Origin: Algoriphagus sp. CAU 1675
GTDB taxonomy: Bacteria; Bacteroidota; Bacteroidia; Cytophagales; Cyclobacteriaceae
Assembly (NCBI RefSeq): GCF_029222925.1
Contig: NZ_JARHUI010000004.1
Coordinates: forward strand, 62,001 to 126,000
Direction: 5' to 3'
Length of the DNA: 64,000 nt
Part shown: piece by piece, positions 1-64,000 of the stretch
Layout of the letters: each line of letters starts with the position of its first letter
How positions within the stretch are numbered: position 1 is the stretch's first letter
The notes under the pieces: model-generated
What the model saw: the letters and a program-made list of their open reading frames with translations, nothing else
Told to the model about the DNA's origin: nothing
Databases searched by the model: none
Position numbers and translations under genes: made by a program

Positions 1-218
1 AAACTAAAGCAAAGAAAACTGAGGTAGACCTAAGTGGACGAGAGGAAATGGAAAAAGCTATTTTGCTTTACCTAAAAGAAAAAGGCGAATCAGAAATTGA
101 TCTCATCTCCTATTCAACCGAAATTCCACTGGGACTGCTTTCTTCCAAACTTTTAAGTCTTGAATTCGAAGGGATCATCAAGTCTCTTCCGGGAAAAAAG
201 TATAAGCTTTTGGTTTGA
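1..218 (+). CDS. dprA: DprA/Smf DNA-processing protein, C-terminal end (partial)
   Basis: This is an open frame entering from the left edge (codons from base 3) and ending in TGA at 216-218; only about 71 residues are visible. They match the winged-helix domain that closes many DprA proteins: a segment reading EKAILLYLKEKGE, then IDLISYSTEIPLGLLSSKL, then EFEGIIKSLPGKKY just before the stop. DprA loads RecA onto incoming single-stranded DNA in natural transformation, but the Rossmann-like core that does this lies outside the window. The gene converges on the PepSY gene, whose stop codon starts at the very next base. The call rests on the C-terminal domain alone. Confidence 0.8.
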   Translation, partial: TKAKKTEVDLSGREEMEKAILLYLKEKGESEIDLISYSTEIPLGLLSSKLLSLEFEGIIKSLPGKKYKLLV

Positions 219-770
219 TTATTTCCCCTTCAACCTTCTAATCAACTTGGGATAATACCAAAGGAAGAACCCGCTAAAAGACAAAAATATCAATCCCAAG
301 GAAGTGAGCGTTGAGTAGGTCAGTTTTGCTCCTTCGTCCCCATTTAGGTAAAAATCCACAATACTTCCGTCATGGACTTTTTCAATCCAGTCTGAATGTC
401 TGGTTCCCACAGAAAGTACTTCCCCTGAGAATCCATCCACCTGCACTTCTGTAAAGTGCGTTTTGAAAGTCACCTTGGCAATCCCTTTATCCGGCCGAAT
501 ATCAATGCGATCGACTTCAGGGTCTCTACCTAACTTTTCCATTTCCTCCTCTCCTATCCTTACCATTTGCGAAGGCAAAATCCAAGTACCGGATTCCACT
601 TTGGTTTTTTGCGTTGGAGGTAATAATTCTACTTTCTTTTTCCAGGCCAAAAGGATAGAGGTAATTCCAATTAGGAAGAAGAAAAGAATCAAAGCCAACC
701 CAAACCACTTATGGTATTGCCTATACCAGCGAAGGGATTTTACTTTTGTTTGAACAGGACTATCTGCCAT
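219..770 (-). CDS. PepSY-associated transmembrane protein
   Basis: This 183-residue inner-membrane protein has a positively charged N-terminus (WYRQYHKWFG), a first membrane segment at about residues 23-43, an extracytoplasmic PepSY-like region (a DIRPDKGIAKVTF strand, then a DGFSGEVLSV turn) and a second membrane segment at about 155-173 ending in KLIRRLKGK. Two helices flanking one PepSY unit is the layout of the short PepSY_TM proteins common in Bacteroidota; longer relatives are often linked to iron uptake. It lies 3 bp downstream of the HMG-CoA lyase gene on the same strand, so the two are probably co-transcribed. No enzyme motif is visible and the molecular role is unknown. Confidence 0.8.
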   Translation of the reverse strand: MADSPVQTKVKSLRWYRQYHKWFGLALILFFFLIGITSILLAWKKKVELLPPTQKTKVESGTWILPSQMVRIGEEEMEKLGRDPEVDRIDIRPDKGIAKVTFKTHFTEVQVDGFSGEVLSVGTRHSDWIEKVHDGSIVDFYLNGDEGAKLTYSTLTSLGLIFLSFSGFFLWYYPKLIRRLKGK

Positions 771-773
771 ATA

Positions 774-1625
774 TCAGGAATTGAATACGAATCTTGCCAA
801 TTTGATTGCTTCAGCAAGTTCGGATTTTTTGAGATTCAACTCGTATCCTTCCTGTTCAAGGGTCTGAATCATGAGTTCAGTGGCCATATTCCCAAGCAAT
901 TCATCCTTTGCCATGGGACATCCCCCAAAACCCATGATCGCGCCATCAAATCTTCTACATCCACCCTTGAGTCCCGCAAGCACTTTTTCAGACACGGATT
1001 CAGGTCTGCTATGCAAATGGGCTCCAAATTCTATTTGAGGAAAAGCTTGGGTCTGAACCTGAAAAAGCTCGGTGATTAACTCAGGGCTTGCTACACCAAC
1101 AGTGTCGGAAAGGGAAACTATTTCAATTTGAAGTTGAGCCAGTTTCTCCACAAATTCCGCAACCAATTCAGGGGAATAGGGGTCCCCATAAGGATTCCCA
1201 AACCCCATACTGAGATAAACCACCAGTTTTTTTCCTTTTGAGATGCAGAGATTTTGAATGCTTTCAACGGTTTTCAAAGCTTCCGCTATGGATGCATTGG
1301 TATTTCTCTGCTGAAAAGTCTCTGAAACAGAAAGAGGAAAGCCCAAATAATCTATTTCCTGAAAATAAAGGGCATCTTCAGCACCGCGCACATTCGCCAC
1401 GATGGCCAAAAGCTTGGATTTGGATTGGTGCAAATCCAGCATCTCCAGAACCTCTGCCGTGTCCCTCATTTGAGGGACAGCTTTGGGGCTTACAAAACTC
1501 CCGAAATCAATGGTATCAAATCCCACTTCTATCAGTTGGTTGATATAGGCAGCCTTGATAGCAGTATCTATAAAAGTTGGAATCCCCTGCATGGCATCCC
1601 GGGGACATTCGATTAATTTGACCAT
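774..1625 (-). CDS. Hydroxymethylglutaryl-CoA lyase
   Basis: A 283-residue HMGL-like TIM barrel. Members cleave 3-hydroxy-3-methylglutaryl-CoA to acetoacetate and acetyl-CoA in leucine breakdown. Visible family motifs are an N-terminal IECPRDAMQG (family ..RDGLQ), a GFDTIDFGSFVSPKAVPQM stretch, SLSDTVGVA, the metal-binding HLHS and the active-site loop GFGGCPMA with Cys236. The protein is slightly shorter than typical bacterial MvaB (about 300 aa) but contains every core motif. The second Asp of the usual RDGLQ is kept as RDAMQ. The ATG at 1625 fits the family N-terminus. It is the first gene of a short minus-strand unit with the PepSY gene. Related DRE-TIM lyases cannot be ruled out, but GGCP with HLH points to this family. 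Confidence 0.88.
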   Translation of the reverse strand: MVKLIECPRDAMQGIPTFIDTAIKAAYINQLIEVGFDTIDFGSFVSPKAVPQMRDTAEVLEMLDLHQSKSKLLAIVANVRGAEDALYFQEIDYLGFPLSVSETFQQRNTNASIAEALKTVESIQNLCISKGKKLVVYLSMGFGNPYGDPYSPELVAEFVEKLAQLQIEIVSLSDTVGVASPELITELFQVQTQAFPQIEFGAHLHSRPESVSEKVLAGLKGGCRRFDGAIMGFGGCPMAKDELLGNMATELMIQTLEQEGYELNLKKSELAEAIKLARFVFNS

Positions 1626-1704
1626 GCCCGAAGGTAAAGAGAACTTAGAAAAAAGAGGAACCGCTAGGATAATTTGAATCGAACAGGAAATCTAAAAAAC
1701 GATT

Positions 1705-2400
1705 CTACCACTTCTCCATCTTCCATTGCGGAATAAATTTATCAGGATACTTTTCGATTAACCTTTGTGCTTCCCTCTCAAGAGATGGATGGCATTCTCC
1801 TTTATTTATTATTTGGGGATCTTTCACATTCCCCTCTTTATCCACCAAACAAATGACAATGACAGTTCCTACTGCTCCTGCGGATCTAGCGGCCTGTGGA
1901 TAGGATAGATTCTTAATCATGTAATTAGTCCAGCCTTCATGGCCGCCATTAGGAGTTGCTTCTCTACTTTCTAGATAAGAAACACTTTGTCCCTCCTGAT
2001 CAAAATAAGCTTCATTGACTAACTTCTCTTCAAGGTAAAATTTTTGGCTTTTGACCTCTCCATTTTCATAATACCTGATCTTTTCGATTTCTCTTTTGGG
2101 TTTATCCCCTGAATAGACAAATTCGGTTTTACCGGATTCAAACAATTCTCTAATCCGCAGGCCTTTCACATTTCCCAAACTATCAAAAAGTGTGGTTGAC
2201 TCCGAAACTTTAACCGAATCCTTTCGAAACCGCTCAATTTTTACAGCCTGACCGAACTCCCAGATTAACTCAAAATAGGTGAAGTCAGACTGGGTAGTAT
2301 CTTCAACCTCTAAATCATAGCGATCAATAAAACGGACATATTGGGCATTACAAAAATTATAAATGAATAAAAAAGCAAAAAGCAATAAAACAGTTCTCAT
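1705..2400 (-). CDS. Secreted protein with MORN-like motif and TonB C-terminal domain
   Basis: 231 residues. An N-terminal signal peptide (about residues 1-19) is followed by a divergent region with a MORN-variant signature (YYENGEVKSQKFYLEEK) and a C-terminal TonB_C fold at about 155-225 (YPQAARSAGAVGTVIVICL, then DKEGNVKDPQIINKG). Genuine TonB has a membrane anchor and a Pro-rich spacer; here there is only a cleavable-looking signal and no Pro-rich region, so it probably does not energise receptors by itself. Such proteins are abundant in Bacteroidota and their role is unsettled. The gene sits alone between two minus-strand units and is separated from metF by an intrinsic terminator. Confidence 0.75.
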   Translation of the reverse strand: MRTVLLLFAFLFIYNFCNAQYVRFIDRYDLEVEDTTQSDFTYFELIWEFGQAVKIERFRKDSVKVSESTTLFDSLGNVKGLRIRELFESGKTEFVYSGDKPKREIEKIRYYENGEVKSQKFYLEEKLVNEAYFDQEGQSVSYLESREATPNGGHEGWTNYMIKNLSYPQAARSAGAVGTVIVICLVDKEGNVKDPQIINKGECHPSLEREAQRLIEKYPDKFIPQWKMEKW

Positions 2401-2437
2401 TTCAAAATGGGTAAATATTTCAACTAAGATATAATTT

Positions 2438-2477
2438 TAAAAAAAGAAGGCTCAATACTTTTTAAAGAATTGAGCCT
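2438..2477 (-). terminator. Intrinsic terminator of the metH-metH-metF operon
   Basis: On the minus strand a stem AGGCTCAAT/ATTGAGCCT (2469-2477 with 2448-2456) continues through one mismatch into CTTT/AAAG and is followed by a long T-run (2438-2447). It sits about 25 bp after the metF stop and before the TonB_C gene. Confidence 0.85.
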
Positions 2478-2500
2478 ATTAATTTATTATCGGTTAAGGT

Positions 2501-3454
2501 TTAAAACACCTCTTTAGCAATCTTATAGGTTGCATCTGCCTTACTCATGGTATAGAAATGAAGGCTAGGAACATTTGCTGCAACCAACTCCTTGCATTGC
2601 TGAATTGCCCACTCTATCCCAACTTCCTTCACCTCTCCATTGGTCTTGCACTTTTCAAGTTCGTCCATCAAGGCATCCGGCAAATCCAGATAAAAAGTTC
2701 TTGGCAGCATGGTGATTTGGCCTACAGTGGTAATTGGCTTGATCCCGGGTATAATAGGCACATCAATTCCCAAAGCTCTCACTTTGTCCACAAAATCGAA
2801 GTATTTCTGATTGTCAAAAAACATCTGGGTAACGATGTATTCCGCTCCTTTATCCACTTTTTCCTTCAAGTGTTTCAAGTCAAATTTCATGCTGGGAGCC
2901 TCAAAGTGTTTTTCGGGATAGCCTGCCACACCTATACAGAAATCCGTATGAAAGCCACTTTCGGTTTCTTCATGAAGATAGCGGCCATTGTTCATTCGGA
3001 CGATTTGCTCTACCAATTCACTGGCATAGTGATGACCATCAGGCTCGGGGATGAATTTCCCTTCTGATTTAGGAGCATCTCCACGGAGCGCCAATACATT
3101 GTCCACTCCAATGAAACTCAAATCAATCAGTGCGTTTTCTGTTTCCTCTTTGGTGAATCCTCCACATAGCAAATGAGGCACCGCATCCACATGGAACCGG
3201 TTCATGATAGCAGCACAAATCCCTACAGTTCCAGGGCGCTTTTTGGTGCTGATTTTCTCAAGAAGACCGTTGGGATGCTTTTTATAGACATATTCCTCCC
3301 GATGATAGGTCACATCCACAAAAGGTGGCTTGAACTCCATCAAAGGCTCAATCCCCTCCAGAAGTTCTTTTAGACTTTGACCTTTTAAAGGAGGTAAAAT
3401 TTCGAATGAAAAAAGCGTGGAATCTGCGTTATTAAGGTATTCAGTTATTTTCAT
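2501..3454 (-). CDS. metF: Methylenetetrahydrofolate reductase
   Basis: A 317-residue cytoplasmic flavoprotein that reduces 5,10-methylene-THF to 5-methyl-THF, the methyl donor for MetH. Family features are the N-terminal [11 protein letters not shown] (the FEFFPPK region with the catalytic Glu), [30 protein letters not shown], and [15 protein letters not shown] followed by [10 protein letters not shown]. Length fits bacterial MetF (about 300 aa). Its ATG overlaps the stop of the upstream metH C-terminal gene in an ATGA arrangement (3451-3454), indicating translational coupling. It is the last gene of the SAM-riboswitch-controlled operon, so expression should fall when SAM is plentiful. Confidence 0.95.
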
Positions 3455-6147
3455 GTAATTGAATTGGCTAGGTTTGAATCAGGGGTATAGGCGAGGTTTG
3501 GAGAAAGCAATCTTTCTGCTTCTTTCAAGGAAATTCCCTTTCGGGCGGCATAGCTGGCAACTTGGTCCTCTCCTATTTTTCCCAAACCAAAATATCTGGA
3601 TTCAGGATTTGCAAAATAGAACCCTGATACCGAACTGGTAGGATACATTGCGTAACTGGATGTAAGTTCAATCCCGATTTCGTTTTTCATATCCAACAGT
3701 TTGGCAATGGTTTCCTTTTCGGAATGTTCAGGACATGCTGGATAACCAGGAGCCGGACGTATACCTGTGTATTGTTCCTTGATCAAAGATTCATTATCGA
3801 AAGATTCGTTTTCTGAGTAGCCCCAATAATCTTTTCGAACAAGCTCATGCACATATTCTGCTGCAGCTTCTGCAAGCCGGTCCGCGAGTGCTTTAAACAG
3901 GATATCATTATAATCATCCCCTGCTTTTTTGAATTCCTCCAATTTGGTTTCCATTCCGAGCCCGGAAGTTACCGCAAAGCAGCCCAAGTAATCTGTCTTA
4001 TCTGGATGCAGGTAATCGGCTAATGATCGATTGGGCACTCCCTTCCCTTTCTTTCCCTGCTGTCGAAGAAAATGGAAGGATCCAATTGGTTCTCCTTCAT
4101 CCCCAAATACGAATGCATCATCTCCCTTTCGGTTAACTGCGTACAATCCGAAAACCGCTTTTGCCGAAAGCCATTTTTCAGCAATCAGGGTATCCAACAT
4201 GGACTGAGCATCCTCATATAATTTTTTGGCCTCTTTCCCTACAACAGGATCTTCCAGAATTTTAGGAAATCTCCCACTCAACATCCAGGTGCTGAAAAAC
4301 GGTGTCCAGTCTATATAATTTCTAAGCACTGACAGATCCAATTCCTCCAAAACAGTCTTTCCCAAAACTCTTGGTTTTACCGGCTCAAAAGTCGCCCAAT
4401 CAATCTGTACTGGATTTTCCTTTGCCTCCTCATAGGTCACCAACTGCTTGATGGACTGTTTGGCTTCATGTTCAATCCTCAGCTGCTTGTAGGTTTCCTT
4501 GATCTGATGATGAAATGATTCTTTGGTTTCTACGGAAATCGCTTCTCCGGCGATAGGAACAGATTTACTGGCGTCCATGACATGAACTACAGTTCCGGAA
4601 TAAACCGGGTCAATTTTTACAGCCGTATGGATTCTGGAAGTAGTAGCTCCTCCTATTAACAAAGGAATTTTCAAACCTTGTCTTTCCATTTCGGAAGCCA
4701 CATTGACCATTTCATCCAAGGATGGAGTAATCAATCCACTTAAACCAATGATATCCACCTTGTTTTTAATAGCTTCATCGATGATTTTTTGGGAATCTAC
4801 CATCACACCCAAATCAATGATCTGGTAGCTATTACAAGCCAAAACAACTCCTACGATGTTTTTCCCTATATCATGAACATCTCCTTTTACCGTCGCTAAC
4901 AAGATCTTTTTAAGGGAGGAACTCTCCTGTCCTTCTTCCGGCAATGGCATGAAGGGCTCCAAATAAGCCACTGCTTTTTTCATCACCCGGGCAGATTTCA
5001 CCACCTGAGGAAGAAACATTTTCCCCTCTCCAAACAAATCTCCCACAACGTTCATCCCGTCCATAAGAGGACCTTCAATGACCTTAAGCGGATTTTCCAA
5101 CTCTTGTCTCGCCTCCTCGGTATCTTCGATGATAAAGTCCAAAATCCCTTTCACCAAGGCATGTTCTATTCTTTTTGCTACGGGGTCAGAGCGCCAGGCT
5201 TCATTGACCGCTTCTTTTTTACCTGCAGCTTTGACTGTTTCGGCAAAATCCAAAAGACGCTCCGTAGCATCCTCCCGTCTATCAAATAGCACATCCTCAA
5301 CCCGCTCCAACAAATCCTTGGGAATATCATCATACACCTCCAACATGGTAGGATTGACGATTCCCATGTCCATTCCATGATGAATAGCATGATAAAGAAA
5401 CGCCGCATGCATCGCTTCTCGTACCCGGTCATTTCCCCGGAAGGAAAAAGAAACGTTACTCACGCCTCCACTTACTTTTGCTCCCGGAAGGTTTTCCTTA
5501 ATCCACTTGGTAGCGAGGAAAAAATCCAGTGCATTGCGTCTATGCTCTTCCATCCCTGTCGCAACAGGGAAAATATTGGGATCAAAAATGATATCCTGTG
5601 GATTGAATTTGACCACATCCACTAAAATCCTATAGCTGCGCTCGCAAATCTGAATTCGTTTGTCATAGGTATCAGCCTGCCCTTTTTCATCAAAGGCCAT
5701 CACCACGACCGCGGCGCCAAACTTTTTGATAGTTTTAGCCTGTTGAATAAATTCTTCTTCCCCGTTTTTTAAGGAAATCGAGTTGACAATCCCTTTACCC
5801 TGTACACATTTCAAGCCCGCTAGGATGATGCTCCACTTGGAGCTATCAATCATGATGGGAATCCGACTAATTTCGGGTTCGGAGGCAATCAGGTTCAAAA
5901 ACCTAGTCATTGCAGCTTCACCATCCAACATACCTTCGTCCATACACACGTCCAGAACCTGTGCACCACCCCTCACTTGATCCAAAGCTACATCAAGTGC
6001 CTCATCATACTGTCCGTTTAAGATAAGCCGGGCAAACTTCTTGGAGCCTGTCACATTGGTTCTTTCTCCAATGTTTACAAAATTGATAGTCGGGGTAAAA
6101 ACCAAAGGTTCCAAACCCGAAAGCTTCAGGTATTGATTTTTAGACAT
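3451..6147 (-). CDS. metH: Methionine synthase, C-terminal polypeptide (pterin, cobalamin and SAM-activation domains)
   Basis: 898 residues carrying modules 2-4 of cobalamin-dependent methionine synthase. Order: pterin-binding domain (about 15-290; [16 protein letters not shown]), cobalamin cap (about 320-410), B12-binding Rossmann domain with [10 protein letters not shown], where His425 corresponds to the cobalt-ligating His of the DxHxxG motif, and the reactivation domain (about 575-880; [15 protein letters not shown], which binds SAM). The N-terminal homocysteine-binding module is missing here and is supplied by the separate gene just upstream, whose 3' end overlaps this start by 8 bp. Together the two add up to about 1256 residues, close to single-chain MetH (about 1230). 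It overlaps metF by 4 bp downstream. Split MetH is known in Bacteroidota. Confidence 0.96.
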
Positions 6148-7216
6148 TGCTTCCCTCCTCCTCCGTTAATTCTTCTGACTCTATTTTCCTCGGGGCAAAT
6201 TCTGAAGCCAAAGCTGCTAAAGCCTGGATATGTTCAGGGGTAGTTCCACAGCAGCCTCCCAGAATATTCAACATCCCTTCTTTGAGAAAATCCCGAACTT
6301 GGCCCGCCATCTCATTGGCTCCCTGATCATAGGCCCCAAATTCATTCGGAAGCCCTGCATTGGGATAGGCAGAAACATAAAATGGAGCTTTATTTGCCAA
6401 GACTTTCAGATAAGGCCGTAACTCTTTTGCTCCCAAAGCACAGTTCAGACCAACGGAAAGCAGTGGTACATGAGATACCGAGATCAAAAAGGCTTCTGTA
6501 GTCTGGCCAGACAAAGTCCGACCTGAAGCATCGGTAATGGTTCCCGAAATCATAATGGGAATACCACCCTCTCTTGGGTCCAAGGGAATATTTCTTTCCT
6601 CAAAAACCTCCTGAATAGCATACAAAGCTGCCTTGGCGTTCAAAGTGTCAAAAATGGTTTCCACCAAAAGTATATCCGAACCTCCATCCAACAGACCTCT
6701 CACCTGTTCAGAATAAGCATCCGCCAATTGGTCAAAGGTAATGGCTCTATATCCTGGGTCATTTACATCCGGGGAAATAGAGGCAGTTCTATTGGTGGGA
6801 CCCATAGCCCCAGCCACAAAGCGGGGTTTGGATGGATTTTTTGAGGTAAACTCATCCGCAATTGCCCTTGCAATTTTGGCAGATTCAAAATTGATTTGAT
6901 AGGCTAAATGGGCAAGGCCGTAATCCTCCTGAGCAATGCTGGTACCGGAAAAGGTGTTGGTTTCAATGATATCCGAACCCGCCTCCAGGTATTCCGCATG
7001 AATGGCACGAATCACATCGGGGCGACTTAAAGAAAGTAAATCATTGTTCCCTTTTAGTGCTTTAGGGTGATCTTCCAATTCAGGAGTTCGAAAATCTTCT
7101 TCTGATAGTTTATATCGCTGAATCATGGTACCCATTGCTCCATCTAGGATCAATATCCGCTGAGAAATAGCTTGAAGCAGGGTTTCCGTTCTGTTTTGCA
7201 TACTGTGGTAATTCAT
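6140..7216 (-). CDS. metH: Methionine synthase, N-terminal homocysteine S-methyltransferase polypeptide
   Basis: 358 residues forming the homocysteine-binding barrel of methionine synthase. The N-terminal [17 protein letters not shown] is a hallmark. The zinc-thiolate ligands are visible as Cys259 (GLNCALGA) and Cys322-Cys323 ([11 protein letters not shown]). It must work with the 898-residue polypeptide encoded next, which provides the folate and cobalamin modules. The chain overlaps that gene by 8 bp (6140-6147). Two starts are possible, the ATG at 7216 or an in-frame ATG five codons later; the domain is complete from either. About 50 bp upstream lies a SAM-I riboswitch on the same strand, making this the first gene of the operon. 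Confidence 0.96.
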
Positions 7217-7268
7217 TCAAAAAGCTAATCGAGCAAAACACGGAGAAAAGTTATTGCTAACTTGTCCA

Positions 7269-7365
7269 CTCATCTTTTTCCGATTTGAACCGGAATGGGA
7301 GTTAGCACCTTGGTTGCAGGTTGCTAAGACGTCATCGGGCCCTTCCCTCGGTCTTTCTCGATAAG
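7269..7365 (-). ncRNA. SAM-I (S-box) riboswitch
   Basis: Read on the minus strand, the element opens with CTTATCGAGAAAGACCGAGG and GAAGGGCCCGATGACG, then CTTAGCAACC, AAGGTGCTAACTCC, and closes with GATGAG. These are the conserved S-box blocks. P1 is CTTATC (7360-7365) pairing with GATGAG (7269-7274). The split metH-metF operon starts about 50 nt downstream. I see no clear hairpin plus U-run between the aptamer and the ATG, so control could be translational or Rho-dependent rather than by a classic intrinsic terminator. S-box aptamers bind S-adenosylmethionine and repress methionine genes when SAM is high. Confidence 0.93.
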
Positions 7366-7370
7366 CAGCC

Positions 7371-7378
7371 CAAATGTA
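7371..7378 (-). promoter_or_regulatory. Candidate Bacteroidota -7 element for the met operon
   Basis: On the minus strand TACATTTG is an exact match to the TAnnTTTG -7 consensus of Bacteroidota promoters. It would place the transcript start about at the first base of riboswitch helix P1. No convincing TTTG -33 element is seen at the usual spacing, so confidence is moderate. Confidence 0.5.
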
Positions 7379-7454
7379 CTAGCATTTTGCCAATAAATCA
7401 GGTAGATATTTTAATTTCTTAAAGCAAATGGATTGATTTTATGCAAATTCCAAA

Positions 7455-8771
7455 TCAGGGCCGTATCCCCACCCCGAAGCTCAAGTAGGGTGCTGACATG
7501 TATTTTGCCATATCAAATTCCCCAAGTCTATAATTTGCCAAGGGAAGTTCATATCCTGCAGAAGCCGTTAACACCAGATCAAAAATCTTTCTTTTAGTCA
7601 TAGGGATTCCATATTCCAAAAACACCTCTGGTTTGGCCATCAGCCCGGAATTGCGCAGATACCCGTCAAATTTTCTCTGTTCAAAAAGCTCAGGAAAATC
7701 CGGTTTGTTATTCTGAGTAAGAGTATATCGGATATTCCCATAGCCGACACCAGCCAGGGCTCCGAGCCCAATATTCTTGTATTGAAGGAATTTCAATCCA
7801 CCGTTGAGGTAGACCCTTATACTATTCAGACTTTGAGTTCTTGAATTAGATGCTCTTCCGCTCATGGAAAGATTGTAAACGTCCACTCCATAAAGCAGTC
7901 CTTCATTTTCACCTAAAATCCTTAAACCTAAATTCGAAGGACTCCCTTGCAATTCCTCATAGCCGGCATTGTGAAGTTGTTCATTGAATTCCTTGGGAGA
8001 GGTGAAATGAAAACCGGAGACTAATTGAAAGCTCATAGAGGCATCTTTGTAAAAGAAATTTCGGTCGGGAAGTGAAATCCCAGCTCCTACCCGGATAAAT
8101 GCCCCACTCTGAGTATTGTCAAAAGAGATCCCGTTCATCTCCCACTTTCCCTCAAATGGACTGAAGGAATACCCCATTTTCGTGATTATGGATAAAGCTT
8201 CCCTCCTCCCAGGAAGATCAAAATCATAACTTAATTGAAAGCCAATTTCAGTCAGAAATCCACCATAATTGGTACTTCCTTTCTGAATATCCATTTTACG
8301 AAGTACAATTCCTTTTGCAGGGTCTTCCAAAAAAAGCTGGAGATTATCCGGTCGGTCCAATGGAAGCATCTGGAAATTCAAAAAACCTACCCCCATTGAC
8401 ATGTAATGGATCAGCTGAAAGCGGGACTCCTCTGTAAAAGAATACCCCACATTCAGAAAGGCACGGGAGGTCCTATAGCTTATTTTGTAGTCGTCAAAAT
8501 TACTGGAAGAGCTCCGGTTATGATATAATTCCACTCCCAATACAAAATCATTGATTCGGGTTTGGTATCCCATACCTAGGGTGTTGTACCGGTGTCGAAG
8601 TGAACTGAGCCCTCTATCCTCCAGCATTTTATCAAACTGATTGAGTTTTGCTCCTGATGTACCCACGACGGAATAAAAAGTAGTCCTCTTGCTCAGCAGC
8701 TGTTGGGCAGATGCCTGAAAGCTGACAAGGGCAAGAAAAGTCCCAAAAACGAGTCGTGAAAAAAAGGGCAT
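7455..8771 (-). CDS. Putative outer-membrane beta-barrel protein of unknown function
   Basis: 438 residues with a signal peptide ending near FQASAQ (about residue 22). The rest is a run of alternating hydrophobic, aromatic strands (such as LGMGYQTRINDFVLGVELYH and LNVGYSFTEESRFQLIHYM) with short polar turns, and it ends YLSFGVGIRP, aromatic/hydrophobic as in many outer-membrane barrels. I recognise no specific family and there is no plug or enzymatic motif. It lies between the met operon and the giant histidine kinase on the same strand, 72 bp after the kinase stop, so it may be transcribed with the kinase. Sensor-linked outer-membrane protein is a guess only. Confidence 0.6.
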   Translation of the reverse strand: MPFFSRLVFGTFLALVSFQASAQQLLSKRTTFYSVVGTSGAKLNQFDKMLEDRGLSSLRHRYNTLGMGYQTRINDFVLGVELYHNRSSSSNFDDYKISYRTSRAFLNVGYSFTEESRFQLIHYMSMGVGFLNFQMLPLDRPDNLQLFLEDPAKGIVLRKMDIQKGSTNYGGFLTEIGFQLSYDFDLPGRREALSIITKMGYSFSPFEGKWEMNGISFDNTQSGAFIRVGAGISLPDRNFFYKDASMSFQLVSGFHFTSPKEFNEQLHNAGYEELQGSPSNLGLRILGENEGLLYGVDVYNLSMSGRASNSRTQSLNSIRVYLNGGLKFLQYKNIGLGALAGVGYGNIRYTLTQNNKPDFPELFEQRKFDGYLRNSGLMAKPEVFLEYGIPMTKRKIFDLVLTASAGYELPLANYRLGEFDMAKYMSAPYLSFGVGIRP

Positions 8772-8843
8772 GGGTCTGTTGGATTGGTTAGGCTGAAATT
8801 CACCTGCCGATGTGGCAAAATTAATGCTAAACCCTGAAACTGG

Positions 8844-11800
8844 TTAATTTTTCGGATGAAGATATTTGTTCAAACGCTCGTAAAGTCCCTCTGGAGTGAA
8901 AGGTTTTGGGATGTAATCATCAAACCCAATTTCATCCAATTGCTCCTTGATTTCATGGATGGAAGTTGCAGTCAATGCTAAAATCGGAACCTTTCTCTTC
9001 TCCAAATTCTCATGCAAACGAATGGCTTTGGCAACACTAAAGCCATCCATAATCGGCATCTGTAAATCAAGCAACACAATATTGAAGTCTCCCTCTTCAA
9101 ATAATTCCAAGGCCTCCTGACCATTTGAAGCCATCACCAAATTTCCAGACTCCCATTTCTTCAGAAATTTCTTGACTAGGATCTGATTTACCATATTGTC
9201 CTCTGCAACCAAAATAGAGGCCGTTCGAAGAGACTTTGGCTGGTTCTGTTGATCCTCATGCCCCTCCTCTCCTTTTTCCAATTTGTAATTGAAAGGAATA
9301 ACAAACTCAAAAATACTGCCCCCTTCAGGATTGGTTTTGTAGAAAATTTCACCTTTATACAACTCAACAAGTCGCTTGACGATTGCCAAACCCAAACCTG
9401 TTCCTCCATATTTCCGAGTGGTAGCAGAAGTGGCTTGCGTAAAAGCATCAAAAATATTGATCACTTTGTCCTCAGGTATACCAATACCCGTATCTATGAA
9501 ACGGAACCGGATCAGCGACTCCACATCACTTTTCCCCTCCTCTTTCAACTGTATCTTTACATACCCTTTTTCAGTAAACTTTATCGCATTGGACACCAAG
9601 TTATGGATGATCTGTCCTATCCTTACCGAGTCACCAATAAGAAGCTCAGGGATAGATTCATCAATTTCAAAGCTTACGTCAAGGGATTTTTCATGCGCCT
9701 GGAAACTATGAGAGTGAACAATTCTATGCAGCAGATTTCGAATATCGAAAGGAACAGCTTCCAACTCCAATTTGCCTGATTCGATTTTATTAAAATCAAG
9801 AATATCATTGATCAGGGTCATGAGATTCTCAGCAGAAAATTGCAAAGTTCTCAGGTTTTCCAACTGATCAGGCCTTGGATTTTCTTCCATTAGGAAATGG
9901 GCTAGTCCAATAACCGCATTCATCGGGGTCCGGATTTCATGACTCATCACAGACAAGAACTGTGACTTTACCAAAGAGGCCTGCTCAGCCTTTTCCTTGG
10001 CTTGGACCAATTCTTTTTGAGCCTCTTTTAGTCGGGAGATATCGCGGGCAATTCCCGTATAGTGCCAGCGTCCTTCTTCCTTGTCCCGTACAATACGACC
10101 ATTGGAATTGAAGACCCTATATTCCCCATTTTTATGACGGAGTCTATATTCCAACTGCTGGTTTTCTTCCAAGAAATCTGGAAATTCCTTCAAATTAGTA
10201 TTGAAAACCTCCAAATCTTCGGGATTCAAAAATTCAAACACACTTTTCCCAACCACTTCCTCCACCTCATAGCCCAAGTACTGATTAATATTCGGTGACA
10301 AATAATTAAATCGGAGATTATCCGACAAGGAAAAAATAACCTCTGTGGACTCTTCTACCAGTGCTCTGTATTTCTCCTCGGAGCTTTTCAGTTTTTCCTT
10401 GGCCACATACTCCGAAGTAATGTCCCTAATGATGGTTAAGGCATAGGTCACGCGGCCATGCTCTACCACAGGCCTTATGACTCTTTGATAGTATCTATCC
10501 TTATAGAAAAACTCAGATTCTACGATTTTTTGTTCGAAATAAACTTGGTCAAATTGCTCATTGAGTACATCCAAGTTGGTCAGAAAAGATTCATGCAAAA
10601 ACTTCCCTTCAAAATCATCCGGACTTTTTTCCCAAAAATCAAAGTGGGTTCCCTCAGCCAAAATATACCTCCTGTGTTCATCCAACAGAAAAATATTGGT
10701 GCCTGGAATATTGGAAGCCAATACCCGGTATTGTTTCTCCTTTTCTTCCTTGTATTCCTCAAAAACCTTCCGCTCTGAAATATCCTGAAACAGCCCCTCA
10801 TGAAGAACAATTTCCCCAATTTCATTGGTGACATCACTGGTCCGGTCTTCCACCCAGGAATAGGTTCCATCTGTTTTTCTGATTCTGTATTCCCCCGAAA
10901 AGGACAACCGGTCATTTGGATTATTGAGAGAGGGCTGATTTTCAAGAATTCTCACCCAATCATCAGGATGGATCAAATCCAAGATTGAGGCTTTTTTCTC
11001 AATCAATTCTTTGGAATGATAGCCATACCGATCTATATTTTCCGAAATGTATAGAATTCGGTAACTATCATTGGGATCTACCTGAAAAAGAACCACGGGG
11101 CTGTTTTCAATAATCATTCTTGCCCGAAGTGCCATTTGTTCGGACTCATATTTTTCAGCCAAACTCCTCAAAATGAATGAATAACCGATTTTCTCTTCCT
11201 TTTCCGATTGAATAGCCTTAATAGACACTAAAAATGGAAGAAAGGGTGACTTCTGAGTCTGAAGAAATATTTCTTTCTGCCATATTTGACCTAATTCTAA
11301 ACTTCCCGCCAATTCCTCAAGGCTCAAAGACTCCCTCCAATCCCAGTTCACCAATTTCTCCAAATTTCCTTTAAAAGGTTGGGAAGCTCCGGGACAACAA
11401 AGCTCTAGTGCGGCTTCATTGAGATAGATCACCCTCAAATCAAGACCAGTCACCAAAATGGGGTCACTGACCTGTGCAAGAATCTGAGATTGTAGTCTCA
11501 AATTTTCCTCAGCCTCTCTCTTGAGACTGATATCCTTACAAAAACCCGTCACCTCCAGTCCCTGCGTTAAAAAATCATGCTTTGCATCTATTTCGTAACT
11601 AATAAAGAGGGTTTTTCCCTGCTCATTCTTAATGGTAAACTCACCGGAAGTGACACAAACTGAGTCAATACTTTTTTTGAGATTTCTTACAAAGTCTTCC
11701 CTATACGGTTTTTCAATTTGGTAGATCAAAGATGAAAAATCTGTAGAAAGGGGCTGATCACCTATTCCAAACAGTCTGGCAAATCCCCCAGAAACGTAAA

Positions 11801-13124
11801 ATCGATTTTGAGAGGTGCTGTATCTCCAAGACCCGGATTTTGACAGGCTTTCTGTGGTAGCCAACAGGTTTTCATTTCGCTCAATTTTCCTCGTCATCAA
11901 ACTGCCTATGTAGGCACCTGCGAGAATATCTCCTAATTGACGAAATACCTGCAATTCCTTCTCTTCAAATTCAATATCCTCACGTTCAATTTCAAAATAG
12001 ATTACCCCTCTAAGTTTGGAGGTGGAAAGCATCGGCACCAAAAGGTATAAAAACCTATCCTCCGGATCATCTGATTCAACTAATTTGACAATCCCTGCCT
12101 CCAGACGGTTTTTCCTAGAAAAAATTAAGCTTATCCGATCAGAATGTCCCCCAATTTCATTGCGATCAGGGTTCCATATGTTCAGAATTTCAAATTCCTC
12201 GGTATCCCTGTTTAAAATATAAATTACCGCAGTTTTAGCTTTAAAAAATGCTCCGAACCGAATAAGGAATTCCTGAAAATCCTTTTCCAAATCCTTAAAT
12301 CCTCCATTCAGCAATTGGGAGGAAATCTGATTGATCAGATTCTCGATCTCATATCGTTTCTGCAAAGACCTATCCTTCTCGATATAATCGGTAATATCCC
12401 TAGAACTAAACAAAATTCCCTGGATCTCCGGATGGTGGAGAAGGTTTCTTGCAAAACTTTCCAGATATATCTTCTTTCCATTGCTAAGGTGTACCCAAAA
12501 ATCAATATTGACTACCTCATTTGTATTAAGAACATCCTGAAATGTCCCCCTAACCATCTCAATAGCACCTTTTTCTTCAAACTCTTGATAGCTTTTCCCG
12601 ACGATTTCCTCAACAGGGAAGCCCAATTTCTCAGCAACTGATTCACTGATGAATTTGTAATTACCTAATCGATCTAAAATTGCGATCAGATCATGGCTGT
12701 TGTTGAGAATACTTTGAATGTATTGAAGTTCTTCTTTTGTTTTCTTTTCCCTGAATTGTTCCTCTCCTTCTTGCTGAAGTCGACCATATAAATCAATTTT
12801 GTTCCCTTTAATGATCAAAAAGCGGGAATTGTAGCTTGAAGGAAGATTGACAAAGGTCCATTCAAAGCGCTGGCTATCTCCGTTTTTATCTTGGAGCGAT
12901 TTATAAAATGGCTTTTTGGGTACCGCACCCCCACTAAAAAATTCTTGGATCTCCTCCAGTAAATCCTGTTTTGAAAACCAAGTCCTCCAGTTATCCGGTA
13001 AACCCAGGTAGTTCTCCTTTGCATAGATGTTCCAAAAAATAACCTCTTCTGAGTCTATCAAAAAGATGGGTTCCTTGATCTCATTGAAGAAATCAGAAAT
13101 ATCAAACTGATGAAAGTAATTCAT
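8844..13124 (-). CDS. Multi-PAS/GAF hybrid histidine kinase with C-terminal receiver
   Basis: About 1426 residues from the ATG at 13124. An in-frame TTG at 13205 would add 27 residues but is a weaker start. No membrane segments are evident, so it is likely a soluble sensor. Order: N-terminal PAS-like region, a second PAS (ILNNSHDLIAILDRLGNYKF), a GAF domain at about 260-420, then five further PAS-like units, each followed by PAC-like segments. The kinase core follows: HisKA with SHEIRTP (His1062), HATPase with N-box NLVSNAIKF, G1 box DTGIGIP and G2 box GGTGLGLAI. A receiver closes the protein, with phospho-acceptor Asp1353 in LLDLQMPIMDG and Lys in IPKPF. There is no HPt domain or cognate response regulator next door, so phosphate presumably passes to a distant partner. 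The ligand is unknown; PAS arrays often sense redox, light or small molecules. Confidence 0.93.
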   Translation of the reverse strand: MNYFHQFDISDFFNEIKEPIFLIDSEEVIFWNIYAKENYLGLPDNWRTWFSKQDLLEEIQEFFSGGAVPKKPFYKSLQDKNGDSQRFEWTFVNLPSSYNSRFLIIKGNKIDLYGRLQQEGEEQFREKKTKEELQYIQSILNNSHDLIAILDRLGNYKFISESVAEKLGFPVEEIVGKSYQEFEEKGAIEMVRGTFQDVLNTNEVVNIDFWVHLSNGKKIYLESFARNLLHHPEIQGILFSSRDITDYIEKDRSLQKRYEIENLINQISSQLLNGGFKDLEKDFQEFLIRFGAFFKAKTAVIYILNRDTEEFEILNIWNPDRNEIGGHSDRISLIFSRKNRLEAGIVKLVESDDPEDRFLYLLVPMLSTSKLRGVIYFEIEREDIEFEEKELQVFRQLGDILAGAYIGSLMTRKIERNENLLATTESLSKSGSWRYSTSQNRFYVSGGFARLFGIGDQPLSTDFSSLIYQIEKPYREDFVRNLKKSIDSVCVTSGEFTIKNEQGKTLFISYEIDAKHDFLTQGLEVTGFCKDISLKREAEENLRLQSQILAQVSDPILVTGLDLRVIYLNEAALELCCPGASQPFKGNLEKLVNWDWRESLSLEELAGSLELGQIWQKEIFLQTQKSPFLPFLVSIKAIQSEKEEKIGYSFILRSLAEKYESEQMALRARMIIENSPVVLFQVDPNDSYRILYISENIDRYGYHSKELIEKKASILDLIHPDDWVRILENQPSLNNPNDRLSFSGEYRIRKTDGTYSWVEDRTSDVTNEIGEIVLHEGLFQDISERKVFEEYKEEKEKQYRVLASNIPGTNIFLLDEHRRYILAEGTHFDFWEKSPDDFEGKFLHESFLTNLDVLNEQFDQVYFEQKIVESEFFYKDRYYQRVIRPVVEHGRVTYALTIIRDITSEYVAKEKLKSSEEKYRALVEESTEVIFSLSDNLRFNYLSPNINQYLGYEVEEVVGKSVFEFLNPEDLEVFNTNLKEFPDFLEENQQLEYRLRHKNGEYRVFNSNGRIVRDKEEGRWHYTGIARDISRLKEAQKELVQAKEKAEQASLVKSQFLSVMSHEIRTPMNAVIGLAHFLMEENPRPDQLENLRTLQFSAENLMTLINDILDFNKIESGKLELEAVPFDIRNLLHRIVHSHSFQAHEKSLDVSFEIDESIPELLIGDSVRIGQIIHNLVSNAIKFTEKGYVKIQLKEEGKSDVESLIRFRFIDTGIGIPEDKVINIFDAFTQATSATTRKYGGTGLGLAIVKRLVELYKGEIFYKTNPEGGSIFEFVIPFNYKLEKGEEGHEDQQNQPKSLRTASILVAEDNMVNQILVKKFLKKWESGNLVMASNGQEALELFEEGDFNIVLLDLQMPIMDGFSVAKAIRLHENLEKRKVPILALTATSIHEIKEQLDEIGFDDYIPKPFTPEGLYERLNKYLHPKN

Positions 13125-13402
13125 TGAATTTTTTTCCAGTACAGAGGTTTTTAAAAGGAAATGTTTAGGTACAACTAGTCCTCTAATATTGCCAATTTTA
13201 GCCAAAATAAAAAAACAGCTTTCGGTGATTTAGGCTAGAAAGAATCAATGAATTCCTGTAAAAAAATTTCCACTCATTCCAATAAACTAAACAAAAAGCT
13301 CATTCATCTTGAACTCAATCATTCAATTATAGGAAAAAAAACTAAGAACCTTTTATTATCCTATTCCGTGAAAAAATCTAAACTATTTAAAAATTTAAAA
13401 AC

Positions 13403-13723
13403 ATGATTATTACAACCACCAACAATCTAGAAGGACACAAAATCGAAGAGTATTTGGGGATTGTTTCAGGGGAAACAATTATCGGGGCCAATGTATTCAA
13501 GGACTTTTTTGCAAGTATCACAGATATTGTCGGAGGTAGATCTTCTGCATACGAGCGGGTTCTCAGAGAAGCCAAAGCTACAGCAATGACAGAAATGGAA
13601 ATGCAGGCCCGAAGTTTTGGAGCAAACGCAATCGTGGGCATTGATCTGGATTACGAAACTATTCGGGATGGAATGTTAATGGTGACTGCGAGTGGAACTG
13701 CAGTCAGAACTTCAAAAATCTAA
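13403..13723 (+). CDS. YbjQ/UPF0145 family protein
   Basis: 106 residues matching the YbjQ (PF01906) family, small soluble proteins that form pentameric barrels. Typical blocks are the start [48 protein letters not shown] and [16 protein letters not shown]. Length is standard. The biochemical role is not established; older names mention heavy-metal binding. It stands alone on the plus strand, is preceded by an AT-rich gap, and converges with the 2Fe-2S gene with a 4-bp overlap of the stop codons (13720-13723). Its own terminator lies inside the 3' end of that opposing gene. Confidence 0.9.
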
Positions 13724-13983
13724 TTTGGGCCCTGAATTTTCAGGGCCTTTTTTACTTTTTGAATAACCTCCTCAGAACTTGCCTTTTTGAAAAAATGATC
13801 TTCAAAAATAACCAGAGGAGCGGATTTGCACATGTCCAAACATTTGGTCTGAATCAGTTTGAAATTACCTTTTAAAGGAGCTGTCTTCAGCGCTTCTTTG
13901 AGGTCTTTTCGAATTTCTTTCCCTCCGGATTTTTTGCAATCTGAACCCGAACACACAAATACCAATTGTCTTTTATGCTTCAT
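13720..13983 (-). CDS. Thioredoxin-like (2Fe-2S) ferredoxin
   Basis: About 87 residues from the ATG at 13983; a TTG further upstream is in frame but would lie inside the preceding gene. The layout is that of thioredoxin-fold 2Fe-2S proteins: [13 protein letters not shown] near the N-terminus and [15 protein letters not shown] about 35 residues later. This gives the four expected Cys ligands (CxxxxC and CxxxC) seen in NuoE-like or Shethna-type ferredoxins. The start overlaps the stop of the DUF819 gene as ATGA (13980-13983), so the two are translationally coupled. It may deliver electrons for an unknown partner. The last codons are formed by the hairpin of the convergent YbjQ gene. Confidence 0.85.
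13728..13753 (+). terminator. Intrinsic terminator of the ybjQ-like gene
   Basis: The stem GGCCCTG/CAGGGCC (13728-13734 and 13741-13747) with a 6-nt loop is followed by six T. It begins 4 bp after the YbjQ stop and lies inside the last codons of the convergent minus-strand gene, so the same bases serve as coding DNA on the other strand. Confidence 0.9.
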
Positions 13984-15236
13984 AATCCAACGGAAACTTC
14001 CTGCATCATCAAACCACAAAGATACGCACCATAAGTCCCTACTGCATAGCCCAATACAGCCAATAAAACACCTACTGGGGCCAAAGAAGAATCAAAGGCT
14101 GAGGCGACAATCGGAGCAGAAGCAGCACCACCGACATTAGCTTGTGAACCCACCGCTACATAAAAGAAGGGAGCCTTGATCATCCAAGCTACTCCCAACA
14201 TGATCAGAATATGGAATATCATCCAGAAAATTCCAATCAGGAACAATACGGGATTATCCAAAACAGCTCCTAGGTCCATCTGCATCCCAATTGTAGCAAC
14301 CAAAATGTACAACAACACACTACCAAGTCTGGAGGCTCCTGCACCTTCCAGGTTCCTGACCTTGGTAAAAGAAAGTAAAAGCCCGGCTGTAGTGGCAATC
14401 ACCACAATCCAGAAAAAAGCTGAATCTAGGGAGTACTGGCCCAGCTCAGGATAATTTTCACCTATAAAAGGCGCTACTATATCCGCGATGAAATGAGACG
14501 CACCTGTAACTCCAAATCCAACTCCCAAAATCACCATGGTATCTGATAAAGATGGAATCTTCATGATTCCCTCTCTGAAATTGGCAATCTTATCTCTCAA
14601 TTCGAAAATCGCAGAAGTATCAGCCCTGAAAAAGCGGTCTATTTTTTCTGGATTGGATGCCCAAAACAGCAAAAATGCCATCCAAAGATTTGCCACCAAT
14701 ACATCTACTGCAATCATTTGGGCAAAAAGAGTGGAACTAGCACCAAAGACTTCCAACATAGCCGTTTGATTTGCCCCTCCTCCAATCCAAGATCCTGCAA
14801 TGGTGGACAACCCTCTCCAAATTTCCTCCGGACCACTACCTCCCAATAAATCGGGGTAAAAAAAGCCCACAGTCATCAAAGCCAAAGGCCCACCCAGCAT
14901 AATTCCTAGAGTACCTGCCAAGAACATGGTCAAGGCTTTAGGCCCCAATTTCAAAATTGCTTTCAAGTCTATGCTGATTGTGAAAAGCACCAAGGAAGCC
15001 GGCAATAAATAGCGGCTCGCAACTTTATACAAACTGGAATATTCTCCTGATATCCACCCTAAAGAATTGAAAACTGCTGGAATAAAGTAACATAAAAGTA
15101 CCGTGGGAACTACCCGGTAAAACTTCCGGAAAAAAGGACGATCACTGGAAGAAGTGGCAAAGATCAAAGCCAAAATGGCCATCAAAAATCCAAAAACAAC
15201 AGCATCATTTGTAATTAAGGGAGTACTTTCTTCCAT
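13980..15236 (-). CDS. DUF819 family integral membrane protein
   Basis: 418 residues with about ten to twelve hydrophobic segments and no signal peptide, consistent with the DUF819 (YjcL-like) family of the inner membrane. Diagnostic motifs are SRYLLPASLVLFTISIDLKA, STIAGSWIGGGANQTAM and, near the end, GSQANVGGAASAPIVASAF. The repeated Gly-rich ANxGG(A) motifs in two halves suggest an inverted-repeat transporter fold, but no substrate is known. It is followed by the small 2Fe-2S protein through an ATGA overlap, an association that hints at a redox-coupled function (inference). The upstream neighbour is the Nudix gene, 64 bp away on the same strand. Confidence 0.88.
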   Translation of the reverse strand: MEESTPLITNDAVVFGFLMAILALIFATSSSDRPFFRKFYRVVPTVLLCYFIPAVFNSLGWISGEYSSLYKVASRYLLPASLVLFTISIDLKAILKLGPKALTMFLAGTLGIMLGGPLALMTVGFFYPDLLGGSGPEEIWRGLSTIAGSWIGGGANQTAMLEVFGASSTLFAQMIAVDVLVANLWMAFLLFWASNPEKIDRFFRADTSAIFELRDKIANFREGIMKIPSLSDTMVILGVGFGVTGASHFIADIVAPFIGENYPELGQYSLDSAFFWIVVIATTAGLLLSFTKVRNLEGAGASRLGSVLLYILVATIGMQMDLGAVLDNPVLFLIGIFWMIFHILIMLGVAWMIKAPFFYVAVGSQANVGGAASAPIVASAFDSSLAPVGVLLAVLGYAVGTYGAYLCGLMMQEVSVGL

Positions 15237-15300
15237 AGACTATAGATTATTTGCTTGCAACAATACCAACAAAAGAGGAAAAAGCCCAAGTTGGATTTTA

Positions 15301-15936
15301 TTACTTTCCGTTTTCAAGAAGCTGAATGAATTCACCCAAGATCATAGCTGTTGCTCCCCACACGATTTCATCCTCAATGGAAAAGTAAGGAGTATCCAGT
15401 CTTAAACCTTTTCCAAAATCAAATTGGGACCGTCTTTTGGTTTGAGGGAGTATAAGCGTTTGTACTGAAGTCGGGATTACTCGTTCCACCTCCCGTTCTT
15501 CTGGGATAAACTCAGGAAGTTCACGAGAATAGCCCAAAATAGGACTCACCAAAAAATTGCTAGCAGGGATGAACAAATCACTTAATTTGCCAATCACCTC
15601 GACCTTTCTCCGGTCAATAGCAACCTCTTCAGCAGCTTCCCTCAATGCAGTATCCACTACATCTATATCAGTTTCGTCCATTTTACCTCCCGGAAAGGCA
15701 ATCTGACCACTGTGAACACCGGGATATTCCGGACGCTTGATCAGGGGGAAGTAGGCTTGGTTCCTTACAGGGTAGAGCATAATCAAAACCGCACCTCGAC
15801 GAAAATTGTCTGGAAGTTTAGGGTCAAACCTCTTCAAATCTATCGGTTTAGGAGACATACTTAAATGTGCTTCCTTCCCAGGAAGAGGTCGGTTGAGTCC
15901 TTTTTCAAGTAATTTTAACGTCTTTTCAAACTCCAT
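15301..15936 (-). CDS. Nudix hydrolase, CoA pyrophosphatase type
   Basis: 211 residues. A Nudix box is visible as FPGGKMDETDIDVVDTA followed by LREAAEEVAI, preserving the catalytic REAAEE. The preceding AVLIMLYPVRNQAYFPLIKRP and the SGQIAFPGG lead-in are typical of the UPF0035/CoA-diphosphatase (NudL/PCD1) group, which cleaves CoA and acyl-CoA to phosphopantetheine and 3',5'-ADP. Length fits the family (190-220 aa). The start overlaps the end of the upstream lipoprotein gene by 11 bp, so the two form one unit. Substrate is inferred from family motifs only. Confidence 0.88.
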   Translation of the reverse strand: MEFEKTLKLLEKGLNRPLPGKEAHLSMSPKPIDLKRFDPKLPDNFRRGAVLIMLYPVRNQAYFPLIKRPEYPGVHSGQIAFPGGKMDETDIDVVDTALREAAEEVAIDRRKVEVIGKLSDLFIPASNFLVSPILGYSRELPEFIPEEREVERVIPTSVQTLILPQTKRRSQFDFGKGLRLDTPYFSIEDEIVWGATAMILGEFIQLLENGK

Positions 15937-16615
15937 TGACGCTCAGGTCCACTTTTTTGATTTTCTTGTCAAGGTAAGATTCAGGTCGATAGGTTTTTGA
16001 AATTTTCCCCAGTTTAAATAAATGTAGCAAATGCTTGTCCACCTGAATCAACCAGACCATGGGACGAAATCCCTCTTCCTCCTGAAAATAACCCAAAACC
16101 AAAAATTCGTTTGCATTAAGCCACATCCCCTCCTCAAACATGCCAGAGGGCCCAATAAAAAGCAAGCGCTCTTTCATCCCGTCGTTTCTATACCAAATCA
16201 CCTCAGAATCAGGATTCAAATACGGAGCATCCAGCGATTCCTGAGCCTCGATTTTATAGCTATAGATATCTATAGTTCCGTTTCCTTCTGGGTGGGGAAA
16301 TTGATAAGGATAAAGGGGATCACCAGCGTGTATGGGATTTTTTTCAGGCATCTCCCTAGGATTGATAGAATCCGTCAAAACCAACTGAAAATCCTCTCCG
16401 GAAAACTGCCCTAAAATTTCAACCCAATTTCCGCTCCAATCAGGCTTCTGAACCAGTGCAAGATTTATTTTCTCCAAGGCTTCTTTCTCAAAATCCATCC
16501 CCCCCAAAGGAACTTCTTCTGTCTCTTTTACTGATTCGGATCCACAGCCAAAAAGCAAAGCCATAGTAACCAGAGTGCCAATTTTTCTTATCCGGAAATT
16601 CATAGGTGTCTTCAA
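15926..16615 (-). CDS. Putative lipoprotein of unknown function
   Basis: 229 residues. The N-terminus is basic then hydrophobic and ends in a lipobox, LLFGC, at about residues 21-25, so it is probably a lipoprotein. The mature part has aromatic-rich segments (PHPEGNGTIDIYSYKIEAQ, VIWYRNDGMKERLLF) without any domain I recognise. A second ATG four codons downstream would also keep the signal. It overlaps the Nudix gene by 11 bp. Its promoter region contains an unusual hairpin terminator about 30 bp before the start (see the leader entries), so its transcription may be attenuated. Confidence 0.65.
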   Translation of the reverse strand: MKTPMNFRIRKIGTLVTMALLFGCGSESVKETEEVPLGGMDFEKEALEKINLALVQKPDWSGNWVEILGQFSGEDFQLVLTDSINPREMPEKNPIHAGDPLYPYQFPHPEGNGTIDIYSYKIEAQESLDAPYLNPDSEVIWYRNDGMKERLLFIGPSGMFEEGMWLNANEFLVLGYFQEEEGFRPMVWLIQVDKHLLHLFKLGKISKTYRPESYLDKKIKKVDLSVNGV

Positions 16616-16641
16616 AAGTTAATCCAAGCTAATTCTCAACT

Positions 16642-16682
16642 TCAAAAAAACAAAAAAGGCCTGGATACTATCCTGGCCTTTT
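16642..16682 (-). terminator. Terminator-like hairpin in the leader of the lipoprotein gene
   Basis: On the minus strand the stem AAAAGGCC/GGCCTTTT (16675-16682 with 16655-16662) extends inward by GGA/TCC after one mismatch and is followed by TT, G and seven T. It stands upstream of the lipoprotein ATG (16615). There is no minus-strand gene before it, which makes it an attenuator or the end of a short RNA rather than an ordinary gene terminator. Confidence 0.7.
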
Positions 16683-16736
16683 CCTGCTCTCAAACCTATT
16701 AAACCTATTGTAGATATTCAATTCATGAATACGGTC

Positions 16737-16768
16737 GAAAAGTAGAAAATGTTTTTATATCCTCCAAA
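16737..16768 (-). promoter_or_regulatory. Candidate promoter for the lipoprotein leader
   Basis: On the minus strand TTTG (16765-16768) and TACTTTTC (16737-16744) are separated by 20 nt. This resembles the Bacteroidota -33 TTTG and -7 TAnnTTTG elements with one mismatch in the last base. A perfect 10-bp palindrome ATTCATGAAT (16721-16730) sits at the predicted start point and could be an operator. Confidence 0.45.
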
Positions 16769-17077
16769 CAATCGATTGCGAAAGATTTTCAAAATTTTCT
16801 TTCACACCAAAAAAACCAGCTAAATACTTCAAAATCAAGACTATTCAAATGGAAAAATTTTTAAAAAAAATTGTCAAAAATTAAGAGGCCGATTCTTTTG
16901 AATGAAAGCCGGTATTTACCCTGATTTTTTTTTTACAGACTTCAAAATATTGTAAAAGCCAAAAACTCCTTCAGGGTTTTCATCTTTAGATTTATGCCAG
17001 GATACAGAGCACCAATTATTCTTCAGAATCAGAAGGACAATTTTCAGGAACAAGAAGATTCTTTCTTAATTTGAAGT

Positions 17078-18802
17078 ATGCCCAACCGAGCCCAGCCCAT
17101 TGCCCTTAAAATATTCTTAGGATTCAGGACCTACATGCAGTCCTTCAATGCCTATACCAGACTCGCTCCTCTTTATTTTGGAGAGCGAAACTGGCCTGCA
17201 ATGCAATTGAACCATCGGCAAAGACTTAGACTTTACAAAAACCTTCTTTTCAAACTTGCTGATGAAATCAAAAAAATGCTGGGAAAGGACAGTTCAAACC
17301 GAAAAATCTGGAACCTAATCCGAAAAGAATATCAGGAAATGACACACTCTATTCCTGAAGTGGAATTGGCGGAAACTTTCTTCAATTCCGTCATCCGGAA
17401 AACTTTTCCCGGAATGACCGTGGACGAGGAGCTCATGTTTTTGATGGAAGGCTATGATTCATGCGTCATTCAAGAAAACAGTCACCTCCTCAATATTTAC
17501 CCCAATTCAACTGGCCTTGAAAATGTCATTCGACAGATTCTAGATGATTATGATTTCGGAGCTCCCTTAATGGACAAAGAACAGGATGTAGCTTTCTTGA
17601 TAGAGAGTATCAAAAAAGTCATCCTTACCCGTTATTTGAAAGCCCACGAGACTGAAACCCAAATATTGAAATCAGTTTTTTATAGAAACAAAGCTGCCTA
17701 TCTCATTGGTAGAATCCATGTAGGGCACAAGTGGATGCCTTTTATCATCCCATTTTTGCATGGACCTAAAGGGGTATTCGTGGACACACTCATTTTCGAT
17801 CCGAACATCATGAGCAGTATGTTCAGCTTTACAAGGTCCTATTTTATGGTAGAAGCTGAAGTTCCCTCCCAGATTGTGGGATTTCTCAACTCCGTGATTC
17901 CTCACAAAAAAATCCACGAACTCTACAACGCCATAGGATTCAACAAACACGGCAAGACCCTCTTCTACCGCGATTATCTCTTGCATTTAGCCCAAAGTAC
18001 GGATCAGTTCATTGTGGCACCGGGGATCAAAGGAATGGTAATGACTGTATTCACCCTCCCTTCATTAAACATTGTGTTCAAGCTCATCAAAGATCATTTT
18101 GAACCACCGAAAAACTTGACTAGACAGGAGGTTAGAGAAAAATACAAATTGGTCTCCCTTCACGACCGTGTGGGAAGGATGGCGGACACCCATGAGTTCG
18201 AATATTTTAGGATCCCACTCAACAGGGTTAGTGAGGAATTGATGAAGGAACTGAGAAACACCACCAATTCACTTTTAAAAATTGAAGACAACACATTAAT
18301 CATCAAGCATCTCTATACTGAGCGTAAGATGGAGCCATTAAACCTTTTTCTGGAGCATTGCTCCGCGGAGGAAGGCCAATCCGTCATTGAGGACTATGGA
18401 CGGGCAATTCTTCAATTAGCTCAGGCCAATATTTTCCCAGGAGATATGATGACCAAAAACTTTGGCCTTACCCGTCAAAAGCGAGTGATTTTTTATGATT
18501 ATGACGAAATTGAATTCTTGACGGACATGAATTTCAGGATAAAACCCAAAGCTGAAACCTACGAACAGATCTATGCCTCCGAACCATGGTATGAAATCGC
18601 TAAAAATGATGTGTTCCCTGAAGATTTTAAAAGATGGATGATTGGAAGAACTGATTTAAAACCCCATTTTCTGGATTATCATCAAAATTTATTCAACCCA
18701 CACTATTGGCAAAAAATACAGGAAAGAATCCGAACTGGAGAATTGATCCACGCATTCCCCTATCCTGACGAAATCAGATTCCGTCCCTCAGAAAAAGTGT
18801 GA
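17078..18802 (+). CDS. aceK: Isocitrate dehydrogenase kinase/phosphatase
   Basis: 574 residues, the length of E. coli AceK (578). AceK phosphorylates and inactivates, or dephosphorylates, isocitrate dehydrogenase to switch carbon between the TCA cycle and the glyoxylate shunt. Recognised blocks are ELAETFFNSVIRKTFPG, the ATP-binding APGIKGMVM, TLPSLNIVFKLIKDHF with the candidate ATP-contacting Lys, GDMMTKNFGLTR and the catalytic FYDYDEIEFLTDMNF. No aceA, aceB or icd lies nearby, unlike the enterobacterial aceBAK operon. It is a stand-alone gene followed by a 131-bp gap and the M17 peptidase. The family is best known from Proteobacteria, so its presence here may reflect old transfer. Confidence 0.93.
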   Translation: MPNRAQPIALKIFLGFRTYMQSFNAYTRLAPLYFGERNWPAMQLNHRQRLRLYKNLLFKLADEIKKMLGKDSSNRKIWNLIRKEYQEMTHSIPEVELAETFFNSVIRKTFPGMTVDEELMFLMEGYDSCVIQENSHLLNIYPNSTGLENVIRQILDDYDFGAPLMDKEQDVAFLIESIKKVILTRYLKAHETETQILKSVFYRNKAAYLIGRIHVGHKWMPFIIPFLHGPKGVFVDTLIFDPNIMSSMFSFTRSYFMVEAEVPSQIVGFLNSVIPHKKIHELYNAIGFNKHGKTLFYRDYLLHLAQSTDQFIVAPGIKGMVMTVFTLPSLNIVFKLIKDHFEPPKNLTRQEVREKYKLVSLHDRVGRMADTHEFEYFRIPLNRVSEELMKELRNTTNSLLKIEDNTLIIKHLYTERKMEPLNLFLEHCSAEEGQSVIEDYGRAILQLAQANIFPGDMMTKNFGLTRQKRVIFYDYDEIEFLTDMNFRIKPKAETYEQIYASEPWYEIAKNDVFPEDFKRWMIGRTDLKPHFLDYHQNLFNPHYWQKIQERIRTGELIHAFPYPDEIRFRPSEKV

Positions 18803-18933
18803 TAAAGAAATCCATAAGACACTGTTTATGCTACCTACACCTCTTTCTTGGCGAAAAGAAAGTTATTTCATCTAACAAGAAATAAGCAGCATTGCACTAT
18901 TATTCAACTGGCAAAACATTAAAATAAAGGCAC

Positions 18934-20364
18934 ATGAAATTCAACATCAATCCCGGAAACCATTCTACTGAAGGACTCAGGGTAATCCCATTTTTAGAAA
19001 ATGATTTGAAGGAGATCCAAAAGGAAAAGCTCGGAGAATTCCCTATTGACGAATCACTTTTTTCCGCAAAAAAAGACAGTTCATACGCTTATTCGGCAGC
19101 AGGTGAATTGAGACTTTTGATTGGTTTGGAAAAAAAACCGGATTACCTAGATATTGAAAATGCCTTTCGTAGGATTTTGTCCAAGAATCAACATCTGATC
19201 AAAGAACATCTTGTGCTTGATTTCCCAAAGAATTTTCCAGATGAATACTTAGAAGCTGCACTGACCGGTCTTCTTTTGGGAAATTACCATTTGGACTTTT
19301 TTAAAAAAGAACGAAAAAAAGAATTCAGTTCCTTGGAGATAGATCTGATACTTCCGAATCCCATTGAAACTAAGTTGATAGACCGAGCAAGAAAAATAGC
19401 TACTGCCAAAATTGAAGCCTTCAAATTAGTGGATCTCCCCCCCAATAAAATTACACCTGATAGCCTGTCCGACTGGGCGGAAAACCTCGGAAACAAGTTA
19501 AATATCAAAGTTCAGGTTTTTGACAGGGAAAGAGCAAAAACAGAAAATCTGGAAGCATTTTTGGCGGTAGGCAGAGGTTCCTCAAAAGAACCTAGATTTA
19601 TCATTTTGGAGTATCGCCATCCCGAGGCTAAAAAACACATAGGACTAGTTGGCAAAGGTGTCACCTTCGACACAGGTGGTCTGAATGTAAAAACCCAATC
19701 CATGCATGAAATGAAATCTGATATGGGAGGTGCAGCAGCAGTGCTGGCAGCGGCCCAATTGATTGCGGATCTCCAACTGCCTATTCACCTTACTACAATT
19801 GTTCCTGCTGTAGAAAACGCAATTGACAAGGATGCTTATTTGCCTTCTGAGGTTATTGGTTCCCATGCAGGCTTGAGTATTGAAGTAATCGATACGGATG
19901 CAGAAGGAAGGCTGATTTTGGCTGACGCTCTTTCCTATTTGGTAAAAAATTACAAGACAGACCATTTGATAGACTTTGCAACCCTAACCGGAAGTGCAAT
20001 CGGTACTTTTGGCTATGAATGTGCAGCTCTTTTCTCTAACAATGAAACCCTAAGCAAACAGCTACAAGAAGCTGGAATGGAGGTTGGTGAAAAATCCTGG
20101 CCTCTGCCGATTTGGGAAAGCTATGCGCGGGAAATGGACAGCGAAATAGCAGATATCAAAAATTACCATGGAAAGCCAATGGCCGGTGCAATTACTGCCG
20201 CCAAGTTTTTGCAGGCTTTCACGCACGACCACCCTTCATGGGCTCATTTGGACATTGCCGGTGTTTCCTTCCGGGACAGCGAGTTTGCAAAAACAAAATC
20301 TGGGACTGCTTATGGAGTTGGGTTATTGATGAAGTTTATTGAAAACCAAATCGAACACCAATGA
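18934..20364 (+). CDS. Leucyl aminopeptidase, M17 family
   Basis: 476 residues, typical length for PepA-like enzymes. The C-terminal catalytic domain shows GLVGKGVTFDTGGLNVK with metal-binding Lys and Asp, MKSDMGGAAAVLAAA, and the signature DTDAEGRLILADAL with the two-metal ligands. The N-terminal region is shorter and divergent, as is common in Bacteroidota. No signal peptide is present, so it should act in the cytoplasm and release N-terminal residues from peptides. It precedes the tricorn-like protease by 181 bp; both degrade peptides, but they act in different compartments if the signal prediction for the latter is right. Confidence 0.93.
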   Translation: MKFNINPGNHSTEGLRVIPFLENDLKEIQKEKLGEFPIDESLFSAKKDSSYAYSAAGELRLLIGLEKKPDYLDIENAFRRILSKNQHLIKEHLVLDFPKNFPDEYLEAALTGLLLGNYHLDFFKKERKKEFSSLEIDLILPNPIETKLIDRARKIATAKIEAFKLVDLPPNKITPDSLSDWAENLGNKLNIKVQVFDRERAKTENLEAFLAVGRGSSKEPRFIILEYRHPEAKKHIGLVGKGVTFDTGGLNVKTQSMHEMKSDMGGAAAVLAAAQLIADLQLPIHLTTIVPAVENAIDKDAYLPSEVIGSHAGLSIEVIDTDAEGRLILADALSYLVKNYKTDHLIDFATLTGSAIGTFGYECAALFSNNETLSKQLQEAGMEVGEKSWPLPIWESYAREMDSEIADIKNYHGKPMAGAITAAKFLQAFTHDHPSWAHLDIAGVSFRDSEFAKTKSGTAYGVGLLMKFIENQIEHQ

Positions 20365-20545
20365 GAATGAAATTCAATGGAAAAACCTGAAAAATTAGAG
20401 CATCAAAATAATATGATTTCAACTTGGAGCTAAAAAAGGAATAAACCCACTACAACTACTCATTCAAATCCATACTTTTTTACCATCGGTTGGCTTCCAA
20501 CCTTCCATTGTTTTATTTTTATTCTATTCAATTTTATACGACTCT

Positions 20546-23500
20546 ATGAAAAGAATATTAACCCTGATTTTGACATCGGGCTTGGCTTTTTCTGGCTTTG
20601 GACAAGGGACTCAGCTACTTCGCCAACCCACACTTAGTCAAAGCGAGATCGCCTTTGTTTATGCAAATGATCTTTGGAAAGTCTCCAGAAATGGAGGTCA
20701 GGCGACTCGACTGACCAGCAATGAAGGTGAAGAAAGTCTTCCTCACTTTTCCCCAGATGGTAAATTAATCGCCTTTACCGGAGAATACGATGGGAATACC
20801 GATGTATACTTGATTCCCTCAGAGGGCGGTGAACCTCAAAGAATGACTTGGCATCCGGGAGCTGATCTGGTAACAGGCTGGACTCCAGATGGAAAAAACA
20901 TCCTATTTTCCTCGGGAAGAGAGGGGCATGCCACCCAAGAATCAAAGTTTTTCAAAATCTCCATTGAGGGTGGGATGCCTGAGGCACTGCCCATTCCCAG
21001 AGCTGTAAATGGGGAAATTTCTCCGGATGGCAAGCATATTGCCTACCAGCAAATTTCCTTTTGGGATCCCGAATGGAGAAATCACCGAGGAGGCCAAGCT
21101 AAACCGATTTGGGTGGTCGATCTCAAGGATTATTCGCTTAAAATGACTCCTCAGCCGGATAATGAGCGGCACACAGACCCTGTTTGGTTAGGAAACAGAG
21201 TTTATTACATCTCTGAACAAGACTATCTTGCCAATCTTTGGTCCTTTGACCCTACTACAGGTCAGGACAAGCAGGAGACATTCCTGAAAGATTTCGATAT
21301 TAAAAGCATAGATGCAGGTCCTGATGCCATTATCATAGAGCAAGGAGGTTACCTTCACCTTTTCAATCCTCAAGATGGGTCTTTAAAGCAAGTTGAAATT
21401 GAGGTAAAGGGAGATTTTCACTGGGCCAGAGAGCGCTGGGTATCCGTTTCAGCCAATCAGTTGCTCAACCCTCAGCTCTCTCCTACAGGCAAACGCGCCA
21501 TTTTTGAATTTAGAGGAGAAGTAATCACAATACCCAAAGAAAATGGAGATGGCAGAAATATCACCAACAGTTCTGCATCTGCAGAGCGATCTCCAGTATG
21601 GTCTCCCGACGGCAAATTAGTGGCATATTTTTCAGATGCATCAGGAGAATATCAATTGATCATTAGTGATCAGACCGGAAGTAGCATCACCAAAACCATC
21701 GCGATTCCTGACCCAAGCTTCTTCTTCAAACCAGAATGGTCACCCGATGGATTACACATCGCGTTTACGGACACAGATTACAATATCTGGGTAGTAAACC
21801 ATTCAACCGGTACAGCAAAAATCGTTGAAACAGATAGGTTTGCACACCCTAACCGGAGTATGAATCCGGTTTGGTCTCCTGACGGCAAATGGATCGCCTA
21901 TTCCAGACTCATGGACAATCAGTTTAAGTCAATTTTTGTCTACAATGTGGAAACCGGAAAGAAAATCCAAGTAACAGACCAAATGGCTGATGCTATTTCC
22001 CCTGTTTGGGATGCCAATGGAAAATACCTTTACTATTTGGCCAGCACAGATTTCGGCTTAAACACAGGTTGGTTGGACATGAGTAGTTATGACAGGCCGA
22101 TTACCAGAAGCCTTTATCTGACAATCCTAAAAGCAGGTGAAAAATCACCGCTATTGCCTCAAAGCGACGAAGAAGGCGAAGAGAGCAAAGAGGAGAAAAA
22201 AAATGGAGAGGTTGAAGTAAGCGTTCAGATCGACGAAGCTGGAATCATGGACCGAATTGTGGCTGTAGATATTCCTGCTCGAAATTATACAGCTTTGGCT
22301 TCTGCTCCTGAAAACCAGGTTTTTTACATGGAAGCTGTTCCAAATGAAGGGACTGTTTTGAAAAAATACGACCTGAAAAAACGAAAGTCTGAGGATTTTC
22401 TTCCTCGAGTGAATCAAGTGGTTGTTTCCAAAGACCGAAAGTCACTTTTATACCAGAGCAACAGCACCTGGGGCATTGTAGAAACCTCAGGAGCAGGAAA
22501 GAAGGTTGGAGACGGAGCATTGAAGGCCATTTCTTCCATGAAAGTCAAAGTAAACCCTATGGAGGAATGGCAACAAATCTATAGAGAAGGATGGCGCTAT
22601 CAGCGTGACTTCCTATATGTGGACAATGTTCACGGTGCTCCTTGGGACAAAATCTACGAATGGTATAAGCCATGGGTGGCTCATGTTCGTCATCGCACGG
22701 ATATGAACTACATCATTGATATTCTGGGAGGAGAAGTAGCTGTTGGACATTCCTATACCCGAGGCGGGGATTTTCCGGATGTAGATAGAGTTCCAATTGG
22801 ATTATTAGGTGCAGATTATGAAATGGACAAAGGTCATTATCGATTTGCCAAAATCTACACAAGTGAAAGCTGGAATCCTACTTTAAAAGCACCCCTTGCC
22901 AACCCTGGAGCGGATGTAAAACCAGGAGAATATTTGGTTGCCGTAAACGGAAAACAGATTTCACCGAACACCAACTTGTATCAATACTTTGAAGGCACTG
23001 CCAACCAAGTCACCCGCATCTTAGTCAACAGCAAACCAGGAACAAGCGGAGCCCGAATGATCGAAGTTATTCCTGTTGCGAATGAAAATCAGCTACGAAC
23101 AATGGGATGGGTAGAAGGGAATCGCAGAAAGGTGGATGAACTCTCAGGAGGAAAATTGGCATATGTTTATCTCCCAAATACTGGTCAACCAGGATACACC
23201 TTCTTCAATCGCTATTATTTTGCCCAGCAGGATAAAAAAGGAGCCGTTATCGACGAAAGAAACAATGGAGGTGGCTCAGCTGCAGACTATATGGTAGATA
23301 TCATGGCACGGGATCTTCATGGATATTTTAATTCCCGAGCCAATGACCACCGTCCGTTCACCACACCTATGGCCGGGATTTGGGGTCCTAAAGTCATGCT
23401 GATTAACGAACGGGCCGGATCCGGAGGAGATCTTCTTCCCTACCTCTTCAACAAAATGAAAATAGGTCCTTTGATAGGTACTAAAACCTGGGGAGGCCTT

Positions 23501-23776
23501 GTGGGAACCTGGGATACTCCTCCATTCGTGGATGGGGGCAGAATGGTAGCTCCTAGAGGTGGCTTCTATGATATCAACGGAGAATGGGCTGTGGAAGGAG
23601 TCGGTATTTCTCCGGATATCCCAGTCGAACAGACACCGAAAGATGTAATCAACGGTAGAGACCCTCAACTGGAGCGAGCTGTAAAAGAAGCTTTGGATAG
23701 ATTATCGACCGAGGGAGTAGAGTTGAAACCTGAACCAAAAGCGCCGATCAGATACTTCCGACCCAAAGGAAATTAA
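20546..23776 (+). CDS. Tricorn-like protease, S41 family, exported
   Basis: 1076 residues. A signal peptide (LTLILTSGLAFSGFGQG, cleavage near residue 20) is followed by repeated PD40/beta-propeller motifs with SPDGK blades up to about 520 and an acidic low-complexity stretch near 540-555 (EEGEESKEEKKNGE). A C1-like helical bundle comes next, then a PDZ domain near 780-860 and the S41 tail-specific peptidase fold. Catalytic residues by analogy with tricorn are His735 (VGHSYTRGG) and nucleophile Ser959 (AGSGGD). The DERNNGGG segment is also diagnostic. It is likely periplasmic and removes small peptides. An intrinsic terminator follows directly. Confidence 0.93.
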   Translation: MKRILTLILTSGLAFSGFGQGTQLLRQPTLSQSEIAFVYANDLWKVSRNGGQATRLTSNEGEESLPHFSPDGKLIAFTGEYDGNTDVYLIPSEGGEPQRMTWHPGADLVTGWTPDGKNILFSSGREGHATQESKFFKISIEGGMPEALPIPRAVNGEISPDGKHIAYQQISFWDPEWRNHRGGQAKPIWVVDLKDYSLKMTPQPDNERHTDPVWLGNRVYYISEQDYLANLWSFDPTTGQDKQETFLKDFDIKSIDAGPDAIIIEQGGYLHLFNPQDGSLKQVEIEVKGDFHWARERWVSVSANQLLNPQLSPTGKRAIFEFRGEVITIPKENGDGRNITNSSASAERSPVWSPDGKLVAYFSDASGEYQLIISDQTGSSITKTIAIPDPSFFFKPEWSPDGLHIAFTDTDYNIWVVNHSTGTAKIVETDRFAHPNRSMNPVWSPDGKWIAYSRLMDNQFKSIFVYNVETGKKIQVTDQMADAISPVWDANGKYLYYLASTDFGLNTGWLDMSSYDRPITRSLYLTILKAGEKSPLLPQSDEEGEESKEEKKNGEVEVSVQIDEAGIMDRIVAVDIPARNYTALASAPENQVFYMEAVPNEGTVLKKYDLKKRKSEDFLPRVNQVVVSKDRKSLLYQSNSTWGIVETSGAGKKVGDGALKAISSMKVKVNPMEEWQQIYREGWRYQRDFLYVDNVHGAPWDKIYEWYKPWVAHVRHRTDMNYIIDILGGEVAVGHSYTRGGDFPDVDRVPIGLLGADYEMDKGHYRFAKIYTSESWNPTLKAPLANPGADVKPGEYLVAVNGKQISPNTNLYQYFEGTANQVTRILVNSKPGTSGARMIEVIPVANENQLRTMGWVEGNRRKVDELSGGKLAYVYLPNTGQPGYTFFNRYYFAQQDKKGAVIDERNNGGGSAADYMVDIMARDLHGYFNSRANDHRPFTTPMAGIWGPKVMLINERAGSGGDLLPYLFNKMKIGPLIGTKTWGGLVGTWDTPPFVDGGRMVAPRGGFYDINGEWAVEGVGISPDIPVEQTPKDVINGRDPQLERAVKEALDRLSTEGVELKPEPKAPIRYFRPKGN

Positions 23777-23796
23777 AAATCGTCTCGGTTTGCCAT

Positions 23797-23829
23797 GCCC
23801 CTTAGGAAATAATCCTAAGGGGCTTTTTT
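23797..23829 (+). terminator. Intrinsic terminator of the tricorn-like gene
   Basis: A perfect 11-bp stem GCCCCTTAGGA/TCCTAAGGGGC with a 5-nt loop (23797-23823) is followed by six T. It separates the tricorn gene from the next unit. Confidence 0.95.
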
Positions 23830-24015
23830 ATTTATTCCATTTTTCTACTTCCCGAAAATTTTATGGTTGATAAAGCCCATTTTCTATGAAAAATCAAAAA
23901 TTTCTGGAATTCCCTGACTTTTGTCATGGGCAGTCCAAAGGAAAAGGGAAATTTTTGCAGTGCCCTGAAATTTGAATCTCAGCCCTGTACTCATTCGGGG
24001 AATTCCTTTCGATTT

Positions 24016-25824
24016 ATGCAAAACACCTTAGTACCCCACTCTTTCCATATTCCAGTAATGGGACTTGGATACACTGTTGACACACCAATTAAAGTAGCCC
24101 GCTTTGGAATTTCCAGTGTTGTTTCCATCATGGATGATCAACTTTTGGAGGACATGCGAAAGATCCACTCCAAAAACTTCGGAATTCCTTTTAATCCCAT
24201 TGAAGAAAATGAAGAAGATTATCGGGCCCGTAGAATCACGGCCTATCTGAATTTCCTTCAAGAAATCATCGATCAACAAATCCAAGCTTTAAGAGAAGAA
24301 GAAAAGCCTGAAAATATCAAACAATATCTTGAACTTCTACCACAGGAAAACTCGCTGTCCACCTTGTTTAGCGAATGGGAAACTGCTGAAGCCAAGGACA
24401 AGCTCATCTTGATGGAAAAAATTCGAAATGGCATCGTGGCTGGCTCTGTGGATGTCAATATCATGACCAAGGTGGACAAGATCAACCGAAATCAAAAGGG
24501 TGAGGAACTACCCAGAGAATTTTCTGATGCCCTATCTGCCCTGCGAGGTTTTGCCAATAGCCGACTAAATGGCTCTGTGGTGTTTTCCGCAGGCATGAAT
24601 CCTGCCTTGTTTAGTTATGCCGAGCAATTCAAGGACTTTTTCCCAGATGAATCAGGAATCATCCGCAAAGGAATCATCCTCAAGGTAAGTGATTACCGCT
24701 CAGCTTTGATTCAGGGGAAATTCATGGCAAAAAAAGGACTCTGGATTTCGGAATTCCGGATTGAATCCGGACTCAACTGTGGGGGTCATGCCTTCGCCAC
24801 AGATGGATTTCTGGCAGGACCTATCCTGGAGGAATTCAAAATAAACAGACAATCCCTTTTTCAGACTTTGAAAGAAACCTGGCAGCAGGCACTCCTTGAA
24901 AAAGGAATAAGTTCTCCAGAAACCCCAACTACTAAAATCAGCTATCAGGGTGGAATAGGTACGGCAAGGGAAGATGCTTTTTTAAGAAAATACTATGAAC
25001 TTGACGGTACTGGTTGGGGCAGCCCATTCTTGTTGGTTCCAGAAGCTACGTCGGTAGATCGGGACACTATTGATCGGATCATAAAAGCCAAGAACTCTGA
25101 CTTCTACCTCAGTCATGCTTCACCCTTGGGAGTTCCCTTCAACAACCTAAGAAATAGCAGCGGAGAGGAACAACGCATTCAAAGAATTCAGAAAAACAGG
25201 CCAGGAAGTCCTTGTTACAAAAAATTCCTGACTTTCAGCACCGAGTTTACAGAGAAGCCCATCTGTACGGCCTCCAGACAGTACCAAAACCTAAAGATGA
25301 AAAGTTTTGAAAAGGGAGAGATCAGTCCAACAGAGCTTAACGAAACTTTAGAAAAAGATTGTCTCTGTGAGGGACTTGGAGCTCCTGCAATTCTCGCAAA
25401 CGGAGAAATTCCAAGAAGAAACCTTTCCGCTGTCACAATCTGCCCAGGGCCCAATTTGGCCTATTTCAAGGGAGTGTTTAGCCTGAAAGAAATGGTGGAT
25501 CATATTTATGGAAAAGTAAACCTCAAATTGGAACTGGATCGTCCACATGTATTCATTAAGGAAGCGGAACTTTATCTTAACTATCTGAAAAAGGAATTCC
25601 AAAAACTCCTTCCAGAGAGCTCTCCCAAACAAAGCTCCTACCTTGAAAAATTCAGAAAAAACCTGGATCAAGGGCTCAAGTATTACCAGGACCTGGTGGC
25701 AACTGTTCAACTTGATTCCGAGGAAATATTGGAGAAAATGAAAAAACAGTTGAGCGATCTATTGAATGAAACCGAACGATTACAAGCACCTCACACTCAG
25801 GAGTATACTTTGAGCGAACAATAA
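24016..25824 (+). CDS. Uncharacterised TIM-barrel protein resembling nitronate monooxygenase, with Cys cluster
   Basis: About 602 residues from the ATG at 24016; an in-frame ATG at 23926 would add 30 residues without an obvious domain. I do not know this as a named family. Three segments look like the FMN-binding TIM barrel of nitronate monooxygenase/FabK proteins: the start MGLGYTVDTPIKVARFG, GLNCGGHAFATDG (compare the EAGGH motif; Cys255), and YQGGIGTAREDAF then FLLVPEATSVD (compare the phosphate-binding GGI..GR...TPEA). It also has a large insertion at about residues 60-230 and five cysteines (Cys400, 417, 449, 451, 476) at the C-terminal end of the barrel, possibly a metal or Fe-S site. 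The tail (500-600) is helical and charged. It is the first of three plus-strand genes ending in a copper-type TonB receptor. Confidence 0.6.
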   Translation: MQNTLVPHSFHIPVMGLGYTVDTPIKVARFGISSVVSIMDDQLLEDMRKIHSKNFGIPFNPIEENEEDYRARRITAYLNFLQEIIDQQIQALREEEKPENIKQYLELLPQENSLSTLFSEWETAEAKDKLILMEKIRNGIVAGSVDVNIMTKVDKINRNQKGEELPREFSDALSALRGFANSRLNGSVVFSAGMNPALFSYAEQFKDFFPDESGIIRKGIILKVSDYRSALIQGKFMAKKGLWISEFRIESGLNCGGHAFATDGFLAGPILEEFKINRQSLFQTLKETWQQALLEKGISSPETPTTKISYQGGIGTAREDAFLRKYYELDGTGWGSPFLLVPEATSVDRDTIDRIIKAKNSDFYLSHASPLGVPFNNLRNSSGEEQRIQRIQKNRPGSPCYKKFLTFSTEFTEKPICTASRQYQNLKMKSFEKGEISPTELNETLEKDCLCEGLGAPAILANGEIPRRNLSAVTICPGPNLAYFKGVFSLKEMVDHIYGKVNLKLELDRPHVFIKEAELYLNYLKKEFQKLLPESSPKQSSYLEKFRKNLDQGLKYYQDLVATVQLDSEEILEKMKKQLSDLLNETERLQAPHTQEYTLSEQ

Positions 25825-25910
25825 AATAACCGGGCACCCATAAAATGACCTAGCTTTGGGTGACCAAAATCACCCCTGCTTTAATTAAAATACCGGAAAT
25901 TCGCAGTTCC

Positions 25911-26285
25911 ATGTACAAAGGCCTGTTACATATAGCCTTCTCACTTTTGGTTCTATTGAATGGAATGAGTTATTCTATCATTCAGGGGCAGTTCTACCTT
26001 CAAAGGGATAGAATTGCTGAACTTTTCTGTATTAACCAGGACAAACCAGAACTTCAATGTGATGGGAAATGCGAATTGAGCAAGCGGTTAAATGAGGCTA
26101 AAGAAAAAGAAGAATCCCCCAAAGCCATTGTGCTAAAGGAGTTGAATCTAATTTTCACACTCCCTGAGTCCGTAAATTTTAACGAAAACTCTGGCATCGC
26201 TTCCAATAGCAAACATTCAGAAGCACATTTCCTTCCTAAATTACCCATTCGGGATTTTGATTTTTTTCATCCTCCTCGAATCTGA
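25911..26285 (+). CDS. Small exported Cys-containing protein, putative metal-handling partner of TonB receptor
   Basis: About 124 residues from the ATG at 25911; an upstream GTG at 25860 is in frame but adds no conserved feature. A hydrophobic segment (residues 5-20) looks like a signal or membrane anchor. The core LFCINQDKPELQCDGKCELSKRL has Cys-x9-Cys-x3-Cys, a pattern I associate with small Bacteroidota proteins encoded beside metal receptors. The end FDFFHPPRI and an upstream SKHSEAH are His-bearing. It sits 86 bp after the flavoenzyme-like gene and 79 bp before the receptor gene with no terminator between, suggesting one transcript. A role in copper capture or transfer is inference. Confidence 0.65.
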   Translation: MYKGLLHIAFSLLVLLNGMSYSIIQGQFYLQRDRIAELFCINQDKPELQCDGKCELSKRLNEAKEKEESPKAIVLKELNLIFTLPESVNFNENSGIASNSKHSEAHFLPKLPIRDFDFFHPPRI

Positions 26286-26364
26286 TTGATCAACGTGAAT
26301 TTTATAGGCTTACCTCAAAAGCCAGGGACAAGTATGTCCATTTGAAAAATCAGAAATCACAATT

Positions 26365-28635
26365 ATGAATTTATTACAAAAGTACATTTCGAAAACCGTT
26401 TTGGTTTTCGCCTTGATGCTTTTTGCCTCTTTGAAGGCATCAGCACAAAAAACAATCATTCTACAGTTTCTGGATTCCAATTCAGCAAATCCGATCATAG
26501 GACTGACCTATCATTACGGGCCGAAGGACGGAATTACTGATCAGGACGGAAAAATCAGCTTGGAATATGTTGCTGAAACATCACTTTACCTATCCCATAT
26601 CAGTTATGGTAGTTGGAGTCTTAACCCTGATGAAATCCTTCAGGCTTCCAAAATTGGAAAAGTGTATAGAAAGGAGTCAATTTATGGACTACAACCTGTT
26701 TCAGTCATCTCCTTAAAGCTTGCTCAGGAAAAAGACCAAACAATTGGAATCAGCGAACAAGAAAGACTTCACCATGATGCAGGAGAAGTACTTTCACTAG
26801 ACCCTTCGGTTTCTGGCATCCGGAAAGGGGGAAGTTTTGCTTTTGACCCTGTATTTCGGGGATATAAATATGATCAGCTAAATGTGGTCATTGATGGTTT
26901 GCAAAGTGCGAATGCCGCCTGCCCAAACAGAATGGACCCCCCTACCTCCCAAGTTGCTCTCAATCGAATTCAGAAAGTGGAAATCCTAAAAGGACCCCAT
27001 GCATTGCGCTATGGAATTGGGTTGGGCGGCACATTAAACTATCTCCAGGAAAATCCAGCATTCAGTTCTGAATCCGGAATTTATGGAAGAATTTCCTCCA
27101 TGTTTGAACAGAACGGAAAGGTCACAAGAAATGAAGCTCGCATCGGATTTCAAGGCAGTAAGTATGATGTGGGAATGCTGGGAAGTTTTGCAAAAGGAAA
27201 TGACTACAAAGATGGAAACGGCAATTTTGTTCCTTCAGAATTCTTGCGAGGAACAGCTGGGCTATATGCGGATTTCAAAACCAGTGATAAAGATTTATTC
27301 CAAGTATCTGTAAACAGAAATTTTGCCAGAGACGTAGATTTTGCCAGTCTGGCAATGGATTTACAAAGTGATGATACCTGGATGAGCAGTTTAAGGCATA
27401 GCAGAACTTTCTCTTCCGGCTCTCTTAGTAGCTGGAAAACTTCTGCCTATTTCACCAGAGTAGATCACTTGATGGACAATTTATCAAGGGACCTCAACCC
27501 GAGGATGATGAACGCGAGTGTTCCGGTAATCACCGAAAACTGGGGAGCCAGAACCGAGGGTGAATGGAAGTTCGACAAAGCTAGGCTCTTTGCCGGCGCG
27601 GACTTAAAAACCGAAACAGCAGATGGATTTAGAACAAGAGAAATCCTTATGGGTCCGATGGCAGGGAAAATATTCAAGGACAATATCTGGCAAAACTCCC
27701 AAATCAGAAAAACCGGTGCATTTGCCAATTACATTTTTCCCGCGAATAACTATGTATTAAGCTTTTCAGGTAGACTGGATATCAACCAAGCAATCGCCAA
27801 AAATCCAGCAGATGAATTTCTTCCAACTACCGAGGACACTGAATCCACACAACTCAATCCAGGCATTAGCATTGGTGCTCAAAGAGATTTGGGAAAATCC
27901 TTATCTCTGGGAATTTGGGCTGCTAGCGTCAAAAGAAGCGGAAGTCTTGCCGAACGCTATATCAATTTCCTTCCCATCGGGCTGGATCCTTATGAAATGT
28001 TGGGAAACCCCAACCTAAAACCGGAAACCAATAACGAATTGGACTTGGTATTTGGCCTGCAGAAGGAAAAGTTTTCCTTGGGGCTTACCTTATTCGGTTC
28101 TTACCTGACCAATTATATCACTGCAGAAAAAACCGATTTGGCTCCAAGAATCAACACTAGTCCCGGAGTAAGACAGTTCACCAATCTGGAAGAGGCATTT
28201 AAAACAGGCTTTGAATTCAGTTTCAGCCATCAAATGGCAGAGCATATTTCACAAAACCTAAATGTGGCTTATACCTATGCAAAGGACCTTGAGTTGAATG
28301 CTCCCTTACCAGAAATCGCCCCAATGGATTTGAGGTACTCTCTTCAGGGAAATTTCATTCAAAACAAACTCCAAACACGCCTAAGTCTAAGACATGTCTT
28401 GGCACAAAACCGAATTTCCGAGACATTCTCTGAGCTAAAAACTCCAGAGTTTACCCTTCTAGACTGGGATGCAAGCTATGCCATCTCCAATCAAATACAG
28501 GTAAAAGGGGGCGTACAAAATCTTTTGGATCAGGCTTTTTATGAACACCTAAGTCGCCCAATTGGCATCAATAAAATTCCGCTCTATTCACCTGGGAGAA
28601 ATGTCTTTTTGATGGTCAGCATTAAATTCCCCTAG
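26365..28635 (+). CDS. TonB-dependent outer-membrane receptor, copper type
   Basis: 756 residues. A signal peptide (ends near KASAQ, about residue 28) is followed by a carboxypeptidase-like regulatory domain at about 30-95, a plug domain at about 125-230 (VSGIRKGGSFAFDPVFRG, IDGLQSANAACPNRMDPP, VEILKGPHALRYG) and a 22-strand-type barrel to the end (NVFLMVSIKFP). The ligands of the OprC copper site, described as CxxxM-HxM, are present: Cys186-P-N-R-Met190 in the plug and His368-L-Met370 in the barrel. The size and the CPNRMDPPT string agree with the copper-receptor subgroup (OprC/NosA). Copper is the inferred substrate. It is the third gene of a unit with a small Cys protein and a flavoenzyme-like protein, and a terminator follows. 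Confidence 0.9.
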   Translation: MNLLQKYISKTVLVFALMLFASLKASAQKTIILQFLDSNSANPIIGLTYHYGPKDGITDQDGKISLEYVAETSLYLSHISYGSWSLNPDEILQASKIGKVYRKESIYGLQPVSVISLKLAQEKDQTIGISEQERLHHDAGEVLSLDPSVSGIRKGGSFAFDPVFRGYKYDQLNVVIDGLQSANAACPNRMDPPTSQVALNRIQKVEILKGPHALRYGIGLGGTLNYLQENPAFSSESGIYGRISSMFEQNGKVTRNEARIGFQGSKYDVGMLGSFAKGNDYKDGNGNFVPSEFLRGTAGLYADFKTSDKDLFQVSVNRNFARDVDFASLAMDLQSDDTWMSSLRHSRTFSSGSLSSWKTSAYFTRVDHLMDNLSRDLNPRMMNASVPVITENWGARTEGEWKFDKARLFAGADLKTETADGFRTREILMGPMAGKIFKDNIWQNSQIRKTGAFANYIFPANNYVLSFSGRLDINQAIAKNPADEFLPTTEDTESTQLNPGISIGAQRDLGKSLSLGIWAASVKRSGSLAERYINFLPIGLDPYEMLGNPNLKPETNNELDLVFGLQKEKFSLGLTLFGSYLTNYITAEKTDLAPRINTSPGVRQFTNLEEAFKTGFEFSFSHQMAEHISQNLNVAYTYAKDLELNAPLPEIAPMDLRYSLQGNFIQNKLQTRLSLRHVLAQNRISETFSELKTPEFTLLDWDASYAISNQIQVKGGVQNLLDQAFYEHLSRPIGINKIPLYSPGRNVFLMVSIKFP

Positions 28636-28650
28636 GATTTTATTCAATTA

Positions 28651-28685
28651 AAAAAAACAGTTCCTTTTTGGAGCTGTTTTTTTTT
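28651..28685 (+). terminator. Intrinsic terminator after the copper-type receptor
   Basis: The stem AAAAAACAGTTCC/GGAGCTGTTTTTT contains one G-T pair and a 5-nt T loop, with further T residues after it. It lies 15 bp after the receptor stop and closes the 24.0-28.6 kb unit. Confidence 0.9.
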
Positions 28686-28711
28686 GCCCAAAAGGATTTT
28701 AGCTTTAAAGA

Positions 28712-30127
28712 ATGAAGCAAAAATATCACCTCCGGACAATCTCCACAGTTAGTGATTGGACACTTTCCATCATCATAGGCCTATTTCTTTTTTCCTGTAA
28801 AAGCCATACTGAACCAGAAATTCTGTTTTATTTAACAGACCCTTCTACTCAGGTTCTTTTTGAAAAACAATCAATCGAACCAATGACAGGTTCTGTGCCA
28901 GACCTTAAAATTGAAGTGGACGCAACAACACAATTCCAGAGTATGGATGGTTTTGGCTTTACCCTGAGCCAAGGAAGTGCCCAACATTTACTTGGAATGA
29001 GTGACTCTGCCAGATCAACCATCCTTCAGGAGCTTTTTGGTAATGGAGAAAATGACATCCGGATTTCCTACCTCAGATTGTCTGTAGCATCTTCAGACTT
29101 AAATGAATATCCTTTTTCCTATGATGATCTAGAAGATTCCTTGGCAATTGATCCGGAATTGAATCAGTTTACCTTAGGACCAGACACTTTGGATGTCATC
29201 CCGGTATTAAAAGAGATTCTGGCCATTAATCCAAAAATCAAGTTGATGGGTTCCCCCTGGTCCCCACCCGCTTGGATGAAAGACAATAAAGACACTAGAG
29301 GAGGTTCTTTACTTGAGGAGTTTGAACCGGTCTATGCTCAATATCTAGTTAAGTATATCCAGGAAATGAGAAAACTTGGAATTGAAATTGAAGCCTTGAC
29401 CATCCAAAATGAACCACTTCATCCAGGCAACAATCCCTCCCTTCTCATGCTTCCAGATCAACAGGCTCGATTTATCGGCAAACATCTTGGGCCAGCATTT
29501 TTAGAGGAGGGGATCAAAACCAAAATCATTGTATACGATCACAATGCAGATCGCCCGGACTATCCCATTTCTGTTTTGAGTGATTCTCTGGCCTACCCTT
29601 TTATAGATGGCTCTGCTTTTCATCTATATGGCGGGCAAATCGAGGCCCTGTCTGAAGTACATAAGGCTTTTCCTGAAAAAAACCTTTATTTCACAGAGCA
29701 ATGGATCGGAGCTCCCGGAAACTTGTCCGGAGATCTTCCTTGGCATATCAAAAACCTGATTATAAAAGCCTCTCTTAATTGGGCTAAAACTGTATTGGAA
29801 TGGAATCTCAGCTCCAATCCTACATTGACCCCACACACCGACCAAGGAGGATGTGACCGATGCTTAGGTGCAATTAGCATAGATGGAAATGAAGTTGTAA
29901 GAAACCCTGCTTACTACATCATCGCACATGCAAGCAAATTTGTGGATCCGGGTTCATTCAGAATAGAAACTAGTCAAATAGAAGGTTTACCGAATGTAGC
30001 CTTTATTAGGCCTGATGGAAAAAAAGTGCTGATTGCCCTGAATGAATCTGAGAACAAAAAAGATTTTCTTATTTCAGATCATTCCTTTAGCCTGAATCCA
30101 GGTGCAGTAGGAACCTGGGTCTGGTAA
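28712..30127 (+). CDS. Glycoside hydrolase family 30 (glucosylceramidase-like) lipoprotein
   Basis: 471 residues. The N-terminus carries a hydrophobic stretch ending in a lipobox-like FLFSC (about residue 29), so the enzyme is probably lipid-anchored and extracytoplasmic. GH30 hallmarks are GFGFTLSQGSA near the start, RLSVASSDL, LMGSPWSPPAWMKDN, the acid/base Glu234 in TIQNEP and the nucleophile Glu329 in YFTEQW. The end has the short beta domain seen after the barrel (VAFIRPDGKKVLIALNE). It probably cleaves beta-linked glucosyl or xylosyl substrates; the exact one is not decided by sequence. It stands alone between two terminators. Confidence 0.93.
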   Translation: MKQKYHLRTISTVSDWTLSIIIGLFLFSCKSHTEPEILFYLTDPSTQVLFEKQSIEPMTGSVPDLKIEVDATTQFQSMDGFGFTLSQGSAQHLLGMSDSARSTILQELFGNGENDIRISYLRLSVASSDLNEYPFSYDDLEDSLAIDPELNQFTLGPDTLDVIPVLKEILAINPKIKLMGSPWSPPAWMKDNKDTRGGSLLEEFEPVYAQYLVKYIQEMRKLGIEIEALTIQNEPLHPGNNPSLLMLPDQQARFIGKHLGPAFLEEGIKTKIIVYDHNADRPDYPISVLSDSLAYPFIDGSAFHLYGGQIEALSEVHKAFPEKNLYFTEQWIGAPGNLSGDLPWHIKNLIIKASLNWAKTVLEWNLSSNPTLTPHTDQGGCDRCLGAISIDGNEVVRNPAYYIIAHASKFVDPGSFRIETSQIEGLPNVAFIRPDGKKVLIALNESENKKDFLISDHSFSLNPGAVGTWVW

Positions 30128-30560
30128 AACAATTAATAAAAATAACAGCCCTATTGGCCTATCCTTCAATATTTATTTTAAGACAGTCTATCTATTAGAA
30201 CAACTAGTATGACTTAATAACAAACCATATCGGCCCCTAAATATTATACTCATAAAGCAGCCCTTTTAATAGGGCTGTTTTTTTTGTCCACCAAATTGTT
30301 TGAAGCTTATATAATTCTGAAAAAAGTTTAGCAAGGTATTTGCGTTTGAAGAACTATCTCTTTTTACAAGTAAAAAAGAAATTGAAATATTATTTGGATT
30401 TAGAATTTTAATCAATATTATTAATCGAATAATACAAATTTTAAAAATATCATTTTGTTGTATATGAAATACATAAAATAATGTTTCAAAATTTATTATT
30501 CATAAAACAATATATAAAAGGCAAAAAATTGATTTTCAAATAAGGCAAAACAGCAACGTT
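30128..30560. other. AT-rich intergenic region before the SprB-repeat gene
   Basis: 433 bp without a gene. It contains the terminator at 30258-30285. The remaining part (30290-30560) is extremely AT-rich and should hold the promoter of the next gene, but I found no exact TAnnTTTG element. No repeats or RNA genes were recognised. Confidence 0.6.
30258..30285 (+). terminator. Intrinsic terminator downstream of the GH30 gene
   Basis: The stem CAGCCCT/AGGGCTG (30258-30264 with 30271-30277) is followed by eight T. It lies 130 bp after the GH30 stop, giving that gene a rather long 3' untranslated region, unless an unseen small RNA ends here. Confidence 0.85.
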
Positions 30561-31289
30561 ATGAAAGCAAAATGGATTTTTAGAGTCTTATTCGTGTATT
30601 TGAGTGTGTCAAACATCAGTTTTGCCAACACTCCGAACGATGAAAAGGAACCAAAAGCAATGATGACTGTGAGTATTTCAGGGAAACTGAAATTATGCAG
30701 TTCGGAAGACAAAGGATACGCTTTTGTGGATGTAAGAGGAGGAATTCCCCCCTATACAATTACTTCAAAGAACAAGCCTACAGGCCAGATCCTCGAAAAC
30801 CTTAGTTCCGGGACTTACACGGTTTTGATTGAAGACATGGATGGAAATAAACTTGAGGAAAGATTCGTTGTCCAGCCGCCTATGCCGCTAATTGTAGAAA
30901 TGGAGGAAATCAAGCATGCAAATCAAAATCCTGGTGACAATGGAAGCGCCAAGATCAATTTGAAGCATGTTGATGATTATTCAGTAAGAGTTGAATGGAG
31001 TAACGGATTAAAAAATGTATTAGAGGCTGAAAATCTTGAGCCCGGCACCTACACCGTCAAGGTCTATGATGAATCAGGCTGTGACTCCACAGTGCATTTT
31101 GAAATTAAAGATCAGGATTCCAACTCAGGGTATTCATTTTCTACTTCTCAAAAGAATAATTCTACGGGGTCGTTGCATTCCGATGAAACCGAAAAGACAG
31201 AACAAGGCAAAACAGTGAAGAAGCGTTATTCTAAAGAAGAACTTCGGAAAATGGCGGAAGAAATTATGGCATCAATGGACAAGGATTAA
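30561..31289 (+). CDS. Small secreted protein with two SprB-like repeats
   Basis: 242 residues. A signal peptide (residues 1-22, ending ISFAN) precedes two SprB-type beta repeats. The first is at about 40-105 (GGIPPYTITSKN...LSSGTYTVLIEDMDGN); the second is at about 110-185 (YSVRVEWSNG...LEPGTYTVKVYDESGCDSTV). These repeats normally occur in dozens in giant gliding adhesins; here there are only two. The C-terminal 50 residues are Ser/Lys/Glu rich and charged (KKRYSKEELRKMAEEIM), with no type IX sorting domain seen. An intrinsic terminator follows. Function is unknown; a surface or periplasmic binding role is likely. Confidence 0.7.
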   Translation: MKAKWIFRVLFVYLSVSNISFANTPNDEKEPKAMMTVSISGKLKLCSSEDKGYAFVDVRGGIPPYTITSKNKPTGQILENLSSGTYTVLIEDMDGNKLEERFVVQPPMPLIVEMEEIKHANQNPGDNGSAKINLKHVDDYSVRVEWSNGLKNVLEAENLEPGTYTVKVYDESGCDSTVHFEIKDQDSNSGYSFSTSQKNNSTGSLHSDETEKTEQGKTVKKRYSKEELRKMAEEIMASMDKD

Positions 31290-31353
31290 TTCCCGTCCTG
31301 ATGTCCATGATTTAAACATTAAAAGTAAAGGCACTTTTTAATCTACTCTTTTT

Positions 31354-31391
31354 AAAAAGTCCAGGAATTAGTAGAAATTCCTGGACTTTTT
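31354..31391. terminator. Bidirectional terminator between convergent genes
   Basis: A perfect 16-bp stem AAAAAGTCCAGGAATT/AATTCCTGGACTTTTT with a 6-nt loop ends in a T-run in both directions. It serves the SprB-repeat gene (plus) and the M14 carboxypeptidase gene (minus). Confidence 0.95.
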
Positions 31392-31403
31392 CTTTACTGA
31401 AAA

Positions 31404-32675
31404 TCAAGCAGATTTATTCTTAAGCAAAAACTTCATTAGAAATTTAGCTGTCAATTCACCTTTTTTTCGAATCAGTTCTCTTGGCGTATTATCCCCTACT
31501 TCGAAGGTCATAGATTCAGCTCCATGTTCAAAAAAGAAATAAGAACTGGAAGTCACTCCTCTTTGATTCCCTTCTCCGGGCCGAATATTGGGATGATAAC
31601 CTTTGATTTTTCTGGATGAGGCCTTAATGATTTTTGGAACCAAGCCCGGAGAATTCCCCTCCAGTTCTTCATTCATGGTATAAAATATATCCTCCCAAGT
31701 GGCATGAAAATCCGCAGCAAAGAAAAACTCACCACCGGATTCAGCTTCCTTTCTCTTCATAAAATCTGTAAGGGCCTTTGTTTCCGGCTGATTCAGATTG
31801 ACCCAATCCCGGTTCGTATCTATTCCTCCCGCATTATGTCTCCAATGCCCATTGGCCACCCCATCCGGGTTCATCATGGGCATTACATAGGTATTGTATT
31901 TTTCACGAAACTTCCTTGCGAGGCGCGTATCTCCACAAATGGTTTCCACGAATCCCTTTAAGGCAAGAAAACCAGGTATTTCCGGTGGATGTTGCATTGA
32001 AATTGCCATGACCATTCGGCTGTCATCAGATTCACCAATTTTCAAAACTTCCAAATCCCTGCCTTGGGTGCTCTTCCCTATTTTGGTTTTTGAAACAAAA
32101 GAATGACGAAGTAATTCCTGCTTCCATACATCCACATGCTTGGTCCCTACCAAATCCTGACCTGCAATCCATAAAGTATCTGGACTAATGTTTAACCTGA
32201 CTTCAGCACTTTGGGCCCTAGTCGCCCCATTTTGCAATTCAATGGTATCGGGGAAATAGGAAGATGAATCGAAGTTTGAAAAAGTCTGCCCATCCTTACT
32301 GATTTTAGGATAATAGCGATGGAATCCATTTTCGGAATAGGTGAATTTTAAGCGGATTGCTTTTTCCTCGCCTGACCAGATCTTAAAAGCATACCATGGA
32401 CTAGGGTTGATGGGTTCATTTTCAGGACTGATAAAAACCTGAATCAAAGTATCATTCACCAAAATTGCATCATTCAATCGCGCCCCCTCAAATTCATTGG
32501 ACAAATAGATTCCTGAGCCAACATCAAATGTTTTCTTTGCTTGAATATATATAGGTTTACTCTCGGTCGGAACAATTTGAATAGGGCCTTGTCCTTCCCA
32601 CTGTTGGGAAGACTTACAGCCGATTAATGAAATTCCAAGCAATAGAAATAACAGAAATTTGGAGTTATTGAACAT
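31404..32675 (-). CDS. M14 family zinc carboxypeptidase, lipoprotein
   Basis: About 423 residues from the ATG at 32675. An earlier in-frame ATG at 32738 lies upstream of a terminator hairpin and is rejected. The N-terminus ends in lipobox LIGC at about residue 20. A beta-rich N-terminal domain (about 30-170) precedes the M14 fold. Zinc ligands are HPPE (QHPPEIPG) and the His in FAADFHATWED; VMPMMNPDGVANGHWRHN and GIDTNRDW form the substrate pocket, and the catalytic Glu is in MTFEVGDNTPR. The N-terminal beta domain recalls cytosolic-carboxypeptidase-like M14 enzymes. It probably trims peptides or peptidoglycan stems outside the inner membrane; the substrate is unknown. Confidence 0.92.
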   Translation of the reverse strand: MFNNSKFLLFLLLGISLIGCKSSQQWEGQGPIQIVPTESKPIYIQAKKTFDVGSGIYLSNEFEGARLNDAILVNDTLIQVFISPENEPINPSPWYAFKIWSGEEKAIRLKFTYSENGFHRYYPKISKDGQTFSNFDSSSYFPDTIELQNGATRAQSAEVRLNISPDTLWIAGQDLVGTKHVDVWKQELLRHSFVSKTKIGKSTQGRDLEVLKIGESDDSRMVMAISMQHPPEIPGFLALKGFVETICGDTRLARKFREKYNTYVMPMMNPDGVANGHWRHNAGGIDTNRDWVNLNQPETKALTDFMKRKEAESGGEFFFAADFHATWEDIFYTMNEELEGNSPGLVPKIIKASSRKIKGYHPNIRPGEGNQRGVTSSSYFFFEHGAESMTFEVGDNTPRELIRKKGELTAKFLMKFLLKNKSA

Positions 32676-32699
32676 TTGAACAGTTCGTTTAATGGTTAG

Positions 32700-32729
32700 A
32701 AAAAGCCCTCTAGAAATTTCCAGAGGGCA
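32700..32729 (-). terminator. Intrinsic terminator after the Gfo/Idh/MocA gene
   Basis: On the minus strand the stem GCCCTCT/AGAGGGC (32723-32729 with 32706-32712) is followed by five T. It lies between the oxidoreductase stop and the M14 gene and argues against the longer M14 start. Confidence 0.85.
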
Positions 32730-32758
32730 GATTTTCATAAAAGAATTTTTTTTTAGTC

Positions 32759-34099
32759 TTAGACCTTAGGCACCTGCCATCCATTATGGTAATGTGCTTT
32801 CATCAGCTGATTAGCTTCGGAGTCAGTAAACATGTTTTTCTCTGCATCCCAGTACACTTTCTTTCCGGTTTTATAGGCAATATTTCCCATTTGGGCATTG
32901 ATTGCAGCAATGGATCCCGTTTGGATAGCACAATTCAATTTGGAATGGTCATTTGCCATGACAGCTTCCACAAAATTGTTGGCGTGATGATCCAAAGCAT
33001 TTCCTTTTCCAGAGATATGAGGAACTTCCTCCACTTTAGGAACTCGCTTACCATCTTGGTTTTCAGTTTCCGGAATCACCTTCCATCCTCCTCTATTTAC
33101 TACCAGAGTTGCGTTGTTTCCGATAAAGGCAATTCCTTCAGTCGTTCCATAATTTCCTCCGTCAATGCCCGTGGCATGTTCCCAAAGCATATTGAACCCA
33201 TCGTATTCGTATACGGTCTGTAGGGTATCAGGCGTCTCAGATGCATCATCAGGATAGGCAAATTTGCCTCCTGAAGCCATTACAGATTTCGGAGCACTCA
33301 CCCCCATTGCATACAAGGCAATATCAATTTCATGAACTCCCCAGTCCGTCATCAAGCCTCCTGCATAATCCCAGAACCAACGGAAATTAAAATGGAAACG
33401 GTTTGCATTGAAGGGGCGCTTGGGTGCTGGTCCCAACCACATGTCATAATCTACTCCAGCAGGAGCAGGGCCATCTGGTAACACAGGAACTGGTTTCATC
33501 CAACCCTGATAAGCCCAGCATTTCACCAGCCTGATCTGTCCCAACTTTCCAGACTTTACGTAGTCGATTGCCTCTGCATACTGAGAACCGGAACGCTGCC
33601 ACTGGCCGACCTGTACTACTTTGCCATAACGCTCCTGAGCCTTGACCATGATTTGGCATTCCTCAATGGTATTGGCTATAGGTTTTTCTACATAGACATG
33701 CTTGCCGGCCGACACTGCGTCCACCATATTCAGGCAATGCCAATGATCCGGTGTCCCAATAATCACCACATCAATATTAGGATCTTCAAGAAGCTTTCTG
33801 TAATCCTTGTATTGCCTAGGTCGGGTCCCACGCAATTTGAATACGTCTTCTGTCCGCTGATCTAAGACAGACTGATCTATATCTGCCAAAGCCACACAGT
33901 TTACATTCGGGATTTTCAGATGGGCATTCATATTGGACCAGCCCATTCCTTTACAGCCAATCAGGCCATAATTGATCTGGTCAGAGGGTTTGATTTTTCG
34001 GGTAAAAGCGCCAAAGTCTGCAGCTGTCAATATTTGGGGCATACTAAGTCCAGCCCCAATCAGCATGGTATTTTGAATAAATCTTCTTCTAGAGGACAT
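32759..34099 (-). CDS. Gfo/Idh/MocA-family oxidoreductase, Tat-exported
   Basis: 446 residues. The N-terminus SSRRRFIQNTMLIGAG is a twin-arginine signal, so the folded NAD(P)-bound protein is likely exported to the periplasm. The Rossmann part shows INYGLIGCKGMGWSNMN and VVIIGTPDHWHCLNMVDA, and the hallmark GKHVYVEKPIA (EKP) follows. The C-terminal dimer/catalytic domain includes GGLMTDWGVHEIDIALYAMG. Close relatives in Bacteroidota act on sugars or sugar derivatives, and pairing with a DUF1080 protein, as here, is common and now linked to 3-keto-sugar chemistry. The two genes are separated by a 106-bp gap containing a large hairpin. The substrate is not decided. Confidence 0.93.
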   Translation of the reverse strand: MSSRRRFIQNTMLIGAGLSMPQILTAADFGAFTRKIKPSDQINYGLIGCKGMGWSNMNAHLKIPNVNCVALADIDQSVLDQRTEDVFKLRGTRPRQYKDYRKLLEDPNIDVVIIGTPDHWHCLNMVDAVSAGKHVYVEKPIANTIEECQIMVKAQERYGKVVQVGQWQRSGSQYAEAIDYVKSGKLGQIRLVKCWAYQGWMKPVPVLPDGPAPAGVDYDMWLGPAPKRPFNANRFHFNFRWFWDYAGGLMTDWGVHEIDIALYAMGVSAPKSVMASGGKFAYPDDASETPDTLQTVYEYDGFNMLWEHATGIDGGNYGTTEGIAFIGNNATLVVNRGGWKVIPETENQDGKRVPKVEEVPHISGKGNALDHHANNFVEAVMANDHSKLNCAIQTGSIAAINAQMGNIAYKTGKKVYWDAEKNMFTDSEANQLMKAHYHNGWQVPKV

Positions 34100-34134
34100 G
34101 ATGTTTGTTATTGGGTTGATTGTTAAGGGTTAAA

Positions 34135-34197
34135 AGAAAAAAATCCAGTGGGCAGTTTGCAATTGGGAGATTTTGGCCAACTGCAAACTGATCACTG
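34135..34197 (-). terminator. Large imperfect inverted repeat, terminator-like, between DUF1080 and Gfo/Idh/MocA genes
   Basis: The arms 34146-34166 and 34177-34197 pair as CAGTG, a 2-nt internal loop, CAGTTTGCA, one mismatch and TTGG, around a 10-nt loop. On the minus strand the hairpin is followed by GA and a seven-T run. It may partly terminate transcription between the two genes or stabilise the upstream message. Confidence 0.7.
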
Positions 34198-34205
34198 CCT
34201 TCTGA

Positions 34206-34973
34206 TCAAAGTGGTCTTACCCAGATATTTCTAAATCGAACCGGGTTTCCGTGATCCTGAAGTTTAATAGGCAATTCTTCAGGATGAGCTTTATAATTAG
34301 GAATTCCAATATATTCCGTTGGACCTCTCAAAATCACATGATTTTGAACTAGGACACCATTGATCAAAACGGTTACAGTCGCAGGAGAAGTCAAAACTCC
34401 GTTTTTGTCAAATCTTGGAGCCTTGAAAATGATATCGTAATAATTCCATTCTCCAGGAGCTCTCAGCGGATTTACCAAGGGAGGAAATTGCTTGTAGATA
34501 CTTCCTGCCTGCCCATTGGTGTATGTTTTACTTTCGTAGCTGTCCAAAACCTGAACCTCATACAAACCCATTAGGAAGAAACCGGAGTTACCACGCCCTT
34601 GTCCTTCTCCTACGATTTCGGTAGGTGCTGACCATTCCAAATGATACTGAGCATCTCCAAAAGGAAGTTTGGACTGGATATCTCCTTTGCCTCTAACTAC
34701 TACCAATTCCCCATTTTCTATTTTCCATTCTGCTGGACTTGAACCATCCTTTGCAGAAACAAAATTATTTAGGCTAGTTCCGTCGAATAGGACAATCGCA
34801 TCTGAGGGAGGCAAATTATTTTGTGCGCCTGGGGTGATTTTTGGCGGGATAGGGGTATAAAATTCCGTTGCCTGAGGAGGAATCGGAGGAGGCGTCTGTT
34901 CTTGGGCCTTTGCTAAAGGACTTATGGCCAAGCCCATAAAGAGAGATAAAAAGAAAATCGATTTGTTTTTCAT
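34206..34973 (-). CDS. DUF1080 (3-keto-disaccharide hydrolase-like) secreted protein
   Basis: 255 residues. Signal peptide at 1-23 (SPLAKAQ), a Pro-rich linker (PPPIPPQATEFYTPIPPKITP) and then a DUF1080 jelly-roll. Typical blocks are IVLFDGTSLNNFVSAKDGS, WKIENGELVVVRGKGDI, GNSGFFLMGLYEVQVLDSY, GQAGSIYKQFPPLVNPLR and the closing IKLQDHGNPVRFRNIWVRPL. Recently characterised members hydrolyse 3-keto-glycosides; earlier names called them glycosidase-like. It is the first gene of a minus-strand pair with the Tat-exported oxidoreductase, which could generate the keto substrate (inference). Confidence 0.9.
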   Translation of the reverse strand: MKNKSIFFLSLFMGLAISPLAKAQEQTPPPIPPQATEFYTPIPPKITPGAQNNLPPSDAIVLFDGTSLNNFVSAKDGSSPAEWKIENGELVVVRGKGDIQSKLPFGDAQYHLEWSAPTEIVGEGQGRGNSGFFLMGLYEVQVLDSYESKTYTNGQAGSIYKQFPPLVNPLRAPGEWNYYDIIFKAPRFDKNGVLTSPATVTVLINGVLVQNHVILRGPTEYIGIPNYKAHPEELPIKLQDHGNPVRFRNIWVRPL

Positions 34974-35104
34974 ACCATAGATTATTTAGGGATAAGAACT
35001 TTAAAGCAATAAATTAAGACCAATTGTCCTCAATCAAAAAACCATTGATGGATTTTTGATTGTGAGCCGAATTTCCTTTCCTAAATTTCAGGAAATTGAA
35101 CCTC

Positions 35105-37645
35105 ATGAAAAGACTATTTATCGCCCTATTTTCACTCTTGTTTGTAGTCATAGAAGCTCAGGCACAGAGTAACTACTACTTTCCTGGAGAAAGCTTCGAC
35201 TCCACCATCCCCTCCCCTGAAGAATTTCTGGGATACCCTGTTGGGGATTGGCATACCCGCTATGATCTAATCATAAAATATTATGAAAAACTGGATGCCA
35301 TAAGCGATTTAGCAAAGCTTCAGGTGATAGGCTATACCCATGAGCATAGACCCAAGGTTATCTTGACCATTGCCTCCGCTGAAAATATGGAGAACCTTGA
35401 GGAAATCAGAAATAAACAAGTTCAACTCGCGGATCCAACACAGCCAAAACCTGATGTGAGTCAAATGCCTGCCATTATTCACCAGGGATATGGTGTTCAC
35501 GGGAACGAACCATCCTCCGCAGAGGCTGCTATGTTAACTGCATATTGGCTGCTAGCTTCTCAGTCTGACTTGGCAAAAAACCTAAGAGCAAATGCTGTTG
35601 TACATTTTGATCCAACTTTAAACCCAGATGGAAGGGACAGACATAGCCTCTGGGCAAATTCCAACAAAGGCTTCCCTCCTGTTGCCGACCCTTTGGACAG
35701 AGAACATAATGAGGCTTGGCCAGGGGGTAGAACCAACCATTATTGGTTTGACCTGAACCGAGACTGGCTTCCAATGGCACAACCAGAATCTCAGGCAAAA
35801 GTGGCTTGGTATCATCAATGGTACCCAAATGTCACTACAGATTTTCATGAAATGGGCACAAACAGCACCTACTTTTTTGAACCTACCAAACCTTATGGAA
35901 GTGAAAATCCGGTGGTTCCAAGAAAAAACTATGATGACATCAACTCCCGTTTTGCAAAGTATTTCTCCAAATACCTGGACGAAATCGGAAGCCTTTATTG
36001 GTCCAAGGAAGTTTTTGACAACAGTTATCCAGGCTATGGAAGCACCTATCCGGATATTCATGGCGGCTTGGGTTTAGTCTTCGAACAAGCCAGTAGCCGG
36101 GGACATTTGCAGGCAAGCCAAAGAGGTGATATCAGTTTTGCATTTACAGTCAGAAACCATGTAAGAAGTTCACTTGCTACCATGGAGGCTGCCTTGGACA
36201 ATCGCGTGTACATGCATGATTATCTAAGGGAGTTTTTCGAAAGTGCAGTAGCAGAAGGAGCCAAAGACCCTGCAAAAAATTATGTCTTTGGGGATGAATT
36301 CGACCCCAATAGAAACCATCTTTTTGTTCAGTATTTAAGAGACCATAAGATCAAAGTTTATGAAAACAACAATGATCTGAATGTGGGAGGGCAATCCTTT
36401 AAGAAAGGAAAATCCTGGATCGTACCTACCAATCAGACACAATACCGAATGGTCAGAACCATGTTTGAATACGTCAAAGAATTTGCGGATTCCGTATTTT
36501 ATGATGCATCAGCATGGACAATGGCTGCAGCCTATGGGATGCCGTTTTCTGCAGCACCAAACGCAAAGGCTGGAACAGAGGTAAAAGAGTCTCTTGTTCC
36601 AACTTATGAATTCCCATCTGGTTCAGCCTATGCTTACCTGATCGACTGGTCAGATTATTTCGCTCCGAAAATGCTGTTTGAAATGCAGGAAGCTGGAATC
36701 CACGTCGAAGTGGTAAATCGTCCATTCTCATCAGAAACCCAGGATGGAAAAGTGGATTTCCCAAGAGGAACCTTGATGATACCAATGGGTTTTCAAAAAC
36801 TTACTGCGGATGAAGTTAGCTCAACTTTGAAAAAGCTAGCTAACAACAATCACCAAAAAGTATATGCAGTCAAGACTGGGCTAAATCTCTCAGGAATCGA
36901 CTTAGGTTCCAATTTGGTGGGAGCCGTGGAAAAACCCAAGGTTTTGCTAATGGTCGGACCCGGTATCAATTCCTATGAAGCTGGTGAAATCTGGCATTTG
37001 CTGGACACCAAACTGGGAATGCCTATCACCAAAGTAAACTCCGATATGTTCTCCAGAGTGAATCTATACGATTACAACACACTGATTTTGCCTTCCGGAA
37101 ATTACAATTCGCTTTCTGAGTCTTCTGTTAATCATTTGAAAGATTGGGTAAATCGGGGAGGAACCATCATTTCCATGAAAAATGCCAGTCTCTGGTTAAA
37201 CCAAAAAGGAATCACGAAGGAAAGTCCTGTAGAAAACGCTGATAGTCCTGAACCTTCAAGTCTTCCGTTCGAGGATAGAAGCAGTTTCGAAGGAGCAAAA
37301 GAAGTTGGAGGATCTATATATATGGCTGAGTTGGATCTAACCCACCCTATCGCCTATGGATATCATAGAAAGACCCTTCCTGTATACAGAAACACGAATA
37401 TTTTCATTCAGCCAAGTAAAGACAAGTACCTTACTCCTATAAAGTATGCCGATAACCCGCATTTGGGGGGATATATTTCAAAAGCCAATCTGGAAAAGCT
37501 CAAGCAAAGTGCCGGAGTTATAATTTCTTCCGCTGGAAGTGGAAGAGTCATTCATTTCTTTGAAAGCCCTAATTTCAGAGGGACTTGGTTTGGAACCAAC
37601 AAACTTTTCCTTAACGCCATTTTCCATGGCAGCAGGATGAATTAA
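35105..37645 (+). CDS. Large M14 zinc metallopeptidase with C-terminal amidotransferase-like domain
   Basis: About 846 residues from the ATG at 35105; the TTG three codons earlier is less likely. A signal peptide ends near EAQAQ (about residue 21). The M14 catalytic domain covers roughly 50-330: zinc ligands HGNEPSSAE and His in TDFHEMG, FDPTLNPDGRDRH, FDLNRDWLPMAQPE, and a GLGLVFEQASSRGH region with the catalytic Glu. From about 600, VLLMVGPGINSYEAGEIW to VNRGGTIISMKNAS looks like a class I glutamine-amidotransferase fold without its catalytic triad. This two-part form recurs in Bacteroidota as a secreted peptidase. It stands alone and ends in an intrinsic terminator. Substrate unknown. Confidence 0.9.
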   Translation: MKRLFIALFSLLFVVIEAQAQSNYYFPGESFDSTIPSPEEFLGYPVGDWHTRYDLIIKYYEKLDAISDLAKLQVIGYTHEHRPKVILTIASAENMENLEEIRNKQVQLADPTQPKPDVSQMPAIIHQGYGVHGNEPSSAEAAMLTAYWLLASQSDLAKNLRANAVVHFDPTLNPDGRDRHSLWANSNKGFPPVADPLDREHNEAWPGGRTNHYWFDLNRDWLPMAQPESQAKVAWYHQWYPNVTTDFHEMGTNSTYFFEPTKPYGSENPVVPRKNYDDINSRFAKYFSKYLDEIGSLYWSKEVFDNSYPGYGSTYPDIHGGLGLVFEQASSRGHLQASQRGDISFAFTVRNHVRSSLATMEAALDNRVYMHDYLREFFESAVAEGAKDPAKNYVFGDEFDPNRNHLFVQYLRDHKIKVYENNNDLNVGGQSFKKGKSWIVPTNQTQYRMVRTMFEYVKEFADSVFYDASAWTMAAAYGMPFSAAPNAKAGTEVKESLVPTYEFPSGSAYAYLIDWSDYFAPKMLFEMQEAGIHVEVVNRPFSSETQDGKVDFPRGTLMIPMGFQKLTADEVSSTLKKLANNNHQKVYAVKTGLNLSGIDLGSNLVGAVEKPKVLLMVGPGINSYEAGEIWHLLDTKLGMPITKVNSDMFSRVNLYDYNTLILPSGNYNSLSESSVNHLKDWVNRGGTIISMKNASLWLNQKGITKESPVENADSPEPSSLPFEDRSSFEGAKEVGGSIYMAELDLTHPIAYGYHRKTLPVYRNTNIFIQPSKDKYLTPIKYADNPHLGGYISKANLEKLKQSAGVIISSAGSGRVIHFFESPNFRGTWFGTNKLFLNAIFHGSRMN

Positions 37646-37659
37646 TAAAGTATAGACGA

Positions 37660-37687
37660 GCCGCAGGAATTTTTCTGCGGCTTTTTT
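37660..37687 (+). terminator. Intrinsic terminator of the large M14 peptidase gene
   Basis: The stem GCCGCAG/CTGCGGC (37660-37666 with 37675-37681) with an 8-nt loop is followed by six T. The T-run touches the stop codon of the convergent SixA-like gene. Confidence 0.9.
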
Positions 37688-38153
37688 ATGTAAAGATCTC
37701 CTGAAGTATTCCGGTATTTACGCCTATCATTTTCCAGGATTCAAAAGGAAATTCAATCACACAAAAACTTCCGGGGGAAAGGGTAAAATACTCTTCCTCG
37801 GTAAGGCGGGATAACAAAAGACTGATGATGGGGTTGTGGCCTACAATCAAACAGTTTTGAATTGAGTCCGAAGTATTTTCCAATAATTCAAAAAGATCTC
37901 CCAAGTCCCCATCATAAATGGATTCGATAATCACTTCTTCTTGTACAGGAATGTATTTTTTGAGTACTTGGGCAGTCTCCCTAGTTCTCTGGGCAGGGGA
38001 ACAATACATAAAATCAACTTCAAAACCCCTGCTTTTCAAGGTTGAACCAAGGTTTTCCAGTCTGTGAATCCCATTTTCTGTAAGTTGCCGCTGGATATCT
38101 TTTCCTTTGGTAAATCCTGCCTCTCCATGCCTGAGAAGAAATAATTTCTTCAT
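37686..38153 (-). CDS. SixA-like histidine phosphatase
   Basis: 155 residues, the size of SixA (about 160). The N-terminal LFLLRHGEAGF holds the RHG phospho-acceptor motif, YCSPAQRTRETAQVL contains the second Arg, and CLIVGHNPIISLLLSRL carries the second active-site His (GHNP). SixA removes phosphate from phosphohistidine in phosphotransfer proteins; other small histidine phosphatases share the fold. It is alone on the minus strand between the M14 gene and topA. The large hybrid kinase at 8.8-13.1 kb is not adjacent, so no target can be named. Confidence 0.87.
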   Translation of the reverse strand: MKKLFLLRHGEAGFTKGKDIQRQLTENGIHRLENLGSTLKSRGFEVDFMYCSPAQRTRETAQVLKKYIPVQEEVIIESIYDGDLGDLFELLENTSDSIQNCLIVGHNPIISLLLSRLTEEEYFTLSPGSFCVIEFPFESWKMIGVNTGILQEIFT

Positions 38154-38308
38154 TTTCTTTTATTTAATTCCTGTAAAAATTGCCTTCAAATGATCAAAAA
38201 CCTTTCCAATAAATCCCTCTGCAACTTTTAAATATTTGGAGGGTACAACAATGCCCTCTATTTTTAGAATCTCAAACCAAGCCTCCTGCAATTCAACCAA
38301 CGCTTTTT

Positions 38309-40636
38309 ATGTCTAAAAATCTTGTTATCGTCGAGTCACCTGCCAAAGCCAAAACCATAGAAGGGTATTTGGGCAAGGATTTCAAAGTGGCCTCCAGTTA
38401 CGGACATGTACGTGACCTGCCAAAAGGCGATAAAGCCATCGATATCAATAACAGGTTTAATCCCACCTACGAAGTAACTCCGGATAAAAAAGAAGTCATT
38501 AAAAATCTCAAAAGCTTAGCCAAGGATGCAGACACCATCTATCTGGCAAGTGACGATGACCGGGAAGGGGAAGCCATTTCCTGGCATCTAAAAGAGGTTT
38601 TAAAATTGAAAGATGAGAATACCAAACGGATTGTTTTTAGGGAAATCACCAAAAATGCAATTCAAAAGGCTATCCAAAACCCAAGAGGAATTGATTATGA
38701 TTTAGTCAATGCCCAGCAAGCCAGGAGAATTTTGGACAGATTGGTAGGCTTTGAACTTTCTCCGGTCCTATGGAAAAAAATCAAAACTGGACTTTCTGCA
38801 GGACGGGTACAGTCGGTAGCTGTTCGCTTGATCGTAGAGCGGGAACGTGAAATTGAAGCGCACAAGGCAAAATCCTCCTTCCGGATCACTGCTCAGTTTG
38901 AAGTGGATGGAAAAACCTTCCAAGCAGAGCTCCCTAAAAAATTCGAAACGAAAGAAGAGGCAGAGAACTTTCTTAAGGCATGCATTGGTGCAGATTTTTC
39001 AGTTGGAAATCTCGAAACCAAACCTGCAAAAAAATCGCCTGCCCCTCCTTTTACCACCTCAACCCTTCAGCAAGAAGCTAGCCGGAAACTTTACTTCTCT
39101 GTTGCCCAAACTATGTCGGTAGCACAAAAACTCTATGAGGCGGGTAAAATCACCTATATGAGAACTGACTCGGTGAATCTATCAGAGGAAGCAATGAATT
39201 CTGCTAAAAACGCCATTCATGAAGCGTATGGGAATGAATACCACCAATCCAGAAAATACACCACCAAATCCGAAGGAGCGCAGGAGGCACACGAAGCTAT
39301 CCGACCTACGGATTTTTCTAAAGCACATGTTTCAGGAGACCGAAACGAGCAAAGGCTGTATGAATTGATCTGGAAAAGAGCTATTGCCTCCCAAATGGCA
39401 GATGCTCAACTCGAAAAAACAAATGTCACTGTCCACATCTCCAATTCAGACTTACACCTGAATGCTCATGGTGAAATCATCAAATTTGATGGGTTTTTAA
39501 AAGTCTATCTCGAAAGTACCGATGAGGAACATGAGGAGGATGAAAACGGAAACGGAGGAAAGTCACTGCTTCCACCATTGAAAATCGGACAGGGCCTTCA
39601 CTTACTTGAAATGAAGGGTAAGGAAACTTTCAGCAGACCTGCTCCTCGCTATACAGAAGCCTCTCTGGTGAAAAAATTGGAAGAATTGGGAATTGGCCGT
39701 CCTTCCACCTATGCTCCTACTATTTCCACCATCCAAAAAAGGGATTATGTGATAAAGGAATCGAGAGATGGAACACCAAGAAATTACACAGAAATGGTCA
39801 TCTCTGGAGGAAACTTCAGTGAAAACACAAAAACTGAAATCACGGGGGCGGAGAAACAGAAACTGTTTCCCACCAATATGGCAATGGTCGTGAACGATTT
39901 TTTGGTTGAGCACTTTCCAAATGTCATTGATTTCAGTTTCACCGCCAGAGTGGAAAAAGAATTTGACGACATCGCTTCTGGCGGACAGGACTGGCATGAT
40001 ATGATTGAGGGCTTCTATGGAAAATTCCACCACAGCGTAGAAGAAACCGAGCAAGTATCCCGACAGGATGTGAATTCCAGTCGTTTTCTTGGCAATCACC
40101 CTGAAAACGGAAAACCAATCACTGCCCGATTGGGTAGGTTTGGCCCATTGGTTCAAATCGGGGACAACGAGGATGAGGACAAGCAATTTGCCAGTCTCAA
40201 AAAAGGGCAGTTTATAGAGAATATCAGTCTGGAAGATGCATTAGAGCTTTTCAAACTGCCAAGGGATGTTGGAATGTTTGAGGACAAAAAAATGGTAGCA
40301 GCCATAGGCAGGTTCGGCCCTTACATTCGACATGACGGCTCGTTTTATTCCTTGAAAAAAGAACAGGATCCTCTGAGCATTACTGAAGAGGAAGCAGTTG
40401 AAGTCATTAAGGAGAAAAGGGAAGCAGATGCGAAAAAACACATCAAAACCTTCGATGAAAATCCTGAAATCCAAATACTCAATGGTCGGTGGGGACCTTA
40501 CATCAAGTTTGGAAAGAACAATTTCAAAATCCCGAAGGACAAAGAAGCTGAAAAGCTAACCTATTCCGAAACCATAGAAATTATAGAGAACCAACCCGAA
40601 CCAAAGAAAAAAGGAAGGTTCGCTAAAAAGAAATAA
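38309..40636 (+). CDS. topA: DNA topoisomerase I
   Basis: 775 residues, a type IA topoisomerase that relaxes negative supercoils. The toprim domain has IVESPAKAKTIEGYLG and the metal site SDDDREGEAISWHL; the active-site Tyr is in ITYMRTDSVNLS; ARRILDRLVGFELSPVLWKK and GLSAGRVQSVAVRL are further signatures. The C-terminal region carries Gly-rich repeats (AARFGPYI-type: GRLGRFGPLVQIG, AIGRFGPYIRHDG, GRWGPYIKFGK) instead of Cys4 zinc fingers, which is usual in Bacteroidota. It ends in a Lys-rich tail. A long perfect terminator follows immediately. Confidence 0.97.
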   Translation: MSKNLVIVESPAKAKTIEGYLGKDFKVASSYGHVRDLPKGDKAIDINNRFNPTYEVTPDKKEVIKNLKSLAKDADTIYLASDDDREGEAISWHLKEVLKLKDENTKRIVFREITKNAIQKAIQNPRGIDYDLVNAQQARRILDRLVGFELSPVLWKKIKTGLSAGRVQSVAVRLIVEREREIEAHKAKSSFRITAQFEVDGKTFQAELPKKFETKEEAENFLKACIGADFSVGNLETKPAKKSPAPPFTTSTLQQEASRKLYFSVAQTMSVAQKLYEAGKITYMRTDSVNLSEEAMNSAKNAIHEAYGNEYHQSRKYTTKSEGAQEAHEAIRPTDFSKAHVSGDRNEQRLYELIWKRAIASQMADAQLEKTNVTVHISNSDLHLNAHGEIIKFDGFLKVYLESTDEEHEEDENGNGGKSLLPPLKIGQGLHLLEMKGKETFSRPAPRYTEASLVKKLEELGIGRPSTYAPTISTIQKRDYVIKESRDGTPRNYTEMVISGGNFSENTKTEITGAEKQKLFPTNMAMVVNDFLVEHFPNVIDFSFTARVEKEFDDIASGGQDWHDMIEGFYGKFHHSVEETEQVSRQDVNSSRFLGNHPENGKPITARLGRFGPLVQIGDNEDEDKQFASLKKGQFIENISLEDALELFKLPRDVGMFEDKKMVAAIGRFGPYIRHDGSFYSLKKEQDPLSITEEEAVEVIKEKREADAKKHIKTFDENPEIQILNGRWGPYIKFGKNNFKIPKDKEAEKLTYSETIEIIENQPEPKKKGRFAKKK

Positions 40637-40676
40637 GGACATAAAAAAACCGGTAGCTGCCGGTTTTTTTATGTCC
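40637..40676 (+). terminator. Intrinsic terminator of topA
   Basis: A perfect 17-bp inverted repeat, GGACATAAAAAAACCGG with its complement (40637-40653 and 40660-40676), surrounds a 6-nt loop. It starts on the base after the topA stop. The GC core is followed by seven T. Confidence 0.93.
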
Positions 40677-40726
40677 AAATTCCGATATTGATAACTTCCA
40701 CTTTTACATATCTGCTCATTCTTTTT

Positions 40727-41425
40727 ATGAACAAACCTAAAAAACTTGTAGTACTTACTGGGGCTGGAATTTCTGCTGAAAGCGGAATCAAGACTTTTAG
40801 GGATAGCGGTGGTTTATGGGAGGGACATAATGTAATGCAAGTGGCATCTCCCCAAGGATGGGAGGCCAACCGTTCCCTAGTATTGGAATTTTACAATCAA
40901 AGAAGAAAACAGGCTCGGGAATGTCAGCCCAACCAAGCCCATTTGATTTTGGCAAGGTTGGAATCTTCCTTCGATATTACGGTCATCACTCAAAATGTGG
41001 ATGATCTTCATGAAAAAGCAGGATCAAGCAAAGTCATTCATCTTCATGGAGAACTAAATAAAGCCCAAAGCACACTTGATCCTAAACTTGTTTATGAGCT
41101 TGATCACTGGGAAATCAAGGAAGGCGATCTATGCGAAAAAGGAAGCCAGCTCAGACCCCATATCGTTTGGTTTGGGGAGGAGGTTCCTAAAATGGAGGAG
41201 GCTATAGAAATCACACGGGAAGCGGACATATTTCTTGTTATTGGCACCTCTCTTCAGGTTTATCCAGCTGCAGGATTGATGCATTATGCCCCGAAAAATG
41301 CAAGATTGATTTTAATTGACCCCCAATCACCAACCGGGCACCTTCCGAAAAAAGTCAATTTCATTCAGGAAAAAGCGACTGTAGGAATGAGAATTATTGA
41401 AAGATCACTAATTGATGAAATTTAA
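40727..41425 (+). CDS. cobB: NAD-dependent protein deacylase (sirtuin, SIRT5-like)
   Basis: About 232 residues from the ATG at 40727; a TTG at 40688 is in frame but gives an unlikely hydrophobic extension. Sirtuin motifs are VVLTGAGISAESGIKTFR, ITQNVDDLHEKAGS, the catalytic His in HLHGE and LVIGTSLQVYPAAG. FYNQRRKQ carries the Tyr-x-x-Arg pair that selects succinyl/malonyl-lysine in SIRT5 and CobB. Only two cysteines exist in the whole protein and the usual Cys4 zinc site between HGEL and RPHIVWFGE is absent, so structure there must be held differently. It follows topA after a strong terminator. Confidence 0.92.
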   Translation: MNKPKKLVVLTGAGISAESGIKTFRDSGGLWEGHNVMQVASPQGWEANRSLVLEFYNQRRKQARECQPNQAHLILARLESSFDITVITQNVDDLHEKAGSSKVIHLHGELNKAQSTLDPKLVYELDHWEIKEGDLCEKGSQLRPHIVWFGEEVPKMEEAIEITREADIFLVIGTSLQVYPAAGLMHYAPKNARLILIDPQSPTGHLPKKVNFIQEKATVGMRIIERSLIDEI

Positions 41426-41471
41426 TTTTAATTTTTAGCTAAAAACCATAAATTCAATCAAACACTTTTTT

Positions 41472-42398
41472 ATGGCAACAAAGAAAAACTCATGGCCGGA
41501 ATTAAATTTTGCGGATTATAAAGACACAGTTTTTCTCCTGCATCAATGGATTCAGGTTGCTGGAAAAGTCCGTGAAAAATTATCTCCTTGGGAAAATCAC
41601 TCTTGGAATGTAGCGCTCTATGTGGACACACAAGGATTGACCACTGGCCCAATTCCCTATGAAAACGGGGTTTTTGAAATCAAATTCGATTTCACCCTCC
41701 ACGAATTGAAATTAAGAACCAGCAACGGCACCCGAGACCACTTTCCCTTGGGAGGTCAATCGGTAGCGAGTTTCTACGAACAGCTGACAGAAAAGCTAAA
41801 ATATCTTGGTATTAACGTCAGGATCAATTCCACACCAGTGGGAATGCAACAGGCGATTCCATTTGAGAAAAACACAAGCCGAATTCCATACCTACCCAAC
41901 GAAACCAAGATGCTATGGAAAGCAATGATCCAGATTCAGAATGTATTGAATGTTTTCAGGTCTGGATTTATTGGTAAACAAAGTCCTGTTCAGCTATTTT
42001 GGACTACCTTTGAACTTTCCCATGGCAGATTTTCAGGTAAAACGGCCCCGGAATATGAAGGACAAATTCCCCATGTGTCGAAAAAGGTACTAAAAGAAGC
42101 TTTTTCACATGAATTTTTCGAATTCGGTTTTTCGCCCGGGAATGAACTCAATCCAGAGCCCTTATTCTATACCTATTGCTATCCCAACCATATACAATTT
42201 GGAAAATCCACCGTCCAACCCTCCGAGGTCTTATGGGATGAAAACTTAAAACGATTCCAACTTCCTTATCGCATCATTCAATCGGCATCTAATCCCAGTG
42301 AATCTTTGCTTCACTTTCTTCAATCAACCTATGAAGCTGCCGCGAATGCAGGTAAATGGGAAAGGAAAGAACTGGAACCCGGCTTCTCTTCCACATGA
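41472..42398 (+). CDS. DUF5996 family protein
   Basis: 308 residues, soluble, with no signal peptide. It matches the DUF5996 family as I know it: WPELNFADYKDTVFLLHQWIQVAGKVRE at the start, PWENHSWNVALYVDTQGL, FWTTFELSHGRFSGK in the middle, and FYTYCYPNHIQFG with an SESLLHFLQSTYEAAANAG ending. No catalytic motif is evident and function is unknown. It begins a close-packed plus-strand series: the next gene's ATG overlaps its TGA as ATGA (42395-42398). Confidence 0.85.
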   Translation: MATKKNSWPELNFADYKDTVFLLHQWIQVAGKVREKLSPWENHSWNVALYVDTQGLTTGPIPYENGVFEIKFDFTLHELKLRTSNGTRDHFPLGGQSVASFYEQLTEKLKYLGINVRINSTPVGMQQAIPFEKNTSRIPYLPNETKMLWKAMIQIQNVLNVFRSGFIGKQSPVQLFWTTFELSHGRFSGKTAPEYEGQIPHVSKKVLKEAFSHEFFEFGFSPGNELNPEPLFYTYCYPNHIQFGKSTVQPSEVLWDENLKRFQLPYRIIQSASNPSESLLHFLQSTYEAAANAGKWERKELEPGFSST

Positions 42399-43513
42399 AG
42401 CCAATGTATAAATTCATTATTGTTGGTCTGCTAGGAACCTTTCTAGCTTTCCTGATTTGGGAGTGGTGGAACAGTCACCCTAAAATCAGCCCTTCTTCTC
42501 CCCTAACAAGTTTAAATGAATTTGACAAAATTGATTCCATCCTACAAGCCACAGTCAGTCATGATATTCTTGCAGGCTTGGCCATTGGAATCGTAAAAAA
42601 TGGCAAAGTATATTACGAAAACGGAATAGGCTACAGTAATCTGGAATCCAAAGAGCCCATGACCAGTCAAAGTCTTCTCCCCGTTGCATCGGTTTCTAAA
42701 CTATTCACCGCACTCACCCTCTCTCAAATCATGATTGAGAAGAGGATTTCTCAGGATGACCCAATTTCCTTTCTAAACATCGACAAAATCTCTCTTTCAT
42801 CGAAAGGTGGGAAATTAAGTTTTAAGGAATTATTAAATCATCAATCTGGCCTTAGAGACTTTAGCAAAATCGATCGATTGTTCAAGATTAAAAGTAATCC
42901 TGACCTGGAAGGTTTTGGAAACAGCCTGATCCAAAATTTTCCCTCTCTTGAAGAAAAAACATTTCACTATGCCGATCTGAATTCAGATTTGATTGGATTT
43001 TTGCTTCAAAAATCTACTGGAATCCCATTTGACTCTCTCGTAAAAACCTGGGTTCTGGAACCTGCAGGAATGGACTCCACTTTCTTCCCGAGAAGTTGGC
43101 CAACTGAAAAACCCCAAATAGCCATGGGCTACCGGCAAACTTTCCTATGGAAAAGACTGGAACCGAGCCCCATGCGAAAGGAATACCTTCCATCCCCCTC
43201 TTCAGGAATGATCAGCTCTGTCAATGACCTGAGCAAAGCAGTGATCCATTTCATTCGGGCAGATCTTGGTATTTTCCAACAATCTTTAGATTGGTTAAAA
43301 GCAAAGGGAACCGATGTTCCTTCTGGTTTTCAACATATCAGAATAAATAACAGCAGTTGGCTTGGGCACTATGGTGAACAGGCAGGATATAGCTCTTTAC
43401 TTATTTTCAATCAACAAGAAAAACTTGGAATTGTAATACTCAGCAATAGTAGGGACAACTCAGACTTCCGGACCAACCTAGCAAAAAAACTCATTACGCA
43501 ATTAATGAAGTAA
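42395..43513 (+). CDS. Serine beta-lactamase-like hydrolase, membrane-anchored
   Basis: About 372 residues from the ATG at 42395, which overlaps the DUF5996 stop and is preferred over an in-frame ATG at 42356. An N-terminal hydrophobic helix (IIVGLLGTFLAFLIW) anchors it or acts as signal. The PBP4*/class C beta-lactamase fold shows SVSKL (SxxK nucleophile), a tyrosine motif YADLN in place of YxN, and HYG as the third motif (LGHYGEQAGYSS). It could be an esterase, D-aminopeptidase or peptidoglycan enzyme; true beta-lactamase activity is not implied. It is followed after 2 bp by the YfcC-like transporter. Confidence 0.9.
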   Translation: MKPMYKFIIVGLLGTFLAFLIWEWWNSHPKISPSSPLTSLNEFDKIDSILQATVSHDILAGLAIGIVKNGKVYYENGIGYSNLESKEPMTSQSLLPVASVSKLFTALTLSQIMIEKRISQDDPISFLNIDKISLSSKGGKLSFKELLNHQSGLRDFSKIDRLFKIKSNPDLEGFGNSLIQNFPSLEEKTFHYADLNSDLIGFLLQKSTGIPFDSLVKTWVLEPAGMDSTFFPRSWPTEKPQIAMGYRQTFLWKRLEPSPMRKEYLPSPSSGMISSVNDLSKAVIHFIRADLGIFQQSLDWLKAKGTDVPSGFQHIRINNSSWLGHYGEQAGYSSLLIFNQQEKLGIVILSNSRDNSDFRTNLAKKLITQLMK

Positions 43514-43515
43514 AC

Positions 43516-44847
43516 ATGAAACTTTCATTTCCTCACCCTCTTATCATTCTTTTGATTTTCATCATTTTATCTGGAATTGGGACCTATTTGATATCTCCCG
43601 GACAATATGAGCGATCTTTTGATCCAATTACGGGAAAAGAGGTAGTCCTTCAGGGAACTTTTGAAACTGTAGAAAACGAACCCCTGGGAATATCAGACAT
43701 AGCATTGGCAATTCCGGAAGGGATAATTATGGGTGCAGATATTATGGTGCTCATTCTTTTAATCGGAGGAGCATTTTATGTAATTGAAAAAACCGGAGCG
43801 CTCCAACTTGGGATTGAAGCGTTGATCTACAGATTTAAAGGAAACAGCACCTTGCTTTTGGGCCTTTTGTCTGTTGCTTTTTCGATTGCAGGTGCCACTA
43901 TAGCCATGCAGGAAGAAATCATTGCCATGGTTCCTATCCTAATGTTGCTCTCCTCAAAACTAAACTATGACAAACGATCCATAATTGCCTTAACCCTTGG
44001 TTCATCTTTGATCGGACAGGGATTTTCTCCCATAAATCCCTTCAATGCCCTTCTAGCTCAAAAGCTAGTGGAACTAGACATCAATGAAGGATTGGCTTTC
44101 AGGATGATTTTCTTTGTAATCGCACTTATCATTTGGACAGCCATTTTTATAAAAAAAGGAAAAAGCCAAACGGAAGATACTTTGCCTAAGGATTTCAAGC
44201 CTAATAGAATCGACTGGAGAAGTGGAACGATCCTGTTCTTATGTCTCGGAGGAATTGTATTTATGGGTTATGGTATTACCCAACATGAATGGGGTTTCAA
44301 TGAAATGTCTGCATTTTTCTTTGTGGTTGGGATCAGTTGTGGACTTTTGGGGGGACTTGGAATAAATGGAACTGCCAAAACCTACACGGAGGGATTTGGA
44401 GAAATGATTTTTGCCGGAGTGATTGTAGGATTGGCCAGAAGTATCTATTTGATCCTAGAAAAAGGAATGATAATAGACAGCATTATTCATGGGCTATTTA
44501 CACCATTAGAAGCACTTCCAGCCCAACTGGCTGTAATCGGACTGTATTTAACTCAAGCCATCCTACACCTTCCTGTCCCAAGTACTTCCGGCCAGGCTGT
44601 TTTGACCATGCCATTGGCTGCTCCTCTTACGGATTTATTAGGAATGTCCAGGCAAATCACCGTTTTGACCTACCAATACGCTGCAAGTATCATGGATGTG
44701 ACCGTACCCACCAACGGAGGAATGATGGCAATTATAGCTGCCGCTGGTGTAAAATATAACGACTGGATTCGCTATATATGGAAGAGTTGGCTCCTCCTCC
44801 TTTTATTAGGTTTGATATCTATATTTATCGCCTTAATTTGGTTCTGA
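43516..44847 (+). CDS. YfcC family transporter
   Basis: 443 residues with about 11-12 membrane segments and a short cytoplasmic start. It fits the YfcC/DcuC-like group of the ion transporter superfamily, which includes arginine/ornithine and C4-dicarboxylate carriers. Blocks include FPHPLIILLIFIILSGIGTY and ISPGQYERSFDPITGKEVV, then the helix-breaking AMQEEIIAMVPIL, SSLIGQGFSPINPFNALLA and LPVPSTSGQAVLTMPLAAPL. It starts 2 bp after the serine hydrolase. A joint role in release and uptake of a peptide or amino-acid-like compound is plausible (inference). Substrate is unknown. Confidence 0.88.
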   Translation: MKLSFPHPLIILLIFIILSGIGTYLISPGQYERSFDPITGKEVVLQGTFETVENEPLGISDIALAIPEGIIMGADIMVLILLIGGAFYVIEKTGALQLGIEALIYRFKGNSTLLLGLLSVAFSIAGATIAMQEEIIAMVPILMLLSSKLNYDKRSIIALTLGSSLIGQGFSPINPFNALLAQKLVELDINEGLAFRMIFFVIALIIWTAIFIKKGKSQTEDTLPKDFKPNRIDWRSGTILFLCLGGIVFMGYGITQHEWGFNEMSAFFFVVGISCGLLGGLGINGTAKTYTEGFGEMIFAGVIVGLARSIYLILEKGMIIDSIIHGLFTPLEALPAQLAVIGLYLTQAILHLPVPSTSGQAVLTMPLAAPLTDLLGMSRQITVLTYQYAASIMDVTVPTNGGMMAIIAAAGVKYNDWIRYIWKSWLLLLLLGLISIFIALIWF

Positions 44848-44867
44848 TAAACCATTAACCTATTCCA

Positions 44868-45887
44868 ATGCAAATCAACGATCACAACCCTCTACCCATT
44901 TATCACCCAGCTTCTGATCGGTACAATCAGATGAAATATCGCTATTGTGGAAAAAGCGGATTGCAGTTACCTGAAATCAGTTTGGGACTTTGGCATAACT
45001 TCGGCCACAATGCAGATTTCACCCTTGGAAGAAAGATCTTGAGAAGAGCCTTTGACCTTGGTATTTGTCACTTTGATTTGGCAAACAACTATGGTCCTCC
45101 CTATGGGTCAGCAGAAGAAAACTTCGGTAGAATTTTCAAAAAAGATTTCCTCCCTTTTCGGGATGAGTTGATTATTTCCTCTAAGGCAGGCTGGGATATG
45201 TGGCCCGGTCCTTATGGAAATTACGGTTCAAGAAAGTATCTGATTGCAAGCTGCGATCAAAGCTTAAAACGAATGGGTCTGGAGTATGTGGATATTTTCT
45301 ACCATCATAGGCCAGATCCCAACACTCCACTAGAAGAAACTATGGGAGCTTTGGATCAGCTGGTTCGTCAGGGAAAAGCCCTCTATGTCGGCATTTCTCA
45401 ATACAGTGCAGAAGATACTGCCAAAGCATACCAGATTTTGAAAGAAATGGGTACTCCACTTCTGATTCACCAACCGCGATACAGCATGCTGGACCGATGG
45501 GTTGAGGGCGGATTAATGGACGTCTTGGGTGAAAAAGGCATTGGAAGCATCGCCTTCTCCCCTTTAGAACAAGGAATGCTTACCGACAAATATCTCAAAG
45601 GTATCCCGGAAGATTCCAGAGCTGCTAAAGACGGACGTTACCTAAAGCCAGAACAAATAGGCGGCGAAAAACTTGAAATGATCCGGGCATTGAATGAGAT
45701 CGCTGTTTCAAGAGGGCAAAGCCTAGCTCAGATGGCAATTGCTTGGTTGCTCAAAGACCCTAGAATCACTTCAGTCTTAATCGGTGTTTCCAAGCCTGAA
45801 CAATTAGACGACAATGTAGCTGCTGTGAAAAACACCACGTTTTCTGAAGAAGAATTGACCCAGATCAGAAAAATTATCAGCGCTTGA
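44868..45887 (+). CDS. Aldo/keto reductase (YghZ/Gpr-like)
   Basis: 339 residues of an (alpha/beta)8 aldo/keto reductase. Catalytic tetrad residues are visible as Asp and Tyr in HFDLANNYGPPYGSAE, Lys in IISSKAGWDMWPGPYG and His in FYHHRPDP. The combination GWDMWPGPYGNYGSRKYL is typical of the YghZ (L-glyceraldehyde 3-phosphate reductase) branch, AKR14. NADPH is the expected cofactor. The N-terminus has about 20 extra residues before MKYRYCGKSGLQLPEI; an internal ATG there (residue 22) is a possible alternative start. Its TGA overlaps the ATG of the MFS gene (TGATG). Confidence 0.93.
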   Translation: MQINDHNPLPIYHPASDRYNQMKYRYCGKSGLQLPEISLGLWHNFGHNADFTLGRKILRRAFDLGICHFDLANNYGPPYGSAEENFGRIFKKDFLPFRDELIISSKAGWDMWPGPYGNYGSRKYLIASCDQSLKRMGLEYVDIFYHHRPDPNTPLEETMGALDQLVRQGKALYVGISQYSAEDTAKAYQILKEMGTPLLIHQPRYSMLDRWVEGGLMDVLGEKGIGSIAFSPLEQGMLTDKYLKGIPEDSRAAKDGRYLKPEQIGGEKLEMIRALNEIAVSRGQSLAQMAIAWLLKDPRITSVLIGVSKPEQLDDNVAAVKNTTFSEEELTQIRKIISA

Positions 45888-47086
45888 TGAAGCCCCAATC
45901 ATCCAGAAGTGCCCTGATTTTGATCGTCATTGCTCAATTTCTGGGCGCTTCTCTTTGGTTTGCAGGAAATGCAGCCATTCCTGAAATCTCAAAGGTCCTC
46001 AATCTTCCCGAAATCACAGCTTCCATTACTTCAGCTGTTCAATTGGGCTTTATTTCAGGAACCTTGATCTACGCATTTTTTTCTATCCCGGATCGTTTTT
46101 CACCCCGAATTGTTTTTCTAGCAAGCGCTTGTTTAGCCGCACTGTTCAATCTCTTGATTCCAATCCTCCCGATGGAAATGATTAGCCTTTTGCTTTGCCG
46201 GTTTTTGGTAGGATTCTTCCTTGCGGGAATCTATCCGGTAGGAATGAAAATAGCAGCCGATTATTTTGAAAAAGGATTGGGAAATGCATTGGGATTTTTG
46301 GTGGGAGCCCTGGTATTGGGAACCGCCTTCCCTCATTTTATCCGTGCTTTGGATTGGGATCTTTCTTGGAAAATCATCTTTTGGTCAACTTCTATTTTGG
46401 CCATCTTTGGAGGTCTTCTTGTAGGTATTTTTGTCCCTGATGGACCATTCAGAAAAAGAAACACCAAATTTGAAATCAGTCTATTACCCAAACTTTCCAA
46501 GATTAAAAGCCTTAAAAGTGCTGCCTCGGGCTATTTTGGCCACATGTGGGAATTGTATACATTTTGGGCTTTTGTACCAACTTTAATAGCTTATTTCAGC
46601 AATACTGATTCTGGCACAAAAGAAAATGCCATTTTGTCTTTTTCGACAATAGCCATTGGGGCCATTTCCTGTGCAATAGGTGGAATTATAGCCAATAGAA
46701 TTGGAAGCAAAAAAGTAGCCTTATTCTCCTTGATTGGATCTGGAATCTGTTGTTTATCTCTTTTACTCATTCCCTCTGCTCCTTCAATGATTTGGATTTT
46801 TTTTCTACTGATTTGGGGAATGTTGGTAACGGCAGATTCACCACAGTTTTCAACTTTAGTAGCACAAGGAACCCCTCCAGAATACAGGGGTACTGCCCTA
46901 ACTCTAGTAAATTGTATGGGATTTACCCTTACCATATTTTCCATACAGTTTGGACAGTTTTTACTCAGTTATTTAAAAGTTACTCAAATGATGAGTTTCT
47001 TGGTTATAGGCCCTTTTTTGGGACTTCTCATTTTTCGTTTTTTTGACAAAAAAAGGGAGGCTTCGTCTCCAAGCCTCCCTGCGTAG
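45887..47086 (+). CDS. MFS transporter
   Basis: About 399 residues from the ATG at 45887, overlapping the previous stop by one base; an in-frame TTG at 45884 is rejected. About 12 membrane segments are predicted. The two MFS halves are joined by a short basic loop (FRKRNTKFEISLLPKLSKIK). LLCRFLVGFFLAGIYPVGMKI is typical of loop 4-helix 5 in drug or sugar exporters. The substrate is unknown; its coupling with the aldo/keto reductase suggests a metabolite of that reaction (inference). Its last codons contain the terminator hairpin of the opposing gene. Confidence 0.9.
   Translation: MKPQSSRSALILIVIAQFLGASLWFAGNAAIPEISKVLNLPEITASITSAVQLGFISGTLIYAFFSIPDRFSPRIVFLASACLAALFNLLIPILPMEMISLLLCRFLVGFFLAGIYPVGMKIAADYFEKGLGNALGFLVGALVLGTAFPHFIRALDWDLSWKIIFWSTSILAIFGGLLVGIFVPDGPFRKRNTKFEISLLPKLSKIKSLKSAASGYFGHMWELYTFWAFVPTLIAYFSNTDSGTKENAILSFSTIAIGAISCAIGGIIANRIGSKKVALFSLIGSGICCLSLLLIPSAPSMIWIFFLLIWGMLVTADSPQFSTLVAQGTPPEYRGTALTLVNCMGFTLTIFSIQFGQFLLSYLKVTQMMSFLVIGPFLGLLIFRFFDKKREASSPSLPA
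47047..47079 (-). terminator. Intrinsic terminator of the 47.1-47.9 kb gene, inside the MFS coding region
   Basis: On the minus strand GGGAGGCTT/AAGCCTCCC (47071-47079 with 47055-47063) is followed by eight T (47047-47054). The bases are also the last codons of the MFS gene. Confidence 0.85.
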
Positions 47087-47103
47087 TCACAAACCGGACA
47101 TTT

Positions 47104-47898
47104 TTAGCGTACTACGTTTTCTAGGGTTGCCAAGTAGACCCATTTCTGATCTCTGGATTTTAAGCCTTCAGTCACTGCCTTTCTTTGGGATTCTGTTTGA
47201 TCCAGATCCTCATAAGCTTGGGCATTGAAAAACTGCATATAATCCTTGTACATATTCATGGTTAGGTGAGTGGATTTTGCCTGCGAACCCAGTGGAAGTG
47301 CAGTTCTCAGAAAACTCCAATGCCCCATCAGCCCCTGCTCTATTCGCTTTTGATGAATCGGTCGGAAAGTTTCCATTTCCGCTTTTTCATAATCATCAAA
47401 TTTACCCTCGTTAGCTTTCATCAAGTCGAAAGAAGCCAATACTCCGGGTTTCATTTGGAAATTATCATTGGTTGAAACGATTTCCTTCATATACAGGCGC
47501 ATTGGCATATCTCTCATTGCCAATGATTCCTGAAAGAGTTTGGTAACCTGAATCTCATTAAGATGCGGATAGGCAATTCGTGTGTATTCGACCATAGACT
47601 CCTCATCCAGTCCATTCATCATCTTGACCGGATCCTCATAATAAGTAATCATGATGTATTGGAAAGTGGAGTGATCCGCACCAGACTGGAGTGACCAAAA
47701 ATCCCAACCTACAATCTGATCATCATTGAGCGCTTGACGATAAACGTTCTCCATTAAATCCTTGAACTCGATGTAATCAAAGATCTGATCATTCTCAACT
47801 TTGATAAAATCGAATACCATATAGCGATTTGTTTGCTGGGCTCTGATTGCAGAGGTCCAAAGCAACCCGCAAACCAAGAAAAACAATAGCTTTTTCAT
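47104..47898 (-). CDS. Secreted protein of unknown function
   Basis: 264 residues. Signal peptide at residues 1-20 (LWTSAIRAQ). The mature protein has two similar halves with a hydrophobic strand, acidic helix and an aromatic pair: YMVFDFIKVENDQIFDYIEF with WDFWSLQSGADHSTFQYIMI, and later VLASFDLMKANEGKFDDYEK with HWSFLRTALPLGSQAKSTH. This suggests a tandem ferredoxin-like (dimeric alpha/beta barrel) fold, as in ABM or DUF domains, but I cannot name a family. It stands alone, convergent with the MFS gene, with a long AT-rich upstream region shared divergently with the aminotransferase. Confidence 0.7.
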   Translation of the reverse strand: MKKLLFFLVCGLLWTSAIRAQQTNRYMVFDFIKVENDQIFDYIEFKDLMENVYRQALNDDQIVGWDFWSLQSGADHSTFQYIMITYYEDPVKMMNGLDEESMVEYTRIAYPHLNEIQVTKLFQESLAMRDMPMRLYMKEIVSTNDNFQMKPGVLASFDLMKANEGKFDDYEKAEMETFRPIHQKRIEQGLMGHWSFLRTALPLGSQAKSTHLTMNMYKDYMQFFNAQAYEDLDQTESQRKAVTEGLKSRDQKWVYLATLENVVR

Positions 47899-48097
47899 AC
47901 ATAAGTTGGGTTAGGGTTTATTGTGCTTTTGTTATAATTTAAAAATTAATTCTGTATATCTCCAAATTTTAAAATGTTATTTTATTATTTGAAAATTTAT
48001 CAATAAAAACCAATATTCAACAAAGTGAGTCCATAAATGTAATTTTCATAAAACAACTCAAAAAAACTTGGTATTTTACTAACAAATCTGATATACA

Positions 48098-49219
48098 ATG
48101 ACAGGAATAACAAGACGATCATGGCTTAAAAAAGCAGGCATGGGTACTGGCCTTGCTATGTTAGGAACAGGTATCACCAATTCTCTCTCTGCTGAAGAAA
48201 TCAAGAAGTTTAATCCTAGACCTTTGGATGGTCCAATCCGGCTTGGTTCAAACGAAAATCCATTTGGCCCCTCTGAAAAAATGAGAGAGGCTATGATGCG
48301 AAATTTTGACTTAGGATGCAGATATCCTTGGGGATACAATGCCGACTTGGTGAAAATGCTAGCAGAAAAAGAAGGTGTCCCAGAGGATTATATTGTCCCT
48401 GTAGCAGGATCCACTGAGGGTCTGAAAGTGGCAGGCATCACTTTTGGTCAAGGTGGAGAAATCATTTCCTGTGCCCCGACTTTCCTGTCAATGATGTCTT
48501 ATGCCGAACTTTGGGGAACCGAAATCAATTGGGTACCACTGACCAAAGACCTGGACTTTGATTTGGATGAAATAGAAAAGCGCGTCTCATTCGAAACCAG
48601 ATTGGTTTTCCTTTGCAACCCAAACAACCCAACCGGCAAACTTTTACCTGCAGACAAGGTAAAGAGCTTCTGTGAATCAGTCAGCAAAAAAACCGTGGTA
48701 TTCAGTGACGAGGCTTATTATGATTACATCACTGAACCAAACTACCCTTCTATGGTGGAATTGGTGAAAAAAGGAATGGATGTAGTGGTTTCAAGAACCT
48801 TCTCCAAAGCCTATGGATTAGCCGGTATTCGTTTGGGCTACCTCGTAGCCAAACCAGAACTCGCTTCCAAACTGAGAGATCGTGTAGTGGCCAACACCAA
48901 TATCATGGCAATTGAAGCTGGGAAAGCTGCACTTCAGGACAAAGAATTCTATGACTTTTCTCTGAAACAGACAAAAGATGCCAAAGCTGCAATCATCAAA
49001 ACTTTGGATGAATTGAAACTTCCCCACCTTGAGTCTCATGCCAATTTTGTCTTTTTCCATACAGGTAGAGACATTCAGGAATTGAACAAAATATTTGCCG
49101 AAAAAGGCATTATCATAGGAAGGCCATTCCCTCCATTGAATGATTGGTGCAGAATATCTACAGGCACCATGGAGGAAGTGACTATATTCAACAACACACT
49201 CAAAGAAGTCCTCGGCTGA
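48098..49219 (+). CDS. Tat-exported PLP-dependent aminotransferase (HisC-like)
   Basis: 373 residues. The N-terminus TRRSWLKKAGMGTGLAMLG is a twin-arginine signal with a hydrophobic core, leaving a full fold-type I aminotransferase of about 340 residues. Motifs are SNENPFGPSEKMREA, CNPNNPTGKLLPADK with the substrate/PLP Asn, SDEAYYDY with the Asp that contacts the pyridine ring, SRTFSKAYG with Lys237 as Schiff-base Lys, and LAGIRLGY. It resembles histidinol-phosphate aminotransferase and related class I/II enzymes but has no his operon around it. Tat export fits a cofactor-loaded enzyme. The substrate is unknown. Its stop overlaps the GNAT start as TGATG. Confidence 0.88.
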   Translation: MTGITRRSWLKKAGMGTGLAMLGTGITNSLSAEEIKKFNPRPLDGPIRLGSNENPFGPSEKMREAMMRNFDLGCRYPWGYNADLVKMLAEKEGVPEDYIVPVAGSTEGLKVAGITFGQGGEIISCAPTFLSMMSYAELWGTEINWVPLTKDLDFDLDEIEKRVSFETRLVFLCNPNNPTGKLLPADKVKSFCESVSKKTVVFSDEAYYDYITEPNYPSMVELVKKGMDVVVSRTFSKAYGLAGIRLGYLVAKPELASKLRDRVVANTNIMAIEAGKAALQDKEFYDFSLKQTKDAKAAIIKTLDELKLPHLESHANFVFFHTGRDIQELNKIFAEKGIIIGRPFPPLNDWCRISTGTMEEVTIFNNTLKEVLG

Positions 49220-49791
49220 TGTTGAAAACTGACATTATTTTAGAAAATGAAAGAATCCTGCTGCGTCCCATTTTGCGGCAGGATTTTCCTTTTATTCAAA
49301 CTCTCACATCAGAAAGTTCACTCTGGGAATATTTTACCCATGATCTTAGCAAGTCGGAAGAAATTGAAAAGTGGGCTGAGCCTGCATTCAAGGGGGATAG
49401 GCTCCAGTTTGTGGTAATTGATAAAAACTCAGGTAAAATTGTAGGTTCCACTGCTTATGGAAATTATTCCCCAAGAGATCAAAGGATCGAAATCGGATGG
49501 ACTTGGCTTGGAAGAGAGTTCCATGGAAGCGGCATCAACCAAAACATGAAGTTCTTGATGCTCAAGCATGCCTTTGAAAAAATGAATCTCAAGCGAGTCG
49601 AGATAAAAACTGACGTCCTCAATCAACCTGCTAGACAAGCACTTTTAAAAATGGGAATCACGGAGGAAGGAGTGCTTAGAAGTCATACCTTACTGTGTAC
49701 GGGAAGAAGAAGGGATACCATTTATTATAGTGTGCTTGAAAATGAATGGCCCAACCTGAAAGTGAATTTCATCCAAAAGTTAAAAGGGTAA
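49219..49791 (+). CDS. GNAT N-acetyltransferase (RimJ/RimL type)
   Basis: 190 residues from the ATG at 49219, which shares one base with the aminotransferase stop. Earlier in-frame codons would lie deep in that gene. The RimJ/RimL-type GNAT pattern is ENERILLRPILRQDFPFIQT, GKIVGSTAYGNYSPRDQRIEIGW, the acetyl-CoA loop around GREFHGSGINQ, and RVEIKTDVLNQPARQALLKMG. It probably acetylates an alpha-amino group or small amine in the cytoplasm. Coupling with an exported aminotransferase is curious because the two act in different compartments. A terminator follows. Confidence 0.87.
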   Translation: MLKTDIILENERILLRPILRQDFPFIQTLTSESSLWEYFTHDLSKSEEIEKWAEPAFKGDRLQFVVIDKNSGKIVGSTAYGNYSPRDQRIEIGWTWLGREFHGSGINQNMKFLMLKHAFEKMNLKRVEIKTDVLNQPARQALLKMGITEEGVLRSHTLLCTGRRRDTIYYSVLENEWPNLKVNFIQKLKG

Positions 49792-49820
49792 CCTATAGTG
49801 GCTACCCTTTTCTTTTATTT
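49782..49820. terminator. Terminator between convergent GNAT and ABC1 kinase genes
   Basis: The stem AAAAGGGTA/TACCCTTTT (49782-49790 and 49803-49811) surrounds a loop that can pair further, and is flanked by a T-rich run on the plus strand (49808-49820). It overlaps the ends of both genes and can work for the GNAT gene. The minus-strand T-run is weaker. Confidence 0.75.
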
Positions 49821-51134
49821 TAACCAATCTGGCTTGGTGGTTTCGATTTCGGCCTGTAATTGATTTAAAAGATTGTATAAGCCGAAGTAGGTTCTATTGA
49901 TATAAAGTCCATGCTTTGACCCTCTTGCCTGACGGGACTGCCGAAACATCCTGTCATTGGAAATCCGGTCTCCCAGCTTAAATATTTGCTCGAAGAAAGA
50001 ATTATCGGCAAAATCAAAGCGATCTGCATGAAAGGGTTTGCCCAAAAGAGAAATCATCTCTCTAAAAACCCCTTTAAAATAGGCTTGTTCCTCAGGACTA
50101 TCCTTTTCAGAAATAAACTCTAAATCGAAGAAGACCTGATTTAGTTCTTCTTCTTTCAGGAGCATATCTTTTTTGATCAAGGCAAAATATCCCTTATAAA
50201 ATTCCTCCGGAATGACTTTTACACAACCAAAATCTATGATTCCCAACGTATCATCATCCTGAATAATAAAATTACCAGGATGGGGATCTGCATGTACCTG
50301 CATCAGATTATGAACCTGATGATGATAAAAATCCCAAAGTGCCTGCCCAATTTGATTTCTGGATTTTTGAGATGGATTTGTTTCTAACCACTCTTTGATG
50401 TGGACTCCATTCATCCAGTCCATAGTAATGATTCTATCGGAACTCAACTCATCATAATAAACTGGAAATCTGAGATTGGGAATATGGGAACAGGCGCTTG
50501 AAATTTCCCTGGATCTTTGCACCTCCAAAAGGTAATCGGTTTCTTCTAACAACCTTTCCTCTACTTCCTCCATATAGTGATCCAGCTCTTTCTCGTTCAT
50601 ATTCAAAAGCCTTAATGCAAAAGGCCGAACAAGCTTTAAATCAGAACTTACTGAATCAGCCACCCCAGGATATTGGATTTTCACAGCCAGTACCTTATCC
50701 CCTAAAGTAGCTTGATGCACCTGACCAATGGAGGCCGCATTGACCGCAGATCTAGTGAAAGTTTCAAAAAGCTGTTCCGGGCTTTTTCCAAAACTTTTCT
50801 GAAAGGTTTTAACCACCAAAGGATAGGACAATGGAGGAGCACTATATTGAGCCATTGTAAATTTATCCTGATAGGCTCTCGGCAATAAATTCTTGTCCAT
50901 GGACATCATCTGGGCCACTTTCAAGGCTGAACCCTTTAACTGACTCAAGGAATTGTAAATATCCTCCGCATTACTCTGATGAAGTCCTTCCTTATCCAGA
51001 CCCGGAGTCACCATTTTCTTGGCGTAATGCTTCACATAATTCCCTCCTACTTTGGCTCCAGCTCGGATAAATTTCGCAGCCCTTTGAACTTTAGAAACAG
51101 GAATACTTTCCTGCTCATGCAACTCTTTCCTCAT
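49815..51134 (-). CDS. ABC1/UbiB-family atypical kinase
   Basis: 439 residues of the AarF/ABC1/UbiB group, linked to quinone or lipid metabolism. The N-terminal LKGSALKVAQMMSMD corresponds to the KxGQ motif; the family's invariant Gln is retained as VAQ. VKIQYPGV holds the ATP-site Lys, VHADPHPGNFI the catalytic loop, and GIIDFGCVK the DFG Asp. A C-terminal helical tail ends ETTKPDWLK. The TetR-like regulator lies 3 bp upstream in the same orientation, so the kinase is the second gene of a two-gene unit. The substrate is unknown, and ATPase activity is possible. Confidence 0.92.
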   Translation of the reverse strand: MRKELHEQESIPVSKVQRAAKFIRAGAKVGGNYVKHYAKKMVTPGLDKEGLHQSNAEDIYNSLSQLKGSALKVAQMMSMDKNLLPRAYQDKFTMAQYSAPPLSYPLVVKTFQKSFGKSPEQLFETFTRSAVNAASIGQVHQATLGDKVLAVKIQYPGVADSVSSDLKLVRPFALRLLNMNEKELDHYMEEVEERLLEETDYLLEVQRSREISSACSHIPNLRFPVYYDELSSDRIITMDWMNGVHIKEWLETNPSQKSRNQIGQALWDFYHHQVHNLMQVHADPHPGNFIIQDDDTLGIIDFGCVKVIPEEFYKGYFALIKKDMLLKEEELNQVFFDLEFISEKDSPEEQAYFKGVFREMISLLGKPFHADRFDFADNSFFEQIFKLGDRISNDRMFRQSRQARGSKHGLYINRTYFGLYNLLNQLQAEIETTKPDWLK

Positions 51135-51137
51135 GAG

Positions 51138-51818
51138 TTATTTGTTTTGGTACATGAACTTAGCAAAGTCCAAAAAGCTATCCAGTGCACTTTGGCCCAT
51201 CAGATCAAAAGCTAAATTGACCGATTTTTCGATGGCAGCATCTGTCTTTTCGAAACGAGGAGAATGATCTTCCAACCAATATTTAAAAACAAAAAGTACT
51301 TGAAGCCAAAGTGCTTCATCATATCGATCTGAAATAAAGGGGCGGTTTGCTATTTCCTGTGTTTCCTTGCCTTCTAAAATAATATCTGCAGCAAACTCTT
51401 TAAACTTCTTCCTGAACTCCCTAAACTCCGAGGGAAAAGAAGTGATTATTTTTGAACTTTGACCATATACGCTCAGCAGATAGGATCTTTTTGTCTTCAA
51501 AACCTCTACCCAGGTAAACAAAAAGCCCAAAAACTTCTCTCTTGCCGAATACTCCTTAAAAACCTCTTGAGACTCCAGTTGAAGCCTAGCTTCTTCAAAA
51601 ATCTGAAGCAAAATAGCGGACTTAATTGCCTCAAAAGAAGTGAAATAGGCATAAAAATCCCCTTCTTTCATTTTGAGACTCTGGGCAAATTTGAAAATCG
51701 ATGTCGGTTGATTCCCGGTTTCCAAAACTTGCTCGACAAATGCATCCACAATCAGCTTACCGTAGTCTTTTTTGGTGGTTTTCTTGGCTGTTTTAGTTTC
51801 CATAAGTGATGTATTCAT
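51138..51818 (-). CDS. TetR-family transcriptional regulator
   Basis: 226 residues. The N-terminal region contains a helix-turn-helix of TetR type: ILDAF-like VDAFVEQVLETGNQPTSIF, then FAQSLKMKEGDFYAYFTSFEAIK, with the conserved YxxFxS region that follows the recognition helix. The C-terminal 150 residues are helical and ligand-binding (such as FLFTWVEVLKTKRSYLLSVYG). An alternative ATG is five codons in. It lies 3 bp upstream of the ABC1 kinase gene on the same strand, so it probably controls its own operon. Ligand and operator are unknown. Confidence 0.85.
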   Translation of the reverse strand: MNTSLMETKTAKKTTKKDYGKLIVDAFVEQVLETGNQPTSIFKFAQSLKMKEGDFYAYFTSFEAIKSAILLQIFEEARLQLESQEVFKEYSAREKFLGFLFTWVEVLKTKRSYLLSVYGQSSKIITSFPSEFREFRKKFKEFAADIILEGKETQEIANRPFISDRYDEALWLQVLFVFKYWLEDHSPRFEKTDAAIEKSVNLAFDLMGQSALDSFLDFAKFMYQNK

Positions 51819-51868
51819 TTACATATCAACAACCTTTTACAGAAGTCAATGGTTTGAATTTTTAACAT

Positions 51869-51895
51869 AAAAAAACCGAACCACTTGGTTCGGTT
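51869..51895 (-). terminator. Intrinsic terminator of hslV
   Basis: On the minus strand AACCGAACCA/TGGTTCGGTT (51886-51895 with 51874-51883) has a 2-nt loop and is followed by T residues (51869-51873). The gene it serves, hslV, ends at 51917. Confidence 0.9.
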
Positions 51896-51916
51896 ATCAA
51901 TCATTTTAAAAGCAAG

Positions 51917-52459
51917 TCAGTTTTTTACTTTCTCTATAACCAAATTGTGGTTGGTATAAATGCAGACATCTGCAGCTATGTGAAGGCTTTCGCTAACCAT
52001 TTCCTCTGCTGAAAGCTGTGGGGCAAACTTTTTCATAGCCCGGGCAGCAGACTGTGCAAACATACTTCCAGAGCCAATGGTCGCAATTTCCATGTCCGGT
52101 TCTATCACATCACCAGTCCCAGAAATAATCAAAATATCGTCCTTGTCGGCAACAATCATCATAGCTTCCAACTTGCTGAGCATTCTATCTGTCCTCCATT
52201 CCTTTGCAAGCTCAACCGCTGCTCGCTTCATGTTATTGCCAAAAGCACCCAACTTTTCTTCAAATTTTTCCAAAAGCGTAAAAGCATCTGCCGTAGAACC
52301 GGCAAAGCCTGTCACGATTTTTCCTCCTTGCAGAACGCGGATTTTCTTAACAGTGCTTTTCGCAACAGTATTTCCTAGTGTCGCTTGTCCATCTGCTCCG
52401 ATGACTGTTTCACCATTGTGTCGAATGGCTACGACCGTGGTAGATTTGATTTTATCCAT
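51917..52459 (-). CDS. hslV: ATP-dependent protease subunit HslV
   Basis: About 180 residues from the ATG at 52459; a second in-frame ATG at 52495 would add 12 residues. HslV is the proteasome-like peptidase of the HslUV complex. The mature N-terminal Thr lies in MDKIKSTTVVAI after a short propeptide, in keeping with its role as catalytic nucleophile. Blocks are GADGQATLGNTVAKSTVKK, GKIVTGFAGSTADAFTLLE, and IATIGSGSMFAQSAARAM. Its ATPase partner hslU is not next to it, unlike many genomes. The gene ends in its own terminator and lies downstream of the E2 gene, which also has one. Confidence 0.95.
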   Translation of the reverse strand: MDKIKSTTVVAIRHNGETVIGADGQATLGNTVAKSTVKKIRVLQGGKIVTGFAGSTADAFTLLEKFEEKLGAFGNNMKRAAVELAKEWRTDRMLSKLEAMMIVADKDDILIISGTGDVIEPDMEIATIGSGSMFAQSAARAMKKFAPQLSAEEMVSESLHIAADVCIYTNHNLVIEKVKN

Positions 52460-52505
52460 TTCCAAAAGTTTTTTCTTTCCTTCTTCAAAACCCATACTAA
52501 AAGCA

Positions 52506-52531
52506 AAAAGTCCTGAAATCAGGACTTTTTG
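52506..52531 (-). terminator. Intrinsic terminator of the E2 gene
   Basis: AAAAAGTCCTGA/TCAGGACTTTTT (52520-52531 and 52506-52517) forms a compact hairpin with T residues on the minus strand, 15 bp after the E2 stop. It separates the E2 gene from hslV. Confidence 0.9.
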
Positions 52532-52546
52532 ACAGTATTTTATTTA

Positions 52547-54175
52547 TTATATGAGAATCCTAACCGGATCTTCAAGCAATCCTTTCAGAGTGAGTAAAAA
52601 GGCAGAACCTACAGCTCCGTCAACTACTCTATGGTCACAAGAAAGGGTTACTTTCATGATGTTTCCGATCTTCATCTGACCATCTTTTACAATCACCGTT
52701 TCCTTGATTCCGCCTACTGCAAGAATACAAGCATCTGGCGGGTTGATGATAGCAGTGAACTCGTCAATTCCAAACATTCCCAGGTTTGAGATGGTGAAGG
52801 TGTTGCCTTCCCAATCCTTTGGCTGAAGCTCTTTGTTTTTGGCCTTTGCACCCAAAGTCTTTGCTTCATTCGAAATTTGGGAAAGGGATTTACTATCAGT
52901 GAATCGGATCACAGGTACAAGAAGTCCCTCTTCCACGGCTACTGCCATTCCGATATGAATGTGCTCATTGTATCGAATTTTATCTCCCAACCAGCTGGAG
53001 TTTACTTTCGGATGCTGACGAAGCGCTGCCGCTGCAGCCTTAATCACCATGTCATTGAAAGAAATCTTAACCGAGGAAATTTCATTCATGCTCTTTCTCG
53101 CCTCAATTGCCTTGTCCATGTTGATTTCCATGGTAAGGTAAAAGTGAGGTGCAGAATACTTGCTCTCTGCCAATCTCTTGGCAATGACTTTTCGCATCTG
53201 AGAGACCTTCTCCTCCGTATAGCTTTCTTGTCCAATTGCAGAAACACCTACCGAAGGGCTTGCTGCTGCCGCTGGAGCTGCAGGAACAAAATTCTCTATA
53301 TCGCGCTTTATAACTCTTCCTGCTTCACCGGAACCAGCTACTTGACGGATATCTATTCCTTTTTCTTCTGCTATCTTTTTTGCTAGTGGAGAAGCCTTTA
53401 GCCTTTCTCCTGCGCCAGTACTTACAGGTGCAGAAACCGCAACTGGTGCAGGAGCTGAAGCTGAGGCAGCTTTTATTTCCTCTTTCTTCGTTTCCACAAC
53501 AGGCGCCTGTTCTTGAGTATCTCCAACAGCTTGTTGTGCCTTCAACAAAGTCTGAAAATCTGCACCTTTTTCACCGATCACTGCAATCACTCCATCAACA
53601 GGCACACTATCACCGGCTTCCACGCCGATATACAACAATGTACCGTCTTCATAGGATTCCAGTTCCATGGTTGCTTTATCGGTTTCCACCTCAGCGATGA
53701 TTTCTCCAGATTTGATTTCATCTCCGACTTTCTTCAACCAGGCAGAGATTGTTCCTTCTTGCATGGTATCCGACATTTTCGGCATTGTGATTACCGTCGC
53801 ATTGATATGAGAGGTATCTATTTTTTCAACTACCGCTTTTTGAGGGGCAACCTCTTTCTTTTCTTCTACTACAGGTGCTTCTTCTTTTGCAGGAGCTGCT
53901 GAACCGTTATCACTAAGTAAGTGATCAAACTTCTCACCCTTTTCACCAATAATGGCAATAATGCCATTTACTGGAACTGCATCTTTTTCATTTACTCCTA
54001 TATATAAAAGGACACCTTCATCGTAGGATTCAAGCTCCATAGTTGCTTTATCGGTTTCAACTTCTGCGAGGATATCTCCAGGCTTGACAGTATCTCCCAC
54101 TTTTTTCAACCATGCAGCGATCACACCTTCTTCCATGGTGTCGCTCATTTTAGGCATTCTGATTATTTCGGCCAT
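52547..54175 (-). CDS. Dihydrolipoamide acyltransferase (E2) of an alpha-keto acid dehydrogenase, pyruvate type
   Basis: 542 residues. Two lipoyl domains (about 1-80 and 130-210) each carry the lipoylated Lys in ETDKATMELES. A Pro/Ala-rich linker precedes a peripheral-subunit-binding domain (ASPLAKKIAEEKGIDIRQV, GSGEAGRVIKRDI, about 260-300), and the catalytic core ends with SCDHRVVDGAVGSAF containing the HRxxDG His. Two lipoyl domains and a PSBD suit the pyruvate dehydrogenase complex (acetyl transfer to CoA), though a 2-oxo acid variant cannot be excluded. The genes for E1 and E3 are not adjacent here. A divergent promoter region separates it from the YheT gene. Confidence 0.95.
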   Translation of the reverse strand: MAEIIRMPKMSDTMEEGVIAAWLKKVGDTVKPGDILAEVETDKATMELESYDEGVLLYIGVNEKDAVPVNGIIAIIGEKGEKFDHLLSDNGSAAPAKEEAPVVEEKKEVAPQKAVVEKIDTSHINATVITMPKMSDTMQEGTISAWLKKVGDEIKSGEIIAEVETDKATMELESYEDGTLLYIGVEAGDSVPVDGVIAVIGEKGADFQTLLKAQQAVGDTQEQAPVVETKKEEIKAASASAPAPVAVSAPVSTGAGERLKASPLAKKIAEEKGIDIRQVAGSGEAGRVIKRDIENFVPAAPAAAASPSVGVSAIGQESYTEEKVSQMRKVIAKRLAESKYSAPHFYLTMEINMDKAIEARKSMNEISSVKISFNDMVIKAAAAALRQHPKVNSSWLGDKIRYNEHIHIGMAVAVEEGLLVPVIRFTDSKSLSQISNEAKTLGAKAKNKELQPKDWEGNTFTISNLGMFGIDEFTAIINPPDACILAVGGIKETVIVKDGQMKIGNIMKVTLSCDHRVVDGAVGSAFLLTLKGLLEDPVRILI

Positions 54176-54294
54176 AGGTTATTGCGCACTAATTCGTTTT
54201 AAAGTGTCCAAAAATAGTTTTTATAAAGTCTTTATTCAAATTTAAAACTAGTATTTTCCCATCGCTAAATACAGCCTTATTTACTACAGCGACA

Positions 54295-55254
54295 ATGCCA
54301 TTGATTTCCTCCAGCTCCTACAAGAGACCTAAGTGGCTGTTTAATGGTCATTTAGAAACAATTTACCCCTCCTTGTTCAGATCTGTCAGGATTCAAAAGC
54401 CTATTCAGGAAAGAATCCAAACTCTTGATGAAGACTTTCTGGAATTGGATTGGTACCGGCAAAACTCCAAGAAACTGATCATTATATCTCATGGTTTGGA
54501 AGGAAACAGCAACAGACCGTATATGTTGGGAATGTGTGATATTTTTTTCAAAAATCAGTATGATGTATTGACATGGAACTTCAGAGGCTGCGGCTCAGAA
54601 TTAAATAAAAATGCAATATTTTATCATTCCGGAGCCACCTACGACCTAGATGAAGTAATCAAACACGCAGAAAAGGATTACGAAGAAATTTACTTAGTTG
54701 GTTTCAGCCTTGGTGGAAACCTTACCTTGAAATACCTTGGTGAAAAAGGAGAGCAATGCAAGAAAGTTAAAAAAGGGGTAGCTATCTCCGTCCCCCTTCA
54801 TTTATCCAGTTCCAGTAAAAAAATTTCAAGCACCTCAAATATGCTATATTCAAAACGGTTTTTGAAAACACTTCGAAAAAAAGTCATTCAAAAAGCGGCA
54901 TTTCACCCAAAAGAAATTAAGCTTGAGTTCCTTGATAAGATTAAAACACTGTCAGATTTTGACGAGTATTACACTGGGCCTTTGCATGGTTTTGGAGACG
55001 CAGAAGAATATTATGAGACCAACTCCTCTCTTTACTTTTTGCCCCAAATCAAAGTCCCAACCTTGATTCTAAATGCCCTCAATGACCCTTTTTTAAGCAA
55101 ACTTTGCTTCCCTCACCAGCTAGCCAGTGAACTTCAAAAAGTATACTTTGAATTTCCGGAGCATGGCGGCCATGTGGGCTTCAGCCCAATCCAAACCAAA
55201 AATCCTTATTATTCTGAGCAAAGGGCATTTGAATTTATAAGTCCCGATATCTAA
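54295..55254 (+). CDS. YheT-family alpha/beta hydrolase
   Basis: 319 residues of the YheT/EMB8-like hydrolases. The start SYKRPKWLFNGHLETIYPS is typical (family GNxHLQTI). The nucleophile elbow is GFSLGG, the acid Asp in NALNDPF and the catalytic His in EHGGHVGF; LIIISHGLEGNSNRPYMLG carries the oxyanion region. No signal peptide is seen. Substrates are unknown; homologs are predicted carboxylesterases or lipid hydrolases. It is the first of a plus-strand series and is followed 27 bp later by the SRAP gene. Confidence 0.9.
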   Translation: MPLISSSSYKRPKWLFNGHLETIYPSLFRSVRIQKPIQERIQTLDEDFLELDWYRQNSKKLIIISHGLEGNSNRPYMLGMCDIFFKNQYDVLTWNFRGCGSELNKNAIFYHSGATYDLDEVIKHAEKDYEEIYLVGFSLGGNLTLKYLGEKGEQCKKVKKGVAISVPLHLSSSSKKISSTSNMLYSKRFLKTLRKKVIQKAAFHPKEIKLEFLDKIKTLSDFDEYYTGPLHGFGDAEEYYETNSSLYFLPQIKVPTLILNALNDPFLSKLCFPHQLASELQKVYFEFPEHGGHVGFSPIQTKNPYYSEQRAFEFISPDI

Positions 55255-55281
55255 CTTCCAGTCCTATTAAATCAATATACC

Positions 55282-55980
55282 ATGTGCGGTCGATATTCAT
55301 TAAGTAAAAGTAAAATTGAACTGGAAGAGCGCTTTCAGGCAGAGATGCTCGCTGATTTCAAACCCAGGTACAATATCGCTCCCACACAACTGGTACCGGT
55401 GATCACTTCCCAAAGCCCAAAGGGATTTTCCTTTTTTTATTGGGGAATTACGCCTGAATTTGGACAAAATCGTCCAGTAGCCCAAAAACTCATCAACGCA
55501 AAAGCCGAAACGGTCGGCGAAAAAGTCTCCTTTAAAAACTCTTTTCAAAAGCGTAGATGTCTGATTCCTGCAGATGGTTTTTATGAATGGAAACGACTCG
55601 GGAAAAAAACCAAAATCCCCTATCGATTCACTGTTCGAGATGAAGAACTCTTTGCTTTTGCAGGGATTTGGGAAGAGTTTGAAAATGTAAATGGAGAATC
55701 ACAGCACACTTTTTTAATCCTGACCACCACACCAAATGAAACCGTGGGTGAGATCCACGACCGAATGCCTGTCATCCTAAATAAAGAGGATGAAAAGAAA
55801 TGGTTAGACAGCTATACTTCAGAAAATGATCTTCTAGCCATGCTCAAGCCATACGATGCTGAAAAAATGGTGAGCTATACAGTTTCTAATCTGGTCAATT
55901 CTGTCCAAAATGACTCCCCTGCACTGATCAAAAAAACATTACCCATAGACCAACATGGGAATTACACCCTGTTCGGTTAA
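55282..55980 (+). CDS. SRAP-family protein (YedK/HMCES)
   Basis: 232 residues. The invariant N-terminal MCGRYSLSK supplies Cys2, which after removal of Met forms a thiazolidine link with abasic sites in single-stranded DNA to protect them. Other active-site residues are Asn in YNIAPTQ, Glu in ADGFYEWKR and His in EIHDRMPVIL. INAKAETVGEK is also typical. Length is the family norm. It is encoded in many genomes near SOS genes, but here it is followed by a KAS III gene, 85 bp away. Confidence 0.95.
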   Translation: MCGRYSLSKSKIELEERFQAEMLADFKPRYNIAPTQLVPVITSQSPKGFSFFYWGITPEFGQNRPVAQKLINAKAETVGEKVSFKNSFQKRRCLIPADGFYEWKRLGKKTKIPYRFTVRDEELFAFAGIWEEFENVNGESQHTFLILTTTPNETVGEIHDRMPVILNKEDEKKWLDSYTSENDLLAMLKPYDAEKMVSYTVSNLVNSVQNDSPALIKKTLPIDQHGNYTLFG

Positions 55981-56065
55981 ATCAAACGTTTATAGAAAAC
56001 TATTGTGGGTTCAGAACGGAAGTTCCGATATTCGTTCTCAGTATTAATCAGAAAACCCAAATACC

Positions 56066-57064
56066 ATGTATAAATCCAGAATTTTAGGAGTTGGCCACTA
56101 TGTTCCTGAGCGCACTGTGACCAATGATGACTTATCCAAAATGATGGATACCAACAATGATTGGATCGTAGAACGAACTGGAATCCGGACTAGACATTGG
56201 TTTACACCAGGCGTGGACACAGTCACCAATATGTCCAAAAAAGCAACCGAAATGGCTTTGGAAAGAGCAGGTGTAGGAGCTGAGGACATTGACTTTATCA
56301 TTTTTGCAACCATTACCCCTGATTACTTTATCCCTGGAAACGGGGTATTACTTCAGAGAGAATTAAACTTTAGAAATATAGGAGCACTTGATATTCGAAA
56401 CGCCTGTTCAGGATTCATTTACGCCCTTTCTATCGCAGACCAATTCATCAAAACCGGGATGTACAAAAAGGTCCTGGTAGTGGGAGCTGAAATCCAATCC
56501 TCTGCTTTGGACAAATCAGACGAAGGTAGATCCAGTGCAGTGATTTTTGCGGATGGAGCGGGAGCAGCAGTTTTAGGAGCCGTAGAATCGGATCAACCGG
56601 GGATTCTATCCACTCACTTACATTCCCAAGGTCAATACGCTGAGGAGTTGTACTGCAAAGACCCGGGGAGTAGCCGGGAGGTAAGGATTTCTCAAGAAAT
56701 GATTGATTCAGGAAGTTTTTTTGTAAAAATGAACGGGAATGCGGTTTTCAAACATGCGGTGGTTCGGTTTATGGAAGTCATTCAGGAAGCTTTGGATCAC
56801 AATGGTCTGGACAAATCGGCAATTGACCTACTGGTTCCGCATCAAGCCAACCTTCGGATCAGTCAGTACATTCAACAAAAACTAGAACTTCCTGACGAAA
56901 AAGTGTTCAATAATATCATGCACTTAGGAAACACAACAGCTGGAACCATCCCTATTGCCTTAAGTGAAGCTTGGGAGCAAGGAAAAATTAAGGAAGGTGA
57001 TTTGATTTGTTTGGCTGCATTTGGTTCTGGGTTTACCTGGGCCTCTGCGCTATTAAATTGGTAA
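56066..57064 (+). CDS. 3-oxoacyl-ACP synthase III family protein (FabH-like)
   Basis: 332 residues of a KAS III condensing enzyme. The catalytic triad is visible: Cys114 in NACSGF, His259 in VPHQANLRI and Asn289 in GNTTAGTIP. The N-terminal WIVERTGIRTRHW is also typical. It could be housekeeping FabH (acetyl-CoA with malonyl-ACP) or a related ketosynthase used in a special lipid; the YFIPGNGVLLQRELN region is divergent from enterobacterial FabH. No other fab gene is adjacent. A hypothetical gene starts 1 bp after its stop. Confidence 0.92.
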   Translation: MYKSRILGVGHYVPERTVTNDDLSKMMDTNNDWIVERTGIRTRHWFTPGVDTVTNMSKKATEMALERAGVGAEDIDFIIFATITPDYFIPGNGVLLQRELNFRNIGALDIRNACSGFIYALSIADQFIKTGMYKKVLVVGAEIQSSALDKSDEGRSSAVIFADGAGAAVLGAVESDQPGILSTHLHSQGQYAEELYCKDPGSSREVRISQEMIDSGSFFVKMNGNAVFKHAVVRFMEVIQEALDHNGLDKSAIDLLVPHQANLRISQYIQQKLELPDEKVFNNIMHLGNTTAGTIPIALSEAWEQGKIKEGDLICLAAFGSGFTWASALLNW

Positions 57065-57065
57065 A

Positions 57066-57620
57066 ATGACCGATACCCAGCAATTGGATCTTGACCTTTG
57101 GCTGAATGAGGAAATTGTTCGACGCCAAAACCGCCTAAAGCTGAATTTCGAGATTATCCTCGGTGAGGTTGCAGATTCATTTACCCAAAAATCACTACAG
57201 GAAATCCACCCAAATTCAAAAGGAAAAAAACTCTCCCGTGGGAATGACTTGATGGGGCTACCCTATCAGGTTTTGGATTTTGTCAGGGATTTTGACTGGG
57301 AAATCGGCCTCAATTTGCGGCTTCTTAATTGGTTTGGAAAGGGATTTTATCTTTTGGCATTAGTTGGGAAAAGGGATTTTGGAAAAATAGACTTATCCAA
57401 TTCTCAGTTTGAAATTTGCAGATGGGAAAACCCATTTGATTATCCCGAACTAATTTCAGAATCCTCTTCCAATCCAATTAGCGGTCAACCCGAATTTATC
57501 CAATGGGCAAAAAAAATCGATATTGTTCCTGAGCCAGATAAGACCAAAGACATACTGATTGAAGAAGTAAAAAAAGTCTTTACAATACTTCAGGAGCATC
57601 TGGCAAAAAACCAGAATTAA
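57066..57620 (+). CDS. Hypothetical protein coupled to the KAS III gene
   Basis: 184 residues, with no signal peptide or membrane helix. I do not recognise a family. The N-terminal half is charged and helical (MTDTQQLDLDLWLNEEIVRR); the middle has LPYQVLDFVRDFDWEIGLNL and a hydrophobic WFGKGFYLLALVGKRDFGK; the C-terminus is a basic/acidic helix (ILIEEVKKVFTILQEHL). The gene begins 1 bp after the KAS III stop, so they are surely co-transcribed and probably translationally coupled. A link to lipid or envelope synthesis is inference. Confidence 0.6.
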   Translation: MTDTQQLDLDLWLNEEIVRRQNRLKLNFEIILGEVADSFTQKSLQEIHPNSKGKKLSRGNDLMGLPYQVLDFVRDFDWEIGLNLRLLNWFGKGFYLLALVGKRDFGKIDLSNSQFEICRWENPFDYPELISESSSNPISGQPEFIQWAKKIDIVPEPDKTKDILIEEVKKVFTILQEHLAKNQN

Positions 57621-57729
57621 GTTATTTTTAAACAGGATTTAAATTCATCCGTACAATACAACCGATTGTCCGTTTCAAATAATTCTGAAAATTAAGAGTT
57701 ATCTTTTTATCAGAAGAAAACAGTTATTT

Positions 57730-59295
57730 ATGAGATATTCCTTCATCCTCTTTTTATTTATAAGTCTTCGGCTTTTTGGACAGGAATCAACCGTGGTTAA
57801 ACTCTATAACCAAGACTCCACTATTTTGGCTACAGGAGTGATGGCCAATTCGAAAATGGAAGGATTGTGGAAATACTATAATCTTACTACCAACACCTTG
57901 ATTTCGGAAGGGACTTACAAAGGTGGAGTACGTGAAGGAGTTTGGAATACTTTCAATTCAGCCGGAAAACAAATATTGAAAGTAGAGTATAAAAGTGGGA
58001 AGCTCTTTGGCCAAGCACAAATTTTCGATAACGAAGGCTACCTAAAAAGGCAAATGATCTTTCAAGATTCTGTTATAGTAGGGAAGTTTATTGAGTTTTA
58101 TGGGAAAGAAAATCAGCCGTCTTACGTAGAGCCAGACCAGGTGTTTATAGAAGGTCAATATGAGAATGGAAAGAAAACAGGCCAATGGATAGAATTCCAC
58201 CCCTTTGGTGAAGTTGCCAAGCGAGAATTTTATGTAAATGACCTAAAAGAAGGCCCATATCTGGAATATGATCCAAACGGAGAACTTCTTACAGAAGCTA
58301 CCTATAAAAAGGGGAAACTGGAAGGTGGGTATAAATCCTATAGTTTCCTAAACTATGTTGAAGAAGAAGGTGAGTATAAAAACGGACATAAAATAGGCCA
58401 ATGGCTGAGGTATTTTCCTGCGACAAAGGTTATTTCCGCCGAGGAATATTTTGACGAAATTGGAAATCGGGTCGGAGTTTGGAAATATTATTATGAGAAC
58501 AAGCGGCTCGCCAGAATCGAAAAATATGAAAACGGCATTGCCGTAGGAACTTGGGAGGAATATTTCCCCAACAGATCAATCGCAAAAAGAAAAACCTATG
58601 AGTTAGGTGTGCCTGTTGGAGATTATGTTGAATACCATAGTTCAGGTGAACTATCTGTAACTGGACAGTATGAGAATGGTATGAAGACAGGGCTCTGGAA
58701 AAGCTATTTTCCAGACGGAGTTCTCTACTCTATTGGGGAATACCGGAATGATCTCAAAAGTGGATTATGGAAATATTTCAACAAAATTGGGATTTTGATT
58801 GCAGAAGGAGAATATAGTCTAGGTCTAGAAAACGGGCAGTGGTTTTATTATTATGACGGTGGACAGCTCAAATCCGTGGGAAGCTATGAATTGGGTTTTG
58901 AAAACGGAATCTGGGGGCTTTTTTATGACAACAAACAACTGACTCAGGAAGAATTTTGGGACAACGGCCGATTGATGAATGTTTCTGACTACAATTCTTA
59001 CGATGGTAGCAAAAAATACGACAAAGGAACTTTAAAAGACGGGGATGGAACCCGAATCACCTATTATATTAATGGTAAAAAAGAATCTGAAGGCAATTTC
59101 AAATCTGGAAAAGCGGAAGGAACCTGGACCTTTTTCCATGAAAACGGCAGAAAAGCTTCCGAAGGACAAATGATAGACGGTAAAAAAGAAGGGGCTTGGA
59201 AATATTACAATACAGCAGGAAGACTGGAGGACCTCATCAACTATAAAAATGACGAGGTAGTACAAAATCAATTAGAGCCTCTAATTCAGTTTTAA
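57730..59295 (+). CDS. Secreted MORN-variant repeat protein
   Basis: 521 residues. Signal peptide at 1-17 (ISLRLFGQ) followed by about 18 tandem MORN-variant repeats of roughly 22-25 residues, each with a core of GxYxNGKKxGxWxxYxxxG type. Examples are EGQYENGKKTGQWIEFHPFG, TGQYENGMKTGLWKSYFPDG and EGNFKSGKAEGTWTFFHENG. Such repeats form a beta-meander and occur in proteins often labelled YwqK-like antitoxins, a name that says little here. No catalytic region is visible. Surface or periplasmic location is likely, with protein or membrane contact as the probable role. Confidence 0.85.
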   Translation: MRYSFILFLFISLRLFGQESTVVKLYNQDSTILATGVMANSKMEGLWKYYNLTTNTLISEGTYKGGVREGVWNTFNSAGKQILKVEYKSGKLFGQAQIFDNEGYLKRQMIFQDSVIVGKFIEFYGKENQPSYVEPDQVFIEGQYENGKKTGQWIEFHPFGEVAKREFYVNDLKEGPYLEYDPNGELLTEATYKKGKLEGGYKSYSFLNYVEEEGEYKNGHKIGQWLRYFPATKVISAEEYFDEIGNRVGVWKYYYENKRLARIEKYENGIAVGTWEEYFPNRSIAKRKTYELGVPVGDYVEYHSSGELSVTGQYENGMKTGLWKSYFPDGVLYSIGEYRNDLKSGLWKYFNKIGILIAEGEYSLGLENGQWFYYYDGGQLKSVGSYELGFENGIWGLFYDNKQLTQEEFWDNGRLMNVSDYNSYDGSKKYDKGTLKDGDGTRITYYINGKKESEGNFKSGKAEGTWTFFHENGRKASEGQMIDGKKEGAWKYYNTAGRLEDLINYKNDEVVQNQLEPLIQF

Positions 59296-59334
59296 AACTT
59301 TTACTCTTTTCAATGGTTTTAGAAAGAAAAAGCC

Positions 59335-59508
59335 ATGTTTAAAATATTTAAAAAGAAAAGTGAACTCGAAAAGCTGAAGGAACAATATGCAAACCTGCTT
59401 TCTGAAGCTCACAAATTATCTCATATCAATCGGACGGCATCAGATAAGCTTTTGGCAGAGGCAGAGAAAATTGGAATAAAAATCGATCAAATCAATCAGA
59501 AATCATAA
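59335..59508 (+). CDS. Small Lacal_2735/DUF6435-type protein
   Basis: 57 residues starting MFKIFKKKSELEKLKEQYAN, then LLSEAHKLSHINRTASDK, LLAEAEKIGIKIDQI and ending NQKS. The basic amphipathic start and the SHINRTASDKL block match the small Bacteroidota family called Lacal_2735 or DUF6435, always about 55-60 residues. It is a single helical hairpin with no catalytic residue. The N-terminus could bind a membrane surface. It follows the MORN gene by 39 bp and may share its transcript. Function is unknown. Confidence 0.8.
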   Translation: MFKIFKKKSELEKLKEQYANLLSEAHKLSHINRTASDKLLAEAEKIGIKIDQINQKS

Positions 59509-59534
59509 AAAAAACAGTAAAGGAATAATTCATA

Positions 59535-59542
59535 TATTTTTG
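59535..59542 (+). promoter_or_regulatory. Candidate -7 element for a small RNA
   Basis: TATTTTTG fits TAnnTTTG exactly, 26 bp after the preceding stop. No TTTG at the usual -33 spacing is visible. It would drive a short transcript starting near 59549. Confidence 0.35.
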
Positions 59543-59548
59543 ATATTC

Positions 59549-59690
59549 AATTAATTATATTAAATTAAATTCCTTTTATGGTAATGTCCGGAAAGATTTT
59601 TTTTCTAAGTTGATTAGTAAATTTTAAGGGTGATTAAGTTTCGGACATCTATTTTAACCTTTTTGAAAGCCCGGGATACCGGGCTTTTCC
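59549..59690 (+). ncRNA. Candidate small RNA between the Lacal_2735-type and cupin genes
   Basis: A stretch of about 140 nt lies between an exact -7-like box and an intrinsic terminator, with no protein longer than a few residues. It includes an inverted repeat, ATGTCCG (59584-59590) with CGGACAT (59642-59648), extending to 10 bp with one G-T pair. The alternative is that this is simply a long 3' untranslated region of the 57-aa gene. The inferred start and therefore the extent are approximate. Confidence 0.3.
59666..59690 (+). terminator. Intrinsic terminator at 59.7 kb
   Basis: The stem AAAGCCCGG/CCGGGCTTT (59666-59674 and 59679-59687) with a 4-nt loop and a TTTTCCTTT tail is oriented for the plus strand. 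It also precedes the end of the minus-strand cupin gene (59697). Confidence 0.8.
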
Positions 59691-59696
59691 TTTAAA

Positions 59697-60218
59697 TTAT
59701 TTTCTTGAATAATCGTCCTCCAAGCGAACTATATCATTTTCGTCTGAGGGGTTTTGAGGATCAGAATGCACCCAAATTTCGGCCACGACTCCCCAATTTT
59801 CCATGCCGACCAGCCTATGCCTCTCCCCTTTGGACAATGAAACAGTCTCCCCGGTTTTCATGAACTCCAAAGGTCCCAGATTATCATCTTGGCTTCTTAC
59901 AATTCCCGCATCTCCACTAATCAGTTTCCAAAGCTCCGAGCGTCTAAAATGATATTGCCAAGATAGTTTTTGATGTGGGGCAACCAACAAAAATTTCGGA
60001 CTTAGTTTTTGACTAAGTTGCTGCTCCGACATTTCTACATCTTGGAAAAACTTGTTTTTAAATTCCCTGATTTGTTTTTCATCTATCACAAAAAAACCTC
60101 CCCAAGGCCGAGCTGAATCCTTTTCTGAAATTCGTAACCCCTCCTGCCTCAAATACTTTTCCACCTGCTCAAAAACCTCTTCTTTCGAAGAAGCAGGACT
60201 AATTTCATTCAAAATCAT
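59697..60218 (-). CDS. Cupin protein, mannose-6-phosphate isomerase type II-like
   Basis: 173 residues with one cupin domain. The N-terminal RPWGGFFVIDE is the PWG motif that opens the isomerase half of GMP/mannose-6-phosphate isomerases. LVAPHQKLSWQYHFRRSELWKLISGDAG supplies two of the usual metal-binding His (family HxH becomes QYHFRRSE), and SKGERHRLVGMENWGVVAEIWVH carries the second cupin motif. Relatives in Bacteroidota have been called phosphoheptose isomerases, without proof. It is a lone minus-strand gene with a 308-bp AT-rich gap before it. Confidence 0.75.
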   Translation of the reverse strand: MILNEISPASSKEEVFEQVEKYLRQEGLRISEKDSARPWGGFFVIDEKQIREFKNKFFQDVEMSEQQLSQKLSPKFLLVAPHQKLSWQYHFRRSELWKLISGDAGIVRSQDDNLGPLEFMKTGETVSLSKGERHRLVGMENWGVVAEIWVHSDPQNPSDENDIVRLEDDYSRK

Positions 60219-60526
60219 ATAGCAAACTTATTTTTGCCCAAACATAAAAATTTTGCCTCTCAAGAGCTAACTAAAATTAAAAGCAACGAGTATATGCAAT
60301 TATCAGGTCCAACATTTTGATTCCATCTAACTGACTCAACCTCCTCTCTCTCAAGCTTAAAATCGAGAACAAATTTTATATCAAACCTAAAATCTTTCCC
60401 CATTTAATCCCCAGAATAAAAATAAATTCAATTTCCTCTATTTATCTACCTGTTCTTTCCTGATTTTTTTCTGAAAGTATTTTTTGAAACCTAAAAATTC
60501 CCTTAATTCAGGCATAACTTAGAATC
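60219..60526. other. AT-rich intergenic region between cupin and ROK genes
   Basis: 308 bp that must contain divergent promoters. A TATTTTTTG run at about 60478-60486 resembles a -7 element with one extra T, 41 bp before the ROK gene start. I found no repeats, RNA genes or small proteins. Confidence 0.5.
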
Positions 60527-61774
60527 ATGAACCTAATAAACCCGCAATCGGTAATCGATAAAATGGAGGGGGTGGTTGAAATCAAAAGCTACCTCAACAA
60601 AATCAAAATCATTAAAAACCTTTATCTAAAAGGTGCCAATACCGCTAGTGAAATATGCTCAGAAGTGGGCATTTCCCTTCCAACTGTCAACTCCCTGCTC
60701 AATGACCTTATGAGTTCCGGAGAGGTGATCAAACACGGAAGAGCTGAATCCCAAGGAGGGAGAAAGCCTGATCTTTACCGATTGGCGGAAAACGCATTCT
60801 ATGTTCTCTCGGTGGACCTCTCCAAGTTCAATATGAATCTGGCTTTATATTCCTGTACCAATGAACAGGTCCACACTAAAGAAAGCCACAAAATTATCCT
60901 AAACAATGAGAAGGATACTTTTGATCAAATCTGTGAATTAATCGAAAAATACCTTGTATCAACAGGAATCCCTTCTGATAAAATAATTGCCATAGGCATA
61001 TCGATGCCAGGCTTGGTGGATTCCAAAGGAGGGGTGAATTATACCTACCTAAGGTTTGGTAAGAAAACTTTATTGGAAAACTTCGAGGAAAGATTCCAGA
61101 AAAAGGTCTTTCTGGAAAACGATGCAAGGGCAATGACCTTGGCGGAATTCAAGTTTGGTACAGAGCACAATCACAAAAACGTACTGGGATTATTTGTAGG
61201 TTGGGGCATTGGCCTTGGGATTATAATTGATGGAAAAATCTACCAAGGTGCATCAGGTTTTGCGGGCGAATTCAGTCACTCCCCGATTTTTGAATCCCGG
61301 GACGTAACTTGCTCCTGTGGCAAAAAGGGTTGTTTGGAGGCTGTAGCATCCGGAACAGCCATTGTCAAAATGGCCGAAGAAGCCATCAAGTTGGACAAGG
61401 ACAGTATTTTGGCTAGAATGGTCAGGGATCATCAAGAAGAACTTGAACCTGGAATAGTTGTAGAAGCCGCATTGGCAGGTGACCAACGAGCAATTACCAT
61501 TCTATCGGAAGCAGGACTTGATTTAGGAAGAGGTATTTCCATACTTATTCAATTGTTAAACCCAGAGTTGATTATTATCGGAGGTTCCGTGGCCGAAGCC
61601 CACCAATATCTCATTACACCTATTCAGCAGGCTCTCAATATCTACAGCATGGCGAAATCCAGAGAAAAAACAGAGCTGGCTCTATACAAATTAGGGAAAG
61701 ATGTAGGTTTGATGGGTGGTGTAGCAGTGGTCAACGAACAACTCTTCGAAGATTTGATCAACAGGCTGGGGTAA
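60527..61774 (+). CDS. ROK-family transcriptional regulator or kinase
   Basis: 415 residues. The first 90 residues hold a helix-turn-helix (NTASEICSEVGISLPTVNSLL, then GGRKPDLYRL), so this is a NagC/XylR-like repressor rather than a bare sugar kinase. The ROK domain follows, with ISMPGLVDSKGGV, ENDARAMTLAEFKFG, GIGLGIIIDGKIYQG, GEFSH and the zinc motif CSCGKKGCLEA. LNPELIIIGGSVAEA ends the fold. The nearby FG-GAP gene begins 12 bp downstream on the same strand, suggesting an operon; the inducer is presumably a sugar or sugar phosphate. Confidence 0.92.
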   Translation: MNLINPQSVIDKMEGVVEIKSYLNKIKIIKNLYLKGANTASEICSEVGISLPTVNSLLNDLMSSGEVIKHGRAESQGGRKPDLYRLAENAFYVLSVDLSKFNMNLALYSCTNEQVHTKESHKIILNNEKDTFDQICELIEKYLVSTGIPSDKIIAIGISMPGLVDSKGGVNYTYLRFGKKTLLENFEERFQKKVFLENDARAMTLAEFKFGTEHNHKNVLGLFVGWGIGLGIIIDGKIYQGASGFAGEFSHSPIFESRDVTCSCGKKGCLEAVASGTAIVKMAEEAIKLDKDSILARMVRDHQEELEPGIVVEAALAGDQRAITILSEAGLDLGRGISILIQLLNPELIIIGGSVAEAHQYLITPIQQALNIYSMAKSREKTELALYKLGKDVGLMGGVAVVNEQLFEDLINRLG

Positions 61775-61786
61775 TCTCATCAATCT

Positions 61787-64000
61787 ATGAAGTCTGAGGC
61801 TTTTAAATTTTCCAAGTTTCTTTTCTTAGGGACATTTTTCCTTTTTTTAGTCCCCAGTGTGATAGCCCAGAAATCTTTCTCCGGTGAATTCGAAAGAGTT
61901 TCCAATAGAAAATCTGGGATTAATTTTAAGAATCAACTTCTGGAAAATGAAGAAAACAACATTCTCCGTTATGAATATTTTTACAATGGCGGAGGGGTTG
62001 CAATTGGAGACCTTGACAATGACGGATTAGACGATGTTTTTCTAACGGGCAATATGGTTTCAAACCGCCTTTATAAGAATCTCGGAGCACTCAAATTTGA
62101 AGACAAAACCAAGGATGCTAAAATCGAAGGCAAAAAAAGCTGGACTACAGGAGTCAGTTTGGCAGATGTCAATTCCGATGGTCTTTTAGACATTTATGTT
62201 TGCTATTCCGGAAAGGAAAATTCCGAAAGCCGCAAAAACGAACTTTGGATCAACTTGGGAAACTTCTCTTTCGAAGAAAAAGCAGAAGAATATGGTTTGG
62301 CTGATCCGTCAAACAGTACTCAAGCTTTATTTTTTGATTATGACAGGGATGGGGACTTAGACATGTACCTGCTCAATCATCACATTCAGGTGATCAATGA
62401 ACTCGAGTTTGACGAGGTGAAGGGTATTAGGCATCCAACTTCTGGAGACAAACTGTATAGAAATGACGGAGAAAAATTCACGGATGTAAGCCAACAAGCT
62501 GGAATCAAGGGTTCGGCCTTGGGTTTTGGCCTCTCTGTGATTGCATCTGATGTAAATGGGGACGGATGGCCGGATTTACTCGTCACTAATGACTATATCG
62601 AGCCTGATTACCTCTATATCAACCAAAAAAACGGGACATTTTTAGATGAAATGCAAAACCATTTCAACCACATTTCCCACTTTTCAATGGGAGCCGATAT
62701 CGCTGATATCAACAATGACGGCCTTTTGGATATCTATACCTTGGACATGCTTCCTGAAAATAATGAGCGTCAAAAACTATTGTATGGGCCGGAAAATTAC
62801 GAGCAATATGCTCTGATGATCCAAAAGGGTTTTTACCATCAAAACATGAGAAATATGCTTCAACTTAATGTTGGTGGTGACAATTTTTCGGAAATCGGAC
62901 AATTATCAGGCATTTCCAATACAGATTGGAGTTGGTCCGCCTTGTTTTTTGACATGACCAATGACGGAAACAAAGATCTAATGGTCACCAATGGCTACTA
63001 CAGGGATTACACCAACCGTGACTTTTTGAAATACAAAGGAGATTATTATTTCAAGCAGGCTGTGGCGAATGAAAAAGCCGATACACTCCATCTTGTGACA
63101 AGCATGACCTCTACTCCTATTCGGAATTACCTTTTTGAAAACAAAGGCAATCTTAAATTTGAAGATAGATCAGAAGCATGGGGATTTGATTCCCCGGTTT
63201 TCTCAAATGGAGCTGCCTATTCCGACCTCGATAATGATGGGGATTTGGACCTGATCATCAACAACCTGAATGAAGCCGCCGGAATCTTTGAGAACAAAGG
63301 GACCAAGGGTAATTGGATACAAGTGAATCTCAAAGGCCCTAGCTCTAACCCATTCGGGATTGGAGCAAAAATTCAGTTACGCTCCGGAGGAATCACCCAG
63401 TTTGTCGAACATTACCCTGTAAGAGGATTCCAATCTTCGAGCACCTACAGAGTTCATTTGGGAATAGGAAGAAATTCATCTATTGATTCTTTAACAATCA
63501 CTTGGCCTGACGGATCTAATCAAATTATTAAAAAACTGAATATCAATAGTATAAACAACATTGAATATTCTTCTGACTCAAAATTCTCAGTCCGGACAAT
63601 TAGTCAAAACCCAATCCTGAAAAAGTCCGAACTAACTGTTCCTTACCTTCCCCATGCGACTGGTTTTAACGACTTTAAAAGACAACCCCTAATGATTTCC
63701 ATGCCCAGCGCTATCAGCCCTGTCCTGGCTCAAGCAGACTTAAACCAAGATGGAAATCCGGAAATTTTTATTGGTGGGACCAAGGGAAAAAAAGGTGGGA
63801 TTTTTAGTTTTGACGGAACCAACTGGACCAATTATTCCGGGTTTAATTCCTCTGATGAATTTACAGATGCAGTGGCGATTTTCGAGGATTTCAACGGAGA
63901 TGGGGCTGTAGATCTTTTTATCGGTAGTGGGGGTTTCCACGATTATATCAGTTCGGACGAATCACTTTCAGATCGTTTGTATTGGAATGATGGGAATGGA
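61787..64000 (+). CDS. CRTAC1/UnbV-type FG-GAP repeat protein (partial, runs off the window)
   Basis: The start at 61787 is 12 bp after the ROK stop, and 738 codons are open to the last base. The end is beyond the window; full-length relatives are about 1100 residues. A signal peptide (FLFLVPSVIAQ) is followed by repeated VCBS/FG-GAP calcium motifs: GDLDNDGLDDVF, DVNSDGLLDIY, DVNGDGWPDLL, DINNDGLLDIY, DLDNDGDLDLI. An ASPIC/UnbV domain follows (IGAKIQLRSGG, RGFQSSSTYRVHLGIG, LTITWPDGS), then a second group of FG-GAP units (DLNQDGNPEIFIGG, DFNGDGAVDLFIGS). Such exported proteins often accompany SusC/SusD carbohydrate loci, which would lie downstream. Substrate binding or adhesion is probable. 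Confidence 0.9.
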   Translation, partial: MKSEAFKFSKFLFLGTFFLFLVPSVIAQKSFSGEFERVSNRKSGINFKNQLLENEENNILRYEYFYNGGGVAIGDLDNDGLDDVFLTGNMVSNRLYKNLGALKFEDKTKDAKIEGKKSWTTGVSLADVNSDGLLDIYVCYSGKENSESRKNELWINLGNFSFEEKAEEYGLADPSNSTQALFFDYDRDGDLDMYLLNHHIQVINELEFDEVKGIRHPTSGDKLYRNDGEKFTDVSQQAGIKGSALGFGLSVIASDVNGDGWPDLLVTNDYIEPDYLYINQKNGTFLDEMQNHFNHISHFSMGADIADINNDGLLDIYTLDMLPENNERQKLLYGPENYEQYALMIQKGFYHQNMRNMLQLNVGGDNFSEIGQLSGISNTDWSWSALFFDMTNDGNKDLMVTNGYYRDYTNRDFLKYKGDYYFKQAVANEKADTLHLVTSMTSTPIRNYLFENKGNLKFEDRSEAWGFDSPVFSNGAAYSDLDNDGDLDLIINNLNEAAGIFENKGTKGNWIQVNLKGPSSNPFGIGAKIQLRSGGITQFVEHYPVRGFQSSSTYRVHLGIGRNSSIDSLTITWPDGSNQIIKKLNINSINNIEYSSDSKFSVRTISQNPILKKSELTVPYLPHATGFNDFKRQPLMISMPSAISPVLAQADLNQDGNPEIFIGGTKGKKGGIFSFDGTNWTNYSGFNSSDEFTDAVAIFEDFNGDGAVDLFIGSGGFHDYISSDESLSDRLYWNDGNG

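Follow-up and report, generated by a model that had tools for sequence, protein, structure and literature searches.

Two kinds of described proteins come closest to the genes discussed here, namely TonB-dependent copper receptors with a CxxxM-HxM metal site and flavoenzymes of the FabX type. In the receptor OprC, the ligands are C143, M147, H323, and M325 (PMC8610252). For the receptor G2EC70, an excerpt of its report places the locus tag close to those of a P-type ATPase, CcoG, and NosL (PMC11213822). On the enzyme side, FabX, which contains FMN and a [4Fe-4S] cluster, forms the cis double bond in unsaturated fatty acid synthesis and employs O2 as its acceptor (PMC8626469). Furthermore, UfaA (NGO1024) of Neisseria gonorrhoeae, a related protein of the nitronate monooxygenase (NMO) type, is needed for anaerobic unsaturated fatty-acid synthesis, according to work cited in an excerpt of PMC11300592.

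Herein, we compare these systems with three neighboring genes from a Bacteroidota bacterium (genome size, 3.81 Mb), located in a 64-kb stretch of DNA that was analyzed as a whole (the window). We consider it probable that the genes form a low-oxygen module, combining copper uptake for respiratory cuproenzymes with a FabX-like redox enzyme in two neighboring expression units of the CRP/FNR type.

Organization of the locus

Read along the + strand, the gene for a 602-aa protein is followed by that for a small Cys protein and then by the receptor gene (Table 1). A strong terminator-like hairpin (23797-23823) marks the end of the gene upstream of the 602-aa gene. The open reading frame of the small gene opens at a GTG (25860), and the in-frame ATG at 25911 is the better and probable start. 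The original prediction had described two genes preceding the receptor without a terminator, all in one unit. The first part holds, as no terminator-like site was found on the + strand from 25824 to 26365. The second part stands as far as the shared strand and the missing terminator go; a single transcript was not confirmed, and the 86 bp that separate the 602-aa gene from the small gene contain a -7-type element and a CRP/FNR-type palindrome.

Table 1. Coordinates of genes and promoter-like elements in the window
Feature	Coordinates	Strand	Remarks
CRP/FNR-type palindrome TGACTTTTGTCA	23915..23926	+	101 bp 5' of the ATG of the 602-aa gene
-7-like element AATTTTTG	23950..23957	+	Deviates from TAnnTTTG at one position; distance to the palindrome start, exactly 35 bp
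FabX-like TIM-barrel protein, 602 aa	24016..25824	+	Without Pfam, NCBIfam, or PDB sequence match
Bacteroidota -7-type element TAGCTTTG, TAnnTTTG	25851..25858	+	Sole one on the + strand, 23.7-28.7 kb
CRP/FNR-type palindrome GTGACCAAAATCAC	25860..25873	+	Some 50 bp 5' of the small gene
Small membrane-anchored/exported Cys protein	25911..26285	+	C-x9-C-x3-C; C-terminal FFHPP
OprC-like TonB-dependent copper receptor, 756 aa	26365..28635	+	CxxxM-HxM: C186, M190, H368, M370

The receptor and its small partner protein

The receptor (26365-28635) contains Cys186-x3-Met190 and His368-x-Met370, which had been taken as the CxxxM-HxM site of OprC with an OprC-like ligand spacing. Both points were borne out. 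In a phmmer search of the PDB, OprC (6fok) was matched at E 9e-33, and all four residues fall on the OprC ligands, aligning residue for residue with its motifs ACPNRMD and DHxMDN; the ligand motifs lie 182 residues apart here and 180 in OprC. The same four residues are invariant in 8/8 other full-length receptors aligned. Relative to OprC, the protein carries an extra N-terminal domain. Against TIGR01778 (TonB-copper) it scores 225 bits (E 2e-66), short of the cut-off of 472.45, and we thus regard it as an OprC-like relative rather than a TIGR01778 equivalog. Its structure model was built from five sequences only (pLDDT 59) and leaves the plug unmodelled. Despite this poor model, the barrel has OprC as its top Foldseek match, so that OprC is the best solved match by sequence as well as by fold. 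Since the model is poor and the plug is absent from it, the predicted copper specificity derives from the sequence and not from geometry; on these grounds, copper uptake by the receptor is supported.

In every locus examined, the small Cys protein is encoded immediately 5' of the receptor, and its three Cys (C-x9-C-x3-C) as well as the C-terminal FHPP are invariant in 6 homologues. Cecembia has a shortened small gene that is not followed by a receptor. The pairing of the two proteins is supported.

A second receptor copy (65% identical) is present in the same genome. It lies in an island that comprises nosD, nosF, nosL, RIC, Rrf2, and heme-copper subunits, at a distance of about 18 kb from nosZ, and this nosZ/NO setting speaks for the receptor role proposed below. 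The gene order there is hemerythrin-like protein, a membrane protein of about 370 aa, small Cys protein, and receptor. An initial name for this membrane protein, NnrS-like, was dropped, as Pfam returned no NnrS match even at E 5. In a tree whose inner forks are partly supported only, the window receptor groups with copies from its own genus and not with other receptors linked to a 602-aa gene, and an old duplication would fit this placement.

The 602-aa protein

Among named organisms, Algoriphagus species have the closest relatives of the 602-aa protein (71% identity), and a literature search returned no paper on the family. The protein has no significant sequence match in Pfam (including nitronate monooxygenase, PF03060), NCBIfam, or the PDB. 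Its structure model, for which 60 family members served as input, is a TIM barrel (pLDDT 91, pTM 0.91), and Foldseek ranks FabX first among PDB entries (9lt5, E 2.9e-10), followed by PfaD, FabK, and NMO. The suspected flavoenzyme-like character is thereby corroborated as a TIM barrel of the FabX/PfaD/FabK type.

The family keeps a G-L-N-C-G-G-H258 stretch (motif L253-N-C-G-G-H258), and H258 together with C255, C400, C417, C449, C451, and C476 is invariant in 60/60 sequences. The GGH is the counterpart of the catalytic His of the NMO family and was aligned with the FabX-like GGH in a profile comparison. In the latter (hhalign, 602-aa family versus an NMO/FabX profile), the same motifs appear in the same order at E 0.028, which is weakly above shuffled profiles (4/200 column shuffles score equally high); against FabX alone, hhalign gave no significant match. 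The FabX [4Fe-4S] pattern CysX3CysX3CysX11Cys was sought in the family and is absent, with C400, C417, C449, C451, and C476 spaced otherwise. As the profile match is only weakly above shuffles, we call the protein FabX-like by fold and not FabX. It is probably a soluble oxidoreductase of the NMO/FabK/PfaD/FabX superfamily, with FMN and Fe-S as its likely cofactors. No FabX match and no strong match of the NMO/FabK type were found in the host genome. In short, an unannotated enzyme family can now be assigned a fold, a motif conserved at the active site, and a regulatory context (see below).

Distribution and gene neighborhoods

The 602-aa family occurs in 70/247 sampled genomes of the class and FabX in 3/247, without any overlap. 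Next to the receptor module, the 602-aa gene was found in four other Cyclobacteriaceae genomes from three genera, namely Mariniradius, Cyclobacterium (2 species), and Cognataquiflexum. There, the membrane protein of about 370 aa intervenes, giving the order 602-aa protein, membrane protein, small protein, receptor. Within the genus of the window, two genomes (G035 and G050) keep the receptor and lack the 602-aa gene, and a third (G091) has the two on different contigs. The trio noted originally is thus a real neighborhood, retained in some relatives, and a non-obligatory one, missing or separate in others. An earlier conclusion from a 148-genome sample, that the neighbors are not conserved, was revised since the named loci (80, the closest ones only) revealed the order in the three genera above.

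These distributions bear on the original prediction of a single unit for copper uptake and handling, whose 602-aa protein would use or sense copper or a copper-linked compound. The shared strand without intervening terminators, the neighborhood retained in three further genera, and the six invariant Cys of the 602-aa protein are what one would expect of such a unit, but close relatives possess the receptor without the 602-aa gene, about 90 of the 94 loci of the 602-aa family have no receptor nearby (it is near in only 4/94), the 602-aa protein folds like acyl-chain flavoenzymes, and the promoter-like signals are separate. We therefore judge a single copper unit very unlikely. Copper use or sensing by the 602-aa protein is likewise disfavored by an acyl-chain flavoenzyme fold combined with a CRP/FNR-type promoter and by its surroundings, where cbb3, Nor, Nos, and further low-oxygen genes are close in about half of the 94 loci.

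To be precise, cbb3-oxidase genes lie within about 10 kb in 23/94 of these loci and denitrification/NO genes in 28/94; one or the other is a neighbor in 50/94 and neither in 44/94. Among 148 genomes of the order, NosZ or NO reductase is encoded by 12/15 carriers of the 602-aa family versus 21/133 non-carriers (p 7e-7, a value that, like the promoter p-value below, overstates independence because the homologues come from related species). These neighborhoods and this co-occurrence speak for the low-oxygen module, and the 44 loci with neither kind of neighbor speak against it. One could also picture a flavoprotein of the NMO type active under nitrosative stress, performing nitronate oxidation or the reduction of NO-derived compounds from denitrification. 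Such an enzyme would suit the NMO superfamily fold, this co-occurrence, and the presence of Nor, Nos, RIC, and Rrf2 regulators as neighbors. Nevertheless, the acyl-ACP enzymes FabX and PfaD are closer in fold than NMO proper, many loci have cbb3 oxidase and hemN instead of NO genes, and both NosZ and NO reductase are missing in 3/15 carriers, which makes this role unlikely.

Promoter architecture

Both units are preceded by a palindrome of the CRP/FNR type. The palindrome TGAY-N4-RTCA lies upstream of 66/93 members of the 602-aa family versus 100/616 other gene starts (p 3e-26), with 1.5 expected from shuffles for the 93 promoters. Its spacer of 4 is strongly preferred (60 cases versus 0-8 for other spacers). 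When scored as TAnnTTTG with at most one mismatch, the Bacteroidota -7 element has a distance to the palindrome start of 35 bp in 20 family cases and of 57 bp in another 20, other distances having a median of 1. Across all 604 palindromes in the loci, these distances account for 73 and 68 cases (median 5 elsewhere), and a distance of about 35 or 57 bp is present in 46/67 palindrome-bearing promoters of the family. These distances, which are two helical turns apart, correspond to the positions -41.5 and -61.5 at which activators of the CRP/FNR family are known to bind. The same layout precedes ccoNO, ccoI, hemN, RIC (iron-sulfur repair), fasciclin, NrdD-like, and FNR-like genes. A literature search returned no paper on this promoter code in Bacteroidota; the palindrome with a -7 element at either distance offers a directly testable signature of a low-oxygen regulon for the phylum.

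The entire window holds 7 palindrome core sites; one of them stands before the 602-aa gene and another before the pair of small protein and receptor. An identical core (TGACCAAAATCA) occurs before the small gene and before the 602-aa gene, and the core at 25860-25873 recurs in Cognataquiflexum before either gene. The palindrome at 25860-25873 lies directly 3' of its -7 element, so that repression would fit this site as well as activation. No palindrome is present before several related receptor units.

It could be argued that the 602-aa protein has no functional relation to the receptor and is just encoded next to it, leaving the receptor and the small protein as the sole functional unit. This is how independent distribution in most genomes and distinct promoter signals could be read, yet mere adjacency would not lead one to expect the neighborhood to be retained in Mariniradius, Cyclobacterium, and Cognataquiflexum, nor the shared core before both genes; we hold it to be quite unlikely.

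Proposed function

Given the FabX-type fold of the 602-aa protein and a switch of the type found at respiration genes, this gene and the receptor look more like parts of a low-oxygen toolkit than like a trio that senses copper. In our best reading, the two units are thus linked by common use under low oxygen and not by a copper reaction of the 602-aa protein.

In the first unit, an activator, presumably of the CRP/FNR family, would turn on the 602-aa gene as oxygen falls. The most likely task of the enzyme would then be to stand in for an oxygen-dependent step: like FabX, it would place the double bond of unsaturated fatty acids into acyl-ACP. A desaturation replacement fits here because the genes sharing the promoter include oxygen-independent replacements (HemN and anaerobic ribonucleotide reductase) as well as high-affinity respiration. 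Acyl-ACP as the substrate, in unsaturated fatty acid synthesis, is nonetheless a possibility to which we give somewhat less than an even chance. More tentatively still, the family could constitute an FNR-controlled low-oxygen acyl-ACP dehydrogenase/isomerase distinct from FabX, providing unsaturated fatty acids without FabX when desaturases that depend on oxygen stop, with electrons possibly passing to the respiratory chain and not to O2. If the acyl-chain role is true, it would explain the membrane fluidity of these bacteria when oxygen is scarce.

The second unit would consist of the small Cys-rich, membrane-anchored protein and the OprC/NosA-like receptor. The latter would move copper across the outer membrane via its CxxxM-HxM site. 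In the periplasm, the small protein would probably accept or reduce this copper, destined for cuproenzymes such as cbb3 oxidase and N2O reductase. Copper import fits such a module because both of these enzymes need copper.

Comparison with known systems

The window receptor has the CxxxM-HxM TonB-dependent architecture in common with OprC of Pseudomonas aeruginosa and NosA of P. stutzeri (PMC8610252). Unlike these, it has a small Cys protein as its partner, joined in relatives by a membrane protein. G2EC70 of Bizionia argentinensis is likewise a Bacteroidota receptor with CxxxM-HxM. It belongs to a different lineage, and the excerpt of its report mentions neither a small Cys protein nor a FabX-like neighbor (PMC11213822). 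The CrtA copper receptors resemble the role proposed here in being tied to respiratory oxidases, but form a receptor cluster apart from OprC and import chelated copper (PMC12914433). The window receptor would thus extend copper import of the OprC/NosA type to low-oxygen loci of Bacteroidota.

For the 602-aa protein, UfaA (NGO1024) is a likeness by description only, in the excerpted source, as an NMO-type protein of anaerobic unsaturated fatty-acid synthesis. FabX of Helicobacter pylori shares the TIM barrel, the Gly-Gly-His (FabX His182), a Cys-rich C-terminal part, and a low-oxygen setting, whereas it differs in length (363 versus 602 aa) and Cys spacing, and the single-sequence match between the two is not significant.

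Receptor copies and their neighbors

The genome from which the window derives encodes a second OprC-like receptor, which shares 65% identity with the window receptor and lies in a nosZ/NO-related island. The small Cys protein is encoded there too, as is a ~370-aa membrane protein, which gave no Pfam match above the cut-off. In relatives, the conserved gene for this membrane protein separates the 602-aa gene from the small gene, a position from which it is missing in the window. Downstream of the window receptor, a T-rich region precedes a GH30-family gene, which is probably unrelated.

The receptor copy of the congeneric G091, whose frame is split, may be broken. In Cecembia rubra, a nos cluster adjoins the small Cys protein gene, and no receptor follows (locus L050).

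Features at the receptor loci and related sites
Feature	Position	Remark
~370-aa membrane protein, second-receptor locus	L026:2381-3529	Conserved, homologues elsewhere
Second OprC-like receptor, window's own genome	L026:3974-6235 = G000:C1:338864-341095	
GH30-family gene	Window 28712-30127	Related to endo-beta-1,6-glucanases
G091 receptor	L028:5516-7780	Stop within frame, giving two ORFs
Cecembia rubra small Cys protein	L050:13151-13417	Degenerate-looking, conserved Cys lost
Palindrome of fasciclin gene adjoining second receptor	L126:6158-6169	-7 element 57 bp away

Promoter layout and candidate regulators

The CRP/FNR-type palindrome is present at six of the eight fasciclin genes situated near 602-aa homologues. 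Two further loci (L060 and L067) encode FNR-like regulators with Cys-rich N-termini and display the palindrome/-7 promoter layout; this common layout suggests possible autoregulation, and both proteins are candidates for the regulator.
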